The position numbers were made by a program, and so were the translations under genes. Below are positions 1 through 64,000 of a stretch of DNA of 64,000 nucleotides, piece after piece. The stretch's first letter is position 1. Each line of letters starts with the position of its first letter. The notes beneath the pieces are model-generated. The model did not search any database. It saw nothing but the letters and a program-made list of their open reading frames with translations, and was not told the DNA's origin. The stretch is from Acidobacteriota bacterium (lineage in GTDB: Bacteria; Acidobacteriota; Terriglobia; Bryobacterales; UBA6623), in contig WGMB01000015.1 in NCBI GenBank assembly GCA_016125275.1, positions 186,001 through 250,000 of the forward strand. The letters are read 5' to 3'.

Positions 1-1680
1 CCGCTCCCAGAACTCCCTCGATTGCGCCGACATCGGCATCCGCAGATAGCCGAACCCGTAGCGCTTCATGTAGCGCATGCCCTGGAAGTGATCGCCGTTG
101 GCGGCGGACTGGCGCGCCAGCTCCAGGCCGATCCAGTGTGCGTCGGCCGAACGGTAGTCGCCCGAGGAGAGCTCCCGGCGCGCGTCGTCGTCCAGCCCGA
201 TCTCGAACAGCAGTCGGCCGCGCTCGATCAACTGCGCGTTGGCGGCGCTCGGAGAATCCAGCAGCTTGCGGTATGGCGGCGCAGCCTTGTCGAGGTCGGC
301 GGCCAACCCGGTGAGCTGCGGCGCGGCCCCCGGTTGCAGCCGCTGCTCGGCCAGCCAGGCGTAGTAATACTGCGGATAGCGCTCGGAAATCGAGCGGTAC
401 AAACCCTGCGCCGTGCTCGCGTCGCCGTCCCTCTCGATCAGCCGCGCCAGCCAGTACATGGCGGCGGAGGCTTGGCCGGACGAGGGATACAGCCGGGCGT
501 GCTCCTCGAACAGATCGCGCACGCGGGGGTCGCCGTCCAGAAAAGCCCGCCAGCAGACTTTCCAGTGCGCCCGGTCCGAGTATTGCCCCTTCGGAAAGCT
601 CTTGGCCGCCCGCTCGTACCATTTGCGGGAGGTCTGCTCATCCTTTTCGAGCAGATAGAAGTTGCCCAGCGAGAAGAACGCTTCCTCGGTCCAAGGCGAC
701 TTCGAATGCTTCTGCGACAGCTCCTCGGCTCGGGACAAGAACTCCGATGTCCGCTTCAGCCGCCGGGCGCATTCGCCCAGGTAGTACAGCCGTTCGGCCG
801 CCAGCTCCGGATCGGTTACGCGCACGCCCGACAGCCAATCGTGCGCCGCCGTCGTGTGCACCCGGCGGTAGTCCGCCGCGCCCAGCCGCACCTTGGCCCG
901 CTGCTGGTCCACCCCGTCGAGGCCGGGCCAAGCGCGGGCGTACTCGCTCGCCGCTCGGGCGTAGTCTCCGCCGGTGTACAGCGCGTCGGCGCGCGCCAGG
1001 CGCCACTTCGCCGGAGGGTCCGGGTATCGCGTCCCCAGCTTGACGCGCAGCAGGTCCAAGCGCTGCTCGGAGGCGTCGGCTTGGTCGCTGAAGGGGTAGA
1101 AATAGTAGGCTCGCCGGTAGGTCTGGACAGCTTCCGGCAGAAAGCCTCGCTCCTCCTGCACGCGGCCCAGCAGGTAGAAGCGCACGGGCTCGGAGAAAGG
1201 AGCTTGCTGGTCTTCGAGCAGAGCCTGCGCCTGCGGCAGTCCGTTCGCGCGGATCAGGCTCTCGGCCCGAAGCCGGTTGGCGTCACGAATCAGGCGGCTG
1301 CCGGCGTGATCTTTCTGGAACGACCGCAAAACCCAGGCGGCGTCCTCATGGCGCTCGGCCCGGGCCAGACTGTGAGCCCGCAGATAGTCGACGTAGTCGC
1401 CCAGCGGACCGGCCGATTCGGAAGCTTTGTGGAGCTCATGAGCGGCCTCGGCCCACTTCTCCGCGGCCCGGTCGCCCGAAGCCAGCGCCAGAAGAATCAG
1501 CCGGCGGTCCGCAGCGGAAGCTTTCTCCGCCAGCCGCTCCAGCTTTTCACGGTCGGCGGCGGAGCCGGATTTCTGGTAGGCCGCGCTGAGCACACGCAGC
1601 TCGGGCGGGGTCGCCTGCAGGGTCGCACAAAAAACCCCGAAGCCGACGATCCATGCCGCTGAGCGTAGGCTGATCCACAT
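1..1680 (-). CDS. Soluble lytic murein transglycosylase (Slt70-type), N-terminal part, cut by the window edge
   Basis: The reading frame opens with ATG at 1680 and stays open for 560 codons to base 1, so the C-terminus lies outside the window. Residues 1-22 form a clear Sec signal peptide ending in a C-A-T-L-Q-A type cleavage site. The rest is Ala/Leu/Arg-rich and helical, with tetratricopeptide-like repeats (for example a YRRAYYFYPFSDQA segment), as in the ring-shaped U/L domain of Slt70. The last visible residues (LARQSAANGDHFQGMRYMKRYG, then REFWER near base 1) match the segment that normally precedes the catalytic Glu domain. The family cleaves the MurNAc-GlcNAc bond of peptidoglycan in the periplasm to give 1,6-anhydro products. 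The catalytic domain itself cannot be checked here. The opposite strand also has a long open frame, which I regard as a shadow because it lacks any recognisable motif. Confidence 0.85.
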   Translation of the reverse strand, partial: MWISLRSAAWIVGFGVFCATLQATPPELRVLSAAYQKSGSAADREKLERLAEKASAADRRLILLALASGDRAAEKWAEAAHELHKASESAGPLGDYVDYLRAHSLARAERHEDAAWVLRSFQKDHAGSRLIRDANRLRAESLIRANGLPQAQALLEDQQAPFSEPVRFYLLGRVQEERGFLPEAVQTYRRAYYFYPFSDQADASEQRLDLLRVKLGTRYPDPPAKWRLARADALYTGGDYARAASEYARAWPGLDGVDQQRAKVRLGAADYRRVHTTAAHDWLSGVRVTDPELAAERLYYLGECARRLKRTSEFLSRAEELSQKHSKSPWTEEAFFSLGNFYLLEKDEQTSRKWYERAAKSFPKGQYSDRAHWKVCWRAFLDGDPRVRDLFEEHARLYPSSGQASAAMYWLARLIERDGDASTAQGLYRSISERYPQYYYAWLAEQRLQPGAAPQLTGLAADLDKAAPPYRKLLDSPSAANAQLIERGRLLFEIGLDDDARRELSSGDYRSADAHWIGLELARQSAANGDHFQGMRYMKRYGFGYLRMPMSAQSREFWER

Positions 1681-1755
1681 CGTTGATCGAGCGCTCAGGC
1701 TTGCCGGACAAGCCTTCTCCTAGTGTACCGACTCGGTCCCGAGGCGCCAAACCGT

Positions 1756-2436
1756 TTAGGCGGCGTTCTGTTTTCGGCGCGTACCGACCGCCTCGATCCA
1801 GGCTTCCGCCAGCGCCACCAGAATCTCGATGGCCGGGGTGGGCGGCTCCTTCGGCTCGACGTCGTCCTCGCGCGGACCGCCGTCGCAGGCCAGCACGGCC
1901 AACACCTTGTCCCGCAACGCCACCGGGAACAGGTGCACCCGGTCAGCCTCGCCCAGCCCGAGCAGGTCGGACACTTGCTGTGACATCTGACCGGCGCCGC
2001 CGTCGCTGACGGTCGCTTCGATCGAGTCGATGGCGTGGCCCAAAGCCGTCGCCTGATTGATCGGAATCGACAGCCGCTGGAAGGCCTCTTGCTGCTCGGC
2101 CGTGGCCTTCCCCGCCACTCGGAAGCCCAGCAACTGGTCCCCCCGATGGATGAACAGGGCGCTGCGGCCGGCAAAGCGGGCCGTCCCTTCCACCAGCGCC
2201 GTGGCGATGCCGGTCACGGAATCCTCGGCTCGAATCGCGCGGGTCGCGTCGGCCAGGGACTGCGCGAACGTGGCCGTCGCCTGCTCGCCGCTGTCGCGCG
2301 TCGCCTCGCCGTGCAAACGCGCGGTTTCGGCCGCGACGGCGCTGAGTTGTTCGCCCAACTCGTGCGCCAAGGCTTCCGTTTTTTGCCGGAATTCTTGCAG
2401 CGTTTGCTCGATCGACTGTACGAGGTCTTCCGCCAT
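1756..2436 (-). CDS. GAF-like domain protein with N-terminal coiled coil, function unknown
   Basis: A 226-residue soluble protein without signal peptide. Residues 1-70 are heptad-rich and acidic (coiled coil likely). Residues 75-225 have the alternating strand/helix pattern of a GAF-like sensor domain, with a variable stretch near 140-150 and a strand reading VHLFPVALRDKVLAVLACDG. No ligand-binding residues can be named. The start at 2436 is followed at once by coiled-coil sequence. The gene is divergent from the SDR gene 72 bp away, and TACAAT, a possible -10 box, lies on the minus strand about 30 bp upstream, but no good -35 goes with it. The family assignment is an inference from pattern. 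The alternative is a generic methyl-accepting-type coiled-coil adaptor. Confidence 0.55.
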   Translation of the reverse strand: MAEDLVQSIEQTLQEFRQKTEALAHELGEQLSAVAAETARLHGEATRDSGEQATATFAQSLADATRAIRAEDSVTGIATALVEGTARFAGRSALFIHRGDQLLGFRVAGKATAEQQEAFQRLSIPINQATALGHAIDSIEATVSDGGAGQMSQQVSDLLGLGEADRVHLFPVALRDKVLAVLACDGGPREDDVEPKEPPTPAIEILVALAEAWIEAVGTRRKQNAA

Positions 2437-2508
2437 GTTTGCTCCGCGCGAGCAGGGTTATTGTAGCGTAGGAGGGGCGGCGATCGAGCGTCGCGCGAGG
2501 AAACCAAA

Positions 2509-3228
<720 letters not shown>

Positions 3229-3240
3229 GCTCCAACCCAG

Positions 3241-3726
3241 ATGGCGGAGCGGCTCACCAGCCCCTTGAGCGGCTACTCGACCCAGGCGCAGCTCAGTTTG
3301 AGGGTGGCGGATCTGATCAACAACGGGCGAATCCGTTTCTGGTTCGCCACGTCGATCAATCCGCCGGACAACGAGCTGAGCTCGAATCCGCTGGAGATCT
3401 TCGCCCAACTCGAGCGGGTGGCCCGGCGCGGAAAGCGGGCGGAAGACTACGAGAAGATCAGCTCGCTCACGGCTCGGCTGCGGAGCTGGATCTTGATCGG
3501 CTTCGACGAAGGCGCGGAAGCCGCCGCAGAAGCGCTGGGGGTCGTGGATATGGCCTGCGCCGGGGAGGTCAAGCTCTTTCAGCCTGTGATGATGGAATTG
3601 AGGGATGTGTTCCCCAGTTGGCATGTCGTCGACGATGAATACATCGTCGAGAACGAGCCGATCAAGAACCATCAGATGAAGCCGAGCTTCGAATTGGTCC
3701 GCCCGGAGATCAAGACCCAGGGCTAG
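3241..3726 (+). CDS. Unknown soluble protein, 161 aa
   Basis: I do not recognise this gene. It begins 12 bases after the SDR stop codon and encodes a mixed alpha/beta protein of normal composition with no signal peptide or membrane segment. A central helical, basic stretch (residues ~58-80) is followed by an acidic C-terminal half rich in Val, Glu and Phe. The amino-acid make-up (few Arg/Pro runs, balanced hydrophobics) is that of a real protein rather than of an antisense frame. Its end overlaps the end of the convergent gene at 3710-4090 by 17 bases. Coupling to the SDR gene is inferred from spacing only. Confidence 0.6.
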   Translation: MAERLTSPLSGYSTQAQLSLRVADLINNGRIRFWFATSINPPDNELSSNPLEIFAQLERVARRGKRAEDYEKISSLTARLRSWILIGFDEGAEAAAEALGVVDMACAGEVKLFQPVMMELRDVFPSWHVVDDEYIVENEPIKNHQMKPSFELVRPEIKTQG

Positions 3727-4090
3727 CCGCGGGTCGGGCCCAACGAACGACCTTGCCGGCTAGGTCGTTGCCGACGGTCAAGAGCCGAGCGCTGTGTCGT
3801 CGCATCGCTTCGTCGAAAGGAGCCCCCGCTTCCAGGGCCTCGGCCGCCTCGCGGTACTTACGCACATCTTCCGTCCACTCCGGAGGCGTCAGCCTGGATC
3901 TTTCCACGACTCGCTTGACGCCTTCTTCAGCCCGCGCGACGCGCTGTCTTGGGTTGCCGAAGTCCGTCGGCTCCGACCAGGCGTCGCGATCCGGGTCGAA
4001 GACCTCGAGCGCCTGCCACATCCACAGATAGGCGGCCGCGAGATCCTTCACCGTTTCGTCGACCACGGGTGCGGCTCCTTCGAAATTCAT
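3710..4090 (-). CDS. Unknown small acidic protein, 126 aa
   Basis: I do not recognise the family. The protein is helical and Trp-rich near the N-terminus (AAYLWMWQALEVFDPDRDAW), with a long amphipathic central helix, no signal peptide and no membrane span. Composition is plausible for a coding gene, unlike the two plus-strand frames across the same bases, which are Arg/Ser/Pro-rich. Transcription converges on the preceding gene, with a 17-base overlap at the stop codons. Nothing nearby points to a role. Confidence 0.5.
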   Translation of the reverse strand: MNFEGAAPVVDETVKDLAAAYLWMWQALEVFDPDRDAWSEPTDFGNPRQRVARAEEGVKRVVERSRLTPPEWTEDVRKYREAAEALEAGAPFDEAMRRHSARLLTVGNDLAGKVVRWARPAASPGS

Positions 4091-4191
4091 ATCGGCGCTC
4101 CAGGCAAGGGGCTGCAGCTCGCTCTCCCCGTCCTGATTCTAGCGCCGGGGGCCAAATCGAGAATCGATGCGGTTCCGGTAAGATAGCCGGA

Positions 4192-5160
4192 ATGCACAGA
4201 CGGACCATGCTCTCCGCCCTCGCCGGCGGCGCCGTAGCCGCCGCGTCGGCCGGCCAAGCCCGGGCCGCGGCCCCGACCCGCGTCAACAAGGCCATCGACC
4301 TGCTCAGCCAGGACCAGCCCATCTACTACTACACCGCCGGCCGCGGCGGCAGCCAGGGAGGCTTCAAGGAAGGCCTCGCGCTGGCCAAGACCTGGGAGGA
4401 CTTCATCATCTACGAGATGGAGTTTGGGCCCTACGACCCCAGCGAGCTCCGTGAATTCATGGCCGGCCTCGTGCTCGGCGGCCCCACCGCCAGCGGTCAC
4501 CGCACGCCCGCCGTGCAGGTCGTGCTGCCGATCTCCGGCTGGGACGCCGCAACGGTCCGCGCCAACCACTGGGTCATCCAGCAGATCCTGGCCGCCGGAG
4601 TGCACGGCGTCACCCTCTGCCACGCCCGAGACCCCGAAGCCGTGCGCGAATTCGTACGCTGCGCCCGCTTTCCGCACTACCGCAAGGGCGTTGATGACGG
4701 TCCGCTCGGCGAGGGCTATCGCGGCAATGGCGGTCAGGGCCATGCCTCCAAGGTCTGGGGAATCTCGCCCAAGGAGTACCTCGAGCGCGCCGACGTGTGG
4801 CCCCTCAACCCTCGCGGCGAAGTCCTGCTGGGGCTCAAGATCGAGGACCGCTACGCCATGGAGAAGGCCGAGGAGATCGCCTCCGTCCCCGGCATCGGCT
4901 ACGCCGAGTGGGGCCCTGGCGACATGGGCCTCTCGCTCGGCTATCCCGAGGTTCACGACCCGCCGTACAACCAAGAGGTCGAGGCCGCCCGCCAGAAAGT
5001 CATGGCCGCCTGTAAGAACGCGAACATTGCGTTCCTCGACGTGGTCACCGAGCAGAACGTCGAGGAGCGGCTGGCCGAAGGCATGCGCGTGGGCGCGGCG
5101 CGGTCCGAGGAAGCCGCCAACAAGGGCCGCCGGCTCACCAAGCGCCCCAAACCCTGGTAA
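4192..5160 (+). CDS. Exported HpcH/HpaI-type aldolase/citrate lyase family protein
   Basis: A 322-residue protein related to class II 2-keto-3-deoxy aldolases (HpaI, RhmA, GarL), which split or form 2-keto-3-deoxy acids with a divalent metal. The metal-site region is visible as YAEWGPGDMGLSLGYP, matching the family's GPxDLxxSLGxP. The ATG at 4192 gives a Tat-like signal (HRRTMLSALAGGAVAAASAGQARA), so the enzyme is probably exported folded; known HpaI aldolases are cytoplasmic. The frame stays open upstream to 3949, but that part is Arg/Pro-rich and non-coding in character. A strong hairpin (5180-5210) separates the gene from the cytochrome gene downstream. Exact substrate is unknown. Confidence 0.8.
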   Translation: MHRRTMLSALAGGAVAAASAGQARAAAPTRVNKAIDLLSQDQPIYYYTAGRGGSQGGFKEGLALAKTWEDFIIYEMEFGPYDPSELREFMAGLVLGGPTASGHRTPAVQVVLPISGWDAATVRANHWVIQQILAAGVHGVTLCHARDPEAVREFVRCARFPHYRKGVDDGPLGEGYRGNGGQGHASKVWGISPKEYLERADVWPLNPRGEVLLGLKIEDRYAMEKAEEIASVPGIGYAEWGPGDMGLSLGYPEVHDPPYNQEVEAARQKVMAACKNANIAFLDVVTEQNVEERLAEGMRVGAARSEEAANKGRRLTKRPKPW

Positions 5161-5179
5161 GCTCGCTAAACCCTGGCAA

Positions 5180-5210
5180 ATACGGGGCCCTGCGCCACTG
5201 GGTCCCGTAT
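5180..5210 (+). promoter_or_regulatory. 11-bp hairpin between aldolase and cytochrome genes
   Basis: Bases 5180-5190 pair with 5200-5210 as an 11-bp stem containing one G-T pair, with a 9-base loop. It starts 20 bases after the aldolase stop codon and ends 14 bases before the next ATG. There is no T-run, so it is not a classical intrinsic terminator. TATACT (5208-5213), a good -10 sequence, overlaps the right arm without a recognisable -35. A terminator, an operator or an mRNA-stabilising element are all possible. A GAGG ribosome site lies between the hairpin and the ATG. Confidence 0.5.
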
Positions 5211-5224
5211 ACTGAGGCTGTCCC

Positions 5225-7711
5225 ATGCGCCGGTCGAAGACGTTTCTGGTCGCTTTTTGCCTGCTGACTTCGGTCGGCCGAGCCGCCGAAGGCTCGCCCG
5301 AACAGATACAGTTCTTCGAGCAGACGATCCGGCCGCTGCTGGTGAAGAGCTGCCTGGGCTGCCACAACGATCAGACCAAGATGAGCGGGCTCTCGCTGGC
5401 TTCGCGCGAGTCGGCGATGCTGGGCGGCAACCGCGGCTCGGCCGTCATCCCCGGCCAGACCGCCGAGAGCCTCCTGCTCCAAGCCGTCGGCCGCGAGGGC
5501 GACCTGAAAATGCCGCCCACCGGCCCGCTGGCGGCCGAGGACGTGCAGGCGCTCACGGCCTGGGTACAGAATGGAGCCGCCTGGGGCGACGCCGGCGGAC
5601 GCGTCCGCGCCACGGCCTCGCACTGGTCCTTCCAGCCGGTGCGCCGGCCCGAGCCCCCCGCGGTGCAGGACGCGTCTTGGGTGCGGACGCCCATCGACCG
5701 CTTCGTGCTCGCCAAGCTCGAAGAGAAAGGCGTGAAGCCTTCGGCGGAAGCCGACCGGCGCACCCTCATCCGGCGCGTCAGCCTGGACTTGCTGGGCCTG
5801 CCCCCCAGCGCCGCCGAGATCGAAGCCTTTCTGGCCGACGACCGCCCCGACGCCTACGAGCGCCTCGTCGACCGGCTGCTCGACTCGCCTCGCTACGGCG
5901 AACGCTGGGGACGCCACTGGCTCGACATCGCCCGCTACGCCGACTCCAACGGCTATTCCATCGACGGCGCGCGCTCCATCTGGCGCTACCGCGACTGGGT
6001 GATCAACGCGCTCAACAACGACATGCCGTTCGACCAGTTCGTCGTGGAGCAGATCGCCGGCGACCTGCTGCCCAACCCGACCCAGGAACAGCTCATCGCC
6101 ACCGGCTTCCACCGCAACACGATGATCAACCAGGAAGGCGGCATCGACTACGAGCAGTACCGAGTGGAAGCCGTCGTCGACCGCGTCTCCACCACCGGAG
6201 CGGCCTTTTTGGGACTGACGGTCGGCTGCGCGCGCTGCCATGACCACAAGTTCGATCCCATCGCGCAGCGCGAGTTCTATCAGCTCTACGCCTTCTTCAA
6301 CAACATCGACGAGCTCGGCGGCAATATCCCCGACGGCGAGGGCCCCAGCCGCACCATGGACCCCTTGCTCGAATTCGGCGAGCCCGATCAGTTCGCCCGC
6401 CGCGACGCCCTCAAGGGCCAGATCGCCATTCTCGAAGCCGAGCTGCTCGACTACCAGAAGGAGCTCGAGAAGGACTGGAAGCGCTTCGCCACCGGCGAGG
6501 ACGCCGAGCTCGAAGCGCGCGTCCAAGCGGTCTTGGAAACGCCCGTGGAGCAGCGCTCCACCGTCGACCGTGGCACGCTGCAGCGTTTCTTCGCCGCCCG
6601 CGACCCGGCCTGGAAGGCCCGCGAGGACGGCATCAAGGCGCTGCGCGGCGAGTTCCCCCGCATCGAGTCCACCATGATCATGCGCGAGCTGCCCGAGCCG
6701 CGCGAGGCCCACGTGCTGATCCAGGGCGACTTCACCCGGCCCGGCGACGAGGTAGAGCCCGGCGGGCTGTCCGTGTTGCCGGCGATGCCCCAGGGCAAGA
6801 CCTTGAACCGTTTGGACCTGGCGCACTGGCTGATCTCCGAGGACAACCCGCTGACGCCGCGCGTGACCGTCAACCGCATGTGGCAGCGCTACTTCGGGCT
6901 CGGCATCGTGGAGACCGAAGGCGACTTCGGCTCCCAGGGGACTCTGCCGAGCCACCCGGAGCTGCTCGACTGGCTGGCCTCCGAGCTGATCCGCCGCGAC
7001 TGGGGCATGAAGAGCATGCACCGGCTGATCGTGACCTCGGCCACCTATCGGCAATCCTCGGAAGCCCGCCCGAACGCCGCCCAGGTCGACCCGTCCAACC
7101 GCCTGCTGGCGCGCCAGAATCGCACGCGTCTGGAAGCGGAGATCATCCGCGATGCCGCCCTGGCCGCCTCCGGCCTGCTCACTGACAAGATCGGCGGCCC
7201 CAGCGTCTTTCCGCCGCAGCCGGCCGGCGCCGGGCAGTTCACGCAGGTCGATCGTCAGTGGAAGGCCGACGAAGGCCCCGACCGCTACCGGCGCGGCATG
7301 TATACGTTCTTCTGGCGCTCGGCGCCGCACCCCGGGCTGACGCTGTTCGACGCGCCCAACGCGCAGGAAGCGACCACGCGGCGCAACAGCTCCGACACGC
7401 CGTTGCAGGCCTTGACGCTGCTCAACGACCAGGCCCAGGCCGAGTTCGCCGCGGCGCTGGCGAAACGCGTGCTGGCGGCGGAAGAGGACCGCGACGGACG
7501 CCTGCGGTTCGCCTTTGAAACCTGTCTGGCTCGCCCGCCGGCTCCGGACGAGCAACAACGCATGGACGCCTATCTGGCGCGCATGACCGATGAATTCAGC
7601 ACCAGCGAGCAGGCCCGCCAGGCGCTGGGCAGCTCCACCGCGGAGGAGGCCGCCTGGACGGCCGCGTCGCGGGTGCTGCTGAACCTCGACGAGTTCGTCA
7701 CGCGCCAATAG
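5225..7711 (+). CDS. Planctomycete-type cytochrome C / DUF1549 / DUF1553 (PSD1) protein
   Basis: An 828-residue exported protein. A signal peptide (1-20) leads into a heme-binding module with CLGCH (Cys43, Cys46, His47) and a MPP methionine further on, the pattern of the planctomycete cytochrome C (PSC) domain. Next comes DUF1549 (about 145-350), with its own CARCHDHKFDPI motif (Cys335, Cys338, His339), a coiled spacer near 390-450, and DUF1553 (about 525-790). The GAGG site at 5214 fixes the ATG. The gene forms a tight unit with the DUF1501 gene 19 bases downstream, the pairing known from Planctomycetes and Solibacter. The pair is thought to act in periplasmic polymer or sugar oxidation, but no reaction is established for the family. 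Confidence 0.9.
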   Translation: MRRSKTFLVAFCLLTSVGRAAEGSPEQIQFFEQTIRPLLVKSCLGCHNDQTKMSGLSLASRESAMLGGNRGSAVIPGQTAESLLLQAVGREGDLKMPPTGPLAAEDVQALTAWVQNGAAWGDAGGRVRATASHWSFQPVRRPEPPAVQDASWVRTPIDRFVLAKLEEKGVKPSAEADRRTLIRRVSLDLLGLPPSAAEIEAFLADDRPDAYERLVDRLLDSPRYGERWGRHWLDIARYADSNGYSIDGARSIWRYRDWVINALNNDMPFDQFVVEQIAGDLLPNPTQEQLIATGFHRNTMINQEGGIDYEQYRVEAVVDRVSTTGAAFLGLTVGCARCHDHKFDPIAQREFYQLYAFFNNIDELGGNIPDGEGPSRTMDPLLEFGEPDQFARRDALKGQIAILEAELLDYQKELEKDWKRFATGEDAELEARVQAVLETPVEQRSTVDRGTLQRFFAARDPAWKAREDGIKALRGEFPRIESTMIMRELPEPREAHVLIQGDFTRPGDEVEPGGLSVLPAMPQGKTLNRLDLAHWLISEDNPLTPRVTVNRMWQRYFGLGIVETEGDFGSQGTLPSHPELLDWLASELIRRDWGMKSMHRLIVTSATYRQSSEARPNAAQVDPSNRLLARQNRTRLEAEIIRDAALAASGLLTDKIGGPSVFPPQPAGAGQFTQVDRQWKADEGPDRYRRGMYTFFWRSAPHPGLTLFDAPNAQEATTRRNSSDTPLQALTLLNDQAQAEFAAALAKRVLAAEEDRDGRLRFAFETCLARPPAPDEQQRMDAYLARMTDEFSTSEQARQALGSSTAEEAAWTAASRVLLNLDEFVTRQ

Positions 7712-7730
7712 CTAGAGGGAGAAAGAGACC

Positions 7731-9170
<1,440 letters not shown>

Positions 9171-9173
9171 ACC

Positions 9174-9872
9174 GTGACGGATCTCGACCGCAGACTCGAA
9201 GCCCTTCGCCACGACCGCAACAACGGCGCTCAGGCTTTGGCCTTGGAGGCCCTGGCGATCGCCCGCGAGTGGGCCGAACGCGGAGGGAACTGGGCCTCGC
9301 TGGCCGCCGAGCTGCGCCGCATGCATCCGGCCATCGCGCTGTTGCGCAACGTGGCGCGGCGGCTCGACGAGGAAGGCCCCGCCGTCGTGGAAACACTGCG
9401 AACCTCGCTGGTGGAGGGTAACCGCAGCATTGCCGCCAAGTTGCGGGAAGCGCTGCCCCGCGACGCCGTGATCCTCACGCTCTCCCACGGCTCGACCGTC
9501 CGGGAGGCCTTGCCCGGCTTACAGCCTCGCGAGGTCCGCATCTTCGAATCGCTGCCGGGCGGAGAGGGCCGCACGCTGGCCGAGCGACTGCCCGGCCTGA
9601 AGACGACGCTGTTTCCTGACGCCGCCATGGGCCGCGCGGCCGTGGGCGCCGACCTGGCGCTGGTGGGCGTGGACAGCTTCGACCCCGACGGCGCCCTGGT
9701 CCACAAAGTCGGCACCCTGCCGCTGGCTCTCGTCTGCCGCTTCCGCAGCATCCCCCTCTACGCCGCCGGCCACAGCCTCAAGCGCGTAGAGACGCCCTTG
9801 GCCGAGCTGCCCGATGACCCCTGGTTCGACCGCACGCCGCCCGAGCTGATCCGCGCCATCCTCACCGAGTAG
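9174..9872 (+). CDS. Small eIF2B/MtnA-like (initiation factor 2B family) protein
   Basis: A 232-residue cytoplasmic protein of the eIF2B-alpha / methylthioribose-phosphate isomerase superfamily. The C-terminal Rossmann-like half shows the core ADLALVGVDSF...GALVHKVGTLPLALVC (Asp167, Lys178, Gly180, Thr181) and the phosphate loop SHGSTV at 104-109. Real MtnA isomerases carry a catalytic Cys in this loop; here the equivalent region is SHGS, so MtnA activity is unlikely. The length is well below the ~330-350 residues of MtnA. It starts with GTG three bases after the DUF1501 stop. A sugar-phosphate isomerase or ligand-binding regulatory role are both possible. Confidence 0.75.
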   Translation: MTDLDRRLEALRHDRNNGAQALALEALAIAREWAERGGNWASLAAELRRMHPAIALLRNVARRLDEEGPAVVETLRTSLVEGNRSIAAKLREALPRDAVILTLSHGSTVREALPGLQPREVRIFESLPGGEGRTLAERLPGLKTTLFPDAAMGRAAVGADLALVGVDSFDPDGALVHKVGTLPLALVCRFRSIPLYAAGHSLKRVETPLAELPDDPWFDRTPPELIRAILTE

Positions 9873-9912
9873 CGGCGGATCGGCTATCCTCAAATTTGTC
9901 GTTCGAGCGTCC

Positions 9913-12633
9913 ATGATCGGGCGAAGCATCTCGCACTACCGCAACCTCGAAAAGATCGGGGAAGGCGGCATGGGCGTGGTCTACAAGGCCGAAGACACGA
10001 ACCTGGACCGCGTGGTGGCGCTCAAGTTCCTGTCGCCCCGGATGCTCGACGACCCGCAGGCCAAGGAGCGCTTTCTGCGCGAAGCCAAGGCCGCCGCGTC
10101 GCTCCACCACCCCAACATCTGCACGATCTACGAAGTCGGCGAAGCCGACGGCGAGACCTTTCTGGCCTTCGCCTTCCTCGAGGGCGAGAGCCTCGAGAGG
10201 CGCCTGGCCGACGGGCCCCTGCCGTTCGAAGACGCCCTCAACATCGCCCAGGACGTCGCCGCCGGGCTGGCCGCCGCCCATGAGAAAGGCGTTATCCACC
10301 GCGACGTCAAGCCCGCCAACATCATGATCGGCCCCGACGGGCGGGCGACCATCATGGATTTCGGGCTGGCGCTGCTGGGGCGGGCTTCGCGGCTCACGAC
10401 CAGCGAGCAGGTCCTCGGCACCACGGCCTACATGGCGCCGGAGCAGACGCACGGCGTCTCCGCCGACGCCCGCTGCGACATCTGGGCCTTCGGCTGCGTG
10501 CTCTATGAGATGCTCACGGGCATCCAGCCGTTCGAGGCCGAGTACCCCCAAGCGATCCTCTACCGGGTGGTCAACGAAGACCCTCAACCGCTGTCGGAAA
10601 TCCTGCCGGACGTCTCTCCCGAGCTCAGCGCGATGGTCGAGCGGGCGCTCGAAAAGGAGCCCGCCGCGCGCTACCAGACCGCCCTGGCGCTGGCCTCGGA
10701 GCTCGAGGATCTGGGCCGCCGGCTGCACATTGCGCGGCACCAGGCGGTCGCCGCCCCGGTGCGCCGGCCCTTGCGCTCGTCGGCCGGTCGCCTTGGAGAC
10801 TCCGCCGCACCCCTCCCGGCGCAGTCCTCGGCGACCTCCGCCGTCGAGGGACCCGTCTCCAACGCCCCGGTCTCCCCGGCGCGCTCCTGGCCCAAGATTT
10901 TCTGGTTCGCCGCCGGCATGTTGGCCGCCATCCTGTTGGTGGCCGGCTTGTGGCGCGGCGGCGGCCCCGCGCGGGAGCATTCCCTGCGCTGGTTTACGGT
11001 TGTGCCGGAATCTCTGAGCCCCACCGAGCAGGACGGCGCCGTCGCCGTTTCGCCCGACGGACGCTACCTGGTCTACGTCTCCGGCGAGCAACCGCCGTCG
11101 CTGTGGGTGCGCTCGCTGTCCGCACCCGAGCCCCGCAAGCTGGCCGGGACGGAAGGCGTGCGCCCCGGGCCTTTTTGGTCGCCCGACAGCCGCTACCTGG
11201 CCTTCGCCTCCGGCAACGACCTCAAGCGCATTCCCGTAGCCGGCAACGAGGCCCCGGCGCTGATCTGCCGCCTCCCCGGATCGTTCTTCGTGGGCGGAAG
11301 CTGGAGCGACGACGGCGAGACCGTCGTGTTCTCCTCCGGCTGGAGCGCCGTGGGGCTCTATCAGGCGCCCTCGCACGGCGGGGAAGCCGTCCAGATCGCT
11401 CCCCCCGAGCCCGGCAGCTTCGAAGTCCACCCCCATCTGCTGCCCAAGCATACCGACAGTCTGTTGCTGTCGGCCGTGCGCGGCGACCTGTGGCAAGTGG
11501 CCGTCCGCAACCTGCGCACCGGCGAGGTCCGTACGCTGGTCGAAGGCGGGAAGCCGGTCTACGATGGCTCCAGCCGCCGCATCCTCTACCAGGCCAGCCT
11601 CGACCGTGGCGGCGTCTGGAGCGCTCCGTTCAACCTCGGCAGCCTCGAGACCGACGGGACGCCGGCGCTGGTCTCCGAACGCCTCCGCGACGCCTCGGTG
11701 TCGCGCGACGGCCTGCTGGTGGGGGTGCAGGCGCAGGACCCGCCGCCGCAGCGCCTGGTGCTGCTGGACCGCCACGGCGCCGTCCTTGGCTCGGCCGGTA
11801 GGCCCCAGGCCCTGATGTACTTTCCGGCCTTTTCGCCCGACGGCCGCTCGGTCGCCGTCTCCGCCCGCGATTCACTCGCCGACGGCTACGACATCTGGAT
11901 TCACGACGTTGACGGCGACGGCAAGCGCCGGCTCAGCTTCGACGAAGGCCGCCGCGCGGCCCCCGCCTGGTCGCCTTCCGGAGACCGCGTCGCCTACTCC
12001 ATCCGCGACGGAGCCAGCCTGCGTGTGCGCGACGCCTCCGGCGGCGGCGCGGCGAGCCCCCTGCTGGCCTCCCGCAACACCGCGGGCGATGAGGGCGAGG
12101 CGGACTTTTCCCCGCGAGAACCGCTGATCGTCTTCCGGCGCTCCAGCGGCTCCGGCTCCGATATCTGGCTGCACGACGCCCGGCCCGGCCGCGAGGCCTC
12201 CGACCGCCCGCTGCTGGCCACCGCCGCCAACGAGGAGATGCCGCAGATCTCGCCCGACGGCTCTCTGCTGGCCTATTGCTCCGACGAGACCGGCCGCTTC
12301 GAGGTCTACGTGCGTTCGTTTCCGGAAGGCGAGCAGCGCTGGCGAGCCTCCGACGGCGGCGGCTGTCAACCGCGCTGGAGCCGCGACGGCCGAGAGGTCT
12401 ACTACGAGACCACCGGCGCCCTGTTCGCCGTCAACGTCGCCCGCGCCCCGGCCGTCTCTCTGTCGGCCCCGGTCAAGCTCTTCGCCCGCCGCAACCTCGA
12501 CGGAACCACCTGGGACTACGACGTGGACGCCCGCGGTCGCTTCGTCACGCTCGAAGCCGACGTCGACGCCGAGGCCGCCGCCCGCCGGGCGACCATCCAC
12601 ATCATTGAAAACTGGGAAGAGGGCCTGCTGTAG
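9913..12633 (+). CDS. Membrane Ser/Thr protein kinase with TolB/WD40-like (PD40) propeller
   Basis: A 906-residue one-pass membrane kinase. The kinase domain (about 9-272) has the glycine loop GEGGMGVVY (16-24), ATP-binding Lys38, the catalytic HRDVKPAN loop (130-137), DFG (150-152) and APE (176-178), so it should be active. A Pro/Ala-rich linker leads to a single membrane span (about 331-347). The exported part is a TolB/PD40-type beta-propeller with repeats of the form SPDGRYLVY, FWSPDSRYLAF and ISPDGSLLAY. This architecture is common in Acidobacteria, where the propeller probably senses an external ligand or protein. No cognate substrate or phosphatase gene is adjacent. The start follows a 40-base gap after the eIF2B-like gene. 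Confidence 0.92.
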   Translation: MIGRSISHYRNLEKIGEGGMGVVYKAEDTNLDRVVALKFLSPRMLDDPQAKERFLREAKAAASLHHPNICTIYEVGEADGETFLAFAFLEGESLERRLADGPLPFEDALNIAQDVAAGLAAAHEKGVIHRDVKPANIMIGPDGRATIMDFGLALLGRASRLTTSEQVLGTTAYMAPEQTHGVSADARCDIWAFGCVLYEMLTGIQPFEAEYPQAILYRVVNEDPQPLSEILPDVSPELSAMVERALEKEPAARYQTALALASELEDLGRRLHIARHQAVAAPVRRPLRSSAGRLGDSAAPLPAQSSATSAVEGPVSNAPVSPARSWPKIFWFAAGMLAAILLVAGLWRGGGPAREHSLRWFTVVPESLSPTEQDGAVAVSPDGRYLVYVSGEQPPSLWVRSLSAPEPRKLAGTEGVRPGPFWSPDSRYLAFASGNDLKRIPVAGNEAPALICRLPGSFFVGGSWSDDGETVVFSSGWSAVGLYQAPSHGGEAVQIAPPEPGSFEVHPHLLPKHTDSLLLSAVRGDLWQVAVRNLRTGEVRTLVEGGKPVYDGSSRRILYQASLDRGGVWSAPFNLGSLETDGTPALVSERLRDASVSRDGLLVGVQAQDPPPQRLVLLDRHGAVLGSAGRPQALMYFPAFSPDGRSVAVSARDSLADGYDIWIHDVDGDGKRRLSFDEGRRAAPAWSPSGDRVAYSIRDGASLRVRDASGGGAASPLLASRNTAGDEGEADFSPREPLIVFRRSSGSGSDIWLHDARPGREASDRPLLATAANEEMPQISPDGSLLAYCSDETGRFEVYVRSFPEGEQRWRASDGGGCQPRWSRDGREVYYETTGALFAVNVARAPAVSLSAPVKLFARRNLDGTTWDYDVDARGRFVTLEADVDAEAAARRATIHIIENWEEGLL

Positions 12634-12645
12634 ACCGCGGCCGCC

Positions 12646-13395
12646 TCAGCGGCTCTCGATCGACGCCGAGTACTCGTCGAGCACTGCGTCCACATCGCCC
12701 CAGGCGCGCTTCTTGCCGTACTCCATCCACAGCGCCTTGGTGCAGTAGTGGCGGGCGAAGTCCAAGCTGTGGGTCGCCGCCAGAATCGTCTGCGGACCGT
12801 TGCGGCGCTGCTCGAAGAACTGGTTGCACTTGTCCTTGAAGCGGGCGTCTCCGGCCGTGAAGGCCTCGTCTAGAAACAGGTTCTCGGACTCGGCGTGGCG
12901 CGCCACCGAAAACGCGAACCGGCCCCGCATCCCCGTCGACAAGGTTCGCAGCGGCGCATCCACGAACTCCGTCAGCTCCGCCCACTCCAGCACCTCGTCA
13001 AACACTTCCCGCACCTTCGACCGCCGCATGCCGCAGATCGCTCCGTACAGGAAGAGGTTGTCGCGCAGCGAAAGGTCGCCCACCAGCCCCACGCCCAGGC
13101 CGGCGAAGTATGACACCGCGCCCTCCACCCGCACGCGGCCCTCGGTCGGCCGGTAGATGCCCGCCAGCGTCTTGAGCAGCGTCGTCTTGCCGGCGCCGTT
13201 GTTGCCCACGATGCCGACGATCTCCCCGCGGGCGACCTCCAGGTTCACGTCCGTCAGCGCCCGGAACGTCCTCGCCCGTATCTTGCCGCCGAACACGGCC
13301 CGCCGCAGCAGCCGAAACAGCGTCTCCGAACCGCCATAGCGAAAGTCCTTCGACACGTCCTGCGCCGCAATGCTGATCGGCCTCGGCTCAGACAT
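12646..13395 (-). CDS. Polysaccharide/polyol-phosphate ABC exporter, ATP-binding subunit
   Basis: A 249-residue nucleotide-binding subunit of the Wzt/TagH/KpsT type. It has Walker A GNNGAGKT (64-71), the ABC signature LSTGM (152-156), Walker B NLFLDEA with Glu177, and the ATHSL switch histidine. It lacks the C-terminal sugar-binding extension that the other exporter in this window (53295-54521) has. The ATG at 13395 is chosen because the frame upstream is Arg/Ser/Cys-rich and overlaps the permease gene. With this start the two genes overlap by 8 bases, typical of translational coupling. It energises export of a cell-surface glycan across the inner membrane through the neighbouring permease. 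Confidence 0.9.
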   Translation of the reverse strand: MSEPRPISIAAQDVSKDFRYGGSETLFRLLRRAVFGGKIRARTFRALTDVNLEVARGEIVGIVGNNGAGKTTLLKTLAGIYRPTEGRVRVEGAVSYFAGLGVGLVGDLSLRDNLFLYGAICGMRRSKVREVFDEVLEWAELTEFVDAPLRTLSTGMRGRFAFSVARHAESENLFLDEAFTAGDARFKDKCNQFFEQRRNGPQTILAATHSLDFARHYCTKALWMEYGKKRAWGDVDAVLDEYSASIESR

Positions 13396-14152
13396 TCTCG
13401 GCGAACTCCGGCTCCAGCCGCTTGAACAGGAACAGCGCCGCGCCCAGCAATAGGGCGTTGATGGCGCAGAACGCCGCCAGAGACCCCAGCGACGGCCCCT
13501 CGCCCCGCAACACCGCATCGCGCGAGATCGAGATCACGTAGTACAGCGGGTTGAGCGCGATCAGCGTCCGCGCCACGCCCTCGCCCACCAGCTCCGGCTT
13601 GTAGAAGATCGGCGTGGCGAAGAACAGGATCCGCAGGAACACTTGGTAGACGTGGTCCACGTCGCGCGCGAACGGGTAGATGCTCGACAGCGCCAGGCTC
13701 ACCCACACCACCAGCAGCATTTGCACCAGGATCGACAGCGGAATCAGCAGCCAGCTCAGCCGCGGCTCCACCCCGGTCAGCAGCGCGATCAGCAACGCGA
13801 TCGCCATCGAGATCACGAACTCGATGCTCAACGAGGCGACCATGCTCAGCACGATCAGCTCTTTGGGAAATACCGCCTCAGCGGTCAGCTCCCGGATCGA
13901 GCGCAGGGCCCGCAGCGCCGCGCTGGTCGCATTCGAGAAGTGCGTGTAGTGGATCAGCCCGATCAGCAGGTAGACCGCGTAGTGCTCGATCCCCGCGCCC
14001 ACCTGAAAGCTGAAGAACAGGAACAGGATCAACAGCAGCAGCAGAGGGTGCAGGAAGCTCCAGACGAAGCCGAGAAAGGTGCTCTGATCCTTGAGCTTGT
14101 ACTCCGAGACGATCAGCTCTCGGAGCAGATTCAGATGCCGCTCGTCGTACAT
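13388..14152 (-). CDS. Polysaccharide ABC exporter, permease subunit (ABC-2 type)
   Basis: A 254-residue integral membrane protein with about six hydrophobic segments, preceded by an amphipathic helix (LNLLRELIVSEYKLKDQSTFLGFVW) typical of Wzm/KpsM/TagG permeases. The start at 14152 (MYDERHLN) is preferred over an upstream in-frame codon because the upstream part is basic and lies inside the glycosyltransferase gene; the chosen start still overlaps that gene by 22 bases. It pairs with the ATPase immediately downstream. The cargo is probably a lipid-linked glycan made with the help of the family 2 glycosyltransferase, which is an inference from order. Confidence 0.9.
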   Translation of the reverse strand: MYDERHLNLLRELIVSEYKLKDQSTFLGFVWSFLHPLLLLLILFLFFSFQVGAGIEHYAVYLLIGLIHYTHFSNATSAALRALRSIRELTAEAVFPKELIVLSMVASLSIEFVISMAIALLIALLTGVEPRLSWLLIPLSILVQMLLVVWVSLALSSIYPFARDVDHVYQVFLRILFFATPIFYKPELVGEGVARTLIALNPLYYVISISRDAVLRGEGPSLGSLAAFCAINALLLGAALFLFKRLEPEFAENV

Positions 14153-15036
14153 GGTTGCGGCAGTTGGCGCGCCCAGCGTCGATTGGCGGCCTTGCCCGCC
14201 GCGCGGCTGGTGTAGAAAAGCTTCGCGAACAGGCGCGCCTTCCAAGGAGCGATCCGCGGCACGACCGCGGGAATCGGCTCCGCCGGCGGCGCCGCCCGCG
14301 CTCGCCGCACCAACTCGCCCACGAAGTCTCCGTGCAGCTCATCGATCCGCGGCGCGTAGTAGCCGTGCAGAAAGCCTTCGCGCATCAGGCTACGGACCGT
14401 GTCACGGTTACGGTGGTAGATCACCGCCTGATCGCAGTACTCCAGACGGAACCCCTGCCGCAGCACCCGCAGCGTCAAGTCCACGTCTTCCACCCGCAGC
14501 AGCCTCTCGTCAAAGCCGCCCACGGTACGCAGCACGTCCCTGCGCATGGCTATGTTCATGGTAATGGCGTAGGGCGGCGTAAAGCCTAGAATCGCCCGGC
14601 GATGGTCATGGATCATCTCGCCGAACAGTCCCACGCTGCTGCAAGGCTCCTGCGCCAGAATCCGCCCGCCGACGATGCCGATCGACTCATCGCTCAGCGG
14701 CGCCACAATCCGGCGCACCCACTCGCGGTCCACCACGCAATCCGAGTCGGTGAAGGCGATCAGGTCGCCCGAAGCCTCCCTCACCCCGGCGTTGCGGGCG
14801 GCGGCCGGTCCCAGCGTCGGCTCTGTAACGATTCTCACCCGGCCGTTGTATCCTCTCAGGACGGCAGGCGTCGCGTCGGTCGAAGCGTTGTCCACGCAAA
14901 TCAGCTCCAGCCGGGACGTCGGATAGTCCGAGGCGAGCAGAGAATCCAGGCAACGGGCGATGTCCTGAGGCCGATTCCGGACAGGCACAATCACCGACAC
15001 CGGGGTCGGGGAAATCGCTGGGGCGCAGAGCGACAA
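14131..15036 (-). CDS. Family 2 glycosyltransferase
   Basis: A 301-residue GT-A fold transferase. The N-terminal core shows SVIVPVRNRPQDIARCLDSLL, VDNASTD for nucleotide-sugar binding, and the metal-binding DxD as DSD (97-99). The acceptor-side motif is GGFDERLLRVEDVDLTLR, the ED segment that usually holds the catalytic base. The C-terminal 60 residues are basic and Pro/Ala-rich. It is the first gene of a three-gene unit with the ABC exporter and probably transfers a sugar to the glycan exported by it. It is divergent from the nucleotidyltransferase-like gene, with about 60 bases between the two starts. Confidence 0.9.
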   Translation of the reverse strand: MSLCAPAISPTPVSVIVPVRNRPQDIARCLDSLLASDYPTSRLELICVDNASTDATPAVLRGYNGRVRIVTEPTLGPAAARNAGVREASGDLIAFTDSDCVVDREWVRRIVAPLSDESIGIVGGRILAQEPCSSVGLFGEMIHDHRRAILGFTPPYAITMNIAMRRDVLRTVGGFDERLLRVEDVDLTLRVLRQGFRLEYCDQAVIYHRNRDTVRSLMREGFLHGYYAPRIDELHGDFVGELVRRARAAPPAEPIPAVVPRIAPWKARLFAKLFYTSRAAGKAANRRWARQLPQPCTTSGI

Positions 15037-15096
15037 ATTAAGAAGGTACCACGCCAGTGCAACCTAGCGTACAGACCAAATCCGACCGAGGCGGCC

Positions 15097-16749
15097 GTGG
15101 CCGGATCTGACCCCGAAGAGTCTCCGCGAGGCAGGGACCGGAGCCCGGGGAGGTCTCTGCGTCGGCTCGTGCGGCGGCTCATTCTGGTCACTTCGCGGCA
15201 ACCTCTGCTGGGCCTCTACCGCGGGCTCTACCGCGCAGCAGCGGTCGCGGCGGCCCGCTTTGTCGGCCGAGACCCCGGCGTGCTCAGCGTCTACGTCCGT
15301 CGCGGCCTGGCCAAGGGCGAAACCGTTCCCGGCATCAGCGACATCGACCTCGCCGTCATTACCGACCCCTCCGACCCCGGCGCAAACGACCGAGCCCTGG
15401 CGCGCTATCAACGCGCCAAGCGCTTGCTGCCGCTCCTCGACGAGAGCCCCGAGATCCTCGACCGGCCGACCCTGTCGGCGAACTGCTCGACCACCCGGCA
15501 TCGCTACCGCCTGGCCGAAGGCCGCCAGACTTGGCAGGTTCTCTACGGCGCCGACGATCGCGCCGCTCTTCCCGCCGCAGAGGCCGGCTCGCTGCAAAGC
15601 TCCCTCTACCAGGAGCTGCGCTACTGGTGGACCCTGTTCAACTGGCAGATCCTGCGCCCGGGCGAAGCCCGCTGGGACCCCGTCGTGCGCAACGCCGTCT
15701 GCTACAAGGTCGTCGTCGAGCTCTTCAAGGTCCGGCTGGCGCTGCTGGAAGGGACGCTCTTATTCGGCCGCCGCGAGGTCCTCGCCCGAGTCGGCCCGTC
15801 TCTCGACGAAGCCGAGCGAGCCATGGCGGAGCGGCTTCGTCGGATGGCGGACCAGCGCTTTCTGCGGGACGACCCCACGCTGCTCGAGGACTGCTTCGCG
15901 CTGGTCCTGCGACTGCTCGACCGCCTCCACGCGCGCCTGATGCACAGCCCTCACTTCGCCGGGCCGGCCCCGCTCCCGGTCCGTGTCGACGGTCCCCGGC
16001 GCGAATGGTTCTGGCCGCCGGAGCGCGAGCGCTTCCTGCAATCCTTCCTCTCAGAAGCCGATCGCGTCGCCCCCGGGGCCTTCGGCTCGGCGTACGTCGT
16101 CAAAGGCTGCGACTTCCCCATCCACGACTTCGGGCTCTTGCTGGAACCCCTTCCCGGGTCCTGGCCGAGCGTGGGGCAGACGATGCGGCTGCGAGAAGCC
16201 CGCCTCTCCGCCGACCAGGCGCACGCCGACCGCTTCCACGTGTACCTGCTGCTGGAACACTGCGCCCTGCAGATCGACGTCGACGACCGGCGCGGCGGTT
16301 GGGAGTCCACCCTGCGCTCGGTCTTGTCGCCCTTCGCCAACCCGGACGTCTTCGCCGCCCTCGCCGAGCCGGAAAGCCTGCTGCGGGGAGCGCCGCGCGC
16401 CCCCGCTCCAGGCGCCGGCTGGTCCCCCGCCCTGGCCGAAATGACGCACGAGCGCCGTTTGGCCCACGAAGCCAAGCTCCTCGACAGCGACGCGATCCGG
16501 GGCTGGGGAGCCCACGGGCCGCTGGCGACCGCCCTACAGCTTCGCCTGCTGGAAGAGTCAGCCGCCGGCGGCGAGCTGCACTATCCGTTGACCGCCTGGG
16601 CGCTGCAGCGGGCCCTGCAAGGGAGGAACGGCGCTGCTCCCGAGGCCGTAACGCGCTTGCTTTCCCCTTTAGCAGAGGGCTTCGACCAAGCAAACCACAA
16701 CCCAGCGGCGGCACGGAACGCTCTACAGTGGCTCGTGCCGGCCCAATAG
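15097..16749 (+). CDS. Large nucleotidyltransferase-fold protein, function unknown
   Basis: A roughly 550-residue soluble protein. Residues 79-89 read GISDIDLAVIT, which fits the G-S-x-D-x-D signature of the polymerase-beta/kanamycin nucleotidyltransferase superfamily (Ser81, Asp82, Asp84). A long helical region follows (150-310) and a second alpha/beta part contains GCDFPIHDFGLLLEP. No family beyond the superfamily can be named. No ATG lies near the domain start. GTG at 15097 and GTG at 15169 are both possible; I took the former, and the open frame further upstream is antisense to the glycosyltransferase gene. The position next to a glycan export unit suggests a nucleotidyl or phosphoryl transfer in glycan assembly, but that is only context. 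Confidence 0.7.
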   Translation: MAGSDPEESPRGRDRSPGRSLRRLVRRLILVTSRQPLLGLYRGLYRAAAVAAARFVGRDPGVLSVYVRRGLAKGETVPGISDIDLAVITDPSDPGANDRALARYQRAKRLLPLLDESPEILDRPTLSANCSTTRHRYRLAEGRQTWQVLYGADDRAALPAAEAGSLQSSLYQELRYWWTLFNWQILRPGEARWDPVVRNAVCYKVVVELFKVRLALLEGTLLFGRREVLARVGPSLDEAERAMAERLRRMADQRFLRDDPTLLEDCFALVLRLLDRLHARLMHSPHFAGPAPLPVRVDGPRREWFWPPERERFLQSFLSEADRVAPGAFGSAYVVKGCDFPIHDFGLLLEPLPGSWPSVGQTMRLREARLSADQAHADRFHVYLLLEHCALQIDVDDRRGGWESTLRSVLSPFANPDVFAALAEPESLLRGAPRAPAPGAGWSPALAEMTHERRLAHEAKLLDSDAIRGWGAHGPLATALQLRLLEESAAGGELHYPLTAWALQRALQGRNGAAPEAVTRLLSPLAEGFDQANHNPAAARNALQWLVPAQ

Positions 16750-16767
16750 CCGCGATTGGCGAAGGGC

Positions 16768-18615
16768 TCAATCCTCGATCGGAAAATGAAACTCGAAAGA
16801 CCCGCCATACAATCGCTCATCGAGATGGCGGCACGAGACTTGAATCACCCCCGGAACGCTACTCTCTCTCGGCAGTCCAGCCGGAATCTGTAGCGAGACT
16901 TGATAGATGCCGACGAACCCGGGAGCCAGGCCGGCAAACAGAACCGGCACGCCCGTCCACGACGTGCCGCACTGGAATGAAAGGATGGCTCGCGACACAG
17001 GTCCGTCGATGGGAGCGGGCTCCCCCGTAGGGACGGACGGCTCGACGGCGCCGAGTCCCGTGGCGTAAGCGTGGACGATGTCGCCCGGTGAAAGCGGGTT
17101 CGCGACCGTGACGAGCCGATATTCGTCGTCGGCCGCCAACGACAACGGAAAGCCGTACCCGCCGACGCTACCGTACTCGCCGGAGATCGGGATGACCGAT
17201 GGCCGGAGGGCGGGGGCCAGGGTGGCGCCGACAAGGATCGGCTGGAACGGGGACCGGTAATCCTGCGCGGACGTCTCGATCCGAAGCTCGATGGCGGACC
17301 CGGGTGGATTCCCCTCGAGCTCCGAGGGCACTTGATAGATAACTTCGTAGGGCGTCACCGAAAGCAAGGGCGCTGGCTGCCCGTTCAGTAGTAGCCGAAA
17401 CGAACCGAGCCTTTCCGGCAGCGGGAAGCCGCTCGCAGGGAGCGGTTCTTCGACCAATCCGGCGCCCGTAAGGCTTGCCAGCGAGCCCGGCGCGGAAGGG
17501 CCCGCAAAAGCAGTCGATCCCAATCCGGCGCTGCTGGCCGTGACGGTCCGCGGAATCAGCTCCGTCTCGACCTCGCTTTCCACGTCGATCCGGATCAGTC
17601 GTCCCAGACCTGTGACCGCATAGGCTATGAGACCGTCGCCGGAGAGCACTGCGGATTGCACCCCCTCCGCGGCGGTCGTCAACTGCACGAGTCCGGAGCC
17701 GTCAGTCTCGACAACGAAGAGCTGCGGAGGGCCGACGCTCCCTGAGTCGTCGAAACGACACGTGGACCGAAACAAGACCCGCGCGCCGTCAGCGGAGATG
17801 TGCGGCTCGGCGAATTCACCTAGCCCCTCAACGAGAGTACGGCTCTCCGAGGTCGCAATATCCAGGATTCGCAGCCGGGTGAAGGCCGTCTCCGGATAGG
17901 TTGGCCAGCGGGAAACATAGGCGATCGTGCGGGCTTCGGCGTCGATGACAGCTTGAGAAACCTCTTCCTCTGTAGACTTCGTCAGCGCCCGAGCTGCGCC
18001 GGAGTTATACAACACGATTCTGCCGTCGGCCTTCACCAACGTTCCGTCGTCCGCGATCCGCGTCCCGCGGGCGAAGCCTGCGGAGTCTATTGCGGGCGTC
18101 TCTGTCTCCACACCCGTCTCGAGATTCAGGACGCCGGAGCTCACGAAGGGGCTTCCGCCCTCGCGCAGCGCGTAGCGCCCGTTCGGACTCACCGTAACGC
18201 GGCCGAGAACCTCGATCTCGCCCCCGTCGGGCAGTCGAATCGTCGAGGCTTGCAATGGGACGCCGGCGCAGGCGGCGCTGCCGCTGCAAAGTCGGCTGCC
18301 CATGAATGCAATGGTTCCGCCATCGCTGGATACCGACGGAAAGCGGAGGTCGTAGTAGTTGCTGAGCGTCAATGTTCCCGGGACAGCGGGCGCCGGCATG
18401 TCCTTCTCACGGGCGGCGAAAAGCTCGAGACGCCCGTCGACGAATCTGTAGATTCGCCCCTGCAACGGCTCGTTGCTTTGGGAGCGTGCGTGCTGGGTCG
18501 TGAAGTAGACGACGGAGCCGTCGCCGTTGGTCGATAGGTCGAAGTACTGGCCGGATGCCGCCACCACGCCAAGTAGCGCTGAGACAACCGCGCGTCTCAG
18601 GGGATGATTGCGCAT
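16768..18615 (-). CDS. Secreted beta-propeller protein with TIGR03437 C-terminal domain
   Basis: A 615-residue exported protein. After a signal peptide (about 1-22) residues 25-345 carry TolB/PD40-like propeller repeats such as YDLRFPSVSSDGGTIAFMG, VTVSPNGRYAL and PHISADGARVLFRS. The C-terminal part (about 355-610) has the order typical of TIGR03437: an opening ASLTGAGL strand, LLLNGQPAPLLSVTPYEVIYQVPSEL, VTVANPLSPGDIVHAYATGLGAV, and VPVLFAGLAPGFVGIYQVSLQIPAGL. Two other proteins in the window have the same ending. The function of the domain is not established; surface display or secretion is a guess. Base composition appears lower in GC than in flanking genes. It is divergent from the MBL-fold gene. 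Confidence 0.85.
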   Translation of the reverse strand: MRNHPLRRAVVSALLGVVAASGQYFDLSTNGDGSVVYFTTQHARSQSNEPLQGRIYRFVDGRLELFAAREKDMPAPAVPGTLTLSNYYDLRFPSVSSDGGTIAFMGSRLCSGSAACAGVPLQASTIRLPDGGEIEVLGRVTVSPNGRYALREGGSPFVSSGVLNLETGVETETPAIDSAGFARGTRIADDGTLVKADGRIVLYNSGAARALTKSTEEEVSQAVIDAEARTIAYVSRWPTYPETAFTRLRILDIATSESRTLVEGLGEFAEPHISADGARVLFRSTCRFDDSGSVGPPQLFVVETDGSGLVQLTTAAEGVQSAVLSGDGLIAYAVTGLGRLIRIDVESEVETELIPRTVTASSAGLGSTAFAGPSAPGSLASLTGAGLVEEPLPASGFPLPERLGSFRLLLNGQPAPLLSVTPYEVIYQVPSELEGNPPGSAIELRIETSAQDYRSPFQPILVGATLAPALRPSVIPISGEYGSVGGYGFPLSLAADDEYRLVTVANPLSPGDIVHAYATGLGAVEPSVPTGEPAPIDGPVSRAILSFQCGTSWTGVPVLFAGLAPGFVGIYQVSLQIPAGLPRESSVPGVIQVSCRHLDERLYGGSFEFHFPIED

Positions 18616-18739
18616 GCACCATGATTCTTTCCTCTCGGACCTGGACGCGCAAGCCCCGATGGATAGAGCGGGCGCTCCGGCGCACGAGATCGCGTCCTCC
18701 GGTTATGCAATCTCGGGTTGTTGGTAAGCTCTGGAGGCC

Positions 18740-20341
18740 ATGCGCTGTCTTCCGGTCTCGATCGCTCTCCTATTGGCGCCCGCGGCCCTCTCCGCCCAGT
18801 CTCCCGGCCACGTGGACCCCGAACCGGTGCTCCAGGCCGTCGCCCGCCAAATGGGGGTGGACAAACTCCGTTGCGTCTCGTTCTCCGGCGAGGGCTACGC
18901 CGGCAAGGTGGGCCAGAACATCACCCAAGACACCGACTGGCCTCACGGCGAGCCCCTCGCCGGCTACACCCGTACCATCGACTACCAGGCAGGCTCGTCG
19001 GTCGAGACCTTCACCCGCGCTCCCGGCCACAACCCACGCTCCTGGAAGTACGGAACCGGCTGGCTCGGCGGCACGCCCTTGCAGCGGCATCCGCGCCAGA
19101 CCTTCGCGGTCGTCGGAGCCCAGGGTTGGGCCATCGACGGCGAAGGCGGCGCGCCCGTCGCCGCCTCGGCCGCCGACGCCGAGATATGGCAGCTCGACAT
19201 CTGGCTCAACCCGCACGGCTTCGTCCGCGCGGCGCGTCTGCCGGGTGCGAACCCCACCGCAGTCTGGCGCTGGGAGATGCCCGAGAGCGGACGCGACGGC
19301 GCCACCACTGCGGGCATCGAGAAGTCCATCGTCGTCTCCATCACCGTGCTCGGCAAGTACCGCGTCAACGCCACCGTCAACCGCCAGAACCGCATCCAGC
19401 GAATCCAAACCTGGGTCCCCCACTCCGTGCTCGGAGACATGAACTACGAGCACGAGTACACCGACTGGCGCACGGTGGACGGCGTGGAGTTCCCTGCCGG
19501 CTGGCACCACCACGACGGCTGGGACGACGAACGGCAAGTTCCGCTGATCTCCGGCGGCCACAACGGCTTCGGCGGCAGCTTTCCGGACATCCGCGTCAAC
19601 CAGTGCGGAGCCCCGCCCGAAGTCCCCGCCGCCGCCCGGCAAGCGCCGGCCGCGCCGCCCGTCGTGAGCCGCCGTCTAGCTCCTGGCGTCTGGCTGCTCG
19701 GCGGCGGCTCGCACAACAGCGTCGCGGTCGAGTTCGACAAATACATCGCCGTCATCGAAGCCCCTCTCGACGAGCAGCGCTCGCTGGCGGTCATCGAAGA
19801 AACCGTCCGCCTCATCCCCGACAAGCCGATCCGCTTCATCGTCAACACCCACGCGCACTACGACCACCTGGGCGGGCTGCGTACCTACCTGCACATCGGA
19901 GCGACGGTCATCACGCAGCAGCGCAACCGGCTGTTCTACGAGACCGAGTTGCTCAACTACACCCCGCGCACGCTCGCGCCGGACCTGATGGCCCTCTATC
20001 CCCCCACGGAGATCTCCGAGGGCTACACCATGGAAGATGTCGACGAAAAGTACATCCTAGGGGGCCGCGACCGCCTGCTGGAGCTGCACTACGTCCAAGG
20101 CCTCGCCGACCACGTGGAAGGCATGCTGATGGCCTACCTGCCCAACGAGAAGATCCTGATCGAGGCCGACCTGTTCGACCCGGTCGACGGAGGAGGCCCG
20201 CCGCTCAGCCCGCCGTCCTTGCACCGCGCGCTGAAGACCAACGTCGAGCAGATCGGCCTGCAAGTGGAAACCATCGCGCCCATCCACGGCCCCGCCGTCC
20301 CCTGGAGCGCCTTCGAGCAAACCCTTTCCGCAGAACGCTGA
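18740..20341 (+). CDS. Exported MBL-fold metallo-hydrolase with N-terminal extension
   Basis: A 533-residue protein with a signal peptide (1-19, ending ALSAQ). Residues 20-300 form a beta-rich extension without recognised motif. Residues about 310-530 are a metallo-beta-lactamase fold with the metal motif HAHYDH (His371, His373, Asp375, His376) in a NTHAHYDHLGG context, and a later EADLFD aspartate and PIHGP histidine completing the dinuclear site. A strong GGAGG ribosome site sits just before the ATG at 18740. The family includes lactamases, lactonases and glyoxalases; the substrate here is unknown. It converges on the sulfatase gene with a GC-rich hairpin between the stops. Confidence 0.88.
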   Translation: MRCLPVSIALLLAPAALSAQSPGHVDPEPVLQAVARQMGVDKLRCVSFSGEGYAGKVGQNITQDTDWPHGEPLAGYTRTIDYQAGSSVETFTRAPGHNPRSWKYGTGWLGGTPLQRHPRQTFAVVGAQGWAIDGEGGAPVAASAADAEIWQLDIWLNPHGFVRAARLPGANPTAVWRWEMPESGRDGATTAGIEKSIVVSITVLGKYRVNATVNRQNRIQRIQTWVPHSVLGDMNYEHEYTDWRTVDGVEFPAGWHHHDGWDDERQVPLISGGHNGFGGSFPDIRVNQCGAPPEVPAAARQAPAAPPVVSRRLAPGVWLLGGGSHNSVAVEFDKYIAVIEAPLDEQRSLAVIEETVRLIPDKPIRFIVNTHAHYDHLGGLRTYLHIGATVITQQRNRLFYETELLNYTPRTLAPDLMALYPPTEISEGYTMEDVDEKYILGGRDRLLELHYVQGLADHVEGMLMAYLPNEKILIEADLFDPVDGGGPPLSPPSLHRALKTNVEQIGLQVETIAPIHGPAVPWSAFEQTLSAER

Positions 20342-20357
20342 GCGCCCGGCGGCCGAC

Positions 20358-20378
20358 CCGCCCGGTCAACCGGGGCGG
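20358..20378. terminator. GC-rich hairpin between convergent genes, possible bidirectional terminator
   Basis: CCGCCCGG (20358-20365) pairs with CCGGGGCGG (20370-20378) across a TCAA loop, with one bulged G. It fills the 38-base space between the stop codons of the MBL-fold gene (20341) and the sulfatase (20380). There is no T-run on either side, so factor-independent termination is uncertain. Confidence 0.4.
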
Positions 20379-20379
20379 C

Positions 20380-21930
20380 TCAGGCGGAGGCTTCCCGCAC
20401 CGCCGGCATGTTGTCCACGAAGCCGCACTTGGTCCGCCGCAGCTCCTTGATCGCCGCCGCCCGCAGCCGCCGCAACGTCTCCTGGTGCTCCTTCTTCACG
20501 GCCAGGTTGTCCAGCTCGTCGGGGTCGGCGGTCAGGTCGTACAGCTCCTCCAGGTCGTGGATGAGCGGGCGGACGTACTTCAGCCGCCCCTCGCGCAGCA
20601 TCACGTACCAGGGCACGTCCACGTGGTAGACGGTCTCGCCCCGCACGTACTTCTCCGGCTTGTCGCCCCGCGGAATCACGTTCGTCTCCGACCCGAAGCG
20701 GTGCTCGGTGGCGGCCAGCAGCATCGGGTGCGGCCAGTCCGCCTCAGGGTCCTGCAACAGCGGCGTCAGGTCCCGTCCGTGCATCTCCCACGGCGTCTCC
20801 AGGCCGAGGAAGCTGAAGATCGTCGGCGACAGGTCCACGCCGCCCGCCGGCGTCTTGCAGACGCGCCCTTCCGGGATGCGGCCCGGCATCGAGACGATCA
20901 GTGGCGAGCGGATGTTGGCGTCGTAGGCGGCGACCTTCGTGCCGCGAAAGCCGTGCTGACCGAACGCCAGGCCTTGGTCGGAGCTGAAGATCACCAGCGT
21001 GTTCTCGAGCTGGCCGGTCTCCTCCAGCGTGGCCATCAAGCGCCCGACGGCTTCGTCGAGCGCCAGAACGCCTTGGTGGTACTGCCGCACCCACTCGGTG
21101 AGCGTGCGCCCGCCGGCCATCGGGACGCCGTTGGGGCCCTTCTTCCAGTGGTTGACCTCTTGCGCCCAGTCGGGCTTGCCCGGGCGCGGCGGAAAGATGT
21201 CCGCGGGCGTGTCGAAGTCCACGCCCTGCAACGCGTCCTTGTGCCGCTCGGCGGGCGTATAGGGCCCATGCACCGCCCCGTAGCAGAGCCACAGGTACCA
21301 GGGCTTGTCCGCGTCCCGCCCGTCGCCGCGCAGGAACTCGTCGGCCCAGTCGGTGTACTGGTCGGTGGAGTAGCGCTTCAGGATCTCCGTCCGGCCGCCC
21401 TGGTAGGTAATCGGCTGATCGTAGTAATAGTTGGCGCTGGTCTCGGGGTACTTCGGGCGGTTCCAGACGATCTGGTAGTCCCAGTCGCGGCCGTAGCCGG
21501 TGTCGACGCCGGTGTGCCACTTGCCGATGTGGGCGGTGAAGTAGCCGTCGGCCCGCAGCGCCTTGGGCCAGAACGGACATTGCTCGGGGTCGTAAGTGCT
21601 GCCCGGATACGTCCCCTGGTCGCTCATCGACTCGATGCCGTACTGGTGATGGCCCGTGAGCAGCGTGGCGCGGGCGGGCATGCACCAGGCGCCGTTGTAG
21701 CAGGCCTCGAACCGCACGCCCCGCGCCGCCAGACGGTCGATGTTCGGCGTACGCACCCAGGGGTAGGACTCCGGGTAGCAGCCGACGGTGCGGTGCGACT
21801 GGTCGTCGGTGAGGATGAACAGGACGTTGGGGCGCTGCGGCGTGGCGGCGCCGCGGAGGCTCCGAGCCCCCAGCGCCGCCATCGCCAGCGTTCCCAGCAC
21901 GTCCCGCCGCGTGCGAGTCGTGGGCGTCAT
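20380..21930 (-). CDS. Sulfatase (type I, formylglycine-dependent), Tat-exported
   Basis: A 516-residue arylsulfatase-family enzyme. The N-terminus has TRRDVLGTLAMAALGA, a twin-arginine signal. The core shows NVLFILTDDQ with metal aspartates 42-43, and the modification motif C-M-P-A-R (Cys83, Pro85, Arg87) that is converted to formylglycine, then ATLLTG. HIGKWHTG and SSDQG segments complete the active site. The family removes sulfate esters from glycans or small aromatics in the periplasm. The ATG overlaps the stop of the upstream DUF1592 gene by four bases, so the two are translationally coupled. No sulfatase-modifying enzyme is present in the window. Confidence 0.93.
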   Translation of the reverse strand: MTPTTRTRRDVLGTLAMAALGARSLRGAATPQRPNVLFILTDDQSHRTVGCYPESYPWVRTPNIDRLAARGVRFEACYNGAWCMPARATLLTGHHQYGIESMSDQGTYPGSTYDPEQCPFWPKALRADGYFTAHIGKWHTGVDTGYGRDWDYQIVWNRPKYPETSANYYYDQPITYQGGRTEILKRYSTDQYTDWADEFLRGDGRDADKPWYLWLCYGAVHGPYTPAERHKDALQGVDFDTPADIFPPRPGKPDWAQEVNHWKKGPNGVPMAGGRTLTEWVRQYHQGVLALDEAVGRLMATLEETGQLENTLVIFSSDQGLAFGQHGFRGTKVAAYDANIRSPLIVSMPGRIPEGRVCKTPAGGVDLSPTIFSFLGLETPWEMHGRDLTPLLQDPEADWPHPMLLAATEHRFGSETNVIPRGDKPEKYVRGETVYHVDVPWYVMLREGRLKYVRPLIHDLEELYDLTADPDELDNLAVKKEHQETLRRLRAAAIKELRRTKCGFVDNMPAVREASA

Positions 21931-24524
21931 CGGGTGCGGAAGGTCTCGCTCTGGATCAGCGCCAGCACCAAGTCCCGCGCGCCGTTGCCCTGCTCATGGT
22001 TGGCGGCCACGATGGACTCGATCTCCTTCCGCTCCGCGTAGTTCGGCGCCCGGCCGGTGGCGTAGGTCATCAGCTTGCCCCCGAAGCACTCGGAGAACCG
22101 GTCGATGTTGCCCACCACCCAGCGCTTGAGGTCCGTCACGTCCTGGACCTTCGTGCCGTCCGGCAAGACCGCGGCGGACTCGACCGGGACGTTGGCCTTG
22201 GGCCACTCCTCGCGCCAGCGTCCGACCGGATCGAAGTTTTCGAGCACGAAGCCGAATGGGTCGATCCGGTTGTGGCACACCGAGCAAGACGCTTCCTTGG
22301 TATGGGCCGCCAGCAGCTCGCGCGGCGTCTTGGCGCCGGCGACGTCCGGCGTCAGGGCCGGTACGTTCTTGGGCGGCGGAGGCGACGGCATGCCCAGGAT
22401 GCGATCCAGGACCCACACCCCGCGCAGCACCGGCTGGGTGTCCACGCCGTTCGCCGTGGCGATCATGATGGCCGACTGGCCCAGCAGCCCGCCGTAACGG
22501 CCGCCGCGCTCCATGGGGATCCGTTGCACCGCCCGCCCATCGGCGGTGTCCGAAGTCTCCACCTTCTGTCCGTAGACCTTTGCCGCGAAGTTCTTCGAGG
22601 TGAAGGTGAAGTCCGGGTCGATGAAGTCCGTCATCGGCCGATTCTCGTTCAGGATCTCGGTGACGAAGGCGTCTACTTCCTGACGGGCGATCGAAATATC
22701 CGTCTCGGAGAACTCGAACTTCGCGTCCGGCATGATCGACGAGAGCTTGCGCGTATCGAGCCATTGGCCGGTAAAGCTTTGGATCAGCGGCGCCTTCGGA
22801 GTCGTCGGCAGAAGGCGCTCCGCCTGCGCTCGCAGCTCCGCCGGGTCGGACAGCTTACCGGCGCGCGCCGCCGCCAGCAGCTCCTCGTCCGGCGGCCCCT
22901 TGGTCAGGAAGTACGAGAGTCGCGAAGCCAAGTCGTAATCATCCAACTTGCCCGGCTGCAGCCCACGATATAGGAACCGCGGCGAAATCAGGATGTTCCG
23001 CAGCAGCAGGTGAATACCCTCGTCGAGCGTATGCCCCTGCGCCCAATGCTCCTTCGCAATCGCCAGGTAGCCGTCGACCGTCGCGTCGTCCACGGGGCGC
23101 CGGAACGCCTTCGGCAGGAAGGTTTCCAGCATCCGCCGCGCATACTCTTCGCGCGGCAGGTCCTCGGGCTTCACGCCGGCGAGCGAGAGCCGCATCTCCT
23201 TGCGCTGGATGTCCTTCGGCCCGTCGACGATCTTCAACGGTCCCTCCACCTTCAGCGCGTGGAGTTGGAGCGCCGGGCCGTTGTCGTGGTACTCGTGGGC
23301 GAGCGTGTCCCCGAGGTTCTGCATACCGCCGACCGAGTCGATGATCTTCATCAACTCCTTCGTCCGCTCGGAATCGAGCGTCGCGTGCGACATGTCGAGC
23401 GACTCGTCTTCGATCAGCTCGTGGATGACCAAGTGCCCGTTGCGGCCGCGCAGGCGAGCCAGAGACTTCCGCGAGCCGTCTTCGTTGAAAAGGGCCGTCT
23501 GGTAGGCGGCCAAGTAGCGCGGGTTCTCCCGAAAACGCTTGGTATACAGCTCGACGAGCTTCTCGGGCGTGTGATCGAGCTCCGCATTCTCCCAGCGGAT
23601 CAAGGGAGTCTGGCCTTCATACAGGTCGGCCTCGAAGGTGAAGGTTTCCGGCGACTCGGAAGTCACCTCGATCGTCTTGAGCAGGCGGAAAGCCTGAATC
23701 TTGGAGCGATCGCTGGCCGTGATCTCGCGCGCGTAGACTTCCAGCAGCATCGGCTCTTTCGATTTCGGCCGGAACTGCGAAGCGGTGAGCGTGATCCGGT
23801 ACGTACCCGAATCCATGATCTCCACCCGGCTGGGCCAGGTGCAGCTCCGCATGATGTCGATGCTGCGCGAGACCAGCCGCATCACGCCGTCGTGCAGGGT
23901 GGAGGCCGAGAAGCTGATCACCATGTCTTCCGGCGGCGAGTCCCAACTACGCTGCTTGGCCTCGGCGCGGGGCGGCGGAAACAGGAAGTCCGCCACTTCC
24001 CAAGCCGTGTTGGCGTAGGCCTCCATCAGCGGCGGCGACAGAGCCAGCCCCTCGGCGACGTTATCGAAACCGTGCGACGTCATGTCCGGAGGAAAGCCCA
24101 TCGGCAGCTCGAACTGCGGATAGTCGAACAGGTCGCGGATCGTCGCCTCGTACTCGGCGGAGTTCAAGCGCCGAGGCAGGCTTCCGCCGAAAGGCGTGTT
24201 CTTCGCCAGCCCGTCGGAGAGAAACGACACGAGCTCTTGTCGCTCGGAATCCACGAGGGGGTCGAGCGGCGGAGGCGGCATGCGCTTCTGATCCACCGCG
24301 TTGCGCACGCGCTCCCACAGCGCGCGATTCTCCTCCGCGCTCCAATCGATCGAGCTGTGCTCGAGGTTTACGCCGGCTTGCTGCACCGCGGCGCTGTGGC
24401 ACATCAGGCAGCGCGTCTGGAGCGTTTTCGCTGGTCCGGAGAGAATGGTCGCGGACTCGTTGGCGCTAAGCGTCCCTGCAGCGAGCAGAAGAGCCGCCGC
24501 ACCGAGTGCTATCGATCTCTTCAT
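21927..24524 (-). CDS. DUF1587/DUF1592/DUF1588/DUF1585 cytochrome-like protein
   Basis: An 865-residue exported protein with signal peptide (1-21) and an N-terminal heme motif CLMCH (Cys39, Cys42, His43) with a MPPPP methionine as likely sixth ligand. The modules follow in family order: DUF1587 (PRRLNSAEYEATIRDLF), a carbohydrate-binding-like beta region (about 170-330), DUF1592 (FLYRGLQPGKLDDYDLASRLSYFL), DUF1588 (CSVCHNRIDPFGFVLENFDPVGRW, a second possible heme site) and DUF1585 at the end. It sits between the DUF1552 gene (3-base gap) and the sulfatase (4-base overlap). The DUF1552/DUF1592 pairing is conserved in Planctomycetes and Acidobacteria; the role is presumed redox chemistry on extracellular polymers. 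Confidence 0.92.
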   Translation of the reverse strand: MKRSIALGAAALLLAAGTLSANESATILSGPAKTLQTRCLMCHSAAVQQAGVNLEHSSIDWSAEENRALWERVRNAVDQKRMPPPPLDPLVDSERQELVSFLSDGLAKNTPFGGSLPRRLNSAEYEATIRDLFDYPQFELPMGFPPDMTSHGFDNVAEGLALSPPLMEAYANTAWEVADFLFPPPRAEAKQRSWDSPPEDMVISFSASTLHDGVMRLVSRSIDIMRSCTWPSRVEIMDSGTYRITLTASQFRPKSKEPMLLEVYAREITASDRSKIQAFRLLKTIEVTSESPETFTFEADLYEGQTPLIRWENAELDHTPEKLVELYTKRFRENPRYLAAYQTALFNEDGSRKSLARLRGRNGHLVIHELIEDESLDMSHATLDSERTKELMKIIDSVGGMQNLGDTLAHEYHDNGPALQLHALKVEGPLKIVDGPKDIQRKEMRLSLAGVKPEDLPREEYARRMLETFLPKAFRRPVDDATVDGYLAIAKEHWAQGHTLDEGIHLLLRNILISPRFLYRGLQPGKLDDYDLASRLSYFLTKGPPDEELLAAARAGKLSDPAELRAQAERLLPTTPKAPLIQSFTGQWLDTRKLSSIMPDAKFEFSETDISIARQEVDAFVTEILNENRPMTDFIDPDFTFTSKNFAAKVYGQKVETSDTADGRAVQRIPMERGGRYGGLLGQSAIMIATANGVDTQPVLRGVWVLDRILGMPSPPPPKNVPALTPDVAGAKTPRELLAAHTKEASCSVCHNRIDPFGFVLENFDPVGRWREEWPKANVPVESAAVLPDGTKVQDVTDLKRWVVGNIDRFSECFGGKLMTYATGRAPNYAERKEIESIVAANHEQGNGARDLVLALIQSETFRTR

Positions 24525-24527
24525 GGC

Positions 24528-25808
24528 TTAGCTGAAAAGCTGGTTCATGTTCCGCGACGCGTTCGAGAACGTCTCGGTCTCCATGCCGAGCCGCTGCATC
24601 AGCGTGATGTAGAGATCGCCGAGCAACGGCGCGTCGTTGGCCGAACGGTCGATCGCCAAGTGCCGGCCGTGCTGGAAGCCTCCGCCGGCGACCAGAGTGG
24701 GAAGATCCTGGTTGCTGTGGCGGCTGGCGTCGCCCATGCCGGTGCCGACGAGCACGATGGTGCTGTCGAGCAGCGGACGGTCCTGGGCGTCCTTCTTCTC
24801 GCGCAACTGCCGGAGGAAGCCGGACAGCCGCTGCATGTGGGCGCCCTCGAGCTTCACGAGGTCGCGCACCATGGCGGGGTCGTTGCCGTGGTGCGACAGC
24901 GCGTGATAGCCCGCCGAGAGAGGCGTTCCGTCAATCGTGAAGACCTGGCCGAGCCCGTAGAGGCCGAAGGTGATGACGCGGGTCGACTCGGTTTGAATCG
25001 CGAGAGCCATCAAGTCATACAAGACCTGTTCGGCTTCCATCAGCAGATTCGGGGTGATCGGGTCGGACTCCGGGAGCTTGTAGTTCGGTTGCGGAATCGG
25101 CTCGTTGATCGAAGAGATCTGCTGGTTCATCCGCCGCTCGACCGACCGGATCGACTCGAAGTAGTCGCCGAGCTTGTCACGGTCGGAGGCGGGCAGGTTG
25201 GCTTGGAGCCGCTTGGCGTCAGCCACCACGGAATCCAAGGCGCTCTTCCCGCTCGTCAGCACGTACTCCGCGCGGGCCCGGTCAGCCTGCGACATGAAGA
25301 GCTTCTTGTAGAGCACGCTGGGCCGCTCGATCTCCGGCATCGGCACGCCCTGCTTGGTGTAGCTCATCTGGCGGCCGTTGGTGTGCTCGCTGGCGCCGGC
25401 GATGAGGTGGATCGACGGGAAGCGCGACTTCTGTCCCAGCTCGTCGGCGATGATCTGATCCACCGAGTAGGAGCCCGGGACGTTGCCGGTGAGATAGTTG
25501 CACCAGGCCTCGTGGCCGTTGGGAGCGCGGTGGTCGAGCCCGGAAAAGACGGTAAAGTGCTCGCGGTGCTCCTCGAGCGGCTGCAACAGCGGCGGCATCT
25601 CATAACCGGCGCCGGTTTGCTTGGGATAGAACGCCGGCGCGTGCCAACCGAGGTAGGTGCCGACCGAGACGAACGTACGGACGCCGTTCTGCGGCGCCGC
25701 CGAGGCGGGCAGCGCCTCCAGCGCGGGCAAGGCCAGCGCAGTAGCGCCCGCTCGCAAGAAATGACGACGGTTGAGGCCGGACTGAAAGCAGGATTTGGGG
25801 CTCTTCAT
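24528..25808 (-). CDS. DUF1552 family protein, Tat-exported
   Basis: A 426-residue protein of the DUF1552 family, structurally related to DUF1501. The twin-arginine signal is LNRRHFLRAGATALALPALEALPASA. Family features include SGLDHRAPNGHEAWCNYLTG, SVDQIIAD, SHHGNDPAM and VGTGMGDASRHSNQDLPTLVAGGG, with conserved His residues that could bind metal. It is the first gene of a three-gene operon with the DUF1592 protein and a sulfatase. The start at 25808 is supported by the promoter and palindrome just upstream; no strong ribosome-binding site is visible in the short leader. Reaction unknown. Confidence 0.92.
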   Translation of the reverse strand: MKSPKSCFQSGLNRRHFLRAGATALALPALEALPASAAPQNGVRTFVSVGTYLGWHAPAFYPKQTGAGYEMPPLLQPLEEHREHFTVFSGLDHRAPNGHEAWCNYLTGNVPGSYSVDQIIADELGQKSRFPSIHLIAGASEHTNGRQMSYTKQGVPMPEIERPSVLYKKLFMSQADRARAEYVLTSGKSALDSVVADAKRLQANLPASDRDKLGDYFESIRSVERRMNQQISSINEPIPQPNYKLPESDPITPNLLMEAEQVLYDLMALAIQTESTRVITFGLYGLGQVFTIDGTPLSAGYHALSHHGNDPAMVRDLVKLEGAHMQRLSGFLRQLREKKDAQDRPLLDSTIVLVGTGMGDASRHSNQDLPTLVAGGGFQHGRHLAIDRSANDAPLLGDLYITLMQRLGMETETFSNASRNMNQLFS

Positions 25809-25816
25809 GGGGCTGA

Positions 25817-25830
25817 ACTGTTATAACAGT
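25817..25830. promoter_or_regulatory. Perfect 14-bp palindrome at the transcription start, likely operator
   Basis: ACTGTTATAACAGT reads the same on both strands without spacer or mismatch. It covers roughly +2 to +15 relative to the predicted start of the DUF1552 operon, an ideal place for a repressor that blocks promoter clearance. It is also 165 bases upstream of the divergent PQQ dehydrogenase, so the same factor could affect both. The binding protein is not known. Confidence 0.65.
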
Positions 25831-25838
25831 CGCTGCGT

Positions 25839-25867
25839 ATCGTAGCGGACCCGCCGCCCCGTGTCAA
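25839..25867 (-). promoter_or_regulatory. Near-consensus sigma-70 promoter of the DUF1552 operon
   Basis: On the minus strand TTGACA (25867-25862) is followed by exactly 17 bases and TACGAT (25844-25839). The predicted start site falls near 25832, leaving a leader of about 24 bases before the ATG at 25808. The -35 is a perfect match and the spacing optimal, which is rare in this GC-rich window. Confidence 0.75.
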
Positions 25868-25995
25868 TCGCCGATCGGCCTGGGAGACGGGCTCCAAACC
25901 GAGGTGCGTACCGTTGCTGACAGTTCGGCGGATCAGCCGGGCGCCGAGTCCGCTGTGGCGTTCCTTTCCGTGTTGCGCGACACTCATGGTTCGCT

Positions 25996-28311
25996 ATGAG
26001 ACTCACCCTGCTGGTCGTCCTCTTTGCCGTGGCCGCTTCCGCCCAATCGGCGGCCGATCTCGCAGCGGGCCGCGCCCAGTTCGAGAGCCGCTGCGGCGGC
26101 TGTCACGGCGGCGACGGCAAAGGCGGGCCGCGCGCTCCTGACGTCGTGACGCCGGGGTTTGCGCAACGGCGCGACGCCGATCAGGTCAAGGAGCTGATCC
26201 GCAAAGGCGTGCCCGATCGCGGCATGCCCGGCTTCGAGGTTCCGGAGCCGGCCCTGGGCCAACTCGTCGCCTTCTATCTCTCGCTCACGGCCCCGGCCTC
26301 CCAGACGCCTCCGCTGGGCGGCGAGGCGGGCGTGGCGGACGGCGAGAAGCTCTTCTTTTCCTCCGGCTGCGCCAACTGCCACGTGCGGTCGGCGGAGGCG
26401 AAGGTCATCGGGCCGGACCTGTCGTCGATCGGCGCGGATCGAACGCGCGGCGAGATCGTCGCCTCGCTCGAGGACCCTTCGGCGCGCATCGAGCCGGGCT
26501 ATGAGGTCGTGTCGCTGACGCTCCGGGATGGCGAGAAGCTGCGCGCCTTCGCTCGCAACCGCTCGCTGTTCGATTTGCAGTTGCAGACCTTTGACGGCCG
26601 CTTCCGGTTCCTCGACATGGACGACGTGGCTTCGGCCACCTGGGAAGAGAAGTCCCTGATGGGCTCGAAGCTGACGCCCGGGGCCGTGGAGGTTCTGGCG
26701 GACTTCCTGAGCCGCCAGGACGGCAAGACCGGCAAGCTGGCCTCGCTGCGCGCCGGCGGCTCGTCCGGGGCGCTGCCGTTTTCCCGAATCGTCGAGCCCG
26801 AAGCCGGCCAGTGGCCCACCTATAACGGTGACATCCGCGGCAATCGGCACTCCTCTTTGACGCAGATCACGCCGGAGAATGTGAAGGAGCTCCGCCCGGC
26901 GTGGGTGATCCGTGTTCCCAATGCTCCGCGCGACCTGGAGATGACGCCGCTGGTCTCCGACGGCGTGATGTACGTGACCGCGGCCAACACCGTGATGGCG
27001 CTCGACGCCGAGCACGGCCGGGAGATCTGGACCTGGCAGCGTCCGCGCACGCCCGACGCCATGGGCGACGCCCGCACCGGCGCCAACCGCGGCGTGGGCT
27101 TGGCCGGCGACAAGGTCTTCTACGCCACCGACGACGCGCACCTGGTGGCGCTGGACCGGCTGACGGGCCGGCTGCTGTGGGAAACCGAGATGGCCGATCA
27201 CCGGGAGCACTACGGCGGCACGCTCGCGCCCTTGGTGGTGAAGGACCTGGTGCTGGGCGGCGTGGGCGGCGGCGACGAAGGCATCCGCGGGTTCCTGGCG
27301 GCTTACGACGTCAATACCGGCGCGGAGCGCTGGCGCTTCTGGACCGTTCCCCTGCCCGGCGAGCCGCTGAGCGAAACCTGGAAGGGTTCCGTGCTGCCGC
27401 ACGGCTGCGGCGGCACGTGGCTGACGGGAACCTACGACGCCGAGCTCGACACGCTCTACTGGCCGGTCGGCAACCCCTGCCCGGACATGAACGGCGACGA
27501 GCGCGAGGGCGACAACCTCTACTCCGACTCGATGCTGGCGCTCGACCCCGACACCGGCAAGCTCAAGTGGCACTACCAGTACACGCCGCACGACGAGTTC
27601 GACTGGGACGCCAACCAGACGCCTGTGCTGGTGGACCGCGACTGGCAGGGCAAGCCGCGCAAGCTGCTGCTGCACGCCAACCGCAACGGCTTCTTCTACG
27701 TGCTCGACCGCGTGACGGGCGAGCTGCTGCGGGCCGAGCCGTTCGTCGAGAAGATGACGTGGGCCGAGCGCATCGACGAGAACGGCCGCCCGGTGCTGGC
27801 CGACGACCAGCGGCCCACCTTCGCCGGCAACATCGTGTGTCCGGGCATGGCGGGCGCGGCCAACTGGCCTTCGCCGGCCTACGACCCGCGAACCGGACTG
27901 TTCGTCATCCAGGCCACCGAATACTGCCAGATCTACAACAAGCGCGAAGAGACCTGGCAGCAAGGCAAGGGCTTCTTCGGGGGTTCCGCCAAGAACGTGC
28001 CGGGGGAGAAGAAGAAGCGCTACCTGCGCGCCCTGAGCGTGGACACCGGCAAGGTGGAGTGGGACGTCTACCAGGGTGACGGCGGGTGGCGGACGTGGGG
28101 CGGCGTACTCTCGACCGACTCCGGGCTGGTCTTCTACGGGGACGATTCGGGGGCCTTCGCGGCCGTGCGCTCCTCCAACGGCGAGAGGCTGTGGCACTTC
28201 AACATGGACGCCATGTGGCACTCTTCGCCCATGACCTACACGGTCAACGGCAAGCAATACGTGGCGACATCAGCCAGCCGCGGCGTGGTGGCGTTCGCAC
28301 TGCCGGACTAG
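25996..28311 (+). CDS. Diheme cytochrome c - PQQ dehydrogenase fusion
   Basis: A 771-residue exported enzyme. The signal peptide (1-17) is followed by two cytochrome c modules: CGGCH (Cys33, Cys36, His37) with GMPGF Met77, and CANCH (Cys125, Cys128, His129). Residues about 265-770 form the eight-bladed PQQ propeller with W-docking repeats such as LDAEHGREIWTWQRP, LDRLTGRLLWETEM, YDVNTGAERWRFW and VDTGKVEWDVYQGDGG. This is the family of quinoprotein alcohol and sugar dehydrogenases in the periplasm. Hemes are N-terminal, whereas type II alcohol dehydrogenases carry one at the C-terminus. It is divergent from the DUF1552 operon. Substrate is unknown. Confidence 0.9.
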   Translation: MRLTLLVVLFAVAASAQSAADLAAGRAQFESRCGGCHGGDGKGGPRAPDVVTPGFAQRRDADQVKELIRKGVPDRGMPGFEVPEPALGQLVAFYLSLTAPASQTPPLGGEAGVADGEKLFFSSGCANCHVRSAEAKVIGPDLSSIGADRTRGEIVASLEDPSARIEPGYEVVSLTLRDGEKLRAFARNRSLFDLQLQTFDGRFRFLDMDDVASATWEEKSLMGSKLTPGAVEVLADFLSRQDGKTGKLASLRAGGSSGALPFSRIVEPEAGQWPTYNGDIRGNRHSSLTQITPENVKELRPAWVIRVPNAPRDLEMTPLVSDGVMYVTAANTVMALDAEHGREIWTWQRPRTPDAMGDARTGANRGVGLAGDKVFYATDDAHLVALDRLTGRLLWETEMADHREHYGGTLAPLVVKDLVLGGVGGGDEGIRGFLAAYDVNTGAERWRFWTVPLPGEPLSETWKGSVLPHGCGGTWLTGTYDAELDTLYWPVGNPCPDMNGDEREGDNLYSDSMLALDPDTGKLKWHYQYTPHDEFDWDANQTPVLVDRDWQGKPRKLLLHANRNGFFYVLDRVTGELLRAEPFVEKMTWAERIDENGRPVLADDQRPTFAGNIVCPGMAGAANWPSPAYDPRTGLFVIQATEYCQIYNKREETWQQGKGFFGGSAKNVPGEKKKRYLRALSVDTGKVEWDVYQGDGGWRTWGGVLSTDSGLVFYGDDSGAFAAVRSSNGERLWHFNMDAMWHSSPMTYTVNGKQYVATSASRGVVAFALPD

Positions 28312-28373
28312 GCGGCAGGGGTCCCGCAGGGAAATTTGGGGCTGCGTTCGCCGGGGTCGGTCGGCCCGAATGT

Positions 28374-28399
28374 CGCGAAATGTCGCGGTGAATTTTTTT
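28374..28399 (+). terminator. Weak intrinsic terminator-like hairpin with T-run
   Basis: A 5-bp GC stem (28374-28378 with 28383-28387) with a 4-base loop is followed after GTGAA by seven T. The stem is short and the T-run is displaced, so efficiency is doubtful. It lies 63 bases after the dehydrogenase stop codon. Confidence 0.35.
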
Positions 28400-28565
28400 G
28401 TGGCCCCGGGGATCGGCGCGGACCAAGCGTCAACGCGCGATCGAAGAACCTCTTCTCGCGGGGCTGATTCGGGCTCTCGCTCCGCGATCGCCCGTTTTTC
28501 CGTCTTCAGGATACGGCCGCTGTCAAGCATGTACTTCCGCCTGCTCTCCGCCGATCAGTGCCACA

Positions 28566-28653
28566 GGGGCGCAGTAGTCCCCGGTCCATACCGGTAAGCC
28601 AAAACCGTAGAGCGGTTTAGGTGAACTCCCGATTCCTTGGTAATCCAGGGAAT
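28566..28653 (+). promoter_or_regulatory. Cluster of hairpins in the leader of the laminin-B/TIGR03437 gene
   Basis: Within 88 bases three or four hairpins can be drawn: GGGG/CCCC (28566-28582) or the alternative CCGGT/ACCGG (28581-28594), AAACCG/CGGTTT (28602-28618), and ATTCC-TTGG with CCAG-GGAAT (28632-28653). The first two share bases and are mutually exclusive, a property of switching leaders. The last ends 27 bases before the ATG at 28681. It does not fit the cyclic-di-GMP, cobalamin, glycine or SAM riboswitch consensus as far as I can tell. Function is unproven. Confidence 0.35.
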
Positions 28654-28680
28654 GCGGATCATGGGCGAGTACAGATCGCG

Positions 28681-31359
28681 ATGAATAGGCGCCTATCCCC
28701 CCCTTTTGCGCCGAGCCGCGCGTCGATCGGCCTGCTCTTGCTGTGCAGTCTTGTGATCGCCGTTCCGGGCCAGGCGACGACGCTGTTAACCAACGGCAGC
28801 GAAATCTATTTCACACGATTTGCAGGCGATGACCTCTCGGTGGTCAACGGCGCCGACGGCTTCACGATCTACGTGCCGCCGGGGGCGAAGTCGCTCGAAG
28901 TGGAGTTCCGCACGGCGCCCAACGAGCCGGTGGAGCTGATGGTGCGCAACGGGTTGGACGTGGGCATCGACCCCAACTCCGGGCTCGAGACCTACGGCCC
29001 CAAGCGCGCCTCGTACTTCACGATGCCCGACAATCTGGGCATCGCGCGCATCACGGTCTCCAATCAGGTGTTTCCCCCGCTCTCGCCGGGAACGTACTAC
29101 ATCGGATTCCTGCGGCGCGCCGAGAACCAAGCCATCGAGGGCACCATGAAAGCCACCGTCAGCGGCGGCCCGGTGGAAGAGCTGTACTCGCTGGCCGAAT
29201 CGAAGTTTGACGTGGACGCCGAAGGCTGGACGCGCAACGCCACGCTGAGTCCCTTGCCGGGAACGGTGGTGGGCGACCCGAAGTCTCTGTTCGAGTACTA
29301 CGGAGAGCGCGGCAACCCGGGCGGCTTCATCGCGATTCGCGACGTGGGCCAGGGGCCGGACGAGTTCTTCGTGGCGCCGGACAAGTTCAACGTCAACTTG
29401 ATCGAGAATTCCGAGACACGCATCGAGTTCGACTTGGCCCGCATTACCGGCGGTCGCGAGCCGCACTTCGGCGTGGAGGTGCGGGTCTACAGCGACGAGG
29501 GTTCCTGGCGCTGGATCGGGCAGCCGCCCACGTCGATTCCGACGGACTACAACTTCTTCACCGGGCAGGTCGATCCGCTATGGCGGCTGGTCTCCGTGCC
29601 GGTGCGCCGGGATTTTTGGAACAAGCTTGCCGGGACGGGTTCGTTCGAAGACACGATGGCGAACCCGAAGCGCATCGAGGTGCGCGGCAGCTACACCTTC
29701 GGTCCGGGAACGAACGGGCTGGACAACTTCCGCATCCTGGTCCGCGGCGAAGCGCCGCCGCAGCCGGTGCTGCCGACGATCTCGACGTTTTCGGGCGGCT
29801 TCGACCGCTGGTTGCGGAACTATCCGCAGGACGAGGAGCTGGAAGGCGCCACGCTGGGCGACCGCGACTCGATGTTCCTGTGGGACCAGGAAGAGGGCAA
29901 CCCGGGCGGACGGATCACGATCGCGGAGACCGGGGATCACGGCGGCCCGAATGCGGACGCCTTCGTGGCGCCGCAGGAGTTTCTGGGCATCTACACGGGC
30001 CTGAATCAGCCGCGCTTCGAGTTCGACTACCGCCACCGTTCGTTCTTGGGCGCAACCGACCCGGTACGCATCTGGATTTTTGGCGCCGGATCGATCTACC
30101 GCTGGGACGGCGCGGTTCCGCTGAACATTTGGGGCCATCAGACGGCCTATCTACGGGCCGCGGACTGGACGCTGGAGTCGGGCGCGGCGACCTTTCCGGA
30201 AGTGCTGGCGAACGTGGTGCGCATCGAGATCAGCGCCGAGCACGCCTGGAGCCGTGAACGGAACTCCCTGGACAACTTTGCGGTGCTGACGGCGGATTCG
30301 CCGCCGCTGCCGCAGTCGCTGACGGCCGCTCCTTCGACGCTGGACTTCGCCGCGGTGGCGACGGAAGCCTCGCCGGAGCCGCAGATGATCCAGATCACCT
30401 CGAGCGGCGGCGAGCTGCTGTGGCAAGCCGCGGTGGAAGGGAGCGTGAAGGACCGCGTGGAGCTGTCGGCGACGCATGGGACGGCCCCGCAAGAGGTGGC
30501 CGTGTCCGTGGACACAGCGGGCTTGGCGGCCGGCGAATACGCCTTCACGGTGGTGGTGACCGCCAGCGGCACGACGCTGCCGGCGCAGCGGATCGAAGCG
30601 AAGCTGACGGTCTCGCCGCAGCCCTTCCCCACCCCGGTGATCTCCGACGGCGGCGTGGTGCAGGCGGCGACCTACCAGGCCAAGCTGGCGCCGGGAGCGC
30701 TGGGCGTGATCTTCGGGACGAGCCTGGGGGGACCGGCGCAGGGGCTGGCGCTGGGCTACACGGGCCAGCGCGGGGACGCTCTGCCGACGGAAGCGTCCGG
30801 CGTGAAGGTGCTGGTGTATGAGGAGTTCGAGCAGCTCATCGCCGAGGCGCCCTTGCTGTACGTCAGCGACGGGCAGATCAACTTCCAGATGCCGTTCGAA
30901 GTGGCCGGCAGAGCCCGGGTGCGTCTGGTGGTTGCCGTGGGAGGCATCCGGAGCGCGCCGAGCCCGGTACAGATTCTGGCGAGCGCGCCGGGCATCTTCA
31001 CCTTCGAGGGCAACCGGGCGATCGCGGTCAACCACAACGGCCAGCTCGTGACGGCGACGACACCGCTGACGCGCACCAAGAACGTGACGGTGTACATGAC
31101 CGGCCAGGGGTCGGTGGCGCCGAGCTGGGCCAGCGGACGCGCGGCTTCGGCCAGCCCGCTGATTTTTGCGCCGGCCGAGGCGCACGCCTACATCGGCGGA
31201 GCCGAAGCCCGGATCACCTTCCTGGGCCTGGCGCCGGGCATGGTCGGGGTGCTGCAGATGAACATCGAGCCCTCGTACTTTACGCCGCTGGGCGAGCAAA
31301 CGATGCACGTCAACATTGGCGGCTTCGAGTCGAATTCCACGATCGTGGTGGTGCAATAG
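28681..31359 (+). CDS. Secreted protein with two laminin-B-like domains and TIGR03437 C-terminus
   Basis: An 892-residue exported protein. The ATG at 28681 places a signal peptide (RASIGLLLLCSLVIAVPGQA) near the N-terminus; a GTG at 28621 is in frame but would push it inward. Residues ~30-150 resemble a pre-peptidase C-terminal-like beta-sandwich. Two tandem domains (~165-355 and ~365-535) share the pattern FD-x-x-x-E-G-W-x-R-N, GNPGGxIxIxDxG, FxAPxxF and a closing GLDNFxI/NSLDNFAV, as in laminin-B type carbohydrate-binding modules. An Ig-like stretch (~540-640) leads to TIGR03437 (~645-892) with GALGVIFGTSL, LYVSDGQINFQMPFEV and VYMTGQGSVAPSW. It probably binds glycans at the cell surface or outside. 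Structured leader upstream. Confidence 0.85.
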   Translation: MNRRLSPPFAPSRASIGLLLLCSLVIAVPGQATTLLTNGSEIYFTRFAGDDLSVVNGADGFTIYVPPGAKSLEVEFRTAPNEPVELMVRNGLDVGIDPNSGLETYGPKRASYFTMPDNLGIARITVSNQVFPPLSPGTYYIGFLRRAENQAIEGTMKATVSGGPVEELYSLAESKFDVDAEGWTRNATLSPLPGTVVGDPKSLFEYYGERGNPGGFIAIRDVGQGPDEFFVAPDKFNVNLIENSETRIEFDLARITGGREPHFGVEVRVYSDEGSWRWIGQPPTSIPTDYNFFTGQVDPLWRLVSVPVRRDFWNKLAGTGSFEDTMANPKRIEVRGSYTFGPGTNGLDNFRILVRGEAPPQPVLPTISTFSGGFDRWLRNYPQDEELEGATLGDRDSMFLWDQEEGNPGGRITIAETGDHGGPNADAFVAPQEFLGIYTGLNQPRFEFDYRHRSFLGATDPVRIWIFGAGSIYRWDGAVPLNIWGHQTAYLRAADWTLESGAATFPEVLANVVRIEISAEHAWSRERNSLDNFAVLTADSPPLPQSLTAAPSTLDFAAVATEASPEPQMIQITSSGGELLWQAAVEGSVKDRVELSATHGTAPQEVAVSVDTAGLAAGEYAFTVVVTASGTTLPAQRIEAKLTVSPQPFPTPVISDGGVVQAATYQAKLAPGALGVIFGTSLGGPAQGLALGYTGQRGDALPTEASGVKVLVYEEFEQLIAEAPLLYVSDGQINFQMPFEVAGRARVRLVVAVGGIRSAPSPVQILASAPGIFTFEGNRAIAVNHNGQLVTATTPLTRTKNVTVYMTGQGSVAPSWASGRAASASPLIFAPAEAHAYIGGAEARITFLGLAPGMVGVLQMNIEPSYFTPLGEQTMHVNIGGFESNSTIVVVQ

Positions 31360-31407
31360 AGACCGGCTGCCGGCATCGCGCCCTTCCTGTATCATTGGGG
31401 GTTCGCG

Positions 31408-31824
31408 ATGTTGTATTCCCGCTCCGTCGAGTACGCGATTCGCGCGCTGGGATCCCTGGCGGAGCTGCCGGAAGGCTCTCAAAAGATGTGCCGTCTGCTG
31501 GCGGAAGAGGAGCGGATTCCGGCGTTCTTCTTGGCCAAAACCCTGCAGACGCTAGCCCGCCAAGGAATGCTGCGGTCCGCCAAAGGCCCCACGGGAGGCT
31601 TCGCGCTGAATCGGCCGGCAAAGAAGATTCGGCTGTGGGACGTGATCGAGGCGCTCGACGGCATCGAACGGATCGAGAACGGGATGGGCGAGCTGCCTCG
31701 GTTCGGGCCGGTACGGGACACCATCCAGCAGTATCTGAAAGGAACCACGATCGCGGACGTGGCCGCCCGGCGTCGCAAGCGCCGTTCGAAATCGAAGCCT
31801 CCCCTGCCGGAAGTCCAGCCCTGA
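31408..31824 (+). CDS. Rrf2-family transcriptional regulator
   Basis: A 138-residue winged-helix protein beginning with the family signature MLYSRSVEYAIRALGSLAELP. Residues 37-68 (IPAFFLAKTLQTLARQGMLRSAKGPTGGFAL) form the recognition helix and wing. Iron-sulfur members such as IscR and NsrR have three spaced Cys near residues 90-110; here that region (GIERIENGMGELPRFGPV) has none, so cluster binding of that type is unlikely. The C-terminus is a basic RRRKRRSKSK tail. Only one Cys (MCRLL) is present. The regulated genes are unknown; the gene lies alone, 48 bases after the TIGR03437 gene. Confidence 0.9.
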   Translation: MLYSRSVEYAIRALGSLAELPEGSQKMCRLLAEEERIPAFFLAKTLQTLARQGMLRSAKGPTGGFALNRPAKKIRLWDVIEALDGIERIENGMGELPRFGPVRDTIQQYLKGTTIADVAARRRKRRSKSKPPLPEVQP

Positions 31825-31843
31825 AAGATCGAGCCGGCCGATC

Positions 31844-32260
31844 CTAGTGGCGCTTGCTGCGCATGGCCGGCACTTGCGCGAGCGAGGCGTCGGCGGACAG
31901 CCGCCGGTACTCGGCGCTCTCGACCCCCACCAAGGCGACGCGGCCCTTCGCGTCGAAATGCAGGCCCCAGCCGTAGGTCTTGGGTAGCGGAGAAGCCCGC
32001 AGGCAGGCCATGGGTTTGGAGAAAAACTCGTTCCAGAGCTGGGAACGGCGGGCTGAGACCTCTTGCGAGGGCAAGCCTCGGCGCGCGGTGTGAACCCGGA
32101 ACAGCACCTCTTCTTGGGTGAGGGCGTAGGGCTGGGAGGAGATCAGCTCGTACTCGAGCCGTGCGATGGTCTTGGGCCCGCTGCGCTCGGGAGGCTCGGT
32201 TCCGGCGACCGCCGTCGTGTCCGGCGCCACCGCGATGAACGTGCTGCGGTAGCTCTCCAC
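31844..32260 (-). CDS. DUF6157 family protein
   Basis: A 138-residue cytoplasmic protein with the full pattern I associate with DUF6157: an N-terminal TFIAVAPDTT, then TIARLEYELISSQPYALTQEEVLFRVHTAR, a central Arg/Glu helix, FFSKPMACLRASPLPKTYGWGLHFDAKGRVALVGVESAEYRRL, and a C-terminal AMRSKRH. The conserved FFSKxxACxRxSPLxKxYGWGxH block is very recognisable. The function of this widespread family is unknown. The gene may be co-transcribed with the two small membrane-protein genes upstream, since only 10 bases separate it from the 60-residue gene. Confidence 0.8.
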   Translation of the reverse strand: MESYRSTFIAVAPDTTAVAGTEPPERSGPKTIARLEYELISSQPYALTQEEVLFRVHTARRGLPSQEVSARRSQLWNEFFSKPMACLRASPLPKTYGWGLHFDAKGRVALVGVESAEYRRLSADASLAQVPAMRSKRH

Positions 32261-32270
32261 GGCTGTCCGC

Positions 32271-32453
32271 CTAGCGGTGGCCGAGGTACATCAGCCAGGA
32301 GAGGCCGAAGATCGCGGCCACGAAGCACCCGAAGCAGTACAGCCCGTAGCGCAGACGTTCCTTGTCCGTGTCGCGCCCGACGATTCCCATGACGATCGAG
32401 GTGAACACGGCGAACAGCAGGGCGGCTTCGAGATGCGAGAGCTTCAAGAACAT
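32271..32453 (-). CDS. Small two-span membrane protein, 60 aa
   Basis: A 60-residue protein with two hydrophobic segments (about 9-25 and 37-57) separated by a short charged loop (GRDTDKERLR). Its ATG overlaps the stop codon of the gene upstream as TGATG, the mark of translational coupling, which supports its being real despite its size. I do not recognise a family. It probably works with, or is stabilised by, the membrane protein encoded just upstream. Confidence 0.65.
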   Translation of the reverse strand: MFLKLSHLEAALLFAVFTSIVMGIVGRDTDKERLRYGLYCFGCFVAAIFGLSWLMYLGHR

Positions 32454-32881
32454 CAGGGTTTCTCCCCCACGGCAATCTCGTAGGCGTCCACCATGCCGAG
32501 CACGTTGAGCAGGCCGGCGCAGACTAGGAACTTCGTGCCGTAGTCGGCCACTTGCGAGGCCAGGTAGGGCTGCTCATAGCCGAGCCAAGTGGCGAGGAAG
32601 TAGAGTAGGCCGCTGGCGAGGTCGCCGAGGAAGCCGCCGTAGGTGACGATCACGTCGAAGAGGCTGCCGTCACTGGGTTCGAACATGCGGCCGCGCATCA
32701 TCAGTCCGAACAGGAACATGCCGGCGACCGAGAACAGCAGCAGGCCGCCGTGGTTCCAGCGCTTGAAGTAGAAGTGGCCGCCGCCCGGCACCAGCCAGGC
32801 CAGGAAGACGGGAACGAACCACTGGTCCGGCGACGGAACGCCTCCCTTTTTCGAATCGGGCGTAGTTTTCGACTTGGCCAT
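32453..32881 (-). CDS. Small multi-span membrane protein (DUF6677-like)
   Basis: A 142-residue protein with a basic, Lys/Ser/Thr-rich head, then hydrophobic segments near 28-42, 50-66, 80-105 and 120-137. The motif WLVPGGGHFYFKRWNHGGLLLFSVAGMFLFGLMMRG resembles the TM2-like/DUF6677 membrane family found in Acidobacteria. A TTG codon at 32893 is possible, but the ATG at 32881 gives a better distance to AGAGG. Function unknown. The next gene (60 aa) is coupled through TGATG. Confidence 0.65.
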   Translation of the reverse strand: MAKSKTTPDSKKGGVPSPDQWFVPVFLAWLVPGGGHFYFKRWNHGGLLLFSVAGMFLFGLMMRGRMFEPSDGSLFDVIVTYGGFLGDLASGLLYFLATWLGYEQPYLASQVADYGTKFLVCAGLLNVLGMVDAYEIAVGEKP

Positions 32882-32917
32882 GGTTTGCGCCAACCTCTGA
32901 GTTTAGCGTGTCCGCGG

Positions 32918-33901
32918 TCAGGACTCGCCGCGCTTGCGCTTCTGCTTGGATTTCTTCCCCTTCTTGCCGCCGGAGGCCGAGTGGATCAAGAGCTGGGCGC
33001 GGTGTTCGACGGCGCCCTTGTCCGAGGTAAGACGCAGCTCGGCCGGTCCGGTGAGGTCGGCCGGCAGAGGAAGGGTGAGGCTGTAGTGCGCGTCGATCCG
33101 CGCCAAGGCCCCACGAACGAGCTGCTCCACGTCCACCAGGCCGCGGGCGAACCAGGCTTGGCCGCCGGTGGCGGTGGCGAACTGCATGATGCCGTTCTGG
33201 TAGGCCACGTCCTGGGAGTTCGTCCGCTCCTCCAGATGCACGAAGAACAGCGGCGTGGAGAACTGCTGCAAGTTCGAATGCAACGACGACATCTTCTCTT
33301 GGATCAGGCGGCTGCCGAAGCGGCGGCTCAGGTCGCCGCTGTCGCTGGGGTTCACGACCGTGTTGACCAGATTGCCGCGGTAGGCGCCGATCGACCCGTC
33401 CGTGAGGTAGAGCGCGGCGACGCGCACGCCGGGTTGGGCGAGCATGGAATCGCCGATGCCTGCCACCTGTTCGACCGAGTCGAGCAGGCCGGGAAAACCG
33501 GACACCGAGGAGGCCATCAGCTTCTCGACCAACTGCTCCCGCTCCTGCGTGGGGTCTTGCAGCGTGAGCAAGCCGTCCTGCGCCTGCAGCAGAGCCACGT
33601 AGGCGTTGTCGCCCATGGACTGGATGTAGGCGGCGAGCGCGCCGCGCGCGGCGTCAATGCGATTGAGGTCGCCGACCATGTCGAGGACGACGATCACAAT
33701 GAGGGGATCGCCCGGCCCCAACGCGGCCTGCACGGGAACGTCTGCGGCGTTGACGGTCGCCTGGAAGTCGGCGGCTTCGAGCTTGGCGGCGGCAGAATCG
33801 GCGTCAGTCAACCAAGCGGCGACACGAAGATCCGCCGCAACGGCGCCTGCGGCCGCCAGGGCCCAAACCACTCCGCCAAAGACAACCGCTCTCAACGACA
33901 C
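32918..33901 (-). CDS. Secreted VWFA-related (TIGR03436-like) protein with degenerate metal site
   Basis: A 327-residue protein with signal peptide (1-22). A short N-terminal beta part (KLEAADFQATVNAADVPVQ) matches the LxxxDFxVxxDGxxQ lead of acidobacterial VWFA-related proteins. The VWA-like domain follows: VIVVLDMVGDLNRIDAARGALAAYIQ, ALLQAQDG, VAALYLTDGS and a C-terminal FFVHLEERTNS...ATATGGQAWFARG. The MIDAS motif DxSxS is DMVGD here, so metal-dependent ligand binding is doubtful. The C-terminus is a Lys-rich tail (GGKKGKKSKQKRKRG). It lies 29 bases downstream of the outer-membrane barrel gene and is probably co-transcribed. Confidence 0.75.
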   Translation of the reverse strand: MSLRAVVFGGVVWALAAAGAVAADLRVAAWLTDADSAAAKLEAADFQATVNAADVPVQAALGPGDPLIVIVVLDMVGDLNRIDAARGALAAYIQSMGDNAYVALLQAQDGLLTLQDPTQEREQLVEKLMASSVSGFPGLLDSVEQVAGIGDSMLAQPGVRVAALYLTDGSIGAYRGNLVNTVVNPSDSGDLSRRFGSRLIQEKMSSLHSNLQQFSTPLFFVHLEERTNSQDVAYQNGIMQFATATGGQAWFARGLVDVEQLVRGALARIDAHYSLTLPLPADLTGPAELRLTSDKGAVEHRAQLLIHSASGGKKGKKSKQKRKRGES

Positions 33902-33930
33902 GACAAGTTGCTACGCACCCGCGCCGTTCC

Positions 33931-36900
33931 TCAGAAGTTGTAGCGCATGCCCAGTTGGAGCACGCGCCCGCCGCGGGAGCCGATGATGCGGCCGGCGTTC
34001 ACGTTGGGCACGTCGGCGGTGCCGATCTCGGAGTCCGGATCATTCCAGTTGGCCTTGTTCAGGAAGTTGAAGCTCTGCAACAACAGCTCGAGGCTCTTCT
34101 CCGACGAGATCGGGAGCCGCTTGCTGATGGCCAAATCGTGGTTCTGCCAGCTCGGATTGCGCAGGGTCGGATGCGTCCGCGGCACGTCGCCGACGGTGAA
34201 GTCCGCCGGGTTGATGAAGGCCGCCGGATTGAACCACATCGCCGGGCCTTGGTCGGCCACCTGGGGGTCGACGCCGTCGACCGAATCGACGCGCAAGCCC
34301 TGCACGATGCCGCCGGTGTTGTTGAACGAAGGCGTCAGGACGATGGGGTCGCCGCTCATCCAAGACGTGAACCCGCTCAAGGACCAGTCGCCGACGATCT
34401 TGCTGAGCAGCCCGGCGTGGTTGAGCAACGACTTGCCGTCGCCGAACGGCAGCTCATACACGTAATTGAACGACACGCGGTGCGGACGGTTGCCGCGAGT
34501 GCGCGCCCAGGCGCTGGCGCGGTCGTAGGGGTCCTGGATCGACGGGCCGGAGTAGTCGTCGTAACGGCGCAGGAACTGATAGCCGAAGTCGAACGACAGG
34601 CCCTGGCCGGTGCGCTTCTCCAGGCTGAAGTCGCCCAGATCGTAGAGATACTTGCCGCCGGGATACTGATTGTCGAGCTGAATCTGCTGGTACTGCGGAT
34701 ACGGACGCAGCGTCCGCCGGAAGGCTTCCGTGTTGAGCAGATCGCGATACTGCAGCACGTCCAGCGAGGGGCGGTTGAGGCCCAGCTCATCGCCGTCCAT
34801 CAGCATGTTCTTGCCGCGGTACGAAGTGCCCCGGGCGCGCACGGTCATGCCGAAAGGCAGCCGGCGCTCCACCGAGAGGTAGCCGTAGTGGTAGCGCGGG
34901 GTGCGTCCGGTCTGCGGGATCAGATCGGCGTTGGTATTGTTCGCCGCGTCGGGGCGCAGGTCCGGCAAGGGGTACTGGGGTTCCGGGAGTCCGTCACCGA
35001 GAACGGCCGCCGGCGTGAGCTGGCGGTTCGGCGAGACGAAGTTGCGGAACGCGCTGTAGCCCTGGGTGCCGAACGGACCTGTGCGCAGGGGGTTCTGCGT
35101 GTAGTACTGGTAGAAGGCTCCGCGGACAACCGTGTTGCGCTTGGCCGTGGGGCTCCAGGCGAGGCCGACGCGCGGCTCGAGCTTGGCCCGGATCGGCTGG
35201 AAGGCGCGGCCGTAGCCGTCCTTGGTGGCGAACACCAGCGCGCCCGGCCGCTCGTTCTCCGGGTTGATGGCGTTGAGGTCGATGGTCGACTGCCGGTCGT
35301 ACTTCTCGACCCGCGGGCCCTCGATGTTGAGGCCCATGCTCAGGGTCAGGGTCAGATTGCTCGACACCTCCACCTCATCCCGCAGCGTGGTGCCGACCAC
35401 GGTTTTGCGGAGGTAGGAAGGCTGCACGATGTCAGTGACCTGGGCGGTCTCGGAGCGGCCCAACAGGAAGCTGGCGTACGAGGAGCCGGTGTTGTTGATG
35501 CCGGGCAAGCCCGTCTGGGATTCCGAGAAAGTGAAGTAGCCCGAGGGCGACTCCTGCTCGAAGGTGTTGAGCTGATAGCGGCTGAGCCCGATCGAGCCGA
35601 GCCAGGAGTGCTTGCCCTGGCGTAGCGTGAGCTGGTGGCTGGTTTCGTACCGATTCCAGGCGTTGCGGCGATAGGAGCCGTTGGGCGCGCCGAGGCCGTA
35701 GACGCCGTTGAGGCGAATCGTCGGAAAAGCGGAGCCGGAGACGCCGCCCAGGCCCAGCTCCTGCGGAACGTTCTCGTCCTGCTCCACCGGCAACGCGTCC
35801 ACCACCTGCGAAGCGGCAGTGAAGTTCGCCTGGTAGATCATGCTCGGGGAGATCGAGTACGTCTCGCGCAACTGCACGCGGCGGTCGACGAAGGTGCGAT
35901 CCGGCGAGCCTGGGTTGCCGATCGTCTGGTAGAGCTTCGGCTGTCCTTGGAAACCGTTCGACGACGCCAAGTCGAAGGTCAGCTTGTGGCGCTCGAAGAG
36001 GCTGTGGTCGACCTTGGCGAGAATGCCGTCGGGCATGTTCTGCTGCGGCGGGTTCGTCCAGTAGTTGTTCTGCAGGAAGGGCCCGACGGAGGTGTTCGGC
36101 AGGGGCTGCTCCTTGGCCATCGCCAGGGCCACCGGGTCCAGCCGCGTCACCGGGATCTTGTTGTTCGGGAACGGATTGCGGGCGTACTGCAGATTCGAAG
36201 CGGAGACCGGCTGGGTGGAGTCGTAGGCCGAGTTCAGGTGCGTCGAGGCCGGGTCATAGACCGTCAGCCGGTCGCCGGCCTTGTTGACCAAGTCGGCGAA
36301 GTCTCCGGCGCGCTGCGGAGCGGTCGGCAGGGTCAGCAGGTAGCTCTGGCCCTCGCTCTCGCGCGTCCCTTCGTAGGAGAGCGTGAAGAACGTCGAGCGG
36401 CGTCCGTCATAGAGCTTGGGGATCAGGACAGGGCCGGAAACCGAGAAACCGAACTGGTTGCGGCGCAGGATGTTGCGATTGCCGCCGCGCTGGGTGACCT
36501 CATGCGGTACCGCGTCGAGCGAGTTGTTGCGGATGTACTCGTAGACGCGCCCATGCCAGGACGGGGCCGGACCGGCGGAGCGCTTGCCGCTCCGGGCCGA
36601 ACCCGGCCGCAGACCCTGCTCCTCGGTCACCTTACGGAAGACGCTGATGGCTCGGTCGATGGGGGCCTGTTCGGCGGTCTGGCCTTCGGCCCCGGACTGC
36701 TCCGCGGCGGCCGTTTTTTCGCCGGATGGTTTGGCTGGATTCTCCGTGGATTTGGGTTTGGCGCTCGCCGCCGAATCGGCCTTGCCGTTCGGGGCAGCCT
36801 GGGCGCGGTCAGAATCGGTCTGATTGGCAGGGGCCGGCCGGCCGTTTTCAGCGGCCCAAGCGCCCTGCACACAGATCAATCCGAGCAGAATCAGACCGAT

Positions 36901-36942
36901 CGGCCGCAGCTGTTGGTACAGCTCGCCTTTCATACCATCCAT
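33931..36942 (-). CDS. Oar-like TonB-type outer-membrane barrel, N-terminally reduced
   Basis: A 1003-residue outer-membrane protein with signal peptide (to about residue 30, QGAWA) and the C-terminal aromatic signature VLQLGMRYNF. Residues 30-130 are a low-complexity Ala/Pro/Lys/Glu segment. From about 130 the sequence follows acidobacterial Oar-like receptors: VYEYIRNNSLDAVPH...RRNQFGFSVSGPVLIPKLYDGRRSTFFTLSYEGTRE, then ARNPFPNNKIPVTRLDPVALA and repeated aromatic strand pairs. The carboxypeptidase-regulatory-like domain and the plug that usually precede this barrel appear missing, and no TonB box is evident. ATG at 36942 and 36933 are both possible starts. It may be a passive or partner-dependent channel. 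Confidence 0.8.
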   Translation of the reverse strand: MDGMKGELYQQLRPIGLILLGLICVQGAWAAENGRPAPANQTDSDRAQAAPNGKADSAASAKPKSTENPAKPSGEKTAAAEQSGAEGQTAEQAPIDRAISVFRKVTEEQGLRPGSARSGKRSAGPAPSWHGRVYEYIRNNSLDAVPHEVTQRGGNRNILRRNQFGFSVSGPVLIPKLYDGRRSTFFTLSYEGTRESEGQSYLLTLPTAPQRAGDFADLVNKAGDRLTVYDPASTHLNSAYDSTQPVSASNLQYARNPFPNNKIPVTRLDPVALAMAKEQPLPNTSVGPFLQNNYWTNPPQQNMPDGILAKVDHSLFERHKLTFDLASSNGFQGQPKLYQTIGNPGSPDRTFVDRRVQLRETYSISPSMIYQANFTAASQVVDALPVEQDENVPQELGLGGVSGSAFPTIRLNGVYGLGAPNGSYRRNAWNRYETSHQLTLRQGKHSWLGSIGLSRYQLNTFEQESPSGYFTFSESQTGLPGINNTGSSYASFLLGRSETAQVTDIVQPSYLRKTVVGTTLRDEVEVSSNLTLTLSMGLNIEGPRVEKYDRQSTIDLNAINPENERPGALVFATKDGYGRAFQPIRAKLEPRVGLAWSPTAKRNTVVRGAFYQYYTQNPLRTGPFGTQGYSAFRNFVSPNRQLTPAAVLGDGLPEPQYPLPDLRPDAANNTNADLIPQTGRTPRYHYGYLSVERRLPFGMTVRARGTSYRGKNMLMDGDELGLNRPSLDVLQYRDLLNTEAFRRTLRPYPQYQQIQLDNQYPGGKYLYDLGDFSLEKRTGQGLSFDFGYQFLRRYDDYSGPSIQDPYDRASAWARTRGNRPHRVSFNYVYELPFGDGKSLLNHAGLLSKIVGDWSLSGFTSWMSGDPIVLTPSFNNTGGIVQGLRVDSVDGVDPQVADQGPAMWFNPAAFINPADFTVGDVPRTHPTLRNPSWQNHDLAISKRLPISSEKSLELLLQSFNFLNKANWNDPDSEIGTADVPNVNAGRIIGSRGGRVLQLGMRYNF

Positions 36943-37022
36943 GGTACCCGTTCGCGGCGCTCAGAACCAGCCCCAAACGCCCGCCCCTGTGCCCTTTGGC
37001 GCACTTTTCGCTCGGCGAACCG

Positions 37023-38195
37023 CTAGAGGCGGACGATCTCCCGCTGCACGCGGCCCGTGGCGACTGCGCCGGTCTGGCTGACGTAGCAGTCGATCTCGCT
37101 GCGCACCCCGAATTCGGGCAGGTAAATGCCTGGCTCAATCGAGAAGCAAGTGCGGGGGATCAAGGGCCGGTCGTCTTGCGTCTCGAGGTTGTCGAGATTG
37201 GCGCCGGCGCCGTGGATGTCCTCGCCGATGGAGTGGCCTGTGCGGTGGACGAAATACTCGCCGAAGCCCGCGTCGGTGATGAAGCCGCGCGCCACGTCGT
37301 CGATGTCGCGGCCCGCGACGGCGCGACCTTCACGCACGGCCGCGTCGACGGCGGCCAGGGCGGCGTCCCGAGCCCCGGTGACGATCTCAAAAACCTTCTG
37401 CACGGCCTCCGGCGGCGTGTCGCCGCAGAAGCCCGTCCAGGTGATGTCGTAGTAGACCGAGCGCGGCCGGGCGAGCTTGCCCCACAGGTCGATGAGCACG
37501 AAGTCGCCGGAACGGATCTCCACGCCCTTCTCGGCCGAGGGCTCGTAGTGGGGATCGCCGCTGTGCGGACCGCAGCCCACGATCGGGCCGGAATCGGAAA
37601 AGATCTCCGCCTTCGCGAATCGCGCGCGGATCAGATCGGCGACTTCGACCTCGTGGACGCTCCCGCCGGAGCGAGTGCGCTCGCGGATCAGCGCAAAGGC
37701 CTCGTCGAGAACGCCGTCGATACGGCGGCCGGCTTCGTGGTGCATTTCGAGCTGGTCGGCGTCCCAGCGCGCCTCGAAGAACTGCACGAGCTCGGCCGAG
37801 CTGACGACCTCCTTGCCGAAACCGCGAATCAGATCGATCGTGCCGCCATCGACCAACGAAACGTGCGGGATCATACAGTCGGGCGAATACTGCATGGCGA
37901 TCCGGCGGGCGCCGGCGAGCATCCCCTCCAGCGCCGTCCGCTGCTCGCGCCAGCCGGAGTAGAGCCGTTTGTCGCCGGGCAAGGCGTCCAGGCGGTAGGG
38001 CTCGATGCGGTGGGCCAGCCGGACGGGTTCGCCCTCCAGCGGAATCCAGTAGTACCAACGGCGGGAAACGTGGTCGTTGGCCTCGATCCCGAGCACCCTG
38101 TAGGCGATGGGGTCCCGGCGGTGGTGGTCGTAGAAGAGCCAGCCGTCGACGCCTTGGACGCGGAGCTGTTCCTGGATTTCCGTGAGCTTGAGCAT
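37023..38195 (-). CDS. M24 family metallopeptidase (Xaa-Pro aminopeptidase-like)
   Basis: A 390-residue cytoplasmic enzyme of the creatinase/aminopeptidase P family. The N-terminal creatinase-like domain (1-150) precedes the pita-bread catalytic domain (151-390). All five dinuclear metal ligands are seen: Asp236 (LIDLWGK), Asp250 (YYDITWT), His321 (HRTGHSIG), Glu354 (FSIEPGIYL) and Glu367 (VRSEID). Dipeptidase, aminopeptidase P and creatinase-like members cannot be separated by motif alone. It follows the DUF167 gene with a two-base gap and precedes the barrel gene by 80 bases. Confidence 0.9.
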   Translation of the reverse strand: MLKLTEIQEQLRVQGVDGWLFYDHHRRDPIAYRVLGIEANDHVSRRWYYWIPLEGEPVRLAHRIEPYRLDALPGDKRLYSGWREQRTALEGMLAGARRIAMQYSPDCMIPHVSLVDGGTIDLIRGFGKEVVSSAELVQFFEARWDADQLEMHHEAGRRIDGVLDEAFALIRERTRSGGSVHEVEVADLIRARFAKAEIFSDSGPIVGCGPHSGDPHYEPSAEKGVEIRSGDFVLIDLWGKLARPRSVYYDITWTGFCGDTPPEAVQKVFEIVTGARDAALAAVDAAVREGRAVAGRDIDDVARGFITDAGFGEYFVHRTGHSIGEDIHGAGANLDNLETQDDRPLIPRTCFSIEPGIYLPEFGVRSEIDCYVSQTGAVATGRVQREIVRL

Positions 38196-38197
38196 AG

Positions 38198-38467
38198 TCA
38201 GTTCGTCGCGTCCGACAGCCGCCGGTCAATGGCGTCGTCGTCCATCCCCTTGATCTCGAAGAGCTTACTGCGACTGCTTGCGCCGTGCAGCAGAGTAATC
38301 TGGGAGCGAGCCGAGCCGCAGATTTCGGCCAGCAGCCGGATGCAGGCGTCGTTGGCCTTGCCGTCGACCGGCGGGGCGGCGACGGCGACTTTCCAGGCTT
38401 CGCCGATGCGGCCCACCACCCGCTGTTTGGCGGCGCCGGGTTGCACGCGCAGCGCAACTCGTCCCAT
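38198..38467 (-). CDS. DUF167 (YggU-like) protein
   Basis: An 89-residue protein with the entire DUF167 pattern: LRVQPGAAKQRVVG, AWKVAVAAPPVDGKANDACIRLLAE and ITLLHGASSRSKLFEIKG. The family is small, cytoplasmic and of unknown function. Many genomes place it near YggT or cell-division genes; here it leads a unit with the M24 peptidase. It is divergent from the LptFG gene with 78 bases between. Confidence 0.93.
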   Translation of the reverse strand: MGRVALRVQPGAAKQRVVGRIGEAWKVAVAAPPVDGKANDACIRLLAEICGSARSQITLLHGASSRSKLFEIKGMDDDAIDRRLSDATN

Positions 38468-38545
38468 GCCGCACCAGTGTATCGCGCAGGACCCGGCCGG
38501 ACGAGGCCGGGGCCGGCTGCGCTAGAATCCCGTCTAGGCGCGGGC

Positions 38546-40939
38546 GTGACGATCCTTTTCCGGTATGTCTTTCGGGAGATCGCCGCCAGCTCGCTGGTCG
38601 GCGTCCTGCTGTTCAGCTTCGTCCTCTTTCTCCAGCGGCTGGGCGAGGTGATGGCCTTGCTGGTCCGCTCGAACGTGCCGGCCGAGGAAGTGGGCCGGCT
38701 GGTGCTGCTGAATCTACCGCTTCCGCTGCCCTACACCATCCCGGTCGGCATCCTGGTGGGAGTGCTGTTGGGTCTCGGCCGACTCTCGACCGACAGCGAG
38801 ATCATCGCCATGCGGGCGGCCGGCGTGCCGGGGCTGCGAATCATGCGGCCGATCGTCGCCTTCGGCCTCCTCGGCGGCCTGATCTGCGGCTGGGTGACGC
38901 TCGACTTGAGCCCCTGGGCCGCGCGCGAAGCGATGGCGGCGGCGCAGAAGCTCCAGATCTCTCAGGCCACCGCCGAGATTCCGCCCCGAGTCTTCATCGA
39001 ACACTTTCCGAACCTGGTGGTCTACGTGCACGACGTGGAGCCGGGCGAGGTGATCCGCTGGAAGGGCCTGTTCATGGCCGACACCCGCGCCCCCAAGTCG
39101 CGCGGGTCCGTCTCCGGCATCGACGCCGAGGTGGACGGTCCCCGCATCACCATCGCGGACTCGGCCGTGGTGATCCCGCAGCCGGAGGAGAATCGGCTGC
39201 AACTTCACCTGCCGCACGCCAGCATCTTCGAGCAATCGTTCGACCCCAAGCAGTATCAAGCGCAGGTCTTCGAGCTCGGCGACCAGGTGATCGAGACCAA
39301 ACCGGACCAGTTCGACGGCCGGATTCGGCCGTTCACGCAGATGCGGACGCAGGACTTGTGGGAGGCCTCGCGCTCCGGCGAGAAGCGCATCGAGGCGGGA
39401 TTGGTGCTGCACCAACGCTTTGCGCTGCCGTTCGCCTGCCTGCTGCTGCCGCTGGCCGGGGCGCCGCTGGCGATCTCCACTCAGCGAGCCGGACGCTCCA
39501 CCGGCGTGATCGTCGCGCTGACGATGGGCTTCTCGTATTACATGCTGTTGCTGGCCGGCACGGCGCTGGCCGACCGCGGTCTGCTGCCGCCCTTTGCCGC
39601 CGTCTGGATCGCCAACGCCGTGTTCGCCGCGCTGGCTTGGCGGATGCTCAGCCAGATCGACAATCCCAACCGCACGGACCTGCTCGCTTGGGTGAGCGGA
39701 CGGGTGCGACAGGCCGTCAATCGCGTGCAATCGCTTTCAGATACGGGCGAGATGAAGCGGTATCGCCCGGAGGAAGCGGCGCCGGAGCCGGAACCGGCCG
39801 CACCGGAAGGCGGCGCCCGGCGGTTCGGGTGGGGGGCCGCGTTCGAGCCGTTCTTGACGATTATCGACGTCTACGTGCTGCGGAACTTCGTCTTTTACTT
39901 CGGAGTAATGCTGGCGGCTTTTGTCTCCATTTGGGTCGTATTCAGTTTTTTTGAGCTCTTATCGGACATGCTCGAGCGCGGGAAACTCGCGCTTTTCCCG
40001 CCCTACATCTACTACCTGACGCCCTTCTTGATCTACGAGACAGCGCCGCTGGCGGTGCTGACGGCCACCCTGCTCTGCTTTGGTATCCTGGCCAAACACC
40101 AGGAGCTGATCGCCTTTCGGGCCTGCGGCGTAAGCCTCTATCGCTTGGCCAGGCCCATCCTGGCCTTGGCTCTCGGCTTCAGCGGGCTACTGTTCACATT
40201 GGATCAATTTTGGCTGCCGCAGATGAATCGTCGCCAAGACGCCATCCGCGACGAAATCAAGGGCCGCCCGCCCAGAACTTTCCTGCGGGCGGACAGACAA
40301 TGGACATTCGGACTTTCGGAGCGCATTTTCTATCACCGCTATTCGGATTGGAACGCGCGCGAAATGGGTCCGGTCTTCATCTATGATTTCCAGCGCGAAC
40401 CCTTCGAGCTCAAGCGACACCTGTATGCCGAGAAGGCTCGCTGGAATGATGAAGCTCAGGCTTGGGTGTTTGAAAACGGCTGGGTGAGAACGCTTCAAGA
40501 CAGTCGCGTCGTCAAGTTCGAACCATTCGACGCCCGGTCCTTCCCAGACATCGCCGAAACGCCGGAATACTTCCGCAAGGAAGCCCGTCAGCACCAACAA
40601 ATGAACTGGCGGGAGCTCGGAGCTTACATCTCCGATCTGACGCAAGCCGGCTTCGAGACCACCGAGTTGCGGGTGCTCTGGCACCGCAAGCTATCGTTTC
40701 CGATGTTCGCCTTTGCCATGGCGCTGCTGGCCTTGCCCTTCGCGCTCGTCACGGGCCGCAGCGGCGCTCTGGCTCCCGTGGCCTTCAGCCTGACGGCGGC
40801 GATCGCCTACTTTGCGCTCAGCGATTTTTTTGTGGAATTAGGCCGTTCGAGCCAACTGACGCCCGTCGTGGCGGCGTGGGCCCCGGCCGTGCTGTTTGCC
40901 ACATTGGGCGGCTATCTCTTCCTACGCGTACGCTCCTGA
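38546..40939 (+). CDS. lptFG: Single-chain LptF-LptG fusion (LPS export permease)
   Basis: A 797-residue membrane protein made of two YjgP/YjgQ-family modules. Module one (about 1-370) starts ILFRYVFREIAASSLVGVLLFSFVLFLQRLGEVM and module two (about 432-797) starts LTIIDVYVLRNFVFYFGVMLAAFVSIWVVFSFFELLSDML; each has transmembrane helices on both sides of a beta-jellyroll periplasmic part. An acidic/Pro-rich linker (EEAAPEPEPAAPEGG) joins them. In E. coli LptF and LptG are separate and form, with two LptB, the motor that drives lipopolysaccharide to the outer membrane. GTG at 38546 begins the first amphipathic helix; TAGAAT (38523-38528) is a possible -10. The 3' end overlaps the convergent regulator gene by 18 bases. 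Neither LptB nor LptC is in the window. Confidence 0.88.
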   Translation: MTILFRYVFREIAASSLVGVLLFSFVLFLQRLGEVMALLVRSNVPAEEVGRLVLLNLPLPLPYTIPVGILVGVLLGLGRLSTDSEIIAMRAAGVPGLRIMRPIVAFGLLGGLICGWVTLDLSPWAAREAMAAAQKLQISQATAEIPPRVFIEHFPNLVVYVHDVEPGEVIRWKGLFMADTRAPKSRGSVSGIDAEVDGPRITIADSAVVIPQPEENRLQLHLPHASIFEQSFDPKQYQAQVFELGDQVIETKPDQFDGRIRPFTQMRTQDLWEASRSGEKRIEAGLVLHQRFALPFACLLLPLAGAPLAISTQRAGRSTGVIVALTMGFSYYMLLLAGTALADRGLLPPFAAVWIANAVFAALAWRMLSQIDNPNRTDLLAWVSGRVRQAVNRVQSLSDTGEMKRYRPEEAAPEPEPAAPEGGARRFGWGAAFEPFLTIIDVYVLRNFVFYFGVMLAAFVSIWVVFSFFELLSDMLERGKLALFPPYIYYLTPFLIYETAPLAVLTATLLCFGILAKHQELIAFRACGVSLYRLARPILALALGFSGLLFTLDQFWLPQMNRRQDAIRDEIKGRPPRTFLRADRQWTFGLSERIFYHRYSDWNAREMGPVFIYDFQREPFELKRHLYAEKARWNDEAQAWVFENGWVRTLQDSRVVKFEPFDARSFPDIAETPEYFRKEARQHQQMNWRELGAYISDLTQAGFETTELRVLWHRKLSFPMFAFAMALLALPFALVTGRSGALAPVAFSLTAAIAYFALSDFFVELGRSSQLTPVVAAWAPAVLFATLGGYLFLRVRS

Positions 40940-41647
40940 AGCCTTGTCATCAGGAATGGAGAAACGATACCCGATTCCCGGTTCCGTGATGATGTAACGC
41001 GGCGACGACGGTAGCGGCTCGATCTTACGGCGGATGTGACCGATATGCACCCGCAGAGTCTGGGCATACTCACCGTGATGCGGCCCCCACACCGAGGCCA
41101 GAATCGTCTCGGCCGTTACGACTCGATTCTGCCGTCGCACCAGGCAGGCCAAGATATCGAATTCTGTCTTGGTCAGACGAGTTTCCGTGTCGCCATGGAA
41201 TACTCGCCGCTGCGCCAAATCGACAGTAATCGGCCCGACCTCGATGACCATCAGTTGCTCTTCATCGGCCGCGGCCCTTCGCAACAGGGCGCGCAGTCGC
41301 GCTGCTAATTCATTGACCCGAAATGGCTTAGTCAGATAGTCATCAGCGCCCAGATCCAAAGCCTGGACAATCGTCGACTCTTCGCCGTTCGCGGATATGA
41401 CTAAGATCGGGCCTTCGTACCAGGCTCGAATTCTGCGACAAATCTCGAGACCGCCCAGACCGGGGAGACTCAAATCGAGAATCACGGCACTGGGTTGTTG
41501 CTCGGCGGCCGCCGTCAGGCCTTGCTCCCCGGTCTCGACGGCCAAGCTTTCGAAGCCTTGCCTCGTCAGCGCCGTTGTCACAAACCGACGAACGCCTTCA
41601 TCATCATCAATAATCAAAACTCGCTGACTCGGCGCCGCACTCATCAT
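40922..41647 (-). CDS. OmpR/KdpE-type response regulator, orphan
   Basis: A 241-residue two-domain regulator. The receiver (about 8-122) has the acidic pocket DDD (14-16), phospho-acceptor Asp58 (VILDLSLPG), SA in LVISANG and Lys107 (YLTKPF). The winged-helix DNA-binding domain (about 135-232) shows RRVFHGDTETRLTKTEFDILACLVRRQNRVVT and TLRVHIGHIRRKIE, closest in style to KdpE. No histidine kinase gene is adjacent, so its partner is elsewhere. GC is lower than in the surroundings. A promoter with an AT-rich upstream element lies just before it. Confidence 0.92.
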   Translation of the reverse strand: MMSAAPSQRVLIIDDDEGVRRFVTTALTRQGFESLAVETGEQGLTAAAEQQPSAVILDLSLPGLGGLEICRRIRAWYEGPILVISANGEESTIVQALDLGADDYLTKPFRVNELAARLRALLRRAAADEEQLMVIEVGPITVDLAQRRVFHGDTETRLTKTEFDILACLVRRQNRVVTAETILASVWGPHHGEYAQTLRVHIGHIRRKIEPLPSSPRYIITEPGIGYRFSIPDDKASGAYA

Positions 41648-41707
41648 TGTGCCATCTCGCCCCCTCTGCGGACGGTCGGACGAATGATTCCGATTAACCT
41701 GCGCGCT

Positions 41708-41765
41708 ATTTTAGCCGCAAACTCGCAGCATGTACAACAATGTTCAATTTATTTTGATTTTTTCG
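41708..41765 (-). promoter_or_regulatory. Promoter with AT-rich upstream element for the response regulator
   Basis: On the minus strand TTGTAC (41737-41732) and TAAAAT (41713-41708) are 18 bases apart. Upstream, 41738-41765 is an A/T-rich stretch with phased A and T runs like an UP element. The 60 bases 41701-41760 contain only 23 G or C by hand count, unlike the rest of the window. AACAATGTT (41736-41744) is an inverted repeat touching the -35 and could be an operator. The predicted start leaves a leader of about 55 bases. Confidence 0.55.
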
Positions 41766-41791
41766 ATCCCGAGAAAGGTAGCGCCCGCACG

Positions 41792-43297
41792 CTAACCATT
41801 GTCGCCATAATGCTGCTGAAGGCGGCGCAGCGCCGGTTCGAGGTCGGCGATCAGCGGCTGGCTCGAAGGCTCCTCGTAGATGTTCACCAGCTCGTCAGGA
41901 TCCTGCTGCAGGTCGAACAGCTCCCAGTACGGACCCTCGGTATAGTACTCGATCAGCTTGTAGCGGTCGGTTCGGATTCCACGATGTGGACCGACGCGGT
42001 GGGCGGTCCAGTACGCGAAGCTCGGATCAGTCATCTGTTCGCGAGCCATGTCGCGAAACGCCCAGGAGTTCTCGTAGTAGGAGTAGTAGGCTTCCTTGGG
42101 CCAATCCGACGGGGCCTCACCCTCCAGCAGGGGCACGAGGCTGCGGCCCTGCATCTGCTCGGGCACGGCGATGCCGGCGGCATCGAGGATCGTGGGGGCC
42201 AGGTCGATGTTCATCGCGAAGCCTTCAGGGACCTGGCCGCCCTTGAAGCGACGCGGGTAGCGGATCAGCAGCGGAATCCGCAGCGACGGCTCGTACATGA
42301 AGCGCTTGTCGTACCAGCCGTGCTCGCCCAGGAAGAAGCCGTTGTCGGTGGTGAACACGATGATCGTGTCCTCGGCTTGGCCGGTCTGGTCGAGGTAGTC
42401 CAAGATTCGTCCCAAGTTCTCGTCCACGCCGTAGGTCGCCCGGTGGTGGTCCTTCACGAAGCGGTTGAAGATCCAGTCCTTCTTGGCCGCCGCTGAGAGG
42501 TTCTTTGGCATCTCATCGGCATAATCGGACGCCAGGCTGATGTCGAATCGCATGTCTTCGGCTTCCTTGGCGATCCGGCGCGTGGCGTAGTCGTCGTCGT
42601 AGGTGGACGGCTTGGGCCAGTCGATGTCATCGAACAGGTGAGCGTGGCGCTCTGCCGGCGTGAAGGGGCGGTGCGGCGCCTTGTGCTGGTAGACCAAGCA
42701 CCAAGGCTGGCCGCCGCTGGCGCTCTTGCGCAGAAAGTCGAGCGCGAAGTCCGTGGTGATGTCGGTGGCGTAGCCGCTTTCCTGCCGCTTCTCGCCGTTG
42801 TGGATGAATTCCGGGTCGTTGTAGACGCCTTGTCCGGGGAGGATGTTCCAGTCGTCGAAGCCGCGCGGATTCTGGCGTATGTGCCACTTGCCCATCAGCC
42901 CGGTGTGGTAGCCGTTGTCGCGCAGCACCTGCGGAAAGGTCGGCAGGTCCGGGTTGAGCTCCTCGACCTTGTCGGCCATCTCGGAGTTGCCGCGGATGCC
43001 GTGGATGTTGCTCAGGCAACCCGTCAGCACGGTGGCGCGGCCGGGCGCGCAGAGCGAATTCGTACAGAAGGCGTTCTGGAAGCGGGCCCCGCCCTTCGCC
43101 AGGCGATCCATGTTCGGAGTCTGCAGAATGGGGTGACCGGCGCACGACATCTCGTTGTGCTGCTGGTCGTCGGTCATCACGAACAGGACGTTCGGCTTGG
43201 GGTAAGTGGGTTTGGAACCGCAACCTTGGAAGAGGAAGGACGAGGCGGCGCCGCCTCCCAGGACCTTGAGGGCGTCGCGGCGGGTGGTCGAAGACAT
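41792..43297 (-). CDS. Sulfatase (type I), Tat signal, possible lipoprotein
   Basis: A 501-residue arylsulfatase-family enzyme. The N-terminus has TTRRDALKVLGGGAASSFLFQGCGS; twin Arg suggests Tat export, and Cys26 after FLFQG may be lipidated although the box is imperfect. Metal aspartates are 43-44 (MTDDQ), and the formylglycine motif is C-A-P-G-R (Cys83, Pro85, Arg87) with Gly where Ser or Ala is usual. Later motifs GLMGKWHI and TTDNGFFLGEHG complete the site. The gene follows the YfhO-like gene by 12 bases. No modifying enzyme is nearby. Substrate unknown, sulfated glycans likely. Confidence 0.92.
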   Translation of the reverse strand: MSSTTRRDALKVLGGGAASSFLFQGCGSKPTYPKPNVLFVMTDDQQHNEMSCAGHPILQTPNMDRLAKGGARFQNAFCTNSLCAPGRATVLTGCLSNIHGIRGNSEMADKVEELNPDLPTFPQVLRDNGYHTGLMGKWHIRQNPRGFDDWNILPGQGVYNDPEFIHNGEKRQESGYATDITTDFALDFLRKSASGGQPWCLVYQHKAPHRPFTPAERHAHLFDDIDWPKPSTYDDDYATRRIAKEAEDMRFDISLASDYADEMPKNLSAAAKKDWIFNRFVKDHHRATYGVDENLGRILDYLDQTGQAEDTIIVFTTDNGFFLGEHGWYDKRFMYEPSLRIPLLIRYPRRFKGGQVPEGFAMNIDLAPTILDAAGIAVPEQMQGRSLVPLLEGEAPSDWPKEAYYSYYENSWAFRDMAREQMTDPSFAYWTAHRVGPHRGIRTDRYKLIEYYTEGPYWELFDLQQDPDELVNIYEEPSSQPLIADLEPALRRLQQHYGDNG

Positions 43298-43309
43298 AAG
43301 CCCGATAGT

Positions 43310-45448
43310 TTACACTGCCGCCGCCCCCGCCTTGGTTCGCCGGCGTCGCCTCCATCGCCAAGCGGCGCCGCCGAGCAGCACGGCCAGGCTGGTTCCCGTC
43401 AGGGTTCCGCCCGCGACGACGGTCGTGGGGCGGTAGGACAGCTCGACGCGGCTTCGTCCCGCCTCCAGTGCGACGCCCCGCAGCGCGCGGTGAACCTGCT
43501 CGACCGGACGATCGGCGCCGTTGACGGCGGCCCGCCAGCCGGGCGCCCACACTTCGGCCAGCACGAGCAGGCCCGGACAAGCCGAATCCACCTCGACCGT
43601 CATCGTCTGGAAGCCTTTTTCGGCGATCTCGACGGCAGCCTGGTCGGAGGAGCAAGAGCCGTCGGCCTCGAACCATGCGCGGGGGTGGGCGTCGGGGTTC
43701 CGAAAGACCTTCCAGCCGTCCGCATCGGCGAAGACTTCGATCTGCTCGTCCCGCGTGGGCTCGCGCGCGACGGTGTAGACGGTGTTGAGCAGTAGGCGGC
43801 CCTCGGTCCAGCCGGTCTGGTCCATCAGGTCGTAGACGTTGCCGCTGACGGCGGTCAAATAGCCCTCGATGGATTCGAGGCCGTGCCAGTCGCCCAGATT
43901 GATTCCGCCGCCGCCGGGGACCAGCTCGAAGCGGAAGGGGCCGGGCTGCGTCTTGAGGAAGGCGAGGGCCCCGGCGGGCTGCTGCAAACGCTCGAGGTAG
44001 ACGGCCCGAACGGGGTCGTCCTGCTCGGCGACCACCAGCCAGTGAGCCGCGCCGGCCTCCAGCAGCAGCAAGCCCAACAGGAGCGGACGCATGGCATTCC
44101 TGGGCAGGGCCTGCCGTCGGCCGGCGGCCAGGACTCCCGCCAGCAACAGGGCGGCCAAAGCGCTGAAGGCCACGAACTCGCCGTGGTAGACCACCTGCGC
44201 CGGATCGCCCCGCCGTCCCAGGACCAGCTCCAGCAGGACGGCCGCAGCGGCCACCGCGGCAAACCCGGTGAGCAGCCGAACCGGCCAGCGGTCGGCCAGA
44301 GCTTCCTCGAGCCGGTCCAGCCCGCGCGCCGCCAGCAGCAGGGCGGCCAGCTCCCACAGAAACAGGGCGTGCGCGGCGCCCCGAGCCTTCTCCGCCAGCG
44401 GGACCAGGCCGTAGATCCAGCCGTGCAGAGGGGTCTGCGGCCCAAAGGAATAGAGCAGCGCGGCGAGGCCCACCGCCGTCAGCGCCGCCACGCCGGGCGT
44501 TCGCCGGCCGTGGAGCAGGCCGAATCCGGCCAAGACCAGGACGGTCCATCCCAAGTAGGGATCCCCAGGGCCCGGCACGATCGGAATGACGACGGCGAAC
44601 AAGTGGACCGGATTGAGCCGGAGCGCCTCGTCCACAAAATAGGGCAGCGGCTCGTCAAAACGGAGGGGCCGCTCCAGGTTCACCCAGCGCACGGCGTCAC
44701 GGCCGAACTCCCAGGCCGGCAGAACCTGCAACGCCCCCACGGCCAGCGCGGAGGCGGCCACGACGGCCAGGGCGCCGAGTAGGGACGCTCGACGTCGCAT
44801 GATGGCCGCCGCCAGCAGAACGCCCGCGACCGCGAACGCCTGGAACAACGGCGCGCGCGGATGGCCGCCCAGCACGGCAAACCCCAACATGGCCCCGCAC
44901 AGCGCAGCCTGCCAAAGCCTGTCCGACACAGTTTCCGCCGCCAGCAGGCGCGCCAGGAAGAGCCCGACCGCCGGCGCCCAGATGATGCCGTTGGTGATCT
45001 GTGGCCAGCCGCTGGAAGCCGAAGCGCCGAGGCAGACAAAGCCTAGTCCGGCCAGCAGCGCGCCGGCCCGGCTCACCCGCAACTGGCGCGCCAGCGCAAA
45101 GGCGAACAGCCCGCCCAGCAGCCGCAGCAACGTCTGCTGCCAGTGGATGTAGCGGAGCTGAATGTGGCCGTCCTCGCCCAGCGGCGCCAGGAACAGAGGC
45201 CAGTTCGGAGGAAGGGCCGCGCCGGGCTGCATGAGCCCCAGCAGCGGCTGGCCGCCCCACTGGTAGGGGTCCCAGAGCGGGAAGGCGCGATCAGACTGCC
45301 AGGCGCGGGCCTGCATGTCGAGCCAAGGCAGCACCTGGTTGGCGCCGTCCGGGGTTTCAAGGAACGTGAAGCGGTCGCTGAGGGTGTAGCGCCAATAGAA
45401 CAGCGCCGTCAGCAGGACCAGCAGCGTCAATGCGCGGCGTTCGAGCAC
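43310..45448 (-). CDS. YfhO-like polytopic membrane protein
   Basis: A 712-residue inner-membrane protein with about twelve hydrophobic spans and a soluble C-terminal beta-rich part. The N-terminal pattern FLETPDGANQVLPWLDMQARAWQSDRAFPLWDPYQWGGQPLLG is typical of the YfhO/GT-C-like family, whose aspartate loops face outward. YfhO in Gram-positives helps glycosylate teichoic acids using a lipid-linked sugar. Here a role in surface glycan modification is an inference. A final hydrophobic helix is followed by an RRRRRTK cytoplasmic tail. It is in a tight unit with the Gfo/Idh protein upstream (21 bases) and the sulfatase downstream (12 bases). Confidence 0.8.
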   Translation of the reverse strand: MLERRALTLLVLLTALFYWRYTLSDRFTFLETPDGANQVLPWLDMQARAWQSDRAFPLWDPYQWGGQPLLGLMQPGAALPPNWPLFLAPLGEDGHIQLRYIHWQQTLLRLLGGLFAFALARQLRVSRAGALLAGLGFVCLGASASSGWPQITNGIIWAPAVGLFLARLLAAETVSDRLWQAALCGAMLGFAVLGGHPRAPLFQAFAVAGVLLAAAIMRRRASLLGALAVVAASALAVGALQVLPAWEFGRDAVRWVNLERPLRFDEPLPYFVDEALRLNPVHLFAVVIPIVPGPGDPYLGWTVLVLAGFGLLHGRRTPGVAALTAVGLAALLYSFGPQTPLHGWIYGLVPLAEKARGAAHALFLWELAALLLAARGLDRLEEALADRWPVRLLTGFAAVAAAAVLLELVLGRRGDPAQVVYHGEFVAFSALAALLLAGVLAAGRRQALPRNAMRPLLLGLLLLEAGAAHWLVVAEQDDPVRAVYLERLQQPAGALAFLKTQPGPFRFELVPGGGGINLGDWHGLESIEGYLTAVSGNVYDLMDQTGWTEGRLLLNTVYTVAREPTRDEQIEVFADADGWKVFRNPDAHPRAWFEADGSCSSDQAAVEIAEKGFQTMTVEVDSACPGLLVLAEVWAPGWRAAVNGADRPVEQVHRALRGVALEAGRSRVELSYRPTTVVAGGTLTGTSLAVLLGGAAWRWRRRRRTKAGAAAV

Positions 45449-45469
45449 AGCGGGGCCGTCCGCCGGCGG

Positions 45470-46810
45470 CTAGACCTTGGAGGCCTGCGGGTGCTTCCAG
45501 GGGTTGCGATAGGGCCGCGCCAGCAGCTCGTTGGCCTGCTTGTCGTTGACGATCTCGCCCTTGGCGGGGTCCCACTCGAGCGTGCGGCCCAGCTTCATGG
45601 CCAAGTTCGCCAGGATGCAGGTGGCCGTGGAGATGTAGCCCTGTTCGATGTCTGCGACGGGCTTGCCGCGGCTGTCGATGGCGGCCAGAAAGTCCTTCAT
45701 GTGACCGCGGATCGCCGGCGCGACGTGCTTCTCCAGGTCCTTCTCGGTCTTGTCCTCCGGGTACTGCTCGAGCTCGAAGGTCACATCCTTGTGGATCTTC
45801 GGCGCCTTCTTGTCGACCGGAATGAAGTCGTAGCCGTTGACGCTGGCCTTGAGCACGCCCTTCTCGCCGTAGAGGAACGCGGCCCAGGGATAATCCGGGT
45901 CCGGAGGAACGCCCCAAGTGCGATGGGTCCAGACCACGGGCAGCTCGGGAAACTCGAAGGTGGCCGTCTGGGTGTCGCTGATATTGGCCTTGGAATCCTT
46001 TTGGACGTAGATGCCGCCGACCGAGCTGACTCGCTTGGGCCAGCCGAGGTCGAGCATCCAGCGCACCATGTCGAGCATGTGGATGCACATGTCGCCGACG
46101 ATGCCGTTGCCGTACTCCATGAAGGCCCGCCAGCGACGGGGGTGCACCAGCGGATTGTAGGGCCGCATCGGCGCCGGGCCAGTCCACATCTCGTAGTCCA
46201 GGTACTCCGGCGGGGCCTGGTCCGGCGGATTCTGGGTGGCCCGCATGTGGTAGTAGCAGCAGATTTCGACGTGCGACACCTTGCCCAGCAGGCCTTCGCC
46301 GATGATGCGGTCGCGGGCTTCGATGAGGTGGGGCGTGGAGCGCCGCTGCGTGCCCACCTGCACGACGCGGTTGTACTTGCGGGCCGCGGCGAGCATCGCC
46401 TGGCCTTCGCGGATGTCGACGCTGATCGGCTTCTGGACGTAGATGTCGACGCCCTTCTTGGCCGCTTCGATCATCGTGAGGGCGTGCCAGTGGTCCGGCG
46501 TGCCAATGAGCACGATGTCGAGCTCTTGGCGGTTCAGAAAGTCCCTGTAGTCGTGGAAGACGGGCGGGGTCTTGCCCGATTTCTGGCGCGTGGCGATGAG
46601 CTTGACGGCTTCGGCGGCCATGTTGCGATCGACGTCGCAGACGCCGACCACCTCGATGGGCTCGACCTGCACCAGCCGCAACAGGTCCGCCTTGCCGTAC
46701 CAGCCGGCCCCGATGAGCCCGACCTTGCGCGGGCCCTGCGCGGCGCGCGCTCCCGGCAGGGTGAGAGCCGTGGCGGCGGCGGACTGCAAGAACTGGCGGC
46801 GGTTCAACAT
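45470..46810 (-). CDS. Gfo/Idh/MocA family oxidoreductase, Tat-exported
   Basis: A 446-residue NAD(P)-dependent oxidoreductase. The N-terminus MLNRRQFLQSAAATALTLPGARA is a twin-arginine signal, so the enzyme is probably exported with cofactor bound. The Rossmann part has VGLIGAGWYG and VGVCDVD; VQKPIS contains the catalytic-site Lys of the family. The C-terminal alpha/beta domain carries GNGIVGDMCIHMLDM with conserved Asp/His. Exported Gfo/Idh proteins occur widely in Acidobacteria and Planctomycetes and act on sugars, some as glycosidases. First gene of a unit with the YfhO-like protein and sulfatase. Confidence 0.9.
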   Translation of the reverse strand: MLNRRQFLQSAAATALTLPGARAAQGPRKVGLIGAGWYGKADLLRLVQVEPIEVVGVCDVDRNMAAEAVKLIATRQKSGKTPPVFHDYRDFLNRQELDIVLIGTPDHWHALTMIEAAKKGVDIYVQKPISVDIREGQAMLAAARKYNRVVQVGTQRRSTPHLIEARDRIIGEGLLGKVSHVEICCYYHMRATQNPPDQAPPEYLDYEMWTGPAPMRPYNPLVHPRRWRAFMEYGNGIVGDMCIHMLDMVRWMLDLGWPKRVSSVGGIYVQKDSKANISDTQTATFEFPELPVVWTHRTWGVPPDPDYPWAAFLYGEKGVLKASVNGYDFIPVDKKAPKIHKDVTFELEQYPEDKTEKDLEKHVAPAIRGHMKDFLAAIDSRGKPVADIEQGYISTATCILANLAMKLGRTLEWDPAKGEIVNDKQANELLARPYRNPWKHPQASKV

Positions 46811-46814
46811 GGGA

Positions 46815-46829
46815 CTAGCAGCAAGCTAG
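46815..46829. promoter_or_regulatory. Short inverted repeat upstream of the Gfo/Idh gene
   Basis: CTAGC and GCTAG are separated by AGCAA, five bases before the ATG (minus strand). It could be a small operator or translation-control hairpin. A possible -10 (CTATGT) lies further upstream but without a -35. Confidence 0.3.
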
Positions 46830-46857
46830 CACATAGGGACGCCGCGGTGCGAAGCAG

Positions 46858-46886
46858 AAACGCCCCCGGCGAGGCCGGGGGCGTTT
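46858..46886 (-). terminator. Intrinsic terminator of the RRM gene
   Basis: AAACGCCCCCGGC (46858-46870) and its exact complement (46874-46886) form a perfect 13-bp stem with a GAG loop. Read on the minus strand the stem ends in GCGTTT followed by CTGCTTC, placing T-rich sequence at the 3' side. It is 23 bases after the stop codon of the RRM gene. On the plus strand it is followed by CGTTTTC, so it may work both ways. Confidence 0.85.
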
Positions 46887-46909
46887 CGTTTTCAAAAGGC
46901 GAGAGGCGC

Positions 46910-47242
46910 TTACCAGCGGGGCTCGCGCCGGCGTCCGGCGCCGCCGCCGGCCGCACCGCGACCGCCGCCGAAGCCGCCGCCGCCGCCGGTCCGCTCGGGA
47001 CGGGGACGCGCTTCGTTCACGACCAGGTCACGACCGCCGAAGTCGCAGCCGTTGAGAGCCTCGATGGCCTGATCGGCCTGCGCGCCGTCCGCCATTTCCA
47101 CAAAAGCGAAGCCGCGCGAGCGGCCCGTCTCACGGTCCATGACGACGTGAACGGAGCTCACCTCGCCGTAGGGGGCGAAAGCGTTGCGAATGTCTTCTTC
47201 ATTCGCTCCATAAACCAGATTTCCGACGTAAAGTCGCTTCAT
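46910..47242 (-). CDS. RRM-type RNA-binding protein with Gly/Arg-rich tail
   Basis: A 110-residue protein. The single RNA-recognition motif (1-80) has RNP2 LYVGNL (4-9) and RNP1 RGFAFVEM (43-50). Residues 84-110 are a Gly/Arg-rich tail (GGGGGFGGGRG...GRRREPRW). Bacterial proteins of this type, as in cyanobacteria (Rbp), bind single-stranded RNA and often respond to cold. A strong GAGGAG ribosome site lies eight bases before the ATG. The 196-base divergent space upstream could hold a regulated leader, and a strong terminator makes it a single-gene unit. Confidence 0.93.
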   Translation of the reverse strand: MKRLYVGNLVYGANEEDIRNAFAPYGEVSSVHVVMDRETGRSRGFAFVEMADGAQADQAIEALNGCDFGGRDLVVNEARPRPERTGGGGGFGGGRGAAGGGAGRRREPRW

Positions 47243-47438
47243 TTCGTTGTCTCCTCGAACACTACCAGTTATGAAAGGGCAAGCTGCAGATGGAAAGCGA
47301 GAGATGCAACCAACGAGAGAGAAAGCGACCTTCGTCCTGCCGATCTAGCCTGGAAACCGTTTCAACTGACGCCTTCAGCATAACACGGCCCTCGCGCGGG
47401 CTTGACCGGAAGATACGCATAGGGCTAGCGTCATTGGA

Positions 47439-49670
47439 ATGCGTAGTTTTGCCGTCCTCGTCGCGCTCTGCTGCTCTACTCTCCCCGCTTCGGCTCAGCT
47501 CACCACTCAAGGCAATCAAGTCTTCGCACAAGGCGCCTCGAGCTTGCCCGGCTCGCCGGACGTCAACGATTTCTTCGGAAACGCCCTCGCTGCCGGCGAT
47601 TTCAACGGCGACGGATTTCTAGACCTGGCTATTGGATCGCCCGGCGACAACAACGGTCAGAATCGCGGCGCCGTGCACATCGTCTACGGCGCGGCGGCCG
47701 GGCTGACCGGCCAGGGATCGCAGGAATGGATCCAGGGCCACGACGGCGTGGAGGGCAACGACGAGCGCAACGACGGCTTCGGCTCGTCGGTGGCGGCGGG
47801 CGACTTCGACAACGACGGCTTTGCGGATCTGGCGGTGGGCGTGCCCGGCGAAGACAACGCCCAGGGCATCGTGGCCATTCTGTACGGCTCCTCCGCCGGC
47901 ATCGCCTCGGCCCGCAACCAGGTGTGGAATACCGACGACCTCGCCGGCGCAGGGCGCTCCAACGGCGACGCCTTCGGAACGACGCTGACGACCGGCGACT
48001 TCAACGGCGACGGCTTCGCCGACCTAGCCATCGGTACGCCGAACCGCAGCAATGGCCGCGGACTGGTCCACGTGATGTACGGCCGCACCGGCGGCCTGAG
48101 CAACACGGGCAGCCAGCGCTTCCGGCAGGGCGCTGACGGGTTGGAGGGCGACGAGACCAACGGCGACTTCTTCGGCTACGCCCTGGCGGCCGGCGACGTC
48201 AACGGAGACGGCTTCGACGACTTGCTGGTCGGCGTCCCCGGCGAGGATTCCTCCAAGGGCGGCGTGCAGTTGCTGTTCGGCGCGGCCGGCGGCATCACGC
48301 CGGACGGGGACGTCTTCCTGCGCCAAGACAGTCTATTCGCCGACGATCGCCAGGACGGCGACGCCTTCGGGCAGGTGATCGCGACCGGCGACTTCAACCA
48401 GGACGGCTACGTGGACGCCGCCATCGCTGCCCTCGGCGAAGACAACGGCCGCGGCCGGGTCGGCGTGGTGCACGGCGCCGCCGACGGGCTGACCGGGCCG
48501 GCGGTGCAGTGGCGGCAAGGCGCCAACGGCATTTTGGATCAGGAGAACGCCGGCGACCGCTTCGGCTCGGCGCTGGCTGTGGGCGACTTCAACGGCGACG
48601 GCTTCCCCGACCTGGCAGTGGGCGTGCGCGGTGAAGCCAACAACTCGGGCATCGTGCAGGTCATCTATGGCTCGCTGGGCGGTCTGACCGCGGCCGGCAA
48701 CCAGCGATTCATGCAGGGTGTGGACGGGTTGGACGGCACGAACCCGCCCGAGGCCGGCGACGACTTCGGCTGGGCCCTGGTGGCGGGCGACTTCGGGCGC
48801 GACGGCGCGGCCGACTTGGCGGTGTCCGCCCCCGGCGAAGACAACAACCGCGGCATCGTGCACGCCATCTACGGCCAGGCGACGGGGCTGCCCACCATCA
48901 GCAGCCTGGTGGGCGCGGGCCTCAGCCAGCCCTTCGTGACCAAGGCCTCGTACAACCAGATTCTGACGATCTTCGGGCAACGGTTCGCGCCGGACGGCTT
49001 TGCGCGCGTGGCCGGCGGGGCGGATTTGGTCAACGGCCGGCTCCCCACAAAGCTCGGCGGGGTTTGCGTGGAGATGGGCGGGCAGCGCGCGCCGCTGTTC
49101 GCCGTCTTCGACACCCAGATCAACTTCCAGTCCGTCGCGCCGGTCAACGGAGGCTCCACCCTGCCGGTGCGGGTGATCCGCAACTGCGACGAGCCCAACG
49201 CGCTGCTGAGCGGCACGGTGGACGTGGAGACGGTAGCCGCGGCGCCGGAGTTCTTCTTCTTCGTTTCCACGCAGACCGGCGTGAACCCGGTGGCGGCGGT
49301 CAACGAGACGACCAAGCGACTGGTGGGGCAGCCGGGGCTGCTGCCCGGCGCGATCTTCGAGGCCGCCAAGCCCGGCGACGTGGTCACGCTCTACGTGACG
49401 GGCCTGGCCGACACGATTCCGCGCTACGGCCCGGGCGAGCTGCCGCCGGGCGCGGCGTCCACGGCGCGGCCAGTGATCGTGCGGCTGGGCGCGCGCGACA
49501 TCACGCCGCTCTATGCCGGCGTTAAGCCCTTCAACGCGGGCCTGTATCAGGTGAGCTTTACGGTGCCGGCTGACGTAGTGCTCGGCAACATCCAGATCCA
49601 GTTGATCGTGGGAGAGCCGTTCCTCAACCTGGCGACGCCGCCGGGGGCGTTCATCCTGATCGGCCAGTAG
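47439..49670 (+). CDS. Secreted seven-repeat FG-GAP propeller with TIGR03437 C-terminus
   Basis: A 743-residue exported protein with signal peptide (1-20). Seven FG-GAP repeats follow, each with a FGxxLxxGDFNGDGFxDLAxGxPG core; the DxNxDGxxD loops should bind calcium. Seven blades correspond to a closed integrin-alpha-like propeller. Residues about 495-743 are TIGR03437 (NQILTIFGQRFAP, FDTQINFQSVAPV, VTLYVTGLADTIPRYGPGE, PLYAGVKPFNAGLYQVSFTVP). The repeats are near-uniform in length (~65 residues). Surface adhesion or ligand binding is likely. TTGACC (47402-47407) is a possible -35 upstream, but the -10 is poor and very near the ATG. Confidence 0.88.
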   Translation: MRSFAVLVALCCSTLPASAQLTTQGNQVFAQGASSLPGSPDVNDFFGNALAAGDFNGDGFLDLAIGSPGDNNGQNRGAVHIVYGAAAGLTGQGSQEWIQGHDGVEGNDERNDGFGSSVAAGDFDNDGFADLAVGVPGEDNAQGIVAILYGSSAGIASARNQVWNTDDLAGAGRSNGDAFGTTLTTGDFNGDGFADLAIGTPNRSNGRGLVHVMYGRTGGLSNTGSQRFRQGADGLEGDETNGDFFGYALAAGDVNGDGFDDLLVGVPGEDSSKGGVQLLFGAAGGITPDGDVFLRQDSLFADDRQDGDAFGQVIATGDFNQDGYVDAAIAALGEDNGRGRVGVVHGAADGLTGPAVQWRQGANGILDQENAGDRFGSALAVGDFNGDGFPDLAVGVRGEANNSGIVQVIYGSLGGLTAAGNQRFMQGVDGLDGTNPPEAGDDFGWALVAGDFGRDGAADLAVSAPGEDNNRGIVHAIYGQATGLPTISSLVGAGLSQPFVTKASYNQILTIFGQRFAPDGFARVAGGADLVNGRLPTKLGGVCVEMGGQRAPLFAVFDTQINFQSVAPVNGGSTLPVRVIRNCDEPNALLSGTVDVETVAAAPEFFFFVSTQTGVNPVAAVNETTKRLVGQPGLLPGAIFEAAKPGDVVTLYVTGLADTIPRYGPGELPPGAASTARPVIVRLGARDITPLYAGVKPFNAGLYQVSFTVPADVVLGNIQIQLIVGEPFLNLATPPGAFILIGQ

Positions 49671-49700
49671 GGGCCGGCGGGGAGCCCGGGACGGGCCGGA

Positions 49701-50387
49701 TCAGTCGTCGCGGATGATCAGGCCGTCCCGGATCTCGATGTGCCGCCGCGAGCAAGCCTCGGCGGCTTCCGGGTTGTGGGTGATCATCAGGATCGTCTGC
49801 CCGAGCGCCTGATTGAGCTCGCGCAGGGTTTCCAGCACCAGCTCGGAGTTCTTCGTATCCAGATTGCCGGTCGGCTCGTCGGCCAGCAGGATCGGCGGAT
49901 TGTTGACGATGGCGCGGGCAATGGCAACGCGCTGCTGCTCGCCGCCGGAGAGAGCATAGGGGCGGTGTTCGAGCCGCCGGTCGATGCCCAGGATCTCGAG
50001 CACGTTGCGGAACTGCTGCGAGATCGGTTCCTTGTTCTCGGCGATGTCGCGCGCGATGGTGATGTTCTCGAGCGCCGTGAGCGTGGGCAGCAGGTTGAAC
50101 TTCTGAAAGACGAAGCCGACGGTGGTCTTGCGCAGCTCGGTGCGGCCCCGGTCCGTGAGCTTGGACAAGTCGCGGCCGGCCACACGGACCACGCCCCGGG
50201 TCGGTGGGGTAAGGCCCCCGATCACGTGGAAGAGGGTCGATTTGCCGGAGCCCGACGGCCCCAGCAATGCCACGAACTCGCCGGGTTCGATCCGCAGGTT
50301 CACTCCGCGCAGCGCGTGAACGTCCACACCGCCCATGTGGTAGGTCTTGTGCAGGTCGAGGATCTCGACGATGGGTTCGTGACTCAC
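49701..50387 (-). CDS. LolD/MacB-type ABC transporter ATP-binding protein
   Basis: A 228-residue ATPase with Walker A GPSGSGKS (43-50), Q-loop [18 protein letters not shown], signature LSGGE (146-150), Walker [13 protein letters not shown] (166-177) and switch His in MITHNPEAA. The [11 protein letters not shown] and DEPTGNLD segments are typical for the LolD/MacB/FtsE class working with MacB-type permeases. No such permease gene is next to it. It is the last gene of a long same-strand run, 27 bases after a LolA/LolB-like lipoprotein gene, which suggests a role in lipoprotein or lipid release, but this is context only. Confidence 0.88.
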
Positions 50388-50414
50388 GGTGCTTCCTGTT
50401 CCTTCCGCCGGCGG

Positions 50415-51314
50415 CTAGGTCGTGGGAGGCGGATCGTCCTCGCCGACGACCTGCACGTCAACGCCCTTGGGCGGCTCGAGCACGAAGGAGTCGTCGGGAA
50501 CGGGTTCGTTGATACCGGGTTTGACGAAGCGAATCGCCAAATCGTAACCGTCCAAGGGGCGTGAAACGACCACCTCTTGAGCGAACGAGGGGACGCCGGC
50601 CTGCTCGGTCCAGATGCGGTAGCGAGCCAGCGTGGCCACTTGGTTGTCCGCGTTCCAGATCTCCATGCGCGACAGCATCAGCGTCGTGCGGTCGAACCAA
50701 AGCTTGCGGGAAATGCGCAGCCCCTGCTCTCCGTCCCGGGGCACGAGCAACAAGACCACGTAGTAGTGCCGGAAGCCTTCAGTGACCTGGTCGAGCACCG
50801 GCGTCTCATTCGGACCGACCGGGTCCACCAGCAGCGGCTGCAGAATGTGCTGCGGACGGATGTTCTCGGTGCGCTTTTCCGACCGCTTGGCAAGGTTGTT
50901 GTCGCCCTCGTAGAAGCGCTGCTGCCAGGGCAGGAAGACCCGGAAGGTCGAGCCGTCGGAGGTCATGTCCAGCGCTCGTTGCCCGGTGACCGGCACCTGC
51001 GCCTGAACGCGGATGTGTCCGGGCCGCCGCGCCAGGATGAAGCCGCGGGTCTCGCTGAGCTCTTTCTGCCGCGTACGCTCGTCGTTGAGGTAGGTCAACT
51101 GCAGGTCGACCGTGGCCTTCATCGACTGTATCTCGGCGAGCTCGCGAATCTTGCCCAGCAAGTCGTCGAGGGAGGCGTTGAGCAGCGCCGTCGAAGGCGG
51201 CTCGACCTTCGTCGTGTGCGACAAGCATCCCGCGCCAAGCAGGCTCAGCAGCAAAGCGGGAATCCAGAGAAGTCGCTCGCGGACCGCGCGAGCTCGATTC
51301 GAAAGGGCCAACAA
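50415..51314 (-). CDS. LolA/LolB-like outer-membrane lipoprotein (DUF4292-like)
   Basis: A 299-residue protein with a lipobox (LLSLLGAGC, Cys30) behind a hydrophobic signal. After the Cys a helix rich in Leu/Glu leads to a beta-rich body of LolA/LolB type: MKATVDLQLTYLNDERTRQKELSETRGFILARRPGHIRVQAQVPVTGQRALDMTSDGSTFRVFLPWQQRFYEG, with the RGFILARRPGHIRV strand pair typical of DUF4292. The TTG start at 51314 is two bases after the unknown gene's stop. The C-terminus is acidic and Pro-rich. Such proteins carry hydrophobic cargo, in Lol systems lipoproteins, at the outer membrane. The ATPase downstream is of LolD type. Confidence 0.75.
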   Translation of the reverse strand: MLALSNRARAVRERLLWIPALLLSLLGAGCLSHTTKVEPPSTALLNASLDDLLGKIRELAEIQSMKATVDLQLTYLNDERTRQKELSETRGFILARRPGHIRVQAQVPVTGQRALDMTSDGSTFRVFLPWQQRFYEGDNNLAKRSEKRTENIRPQHILQPLLVDPVGPNETPVLDQVTEGFRHYYVVLLLVPRDGEQGLRISRKLWFDRTTLMLSRMEIWNADNQVATLARYRIWTEQAGVPSFAQEVVVSRPLDGYDLAIRFVKPGINEPVPDDSFVLEPPKGVDVQVVGEDDPPPTT

Positions 51315-51315
51315 A

Positions 51316-51810
51316 TCAGTTTACCAACCTCTCTCGGGCCTTCGCCTTTCGCATAGCGGCCAGCCAAGGAGCAAACACCAGGGGATTTTCGAGCCAAGTC
51401 AACAGCCCTTGCCAGAGCCTTTCCAAGGCCTCTGCGTCCGCACTGGGCCGGGCGAGCCGCGGACGCAAACGGTCCTTGGCGCGCAACACGGCGTCCCGAA
51501 GGTCCCGGCGTCGCTCGGCGCCGGCCGCCTCGTATTCCCGGCCGAGCTCGGCGAGGGCGTCGAGGGCCTCGTCCGGACGGCTGGTGTGGAGCCGCCCGCG
51601 CAGGTCCACGGCGATGCCTCCCAGGGAACGCTCCACGGGCAGGTCCGTCGCCAGCAGAAGGTCCACTAAGTAGCGGTCCGACAAGCGGCGCCCCTGCGGC
51701 AGCCCGGCGGCTACGGCTCGCTTCAGCGCCGCGAAAGCGTCGCGGTCGATGCGCGCCGGCTGCTCGGCTTCAATCCAGGCGGCCAGCAGCGAGCGTATCG
51801 ACGGCTTCAT
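51316..51810 (-). CDS. Unknown helical protein, 164 aa
   Basis: I do not recognise the family. The ATG at 51810 (MKPSIRSLLAAWIEAEQP) is chosen because the open frame further upstream is antisense-like Arg/Pro/Ser sequence inside mltG. The product is Ala/Leu/Arg-rich and predicted mostly helical, with no signal or membrane span. Its position 13 bases after mltG and directly before the lipoprotein gene suggests co-expression. Residues 70-130 could form paired helices of TPR-like kind. Confidence 0.6.
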   Translation of the reverse strand: MKPSIRSLLAAWIEAEQPARIDRDAFAALKRAVAAGLPQGRRLSDRYLVDLLLATDLPVERSLGGIAVDLRGRLHTSRPDEALDALAELGREYEAAGAERRRDLRDAVLRAKDRLRPRLARPSADAEALERLWQGLLTWLENPLVFAPWLAAMRKAKARERLVN

Positions 51811-51823
51811 GGCGATCGATCCC

Positions 51824-52855
51824 TCAGCGCGAGCGGGCCTCTTGCGCGCGGGTCTTGCGGTACTGCGCGACGGCCTTGTTGTGGGCCGCGAGATTCTTTG
51901 AAAACACATGCTGCGGCGCTCCTCGCTTCTCGGCCACGAAGTAGAGGAAGGAGCTTTCGGCCGGATGGAAGGCCGCCTCCAGCGAGGCCTTCCCCGGGTT
52001 GGCGATGGGGCCCGGCGGCAGACCGGCATGCACGTAGGTGTTGTAGGGGTGCGGATCGCGGATCTCCGGCTCATAGAGCACTCCCTTGTAGCGATCTTCC
52101 AGAACCAGCCCGTAGATGATGGTGGGGTCGCACTGCAGCAGCATGTGATCCCGCAAGCGGTTGTGATAGACCGACGAGACCAGGGGCCGTTCGGTCGGCA
52201 CGCCGGTCTCCTTCTCCACCAGCGATGCCATGATCAGAACCTGGTAAGGGTCGAGCGGCGTGCTCTTGCCCTGCCCGGCCTTCTCGAAGGCTTTGCGAAA
52301 CCCGTCCACCATGGCCCCGATCACCGAGGCCGCCGAGGCCGAGCGGGCGAAGAAGTAGGTCTCCGGCAGCAGGCAGCCTTCCAGCGTCTTGGCTTGCGGA
52401 AACAGGTCCTTCACCGGCGTGGGGTCCGCCGTGAGCGCCGTGACCTCGTCGACGGTCCCGTAGCCGGCGCCGGCGACCAGGGCGGCGACTTCGAAGCGCG
52501 TCAGGCCTTCGGGAACGGTGAGCGGCCGCAGGTAGACCCGCCCGTCGGCCAGCTTGCGGTAGACGTCCCACACGGAAGCCGGCTCGGTGAACTGATATTC
52601 GCCGGCCTGTAAGGTCACGCCGGGGCGTAAGGCGCGGGCGGCCAGGAACCAATATTCAGACTCGATCACGCCGGCGTCCTGGAGTTGGCGAGCGAGCGCG
52701 CGGGTGGGCGTGCCCTCGGCGTAATCGAACAGCAGCTCGCCCTCGAAGCCCGCGTAGGGCCGCTCGAGAGCGCGCCAGACGTACGCCCCGGCGAGCGCCG
52801 CCGCGCCGACCGCCACGACCACGAACGCCAACGAAATCAGGAGGATGCGTCGCAT
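51824..52855 (-). CDS. mltG: Endolytic murein transglycosylase MltG
   Basis: A 343-residue inner-membrane protein with one N-terminal span (about 5-27) and a periplasmic YceG-like domain. It has the family motifs EGCLLPETYFF (159-169), the catalytic Glu region ASLVEKETGVP (210-220), VYHNRL, LQCDPTIIYGL and YNTYVHAGLPPGPIANPG. It cuts nascent glycan strands inside the chain and is thought to set their length as a terminase. The ATG overlaps ruvX by 19 bases. The pairing of mltG with ruvX is conserved in many bacteria, which supports the assignment. Confidence 0.95.
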   Translation of the reverse strand: MRRILLISLAFVVVAVGAAALAGAYVWRALERPYAGFEGELLFDYAEGTPTRALARQLQDAGVIESEYWFLAARALRPGVTLQAGEYQFTEPASVWDVYRKLADGRVYLRPLTVPEGLTRFEVAALVAGAGYGTVDEVTALTADPTPVKDLFPQAKTLEGCLLPETYFFARSASAASVIGAMVDGFRKAFEKAGQGKSTPLDPYQVLIMASLVEKETGVPTERPLVSSVYHNRLRDHMLLQCDPTIIYGLVLEDRYKGVLYEPEIRDPHPYNTYVHAGLPPGPIANPGKASLEAAFHPAESSFLYFVAEKRGAPQHVFSKNLAAHNKAVAQYRKTRAQEARSR

Positions 52856-53298
52856 GCTGCGTCTTGGGCGCGGAGATAGTCTTCCAGCAGGATCTGGGCC
52901 GCCATGCGGTCCACCGCCGGCTTTTCCACGCGCGTCCCCGGCCGGGCTTCGCGGAGCCTTTCGCCGGCCTCCACGCTGGTCAGCCGCTCATCCCATAAGA
53001 TCAGCTCCAGGCCGCAGCGTTTCGCTAGGGCCTTGCCGAAACGGGCCGCTTCGCGCGAGGAAGCGCCCGCGCGGCCGTCGAGGTGGACCGGGCGGCCGAC
53101 CAGCAGCCGGCGCGCCTCCAGCCGCCGCGCCACGTCTTCGATCGCCGCCAAGTCCGCTTCGCGGTGGATGTGCTCCACGGTCGGCAGGCCCCGCACCGTG
53201 AGGCCCAGCTCGTCGGAGACCGCCAAGCCGATCCGGCGGCGGCCCCAATCCACGGCCAACGTACGGCCGGGAGCTTCCCTGCCCTCCCCGGCGCTCAT
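52837..53298 (-). CDS. ruvX: Putative pre-16S rRNA nuclease / Holliday junction resolvase RuvX (YqgF)
   Basis: A 153-residue RNase H-like nuclease. The catalytic acidic residues are Asp17 in LAVDWGRRRIGLA, Glu in LILWDERLTSVEA and Asp in VDRMAAQILLEDYL. The VGRPVHLDGRAG segment is typical for the family. In E. coli YqgF trims the 5' end of 16S rRNA; other members cut branched DNA. The start overlaps the end of the Wzt-type ATPase gene by four bases (ATGA), and the end overlaps mltG by 19 bases. The glycan exporter genes directly upstream are an unusual partner for this housekeeping gene. Confidence 0.94.
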   Translation of the reverse strand: MSAGEGREAPGRTLAVDWGRRRIGLAVSDELGLTVRGLPTVEHIHREADLAAIEDVARRLEARRLLVGRPVHLDGRAGASSREAARFGKALAKRCGLELILWDERLTSVEAGERLREARPGTRVEKPAVDRMAAQILLEDYLRAQDAACDASS

Positions 53299-54521
53299 TC
53301 GGCCGGAACCTCTGCTGCGGGGCTGGTCTTCACCTGCACCGTGACGGCCAGATTGGCGACCCCGGCCCGGGCGCGAGCGTCGAGCACGCGAAAGGCGATG
53401 GCGTCGTCGAGCCAGTCGTGGCTATGGCCGGAAGGATGCTGGGTCGCGACGGTCAGGGTGTACTCCTGGGGAGTCAAGGCGCACTCGAACTGGAACTCGA
53501 TGTCGAGACGGTCGCCCTCGCGGCAAGCCGGCAGCGGCGTCTCTTCGATCTTGGTGTTGGTCCCAAAGACTTCCATGCCGGTGCGGGTGCGCACCAGCAC
53601 GCCGACCATCGGCGCGGGCTGGTCGGCGCGGAACTGCGTCCGGATGCGGACGGTCAGCCGCTCGCCGCTGACCGCGGCCCGGGTCGGCGAGCCGTCGGGG
53701 CCGAGCAACTCCACCTCCATGATCTCCGCCAAACGGTCGCCGTGGCGATGGCTGGCGTTCAGCGCCCCCAGCCGGCGGCTCTCGGCGACCTCGGCCTTCT
53801 GCTTCTCGAGCACGGAACCGACGTAGCGGTCGATGACGTGTTTGGGCTCGCCCTCGGCCTGGATGCGGCCGTCCATCAGGAAGATGGCTCGGTCGCAGAG
53901 CTGCTTCACCAAGCCGAGGTCGTGCGAGACGAATACGACGGTCACGCCGGCCTCACGCAGTTCCTCGAACTTCCGCACGCAACGGTTGGCGAAGACGGCG
54001 TCGCCCACGGCGAGGGCTTCATCGACGACGAGAATCTCCGGGTCGGTGTGGATGGCCGTCGCAAAGGCCAGCCGAACGTGCATACCGCTGGAGTAGGTCT
54101 TGACCGGCCGCTCGATGAAGTCCCCGATGCCGGCAAAGCGCTCGATGGAGGGCATGGCGGCCTCGACCTGGTCGCGCGTCAGCCCCATGATCTCGCCGTT
54201 GATGCGGATGTTCTCGCGGCCGGAGAACTCGGGATTGAAGCCGGCGCCCAGCTCGAGCAGGGCGGCCATGCGTCCGCGACGCACGACGTGTCCGGTGGTG
54301 GGGTCGAGGATGCCGCACAGGATCTGCAGCAGGGTGGACTTGCCGCCGCCGTTGGGCCCCACCACGCCGAAGACCTCCCCCCGGGCGACCTCGATGTTGA
54401 CGTCGCGCAAGGCCCAGAACTCCTCATGGCGCGGCCCGGCAAAGGGCAAAGCCTCGCGAATGCGGTCCGACGGCTTGGGATAGAGCCGGTAGAGCTTGGA
54501 GATGTTGCGAGCCAGGAGCAC
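53295..54521 (-). CDS. O-antigen/polysaccharide ABC exporter ATPase with Wzt-type C-terminal domain
   Basis: A 408-residue protein. The ATPase (1-240) has Walker A GPNGGGKS (55-62), signature YSSGM (143-147), Walker B ILVVDEALAVGD and FVSHDL. A linker leads to a beta-sandwich (about 255-400) of the Wzt C-terminal kind, which in E. coli O8/O9a binds the modified glycan end and thereby selects cargo. The start is GTG at 54521; no good ribosome site is seen, and the gap to the permease gene is filled completely by a repeat (54522-54619). The stop overlaps ruvX. It works with the permease at 54620-55846. Confidence 0.9.
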   Translation of the reverse strand: MLLARNISKLYRLYPKPSDRIREALPFAGPRHEEFWALRDVNIEVARGEVFGVVGPNGGGKSTLLQILCGILDPTTGHVVRRGRMAALLELGAGFNPEFSGRENIRINGEIMGLTRDQVEAAMPSIERFAGIGDFIERPVKTYSSGMHVRLAFATAIHTDPEILVVDEALAVGDAVFANRCVRKFEELREAGVTVVFVSHDLGLVKQLCDRAIFLMDGRIQAEGEPKHVIDRYVGSVLEKQKAEVAESRRLGALNASHRHGDRLAEIMEVELLGPDGSPTRAAVSGERLTVRIRTQFRADQPAPMVGVLVRTRTGMEVFGTNTKIEETPLPACREGDRLDIEFQFECALTPQEYTLTVATQHPSGHSHDWLDDAIAFRVLDARARAGVANLAVTVQVKTSPAAEVPAE

Positions 54522-54619
54522 GGAAGTGAACAGTGAACAGTGAGCGGTGAGCAGTGGGCGAAGACGGCGGCCGGCGGCAACGAACTACTGTTCACTGCTC
54601 ACGGCTCACCGCTCACTTC
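54522..54619. repeat. Heptad inverted repeat filling the permease-ATPase gap
   Basis: Four tandem 7-mers of the form GTGARCR occupy 54526-54553 (GTGAACA twice, then GTGAGCG, GTGAGCA). Four more, in inverted orientation, occupy 54589-54616. Both outer ends read GGAA, so the element is an imperfect palindrome about 98 bases long with a central GC-rich spacer. It lies exactly between the stop of the permease and the GTG of the ATPase on the same strand. It is likely a small mobile or expanded palindromic repeat, transcribed as a stem-loop. Confidence 0.8.
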
Positions 54620-55846
54620 CTACAACAAATCCGCAAACTGTTTCTTCAGCTTATAGAACCACGCGTGGCCGAGCAGAAACACCAGCAGCGAAACCGCCGT
54701 GACCGCCGCCAGAGGCTCCAGCGCCGGGGCCCGGCCTTCCAGCAGGACCGCCCGGTACGCTTGCACCAGCACGTACAGGGGATTCTTCTCCAGCAGCCAC
54801 AGCATGTTCGCCGGCATGGACTCTTCCGGGTAGCAGATCGGCGTGATGAAGAACCACACCGTCAGCAGGAATCCCGCGAACTGCCCCAGGTCGCGGAACA
54901 GTACGCCCAGCCCGGCCAGAAACCAGCTCAGCCCCATCGTGAACAGCACCTGCGGCACGAGCAGCGCCGGAATCCACAGCGCCGTCCAGCTCGGGTCGCG
55001 TCCGAAGATCAGCATGCCGCACAGAAAGATCGCCAGCCCGAACAGCTCGCTGAACAGCCCGGCGAAGACCAGATTCGCCGGCAGGATCTCCAGCGGAAAC
55101 ACCAGCTTCTTCACGAAGTTGGCGTGTTCCAACACGACCGTCGGGGCGCGGCCGGCCGCCTCGGAAAACGCCAACCACGGCAGCATGCCGGCCAGAAAAT
55201 ACAGCACGAACGCCCCCGGCCGGTCGTCGTTGGCGAACCGCGCCCGCAGCACCAGCCCAAAAACGAACCAGTAGGTCAGCATCATCATCAACGGATGGAT
55301 GATGGTCCAGAAAGCTCCCGCGTAGGAGCCTGCGTAACGGCCGATGACGTCGCGGCGCACCATCGAGCGAATCAGCGAACGGTTCGCCCACAGCGAGCGC
55401 CAGGGGTAGACCAGCGCGCGTCCCACGCTGCGGACCAATCGCCGGCGGCCCAGGCCGCGCAGGCTGATGACCGACTGCCGCGTCAGCTCCGCGCGGCCGT
55501 TGCGCACGTCGGCCTCGATCAGGCCGAATGGCGAGCCCTGCTCGAAGTACCAGCCCTGCCCCTCCCTCTGCGGGGAGAGGAAGACCGCGTAGCGGCCGTC
55601 CTCGGGCGGCAACGGCACCGCCCACTCCAGCGAGGCTTCGGAGCGAGACGCCACCGGCGCGCCCAGCAAGGCTCTCGGGCCTTCGGCCAGAAGGGTCTCC
55701 TGGTCGCGGTCGTAGATCTGCCAGCCCAGCGCGTCGCCCGCCTCGGAGGTCCAGTCCTGGCGCGAACGGTTGGCGACGACGGCGCGAACCCGGAGCGTGT
55801 GGTCGTCGAGGTCGGCTTCCAGATGCGACCAAGCGGCGCGCATCAT
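54620..55846 (-). CDS. Polysaccharide ABC exporter permease with N-terminal beta-sandwich domain
   Basis: A 408-residue protein. Residues about 150-408 are an ABC-2 permease of the Wzm/TagG type with six spans (WTIIHPLMMMLTYWFVFGLVL, FLLTVWFFITPICYPEESMP). Residues about 5-115 are an extra soluble domain with strands VRAVVANRSRQDW, ALGWQIYDRDQETLL, ASLEWAVPLPPEDGRYAVFL and EGQGWYFEQGSPF. This resembles the beta-sandwich modules found on Wzt ATPases and on some glycan-cluster enzymes; ordinary Wzm proteins lack it. The ATG overlaps the upstream gene by four bases. It exports a lipid-linked glycan with the downstream ATPase. Confidence 0.87.
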   Translation of the reverse strand: MMRAAWSHLEADLDDHTLRVRAVVANRSRQDWTSEAGDALGWQIYDRDQETLLAEGPRALLGAPVASRSEASLEWAVPLPPEDGRYAVFLSPQREGQGWYFEQGSPFGLIEADVRNGRAELTRQSVISLRGLGRRRLVRSVGRALVYPWRSLWANRSLIRSMVRRDVIGRYAGSYAGAFWTIIHPLMMMLTYWFVFGLVLRARFANDDRPGAFVLYFLAGMLPWLAFSEAAGRAPTVVLEHANFVKKLVFPLEILPANLVFAGLFSELFGLAIFLCGMLIFGRDPSWTALWIPALLVPQVLFTMGLSWFLAGLGVLFRDLGQFAGFLLTVWFFITPICYPEESMPANMLWLLEKNPLYVLVQAYRAVLLEGRAPALEPLAAVTAVSLLVFLLGHAWFYKLKKQFADLL

Positions 55847-57945
55847 TCGCCTCCGACGTAGAGGTCCGCGGGATAGCGCGAGCGCACCGGCCCGACCTTG
55901 CGGCCGACGGCGAAGATGGCGTCGTCGCGCAGCGTCTTCGGCAGCTCGTAGCGGTCCAGCAGGTGGTCCACCCAGGCGTGCTCCAGCGAACGGCGCTCCA
56001 GGTAAGGAGCCGTCTCCAGCCGCACGATCTCGAAACCGGCCGCCTCGAACAGGGCCTGCACGTCACGCGGGGCGTACTCGCGCGCATGGCGCGGGTCGCG
56101 TTTGCCCTCTTCGTCCGGAATCACGTAGTGGTGGAACAGTCCCGGGTGATAGTTGAGCAGCATGGCCGCGATCGCGCGACGGCTGCACACGTTGGGCGTC
56201 GACAGCACCAGATGGCCGCCCGGCCGGATCACTCGATTGAGCTCCTGCATCAGGTGCATCGGGTCTTCATACAGGTGCTCGAGCAGCTCGCAGCACAGCA
56301 CCGTCGCAAAGCGATCTTCGGGATAAGGATAACGGTCTTTCTCTGCGTCGAAGTGGTCGATCTCGCACTCGAACGCGGCGCCGGAAGAGGAGGTCACCCG
56401 CCGACGGTCGATCTTCCCCACGGGCCCCAAATAGCAGCCGCGCACCTCGCCGTAGCCCAGCCGCGTCTGCAGCGCGGGGGTGATGTGGAGGTAGGCGCCC
56501 ATCTCGAGCGCGGAGTCGTCGGCGCCGCCGGGAGGCGTCAGCTCGAGCGTGCGGACCAACCGGGTCAAGTGAGTCTCGACGTAAACCGCGTCGTTGGCGC
56601 GGTCGTGGACCCAGGAGCGGATCTCTTCGGCCAACTCAGCCGAATCGGGCGTGTCCTCGGTGGAAGCAGCCTCTTGCGCCGGCTCCGGCGGCGGCGGAGC
56701 CGGCTCGGGGATCGCATCGACCACCTCGGGTTCTTCCGCAGGTTTCTCGGGGACACCGGCTAACAAGTCTTCCGCACCACCCAGCAACGGGTTCCGCAGG
56801 GTCTCCGCGAAGCGCAGCCCCACGGCCCCCCAGGCGCACTCCCGCGCCACGTAGTCCCGGGCGCGCGCACCCAGCGCCTGGCGCACCTCCGGCCGCGCGA
56901 TCAGCAGGTTCAAATACTCGAAGATCAGGTCCGTCTCGCCCGGCCCGACGGGAACCTTCAGGCACACTTCGTCGGGGAGATCGGCGAACGCCCCGACGTC
57001 CGAGACGATCACGGCGCGCCCCAGTCCCAAGGCCCGCAGCAGCGTGCCGGAGGTCTCCCCGACGCTGGGGTAGCGCAGGTTCAGGCAGATGTCGCAGGCC
57101 CCCAGGTACTGCACGAAGTCGTCGATCGGGGCGTAGTCAATGTGGCGAACGTACTCGGAGAGGCCGAGGTCATCGACCATGCGCCGCACGGGGAACTCCG
57201 GGTGCTCCTCGCCCACCAGAATCATCCGCGCCCGGGGCTCCACCCGCACCAAGCGCCGCATGGCGCGCAGCGATTCGCGAATCCGCTTGTACGGCTTGAG
57301 GAACCCGAAGATCCCGATCAGCGGGTTCGTCTCGTCGAGGCCCAGCTTGGCGCGGTAGCGCAGCCGGTCGACCTCCGGGATCCAGGCGCCGTGCGGAATG
57401 CGGTGGACCGGCAGGCCGGCGGCGGCTTCGCGCACGCGCTCGACCATGTAGTCGCTGTGGACAATGACGGCCTTGGCCGCTTCGAGCACGCGCTTGTTCA
57501 GCAGCAGCCCCTCGTAGTCGGGGCCCACTTCCAGGGCTCGCACGCGCCGGGAAAACGCCACGTCCTCCGGCGTCCCCTCGTAGGCCACCTCGCGCAAGTA
57601 GCCGTCCCAGTCGTCGCGCTTGATGGTGGCGTCGGCCACCAGATGGTGCAGGTTGAGCTCGTGCAGCAGGGCCACGCCGGGATGGCGCAGCGCCGTATCG
57701 TACACGTAGATGTGGAACGGGTTGTTGCCGAACTGGTAGAGGGTCTCGTCGAACTCCTCCGGCCGGTACTCCCGAAAGTTCCGCACGCGGATGCCGAGCT
57801 CGGGCGGAAAGGGTTCCGGCTCATAGGCGCCGTCGACGAAGACGGTCACTTCGGCGTGGCGAGCGATTTCGGGCAGCAGCGCGGCGGAGTAGTCCGCAAT
57901 CCCTGACTTCACAGGGCGCAGCGGCGTAAAGACGGCCAGCTTCAT
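55843..57945 (-). CDS. Glycosyltransferase - SAM methyltransferase fusion
   Basis: A 700-residue bifunctional protein. Residues 1-385 are a GT-B glycosyltransferase (PVKSGIADYSAALLPEIARH, GIFGFLKPYKRIRESLRAM, PSVGETSGTLLRALGLGRAVIVSDVGAFADLP). An acidic, Pro-rich linker (about 398-440) follows. Residues about 450-700 are a class I methyltransferase, recognised by LEMGAYLHITPAL, CELLEHLYEDPMHLMQELNRVIRPGGHLVLSTPN and AREYAPRDVQALFEAAGFEI; motif I lacks the usual GxGxG. Methylation of a terminal sugar often caps and ends glycan chains that Wzt-type domains then recognise, a role that fits the adjacent exporter but is inferred. Overlaps both neighbours by four bases. Confidence 0.88.
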   Translation of the reverse strand: MKLAVFTPLRPVKSGIADYSAALLPEIARHAEVTVFVDGAYEPEPFPPELGIRVRNFREYRPEEFDETLYQFGNNPFHIYVYDTALRHPGVALLHELNLHHLVADATIKRDDWDGYLREVAYEGTPEDVAFSRRVRALEVGPDYEGLLLNKRVLEAAKAVIVHSDYMVERVREAAAGLPVHRIPHGAWIPEVDRLRYRAKLGLDETNPLIGIFGFLKPYKRIRESLRAMRRLVRVEPRARMILVGEEHPEFPVRRMVDDLGLSEYVRHIDYAPIDDFVQYLGACDICLNLRYPSVGETSGTLLRALGLGRAVIVSDVGAFADLPDEVCLKVPVGPGETDLIFEYLNLLIARPEVRQALGARARDYVARECAWGAVGLRFAETLRNPLLGGAEDLLAGVPEKPAEEPEVVDAIPEPAPPPPEPAQEAASTEDTPDSAELAEEIRSWVHDRANDAVYVETHLTRLVRTLELTPPGGADDSALEMGAYLHITPALQTRLGYGEVRGCYLGPVGKIDRRRVTSSSGAAFECEIDHFDAEKDRYPYPEDRFATVLCCELLEHLYEDPMHLMQELNRVIRPGGHLVLSTPNVCSRRAIAAMLLNYHPGLFHHYVIPDEEGKRDPRHAREYAPRDVQALFEAAGFEIVRLETAPYLERRSLEHAWVDHLLDRYELPKTLRDDAIFAVGRKVGPVRSRYPADLYVGGE

Positions 57946-58652
57946 TCCACGAGCTTCAGCGAGAAAACCCCGAGGCTGAAGGGGACCTTGATCAACAACG
58001 GCGTGCGCGCGTCATCCTTGCCGAAGAAGATCTCGAAGTGATGGGAGGACTGCGGCCCGTTGAGGTCGACGAGAATGCGGTCGGCTTCGCGGTTTTCGCC
58101 CTGCACGGCCACGTCCCGCGACTCCGCGTAGGTGACCACGACGCCGTACATCGCGCCGAAGTTCAGGTCGTCCGGCGGAGGGATGCGGCCCGCGGCCAAG
58201 TCCCGCCGCAGAGCGTACAGATAGGTCAACCCGTCGCGCACGCAAGGCGGCACGGAAAACTCGCTCACGCCGCCGCCGCCCAGAGACTCCCGCGTGGCCC
58301 TCTGCTCCTTCTGATCGAAGACGACCTCCTCGTGAGTCTGCTTGGAACCATGCAGCGAGTCGCGCTTGAGCTGCTGCGAGCACAGGTTCCAGTCCGCGGA
58401 GGCCTCGTACTGGTCCAAGACCTCGAAGTTCGGCAGGCTGGCGGAGATCTCGGCTTTCAGCTCCCAACCCTTCTGGTTGGAGTTGGCCCGAAACTCGGCT
58501 TCGCCCAGCGACAAACCGCTCGGCCAGACGACCTCGTAGCGCAGCACCTCGCCGTTCTTGAAGGGGGTGGCCTGGGGCTGTTCCGCAAACCCTCCCACCG
58601 GCAGAGCCAGGGCAAGCGCCGCCGCTGTGCAAACAAAACTGGAGAGATTCAC
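57942..58652 (-). CDS. DUF3108 family exported protein
   Basis: A 236-residue protein with a signal peptide (1-23, VGGFAEQ). The body shows the DUF3108 pattern: FKNGEVLRYEVVWPSGLSLGEAEFRA, YEASADWNLCSQQLKRDSLHGSKQTHEEVVFDQKEQRAT, a VRDGLTYLYALRR segment and a C-terminal FFGKDDARTPLLIKVPFSLGVFSLKL. The family is periplasmic and beta-rich, of unknown function, possibly a lipid- or polymer-binding barrel. It sits between two glycosyltransferase genes with four-base overlaps on both sides, so it is part of the glycan operon. Confidence 0.85.
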   Translation of the reverse strand: MNLSSFVCTAAALALALPVGGFAEQPQATPFKNGEVLRYEVVWPSGLSLGEAEFRANSNQKGWELKAEISASLPNFEVLDQYEASADWNLCSQQLKRDSLHGSKQTHEEVVFDQKEQRATRESLGGGGVSEFSVPPCVRDGLTYLYALRRDLAAGRIPPPDDLNFGAMYGVVVTYAESRDVAVQGENREADRILVDLNGPQSSHHFEIFFGKDDARTPLLIKVPFSLGVFSLKLVE

Positions 58653-59809
58653 CGGACGACCAGCTCCTTTTCGCGGACTTTCCGCGTCTGTCGTCGCTCG
58701 CCGGCGACTTCTTGATAGACGTCCAGGGTACGCTGCGCGGTTTCCCGCCAGTCAAAGAACTTCGAGCGCTGGAGGCTCTTCTTCTCCATGCGCTGGGAGA
58801 GCTCGCGGTCGATCAGCACGTCGCGCATGGCGCGCATCTGCTCGCCCGTCGAGGCGGGGTCGAACAGCAAAGCCGCGCCGTCGACCACTTCCGGCAGCGC
58901 GGTGGCGCCGGAGCACACGACCGGACGACCGCAGGCCATGGCCTCGATGGCCGGCAGCCCGAAGCCCTCATAGAAGGAGGGAAAGACGAACAGATCCGCC
59001 GCGTTGTAGAGCGTGGGCAGAAACTCGTCGTCCACGAAGCGGGTGAACACCACGCGCTCCTGCAGCCCGCAGCGGCGGACTTCCTCGATCACGCGCGGGG
59101 CGAACCAGGTGTGCTTGCCCGCCATCACCAGCAGGTGCGGCAGCTCCGGATGCGCGGCGAGCAGCTCACGGAAGGCGCGCACCATGCCGATTTGGTTCTT
59201 GCGGGGGTGCAGGTCGCCCACGTTGAGCAGGTAGGGCCGATCGATACCGAGCTTCTCGCGCACCTTGCGCATCGCCGACTCGCGGTTCATCAGCCGGAAG
59301 TGGTCCTGCGAGGCGTTGGGCGTGACGACGATCTCGGCCGGGTCGAGACCGTAGGCGGCGGCAATGCGCTGCCGGGAGAACTCGCTGACCGTGATGATCT
59401 TGGCCGCCCGCCGCACCGTCCGCCGCACGGTGATCTGGAGCTGCTTGGCGCGGGTGTACGGCAGGTACTGTGGATGATCCAGATAGCTCACGTCGTGGAT
59501 GGTCACCACGATCGGCGCCGGGCAGGCCAGCGGCGCGGTGTACTGCACGTGCACCACGTCCGGCCGGTCGCGCCGCAGCTTGGCGCTGAGGTCGTAGCCC
59601 AGCCGCACAAAAGGGTTGCCGGCCACCTTGGCGAGCTCGAAGCTGGCAGGCGCCCATTCGCGGGCCTCTTCCGAGCAGATGTAGCCGATGAAGTCCATCT
59701 CCGGCGCGAGCCGGGGGTAGCGCTGAATGAGGCTGCGAACATAGACCTCATTGCCCGTCTGGCGTCGCCCGATGGCGTGTGCGTCGACTGCGATCCGGAT
59801 TCTCGACAA
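58649..59809 (-). CDS. Family 4 glycosyltransferase
   Basis: A 386-residue GT-B transferase. It has RIRIAVDAHAIGRRQTGNEVYVRSL at the N-terminus, VVTIHDVSYLDHPQYL, the linker LLNVGDLHPRKNQ, and the donor-binding SFYEGFGLPAIEAMACGRPVVCS with its Glu-x7-Glu pair. No ATG is near the first strand; TTG at 59809 starts two bases after the upstream gene's TAG and has GGCGGA before it, so I prefer it to an upstream codon that would overlap the previous gene by 94 bases. The product is a mannosyl- or rhamnosyl-type transferase by family; donor and acceptor are unknown. Confidence 0.88.
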   Translation of the reverse strand: MSRIRIAVDAHAIGRRQTGNEVYVRSLIQRYPRLAPEMDFIGYICSEEAREWAPASFELAKVAGNPFVRLGYDLSAKLRRDRPDVVHVQYTAPLACPAPIVVTIHDVSYLDHPQYLPYTRAKQLQITVRRTVRRAAKIITVSEFSRQRIAAAYGLDPAEIVVTPNASQDHFRLMNRESAMRKVREKLGIDRPYLLNVGDLHPRKNQIGMVRAFRELLAAHPELPHLLVMAGKHTWFAPRVIEEVRRCGLQERVVFTRFVDDEFLPTLYNAADLFVFPSFYEGFGLPAIEAMACGRPVVCSGATALPEVVDGAALLFDPASTGEQMRAMRDVLIDRELSQRMEKKSLQRSKFFDWRETAQRTLDVYQEVAGERRQTRKVREKELVVR

Positions 59810-59811
59810 AG

Positions 59812-61074
59812 CTATTCCGCCGTCACTAGGCCGCCGCGACTCCAAGCGGCGTGTTGAAGGATTCCGAGAGACCGATCCAGGCGTTCCCAGGCCGCCGGCC
59901 AGCACAGCTCACGCTCGAACGTCTCCCGTCCCGCCGCGCCAAGCCGGGCCCTCGACGCGGGATCATCAAGCAAGCGAACCACCGTTCCCACCCAATCTGT
60001 TGCGCTTCGAGCCAGAACGATATTCACTCCGTCTTCCGCAGGTAGACCTTCGGCGCCGATCGGCGTGGAAACAACAGCACGCCGCGCAGCCCAGGCTTCC
60101 ATGATTTTAACCCGAGTTCCGCTGCCCGCCAGCAAGGGGGCTATGGCTACATCCGCGCCGGATAGCTCGCGAAGAGCGTCATCGACCGGTCCGGTGAGCT
60201 CGATCCGGGCATCGCCCTGGACCAGGCTTCGCACCGCATGCTCATTCTTTCCAATCAGTTTCCAGACCAAGCCGGGCCTGAGCCTGCTCAGCTCCGGCCA
60301 GATCCGTGTTCGGAAGAATCTCACAGCCGTGATATTGGGATGGTATTCCAAATTTCCCGAAAAGGCGATCACTTCCCGTTGGTTTGATCCCTGGGATACG
60401 GGGGCCGGCCGCAGCGGCAACGCATTGGGATACACCGCGACGCGAGCCGTGGGGCTGATGCGTAGAACCCGCTCGGCGTCTTGCTGTGAGGTGGTCAGAA
60501 TCAAATCGAACAGCGGAAAGAGCCGCCTTTCCCAGCGTTCGGCGTGGCGCTGAAAGATTCGGTGCGCCAAGCGCTGCGGCCAGGGTTCGGTGCGTGCGCA
60601 CGCAGCGTGTAAAGCTGACTCGACGTTGTGTAAATCCAACACGACGCGCTCGGCACGGCGGCGGAGCAAAGGGAGATACCCGGCGCACCAGAAGTGTTCC
60701 GCAATTGCCACGGAATACCGTTTCGATTGCGTTACTCGCTCCACCTGCCGCAAGGTCTCGGGCTGGCCGAAACGGTCCAGCAAAGGCGGACGGCCCATCG
60801 CCAGGCGGCGGGCGTTGCGAGAAGCCCGCGTGATGGCGCTGCGGCCGTGCCGGGGCAGCAAGACGAGGTCGACGGCGTCGACCAAATCGGCCGGCAGATC
60901 CCGGCCAGGCTCGGATTCGGGTTGCTCGGAGAAGCGGACCAGATGCACCGGCCGGCGCTCGGCCAAGTAGTGCAATAGGCTGGCGGTTCGCATGGAGCCG
61001 CCGCCGTGCAGCGGGTACGGCGCCTCCGGCGAGAGCAAGAGCGCTCGGTCAGACTCGGCCAAGGACCTGCTCAT
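59812..61074 (-). CDS. Glycosyltransferase (GT-B, GT4/GT1-like)
   Basis: A 420-residue transferase. The N-terminus LLLSPEAPYPLHGGGSMRTASLLHYLAERRPVHLV holds the acceptor-side glycine loop; DLHNVESALHAACARTEP, VIAFSGNLEYHPNITAVRFF and GSGTRVKIMEAWAARRAVVSTPIGAEGL are the central and donor-site motifs. The last is the usual E-x7-E type region in a GT4 variant found in exopolysaccharide clusters. Part of the gene (about 60000-60700) looks less GC-rich than its neighbours. The ATG overlaps the upstream glycosyltransferase by 26 bases. Confidence 0.88.
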   Translation of the reverse strand: MSRSLAESDRALLLSPEAPYPLHGGGSMRTASLLHYLAERRPVHLVRFSEQPESEPGRDLPADLVDAVDLVLLPRHGRSAITRASRNARRLAMGRPPLLDRFGQPETLRQVERVTQSKRYSVAIAEHFWCAGYLPLLRRRAERVVLDLHNVESALHAACARTEPWPQRLAHRIFQRHAERWERRLFPLFDLILTTSQQDAERVLRISPTARVAVYPNALPLRPAPVSQGSNQREVIAFSGNLEYHPNITAVRFFRTRIWPELSRLRPGLVWKLIGKNEHAVRSLVQGDARIELTGPVDDALRELSGADVAIAPLLAGSGTRVKIMEAWAARRAVVSTPIGAEGLPAEDGVNIVLARSATDWVGTVVRLLDDPASRARLGAAGRETFERELCWPAAWERLDRSLGILQHAAWSRGGLVTAE

Positions 61075-62140
61075 AGATCTTGCGGGTCGCCTCCGCAGTC
61101 TTGCGCCAAGACAGCTCCGCGGCTCGGCGGTAGCCTTGCATCCTCAGGCTCTCGGCAGCCGCCGGATCGCTCGCAAGCTTGCCGATCAGCCCGGCGAGCT
61201 CGTCGGACGAGCGCGCATCGAAATGCCAAGCCGCCCCGCCCGCCGCTTCCACCACGGCCGGGTCCTGAGAGGCCAGGACCGGAACGCCGGAGCGCATGGC
61301 CTCCACGACGGGCAGGCCGAAGCCTTCGTAGAGGCTAGGATAAACAAACGCCAGCGCGCCGGACAACAGCGCCGCGGTCTGCTCGTCGTCGGCGAGTTCG
61401 AGCGCCAGTAGGGCCGCACAGCCCTCGGCGGCGTACCGACCGGCGCCGGCCCCCACGATCACCAGACCCAGCTCCGCGTCGCTGCGGCGGGCCTTCTTCC
61501 AGGCTTCGACCAGACACGGGATGTTCTTGCGCTCGTTGCCCGCCCCGATCGCCAGCAGGTAGCGCGGCGGCGCTCCCAGGGCGGCCCGCAGTGCGCCGGC
61601 CCGAGCCGGCTCCGGCGCGGCCAGCGCTTCGCTAGGGGCGTGGTGCACGGCCTGGACCCGCTCCGGCGCCAGGCCGAAGGCGGCGATCGCTTCCCGACGG
61701 ATCGCCTCGGTCGGCGTAATCACCCGTCGCGCCAGACGAAGCAGGCGCGGCGTCCTGCGCCGCACGCGCTCCGAGCCCGGCGGCCTTAGCGGCTCCGGCT
61801 TCCAGGGCGACAGATCGTGCAGCGTCATCACCGACGGAGTCACAGGCACGTAAGGGACCGCAAAATCGGTTCCGTGAAAAACGTCGATCCGGCGGCGGCG
61901 CAGCTCGAGCGGCAAGCCCAGGCTCCACCATTTGGAGCGAGCCCAGCCGCTCCCCGGCTCACGCCGCACGTTCGGCAGCGACTCCAGGCGCGGGTCCCAC
62001 CACAGCTCGGTCTGGTCGCTCAGCAGATGCACCTCGTCGTCCGGCTGATTCTGCGCAAGAGCCAGGGCCAACTCGGCGACGTAGCGCGCCAGCCCGCCCG
62101 CCGGCTCCACCAGCGGCGTCGCGTCGAGCGCGATCCGCAC
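61049..62140 (-). CDS. Family 4 glycosyltransferase
   Basis: A 363-residue GT-B transferase opening MRIALDATPLVEPAGGLARYVAELALAL. Further motifs are DVFHGTDFAVPYVPVTPSVMTLHDLSPW, LLAIGAGNERKNIPCLVEAWKKAR and the donor site SLYEGFGLPVVEAMRSGVPVLAS with its Glu-x7-Glu. The start is three bases after the TrmH-family gene, so both are probably on one transcript. First of three consecutive glycosyltransferases in the glycan cluster. Confidence 0.9.
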   Translation of the reverse strand: MRIALDATPLVEPAGGLARYVAELALALAQNQPDDEVHLLSDQTELWWDPRLESLPNVRREPGSGWARSKWWSLGLPLELRRRRIDVFHGTDFAVPYVPVTPSVMTLHDLSPWKPEPLRPPGSERVRRRTPRLLRLARRVITPTEAIRREAIAAFGLAPERVQAVHHAPSEALAAPEPARAGALRAALGAPPRYLLAIGAGNERKNIPCLVEAWKKARRSDAELGLVIVGAGAGRYAAEGCAALLALELADDEQTAALLSGALAFVYPSLYEGFGLPVVEAMRSGVPVLASQDPAVVEAAGGAAWHFDARSSDELAGLIGKLASDPAAAESLRMQGYRRAAELSWRKTAEATRKIYEQVLGRV

Positions 62141-62143
62141 CGC

Positions 62144-62695
62144 CTAGGCCGGCCTCCGCCCGGCCGCAGCCTCCAGCATCCGCCGATACTTGCGCAACAG
62201 CTCAAAAAGCACCACGCCGCCCGCCACTGAAACGTTGAGCGACTGCTTGACGCCCAGCATCGGAATTCTCACGTAGACGTCGCAGGCCTCCTTCACCGTT
62301 TCCGACAATCCTTCGACCTCGTTGCCGAAGACGACGCAGAGGGGAAACTGCGGAACCCAGTCGTAGAGATCCACCGACGTCGCTACGGTTTCGACGCCTG
62401 CAATCTGCCAGCCGCTCTCGCGCCGCGCGCTGAGCTCGGCGGCCAAATCGCCGGCATGCTTCCAGGGCAAGGAGTCCTGCGCCCCCAGCGCCACCTTGGC
62501 AACGCCCGGGTGCGGCGGAGCGCCGGTGTAGCCGCCCAGCAGCAGACTCTCCAGGCCCGCCGCATCGGCCGTGCGGAAGAAGGCGCCCACATTGTGCAGG
62601 CTGCGGATGTTGTCGAGCGCCGCGACGGCGGGAAGCTTGCGCAGGGACTCGTAGGGGGTCGCCGCCTGTAGGACGCGAAAAGGGACCGCTTCCAT
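62144..62695 (-). CDS. TrmH/SpoU family RNA 2'-O-methyltransferase
   Basis: A 183-residue SPOUT methyltransferase. Motif 1 is NVGAFFRTADAAG with the catalytic Asn-Arg pair, motif 2 VVFGNEVEGLS and motif 3 IPMLGVKQSLNVSVAGGVVLFE, which forms the trefoil knot. It adds a methyl group to a ribose 2'-OH of tRNA or rRNA; the target nucleotide cannot be told. It lacks the N-terminal L30e-like domain of RlmB, which fits tRNA-type members. It lies at the head of the glycan operon, 35 bases after the receiver-domain gene. Confidence 0.93.
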   Translation of the reverse strand: MEAVPFRVLQAATPYESLRKLPAVAALDNIRSLHNVGAFFRTADAAGLESLLLGGYTGAPPHPGVAKVALGAQDSLPWKHAGDLAAELSARRESGWQIAGVETVATSVDLYDWVPQFPLCVVFGNEVEGLSETVKEACDVYVRIPMLGVKQSLNVSVAGGVVLFELLRKYRRMLEAAAGRRPA

Positions 62696-62730
62696 CGCTC
62701 GAATTCGATGGTAGCCTACCGCCCCGGCGG

Positions 62731-64000
62731 TCAGTTCTTCAGGCAGCGCTGGATGGTTTCCAGCAGGTCGGCGGGATCGAACGGCTTGGTGAGGTAGCCG
62801 GAGGCTCCCGCCATCTTGCCGCGAATGCGGTCAAAGAAGCCGTCCTTGCCTGACAGCATCAGAACCGGAATCGAAGCCGTGGCGGCGTTGCCGGTGATGA
62901 TGCGGGACACCTGGTAGCCGTCCATCCGCGGCATCGTGATGTCGAGCAAGATCAGCGACGGCGTCTCGTCGTCCAGGCGGGCCAGAGCCTGCAACCCGTC
63001 CTCGGCCAGCACCACACGGTAGAGCTGGGATTCGAGCACCCCGGCGATCATCTTCTGGACGGTTTTGCTGTCGTCCACGGCCAGAATCAGGGGCCGAGCC
63101 TTCAGCCGCTCGTACTGCCGCTGCAGCTCGGCGTGCTCGGGTTGCAGCCGGCAGGCCTCCCGCAGACGAGGCAGCGCGTCGTTGGACTGCTTCAGGTTCA
63201 GATAGGCCAGCGCCAGGCCCAAGTTGGCCTCGAAGCTCTGCCCGGCCTCGAGCTCTTTGCGAAAGCGCTCCACGGCGGCCAGCATGACCGTGCGGTCGAC
63301 CTGGTCATTGCGCGAGATCGCGTCGAGCTGGGAGATGTCGCTGACGGCCCGGCAGAAGCCGCAGACCCCGTTTTCGAGCGAGCGCTTGCCGCACAGCAGG
63401 CAGGTCTCAGTGGAGATGGGCCGTACGCCGCCCAAGCGCTGGACGGCGTCGACCACCGCCTCGTCTGCCCTGTGGGCGTGGACCTTCGCGGGCTCCTCCC
63501 GGGCCGGGGCGACGGCCGCTCCCGAGCCCACGCCGAAGGATTCCGGCTTGGCGGATTCGTCCTGTCGCGGGGTCGCCTCCGGGCCCCCTGATTCTCGCGA
63601 CGGGCTCTCCTCCACGACGGTGGAGACGGCTGCGATCAATTCCTCGGCCGCTTCCTGCTGCTGCTCGGGCTCGCGATGAGCTTCATCCTCGCGAACCGGC
63701 TCCGTCGCGGGCTCCTCCCGGCTCTCCTCGGGCGGAGCGCTCGCACGGCCCGCGCCGGCGAACAGAGCTCGAATCGGGTCGTCCTCCTCCGCCGAATGCC
63801 GCGAGGGCCGGGCGGGGGGCGGCAGAGACGTCTCGGCAGGGCGCTTCTCCACCAGCGTCGGACGCGGCGCCGGCGACGGGCTCGCAGCCGGTTCGACCTT
63901 GGCCGCAGCGGGCGGCGCGGCCTCCGGCGCAACAGTGTTCTCCGCGCGAGCGGCGGGCGCCGGACCAGACTCCTCACCCTCGGCCGATTCCACGGTCAGC
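62731..64000 (-). CDS. Receiver-domain protein with zinc ribbon and TPR, possibly cut by the window edge
   Basis: The frame contains a GTG at 63993 (420 residues) but is open to base 64000, so the true start may lie outside. Counted from that GTG, residues 1-190 are acidic, Pro/Ala/Glu-rich and disordered. A four-Cys zinc ribbon follows (Cys198, Cys201, Cys211, Cys214), then TPR-like helices (250-295) and a CheY-type receiver (301-420) with acidic pair 307-308 (VDDSKT), phospho-acceptor Asp351 (LLDITMP) and Lys403 (LTKPF). There is no output domain after the receiver. The receiver resembles PilG/PilH-like twitching regulators. It may act as a phosphorylation-controlled adaptor. Confidence 0.82.
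   Translation of the reverse strand, partial: LTVESAEGEESGPAPAARAENTVAPEAAPPAAAKVEPAASPSPAPRPTLVEKRPAETSLPPPARPSRHSAEEDDPIRALFAGAGRASAPPEESREEPATEPVREDEAHREPEQQQEAAEELIAAVSTVVEESPSRESGGPEATPRQDESAKPESFGVGSGAAVAPAREEPAKVHAHRADEAVVDAVQRLGGVRPISTETCLLCGKRSLENGVCGFCRAVSDISQLDAISRNDQVDRTVMLAAVERFRKELEAGQSFEANLGLALAYLNLKQSNDALPRLREACRLQPEHAELQRQYERLKARPLILAVDDSKTVQKMIAGVLESQLYRVVLAEDGLQALARLDDETPSLILLDITMPRMDGYQVSRIITGNAATASIPVLMLSGKDGFFDRIRGKMAGASGYLTKPFDPADLLETIQRCLKN

Follow-up and report, generated by a model that had tools for sequence, protein, structure and literature searches.

What does a protein of the superfamily of MtnA, ribose-1,5-bisphosphate (R15P) isomerase and the eIF2B subunits do in a bacterium once the catalytic cysteine of the enzymes has been replaced, and does it work together with the DUF1501 gene that it directly follows? 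This is the question raised by a small gene in the window (the whole stretch of 64,000 nucleotides that was analysed), for which a reading of the sequence alone had suggested a sugar-phosphate isomerase variant or a ligand sensor, tied to the exported PSD1/DUF1501 pair upstream.

The gene and the fold of its product

The open reading frame (9174-9872, forward strand, GTG start, TAG stop) encodes 232 amino acids that match PF01008 (Pfam IF-2B) with an E-value of 1.7e-17 (64 bits versus a gathering cut-off of 22.4), and the superfamily named in the sequence-only reading is borne out by Pfam, structure and alignment alike. Its start lies exactly three bases past the DUF1501 stop, as had been claimed (TAG at 9168-9170, ACC as the spacer, GTG from 9174). 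The DUF1501 assignment of the neighbour is correct as well (PF07394, E 2.7e-149); this neighbour is in turn preceded by a PSCyt1/PSCyt2/PSD1 gene. The features of the locus are:

5225-7711, + strand: PSCyt1-PSCyt2-PSD1 gene, upstream (neighbour only, outside the system)
7731-9170, + strand: DUF1501 gene, upstream (neighbour only, outside the system)
9171-9173, + strand: three bases separating the DUF1501 stop codon from the GTG start codon
9174-9872, + strand: Ser-type eIF2B-like gene, 232 amino acids, GTG start, TAG stop
9913-12633, + strand: Ser/Thr protein kinase gene with PD40 propeller, downstream (neighbour only)

Upstream of the PSD1 gene, positions 4186-5160 encode an HpcH/HpaI aldolase-like protein (PF03328), the N-terminus of which resembles a twin-arginine export signal.

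In an AlphaFold2 model built on a 27-row alignment (pLDDT 95.8, pTM 0.91), the helical N-domain and the Rossmann-like C-domain of the superfamily are both present. The top structural match is PH0440 (1vb5; Z 30.5, rmsd 1.7 Å over 232/232 residues), which is also ranked first by Foldseek, followed by R15P isomerase (5yfx; Z 27.6, rmsd 1.8 over 231 residues), MtnA (2yvk; Z 26.2) and eIF2B-alpha (Z 24.7); for the C-terminal domain there is a further match, to ribose-5-phosphate isomerase A (4gmk; Z 13.2 over 128 residues). The protein had been described as short, which is correct for its length, but no domain is missing: according to the model it is compact yet complete, since the best structural match covers all 232 residues.

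When the window protein and its three closest relatives are combined into a profile and compared with solved chains, the first match is the same, 1vb5 (E 1.3e-25), with human eIF2B-alpha second (E 6.7e-20), then eIF2B-beta (E 8e-14) and, more weakly, R15P isomerase (E 8.3e-11) and MtnA (E 2e-8). For every NCBIfam equivalog that it touches, the window protein scores far under the cut-off (e.g. 19.9 bits versus 279 for the MtnA equivalog TIGR00512); models of the PRK08335/PRK06372 neighbourhood give 75.8 versus a cut-off of 249 and 54.9 versus 339.

The ligand pocket

As the reference for the pocket the R15P isomerase of P. horikoshii was used, with counterparts read from a MAFFT alignment and residues counted over 60 rows. 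In this enzyme, according to PMC5789824, Cys135 and Asp204 are catalytic, the 1-phosphate is contacted by Arg22, Arg65, Gln166 and Lys215, the 5-phosphate by Ser137, Lys240 and the backbone, and the sugar by Asp204, Asn214 and Lys215, while a C135S variant is inactive and still binds R15P (Kd 13.8 uM). The same source describes eIF2B-alpha as having kept the 5-phosphate and ribose contacts, with those to the 1-phosphate absent. For human eIF2B-alpha, a second source (PMC8187479) lists G196, A129, Y130, E198, N208, R132 and K234 as contacts to fructose 6-phosphate (F6P), the binding of which is abolished by N208Y. The corresponding positions of the window protein are:

9222-9230, + strand: Asn17-Gly18-Ala19, at Arg22-Gly23-Ala24 of R15P isomerase; the 1-phosphate Arg is lost, Gly-Ala is kept
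9324-9326, + strand: His51, at the 1-phosphate Arg65 (the "RP" Arg)
9483-9500, + strand: SHGSTV loop, residues 104-109, with Ser104 at the catalytic Cys135 and Gly106 at the 5-phosphate Ser137
9564-9566, + strand: Glu131, at the 1-phosphate Gln166 (the "QG" Gln)
9672-9674, + strand: Asp167, the kept catalytic and sugar-binding Asp204
9702-9707, + strand: His177-Lys178, at Asn214-Lys215 (Asn208-Lys209 of human eIF2B-alpha), with Asn replaced by His
9780-9782, + strand: Lys203, the kept 5-phosphate Lys240 (Lys234 of eIF2B-alpha)

Asp167, Lys178 and the SHGSTV loop are thus as the sequence-only reading had them. The loss of the catalytic Cys also stands, with Ser104 in its place, but the pocket has changed further than had been listed: N17, H51 and E131 occupy the places of the Arg/Arg/Gln holders of the 1-phosphate, and the family Asn that precedes Lys178 is His177. 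Among the four close proteins only the window copy has Gly106; the other three all have the phosphate-holding Ser.

Serine at the place of Cys135 is found in 29/29 Acidobacteriota proteins of this type (the four close proteins and 25 others, called Ser-type here), as are Glu at Gln166 and Gln or His at Arg65, so that the three always occur together. The Asp167 equivalent is present in 28 of the 29, and the Lys240 equivalent in all four close proteins and 24 of the 25 others. By comparison, Cys, Gln and Arg occupy the same three sites in 19/19 MtnA rows and 10/10 R15P-isomerase-like rows, nine of the latter also being without Arg22. Asn214 is kept in all of these MtnA and R15P-like rows and in 23 of the 25 other Ser-type proteins (the exceptions being His in L036 and Ser in L061), whereas it is His in all four members of the window's clade. 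The other Ser-type proteins are also mostly longer and have different gene neighbours; those of G155 and G285 (L023, L025) share its signature of Ser, Glu and Gln or His.

A Cys-type, R15P-isomerase-like group with the motif FTHCHSS was also observed, consisting of nine proteins from two Acidobacteriota families (L026, L027, L029, L033, L035, L037, L039, L040 and L042, from genomes G160, G078, G169, G178, G151, G130, G105, G118 and G092). All nine have Gln at the archaeal 1-phosphate Arg22, and several have common gene neighbours.

Among known proteins, PH0440 ("aIF2B-alpha") is the best match by both sequence and structure and also has Ser for the Cys, Glu for the Gln, the Asp, the Lys and the 5-phosphate Lys; it differs in having Asn instead of His177 and 276 instead of 232 residues. 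Human eIF2B-alpha (3ecs, 7kma, 7kmf) shares the fold, the lost Cys and 1-phosphate contacts and the 5-phosphate Lys, but has Ala at the Cys place, Glu198 for the Asp, and Asn208 kept. R15P isomerase (PH0208, TK R15Pi) has the fold, the core Asp and Lys and the 5-phosphate Lys in common with the window protein, in which its Cys, Arg22, Arg65, Gln166 and Asn214 have all been replaced. The MtnA of the same genome shares the superfamily and the Asp/Lys core, whereas the Cys, both Arg, Gln and Asn that are present in all 19 MtnA rows have likewise been replaced. PMC8576121 treats it as an unsettled matter whether the archaeal homologue serves as an initiation factor or as an enzyme.

Since the 1-phosphate contacts are lost and the 5-phosphate Lys is kept, as in eIF2B-alpha, the aligned residues point to a pocket that follows eIF2B-alpha, with one additional change that is peculiar to the clade, at the Asn that contacts the sugar. 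The explanation that we consider probable is a non-isomerase, similar to eIF2B-alpha and PH0440, that binds a sugar monophosphate or nucleotide and acts on a partner. By its residues the protein belongs to the Ser-type (PH0440/eIF2B-alpha-like) branch of the superfamily. It would be cytosolic and probably a dimer; its ligand, bound via the Gly-Ala loop, Asp167, Lys178 and Lys203, would be a nucleoside monophosphate or a sugar phosphorylated at position 5 or 6, and the protein would catalyse neither the MtnA nor the R15P isomerase reaction. Computation gives the fold, the superfamily, the branch, the residue replacements and the lack of a conserved linkage; judging by its homologues, a phosphate ligand, a dimer and a lost isomerase activity would be expected. 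Binding might then be relayed to the partner through closure of the domains or stabilisation of the dimer, as with F6P in human eIF2B-alpha, and a regulatory output is a guess. The putative ligand sensor of the sequence-only reading is compatible with this in so far as the ribose/5-phosphate half is mostly kept as in eIF2B-alpha.

Several observations go against this explanation. The counterpart of eIF2B-alpha N208 is His in the whole clade, so that a different ligand or none may be bound, and Gly106 takes the place of the phosphate Ser in the window copy; because of these two changes, a simple copy of the eIF2B-alpha pocket becomes less plausible. The Asp has been kept (instead of the Glu of eIF2B-alpha), and the near-invariance of Ser104, Glu131 and Asp167 could mean catalysis. 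In addition, there is no conserved operon from which a regulatory target could be read. Human eIF2B-alpha acts in the eIF2B decamer, which is not known from bacteria, and no eIF2 is known in bacteria that could serve as the partner.

The main rival, which we regard as rather unlikely, is an enzyme with changed chemistry, i.e. a sugar-monophosphate isomerase, epimerase or lyase with a substrate that has no 1-phosphate. In such an enzyme, Asp167 with Glu131 (or with Ser104 or His177) might conceivably take over from the Cys/Asp pair. The invariant Ser and Glu, with the Asp in all but one of the Ser-type proteins, would fit this, as would the Asp being kept where human eIF2B-alpha has Glu, the fixation of His177 in the clade, the match of the C-terminal domain to ribose-5-phosphate isomerase A (4gmk), and the sugar or nucleotide genes that adjoin some Ser-type relatives (e.g. 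a MoCF_biosynth gene in 4/34 contexts). On the other hand, the genome already has MtnA and RpiB, and no catabolic operon is common to the contexts of the four close members.

Gene neighbourhoods

A functional unit of this protein and the exported PSD1/DUF1501 pair, in which it would serve for example as a cytosolic sensor or processing factor, would be in line with the three-base gap, the common strand and a search of 4900-10100 that found no sites resembling promoter or terminator consensus, a result of little weight in a genome of this kind. In the gene contexts that were read, genes were predicted with a simple script based on ORFs and GC3, which may miss small or overlapping genes (in 5/36 contexts it missed the eIF2B-like ORF, which was recovered from all ORFs), and several of the fetched stretches end at contig ends. 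Read in this way, none of the three close orthologues has a DUF1501 gene nearby (17.5-19.9 kb read each). In G005 and G009 the eIF2B-like gene is accompanied by phosphoglycerate dehydrogenase, a small ORF and a Gfo/Idh oxidoreductase, and in G018 by a TPP-enzyme gene and a UxuA/TIM-barrel gene. Including these three, a DUF1501-like gene occurs in 2/28 non-own Ser-type contexts and is never adjacent: in G024 a PSD1-DUF1501 pair begins 1.1 kb downstream of the Ser-type gene, and in G052 a URO-D gene lies between the Ser-type gene and DUF1501. These two contexts are the only results in favour of a linkage.

The pair itself could be traced in two genomes. Counterparts of the window's DUF1501 with 78% identity lie in G009:C46 and G005:C35, both preceded by PSD1 (66-67%) and followed by a gene that we take to be NrdR-like, and the eIF2B-like gene is absent from the 16-kb stretches round both pairs. 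The best DUF1501 of G018 (62%) has PSD1 before it and a Ser/Thr kinase directly after it (33% identity to the window kinase), with no eIF2B-like gene between DUF1501 and kinase. As far as gene order goes, the window may resemble G018 with the eIF2B-like gene inserted, although chance is also possible. Furthermore, the genome itself has 51 DUF1501 genes over the cut-off, only one of which adjoins a PF01008 gene, and because of this number a chance DUF1501 neighbour is unremarkable. About 50 DUF1501 genes per genome, mostly near full length, were counted in G000, G005 and G009.

A conserved DUF1501 linkage is hence rejected both ways, as the close orthologues are unlinked and the orthologous pairs lie elsewhere. 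The check on its conservation that the sequence-only reading had proposed thus found the linkage absent in other genomes, and the claim of a tie to the pair did not survive. A functional unit is already largely refuted and very improbable; the eIF2B-like protein would act apart from PSD1 and DUF1501, the proximity of which appears to be a local accident. The three-base spacing reflects at most co-transcription and translational coupling in this one genome, and it is for this genome only that the DUF1501 part matters.

Other neighbours recur in parts of the family. A MoCF_biosynth gene lies near the Ser-type or other family gene in 4/34 fetched non-own contexts; in L088, L092, L094 and L095, from two Acidobacteriota families, it adjoins the Ser-type gene (with an overlap in L088) and is presumably CinA-like. 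A neighbour that we take to be GTP cyclohydrolase I-like was found in 5/34 contexts, three from one genus and two from another: within ~6 kb in L076, L077 and L083 (one genus of the window's order), and as a divergent gene adjoining the Ser-type gene in G155 and G285 (L087:7060-7653 and L089:7130-7735). Neither neighbour is common to the four close members. In G005 and G009, genes that are presumably folB/folK-like lie 2-3 kb from the eIF2B-like gene.

Distribution, constraint and phylogenetic placement

In the order (257 genomes), members of the clade were found in four genomes, namely the window's, G005 and G009 (same family, 3/18 genomes of which have it) and G018 (same order), and no member was found in G007, the third genome of the genus of G005 and G009. 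Ser-type proteins, classed by residues, occur in 18 of the 257 at E <= 1e-8, and in a phylum sample there were matches in 21/396 genomes, of the Ser-type in 12 (the window's own genome among them) and of the Cys-type in 9, all of these genome counts being lower bounds because a single-sequence query misses divergent members. The order scan also gave a second, weak match at G512:C194. A scan of the GTDB 220 contigs with the single protein gave no relative, and a four-row profile gave three matches, being the G005, G018 and G009 contigs again; plasmids and viral contigs gave no match to the protein.

It is possible, although we would put it only tentatively, that the Ser-type eIF2B-like proteins form a phylum-wide Acidobacteriota class, apparently undescribed, of sensors or of enzymes with new chemistry. 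Such a class might be marked by a concerted switch from Arg/Cys/Gln to Gln-or-His/Ser/Glu, to which the Bryobacterales subclade would have added the change from Asn to His. Its members could then perhaps be metabolite sensors, from the part of the superfamily that became the eIF2B sensor, or carry a catalytic set of Asp and Glu (and His). A literature search found no paper on eIF2B-like proteins of Acidobacteria, which does not prove that none is in print.

A decaying, functionless remnant is hardly credible. The loss of the Cys, the Asn and (in the window copy) the phosphate Ser would agree with it, as would the patchy occurrence (3/18 own-family genomes), but the gene is intact in 4/4 genomes, identity across genera is 50-53%, the model reaches a pLDDT of 95.8, and the nearest pair (G005 and G009) has a dN of 0.047 and a dS of 0.139, i.e. 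a dN/dS of about 0.34. Going by these substitutions, the eIF2B-like gene is evidently under constraint.

For the placement, a tree of 52 rows and a tree of 38 rows with the longest branches removed were used, in neither of which a root was inferred. The first left out second copies (L078, L079, L082, L091, L102), odd or over-long ORFs (L036, L053), five MtnA rows and a partial eIF2B-alpha reference, with three rows trimmed at the N-terminus to the expected start; the second left out further MtnA and R15P rows and the long-branch L041, L061 and L063. In both trees, MtnA and R15P isomerase share one side of a branch without this clade (100/98 in the 52-row and 100/99 in the 38-row tree). The four close proteins group as a clade (100/98), which joins the G155/G285 proteins (L023, L025) at 99/97 in the 38-row tree; this join is flagged as long-branch in the 52-row tree, and unflagged in the 38-row tree. 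In the latter, MtnA is a separate clade (100/100), PH0440 stands beside the Cys enzymes (93/81) and the Ser-type rows are not shown to be a single clade, for which reason the Ser-type may be the older state, the tree being unrooted.

The least probable explanation is a true MtnA- or R15P-type isomerase with Ser replacing Cys, which has the same fold and the kept Asp167 and Lys178 in its favour, but against it that C135S kills the P. horikoshii enzyme (PMC5789824), that the counterparts of Arg65, Gln166 and Arg22 are lost, that MtnA is encoded elsewhere in the genome (its two PF01008 genes being the window gene and MtnA, G000:C3:260521, with Cys, Asp and Asn-Lys), that the RuBisCO-large-like protein is nearest OiaX and below cut-off, and that 38-row trees constrained to unite the clade with R15P isomerase, with MtnA or with both are rejected (p-AU 0.0013, 0.0018 and 0.0082, respectively). 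With the Cys and the 1-phosphate contacts gone and the AU tests placing the clade inside neither enzyme group, the isomerase variant of the sequence-only reading, in the MtnA or R15P sense, is disfavoured.

Two metabolic routes were also rejected. A substitute for a missing ribose-5-phosphate isomerase fills no gap, as RpiA is absent and RpiB present in this genome. Nor is a route via R15P and RuBisCO shown, as the sole RuBisCO-large match scores best with OiaX, with 464.7 bits versus a cut-off of 700, and its type III RuBisCO score is 229 versus 497. The gene in question (G000:C10:180063-180890; L106:6055-7317) is RuBisCO-like, nearest to the 3-oxo-isoapionate-4-phosphate decarboxylase OiaX yet below its cut-off, and lies a few genes from another DUF1501 gene.

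To return to the binder similar to eIF2B-alpha and PH0440: if the Ser-type proteins bind without isomerising, the sensing pocket of eIF2B-alpha would have bacterial parallels or a forerunner and, if this is true, small soluble proteins could be used to test how a translation regulator arose from a sugar enzyme. The results are also a warning against naming such proteins automatically as MtnA, R15P isomerase or "translation initiation factor".

Follow-up and report, generated by a model that had tools for sequence, protein, structure and literature searches.

In the ABC exporters of A. aeolicus and of the E. coli O8/O9a type, the carbohydrate-binding domain (CBD) has been described on the ATPase subunit, Wzt (PMC9445017, PMC11231755), and for ORF6, the terminator of the K. 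pneumoniae O7 system, an Ig-like carbohydrate-binding module (CBM) has been predicted (PMC11231755). The locus described here lies in a window of 64,000 nucleotides, the whole stretch of DNA analysed, from an Acidobacteriota bacterium. It resembles the A. aeolicus Wzm-Wzt (PDB 7k2t, 8dku, 8dl0) and the E. coli O8/O9a type in its permease core, its Wzt_C-bearing ATPase, and its nearby glycosyltransferases (GTs) and methyltransferase (MT); unlike them, its Wzm carries an additional N-terminal sandwich, and many of its relatives encode Wzt elsewhere. As in O7 ORF6, an Ig-like module is found on a glycan-assembly protein other than Wzt, but the ORF6 module belongs to a terminating enzyme and not to a permease. 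No description of a Wzm with an N-terminal extension was found in the literature searched, whose scope did not extend to the 2019 Glycobiology survey of CBMs and ABC transporters (Mann, Kimber, Whitfield). To judge from the sequence, the permease-borne sandwich is a real and new variation on a known exporter, and it is plausible that the module reads glycan.

Architecture of the exporter and its operon

The permease and the ATPase (Table 1) point to an ABC exporter of the Wzm-Wzt type, and the glycosyltransferase operon suggests a lipid-linked surface polysaccharide as its predicted cargo. The permease is a Wzm-fold ABC-2 protein by its PF01061 match together with the fold match of its core to A. 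aeolicus Wzm 7k2t_B (Foldseek, TMt 0.92, rmsd 2.2); the core also matches TarG in the fold search (TMt 0.88), and in phmmer the permease matches 6m96_B, likewise an A. aeolicus Wzm, with E 3.8e-26. A Pfam scan of the permease returned no domain besides ABC2_membrane. In the full-length AlphaFold2 model (pLDDT 91.8), helices 129-154 and 156-171 lie between the sandwich and TM1. A preliminary description, made from the letters of the window, had placed a sandwich ahead of a complete ABC-2 permease, and the models (pLDDT 96 for the sandwich, together with the Wzm core match) bear this out; the soluble, strand-containing stretch that it put at about 115 residues is indeed a soluble sandwich, but its length is about 127.

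Table 1. Features of the exporter locus, with positions in the window.
Feature	Coordinates	Strand	Basis
Wzt-type ATPase, 408 aa, GTG start	53295..54521	(-)	ABC_tran + Wzt_C; full-length A. aeolicus Wzt 8dku_A E 2.7e-89, best PDB match
Wzt_C carbohydrate-binding-type domain, residues 257-389	53355..53753	(-)	PF14524 E 1.6e-33
Wzm-type permease with N-terminal Ig-like module, 408 aa	54620..55846	(-)	ORF list, ABC2_membrane, phmmer, Foldseek
ABC-2 membrane domain, residues 159-368	54743..55372	(-)	PF01061 E 1.3e-24
Two basic helices, residues 129-171, module-to-TM1 joint	55334..55462	(-)	AF2 model + charge count
N-terminal beta-sandwich module, residues 1-127	55466..55846	(-)	AF2 model, 41-row alignment A1, homology to Ig-like modules elsewhere
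Glycosyltransferase + methyltransferase fusion, 700 aa, overlaps permease start	55843..57945	(-)	Glycos_transf_1 + Methyltransf_23
DUF3108 protein, same operon	57942..58652	(-)	PF11306; syntenic
GT4-type glycosyltransferase	58649..59905	(-)	Pfam, synteny
GT4-type glycosyltransferase	59812..61074	(-)	Pfam, synteny
GT4-type glycosyltransferase	61049..62140	(-)	Pfam, synteny

The ATG start codon of the permease overlaps the stop codon of the upstream GT-methyltransferase gene (gcgaATGATGcgc), and this -4 overlap recurs in 15 of 39 relatives' loci; the N-terminal stretch is therefore a genuine part of the permease, and a wrongly assigned start is excluded as its source by the overlap here and in those relatives. 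The stretch between the module and TM1 is strongly basic (12 K+R against 1 D+E over 45 residues), so the joint is probably on the cytoplasmic side.

The partner ATPase does carry a Wzt-type C-terminal sandwich (PF14524), as had been proposed, and its presence is as in the capped, CBD-dependent subtype. The GT/MT fusion reported as adjacent was confirmed directly upstream of the permease, and 39 of the 40 loci of relatives have it; it is a candidate for the terminator that would modify the non-reducing end in the capped subtype, and its interdomain linker is proline- and acid-rich and, by eye, without a long coiled coil. The order GT4-GT4-GT4-DUF3108-GT/MT-Wzm is conserved in most relatives. 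Wzt adjoins Wzm in the source genome and, among the 40 relatives' loci, only in G315, while orthologous Wzts (50-66% identical) are encoded elsewhere in the relatives' genomes. Most Bryobacteraceae thus have a split exporter, with Wzm in the GT operon and its cognate Wzt elsewhere, the pairing in unlinked genomes being assigned by orthology. Since the fusion-bearing genomes of other families (six) have Wzt directly downstream of Wzm, this linkage is probably ancestral and was then lost in Bryobacteraceae. In about 8 of 19 relatives (L118-L136), the unlinked Wzt comes right after a large phage-tail-like gene, which encodes either a tail fibre J / Phage-tail_3 protein or a tail-sheath TIM-barrel protein. 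The window also contains a second ABC-2 permease (12652-14197, minus strand), 28% identical and accompanied by a short ATPase without Wzt_C.

Fold and relatives of the N-terminal module

Residues 4-127 are predicted to form an eight-strand beta-sandwich (AlphaFold2 with 41 homologues, pLDDT 96). Five positions (N26, W32, G56, G84, and W99) are invariant in the 41-row alignment A1, and conservation across this alignment argues that the strand pattern is not due to chance; in the full-length majority of modules, W32, W99, and Y/F101 are strongly conserved. The module family has in common the motif N-x-S/G-x-x-x-W ... PG ... G-R-Y ... E-G-x-x-W-F/Y-x-x-x-G. Reduced modules occur in L062, L063, and L081, in which the core strands are kept and the N-x-S-x-x-x-W and W-x-Y stretches are gone.

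The fold search related the module to the Wzt CBDs 8dl0_C, 8dky, 6o14, and 2r5o with TMq values of 0.46-0.49 (about 0.49 for 8dl0_C and 8dky). The CBD in 8dky is the one bound to 3-O-methyl-mannose. The module and Wzt_C thus have the beta-sandwich fold class in common, as sandwiches of Ig/jelly-roll type, but many other Ig-like folds rank equally, and GH3 beta-glucosidases, BsuPI, ApaG, and TRAP stand level with the Wzt CBDs. The fold check proposed in the preliminary description therefore gives a beta-sandwich with Wzt CBDs among its neighbours, although not as its top matches. Module profiles gave no useful match among PDB sequences. Wzt_C differs in being on the other subunit, in the N-terminal position of the permease module, and in its Pfam model, PF14524, which does not recognise the source-genome copy and matches one of the 41 permease modules at E 0.24. 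The strand-swapped dimer and cap binding are features of Wzt_C. In hhalign, the permease modules compared with the Wzt_C of orthologous and paralogous Wzts reached a probability of 7%, and this value, together with the PF14524 result, rules out the module as a plain duplication of Wzt_C.

The wider module family reached 59% (E 9.1e-5) against Wzt_C. Its score of 33.5 compares with a maximum of 21.4 in 150 column shuffles and with 12.6-16.0 for five families that are unrelated but encoded at the same loci. A remote kinship of the module family and Wzt_C is suggested by this similarity, for which the controls were the shuffles and the five same-locus families, none of them Ig-like.

The profile comparisons place the module in an Ig-like family near the 'FW' domain of NBR1 (PF16158, N_BRCA1_IG), and not as a copied Wzt_C. 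A search with the permease module profile matched methyltransferases, a GT4 protein, radical-SAM/SPASM proteins, and a glycoside-hydrolase-like protein, and its best match was a three-copy protein (E down to 6e-42). A profile built from these relatives only (methyltransferases, GT4, radical-SAM, and GH-like) aligned to the permease module with a probability of 99.6% (hhalign, E 1.2e-24). Methyltransferases in the class sample also bear the same Ig-like module; the bias of the module toward glycan-assembly proteins is a qualitative one. Further carriers were observed in the class sample: O-antigen ligases (Wzy_C) with the module inserted midway along the membrane protein (L292:130-1695(-), L298:2942-4585(-), and L301:3273-4967(+)), a GT2-CBM4_9-methyltransferase of 1319 aa (L302:3922-7878(-)), and PIG-L deacetylases (L303:2891-5059(+) and L304:3136-5280(-)).

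The likeness to FW/NBR1 consists of the Ig-like sandwich and of weak PF16158 matches in 26 of the 41 permease modules (best E 1.4e-5). The source-genome copy has no such match and, missing the curated cut-off, is not a member of PF16158, whereas two relatives of the module pass the 28-bit cut-off, L013 with 46.1 bits and L299 with 54.3. Four tryptophans are conserved in FW; when these were sought in the permease modules, W32 and W99 alone were invariant, and here a W-F/Y-x-x-x-G segment is conserved. The FW domain of CtNbr1 is characterized by an N-terminal-peptide pocket (F651, D654, D658, and W763). No FW entry was found among PDB sequences with the A4 profile.

Distribution, gain, and loss of the fusion

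A member of the permease clade was identified in 105 of 150 genomes of the order (best E below 1e-80), and most of these permeases bear the module. In the phylum sample, 205 of 396 genomes contain a Wzm-type match (E 1e-40) and, among the matches listed, only two of these 205 genomes, the source genome and G187, both belonging to the order, have a match that spans the module; the other matches listed start no earlier than about position 82 of the model. The possibility that the module is a general Wzm feature is thus ruled out by the phylum sample, in which the matches listed outside the clade are without the N-terminus. The preliminary description had named an N-terminus common to most permeases of the family as the finding that would count against it; this is not the case outside the clade, although within the clade most members do have the module. 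The source genome holds one module copy, and its other Wzm paralogues are without it. The same fusion is present in six class-sample genomes of other families (G543, G546, G549, G553, G565, and G580). A pattern scan, from which all coverage beyond Acidobacteriota comes, gave named matches in Bryobacterales, Solibacteraceae, and similar Acidobacteriota metagenome-assembled genomes (MAGs), and a search of plasmid records gave no match.

In a midpoint-rooted tree of 122 permeases, all the module-bearing ones fall into one 110-row clade with support of 100/97. Module-less and reduced forms are nested within it, some of the rows scored as module-less (L220 and L225) being truncated at contig ends or by masking, and this nesting in a supported clade argues for a single gain of the module followed by several losses or reductions. 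The comparisons make the fusion ancestral to one Terriglobia clade, mainly Bryobacterales, and kept in most of its members. The module was lost in G351, G388, G399, and G407, which suggests that export does not require the module; the GT/MT is still there in all four, and G351 and G407 retain a Wzt bearing Wzt_C.

Other records were considered as well. A candidate fusion in Pseudomonas (L245, aligned from residue 28) was rejected, as its ORF is without the module. Over about 7 kb around the closest Acidobacteriota Wzm permeases from outside the clade (L259-L263, families f22 and f71), no Wzt-like ATPase is encoded. Finally, L228, from a record titled Bordetella parapertussis MAG, is a typical Bryobacterales permease of the clade, and the title is probably wrong.

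Possible roles of the module

We propose that, in the ancestor of one Terriglobia clade, the permease gained its N-terminal module once, from an Ig-like family whose members recur on proteins of glycan assembly. It would be cytoplasmic, directly ahead of the interface helix beside the substrate portal, where it would most likely touch the cargo glycan as an accessory site and help guide the chain into the channel, while recognition of the finished end would probably stay primarily with Wzt_C. We give this reading an even chance of being correct. Because the module recurs on glycan-assembly proteins of the cytoplasm and probably of the periplasm too, a common glycan ligand is the simplest account, and a module that is conserved but dispensable fits an accessory contact, with cargo or with an enzyme, better than an obligatory second cap reader. 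That Wzt CBDs, including 8dky, are fold neighbours of the module but not its top matches counts both for and against cargo contact. We know of no ligand for any member of the bacterial module family.

The enzyme contact just mentioned, the main rival reading, would make the module a protein docking site that holds the GT-methyltransferase or another biosynthetic enzyme and couples chain termination to export. It is important to note that the nearest Pfam family of the module is N_BRCA1_IG, whose best-studied domain, FW of Nbr1, has a protein N-terminus as its ligand (PMC9233695), and that the GT-MT gene lies directly upstream of the permease and often overlaps it. We nevertheless consider docking rather unlikely, given two invariant tryptophans in place of four, a GT-MT that is kept where the module is lost, and a family found on so many unrelated enzymes that many different protein partners would be needed. 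The same losses and reductions, in lineages keeping the GT-MT fusion and a Wzt_C-bearing Wzt, argue against an obligatory two-reader cap mechanism, and a true second cap reader, in which the Wzm module and Wzt_C both bind the methylated chain end, is to us improbable. Both domains are beta-sandwiches, a methyltransferase adjoins the permease, and the profile similarity of the module family to Wzt_C is suggestive; however, when the permease module itself is compared with Wzt_C the similarity is weak, as is the PF14524 result. A ligand-free structural or regulatory addition, for example a stabiliser of the permease dimer, a portal gate, or a position sensor for Wzt_C, would agree with the several genera (L062, L063, and L081) that keep the module core after dropping its most conserved loops, but it appears improbable, since the conservation of W32, W99, and Y/F101 suggests a binding site, even if these could also be core residues.

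Beyond the accessory cargo contact that we prefer, it is possible, though doubtful, that Acidobacteriota have an Ig-like glycan-contact family, so far unrecognised, with members at successive steps of surface-polysaccharide assembly (transferase, methyltransferase, exporter, and O-antigen ligase), that the permease module is its representative on the exporter, and that one kind of module thus follows the chain from synthesis to ligation. To our knowledge, the choice and loading of glycan by Wzm-Wzt exporters have been worked out only where Wzt bears the reading domain. A permease-borne module with one gain and several losses would offer natural comparisons, with and without the module, for portal-side cargo selection, and our study flags a family of modules that O-antigen ligases and further sugar-assembly proteins carry in a soil phylum that is abundant but little studied.
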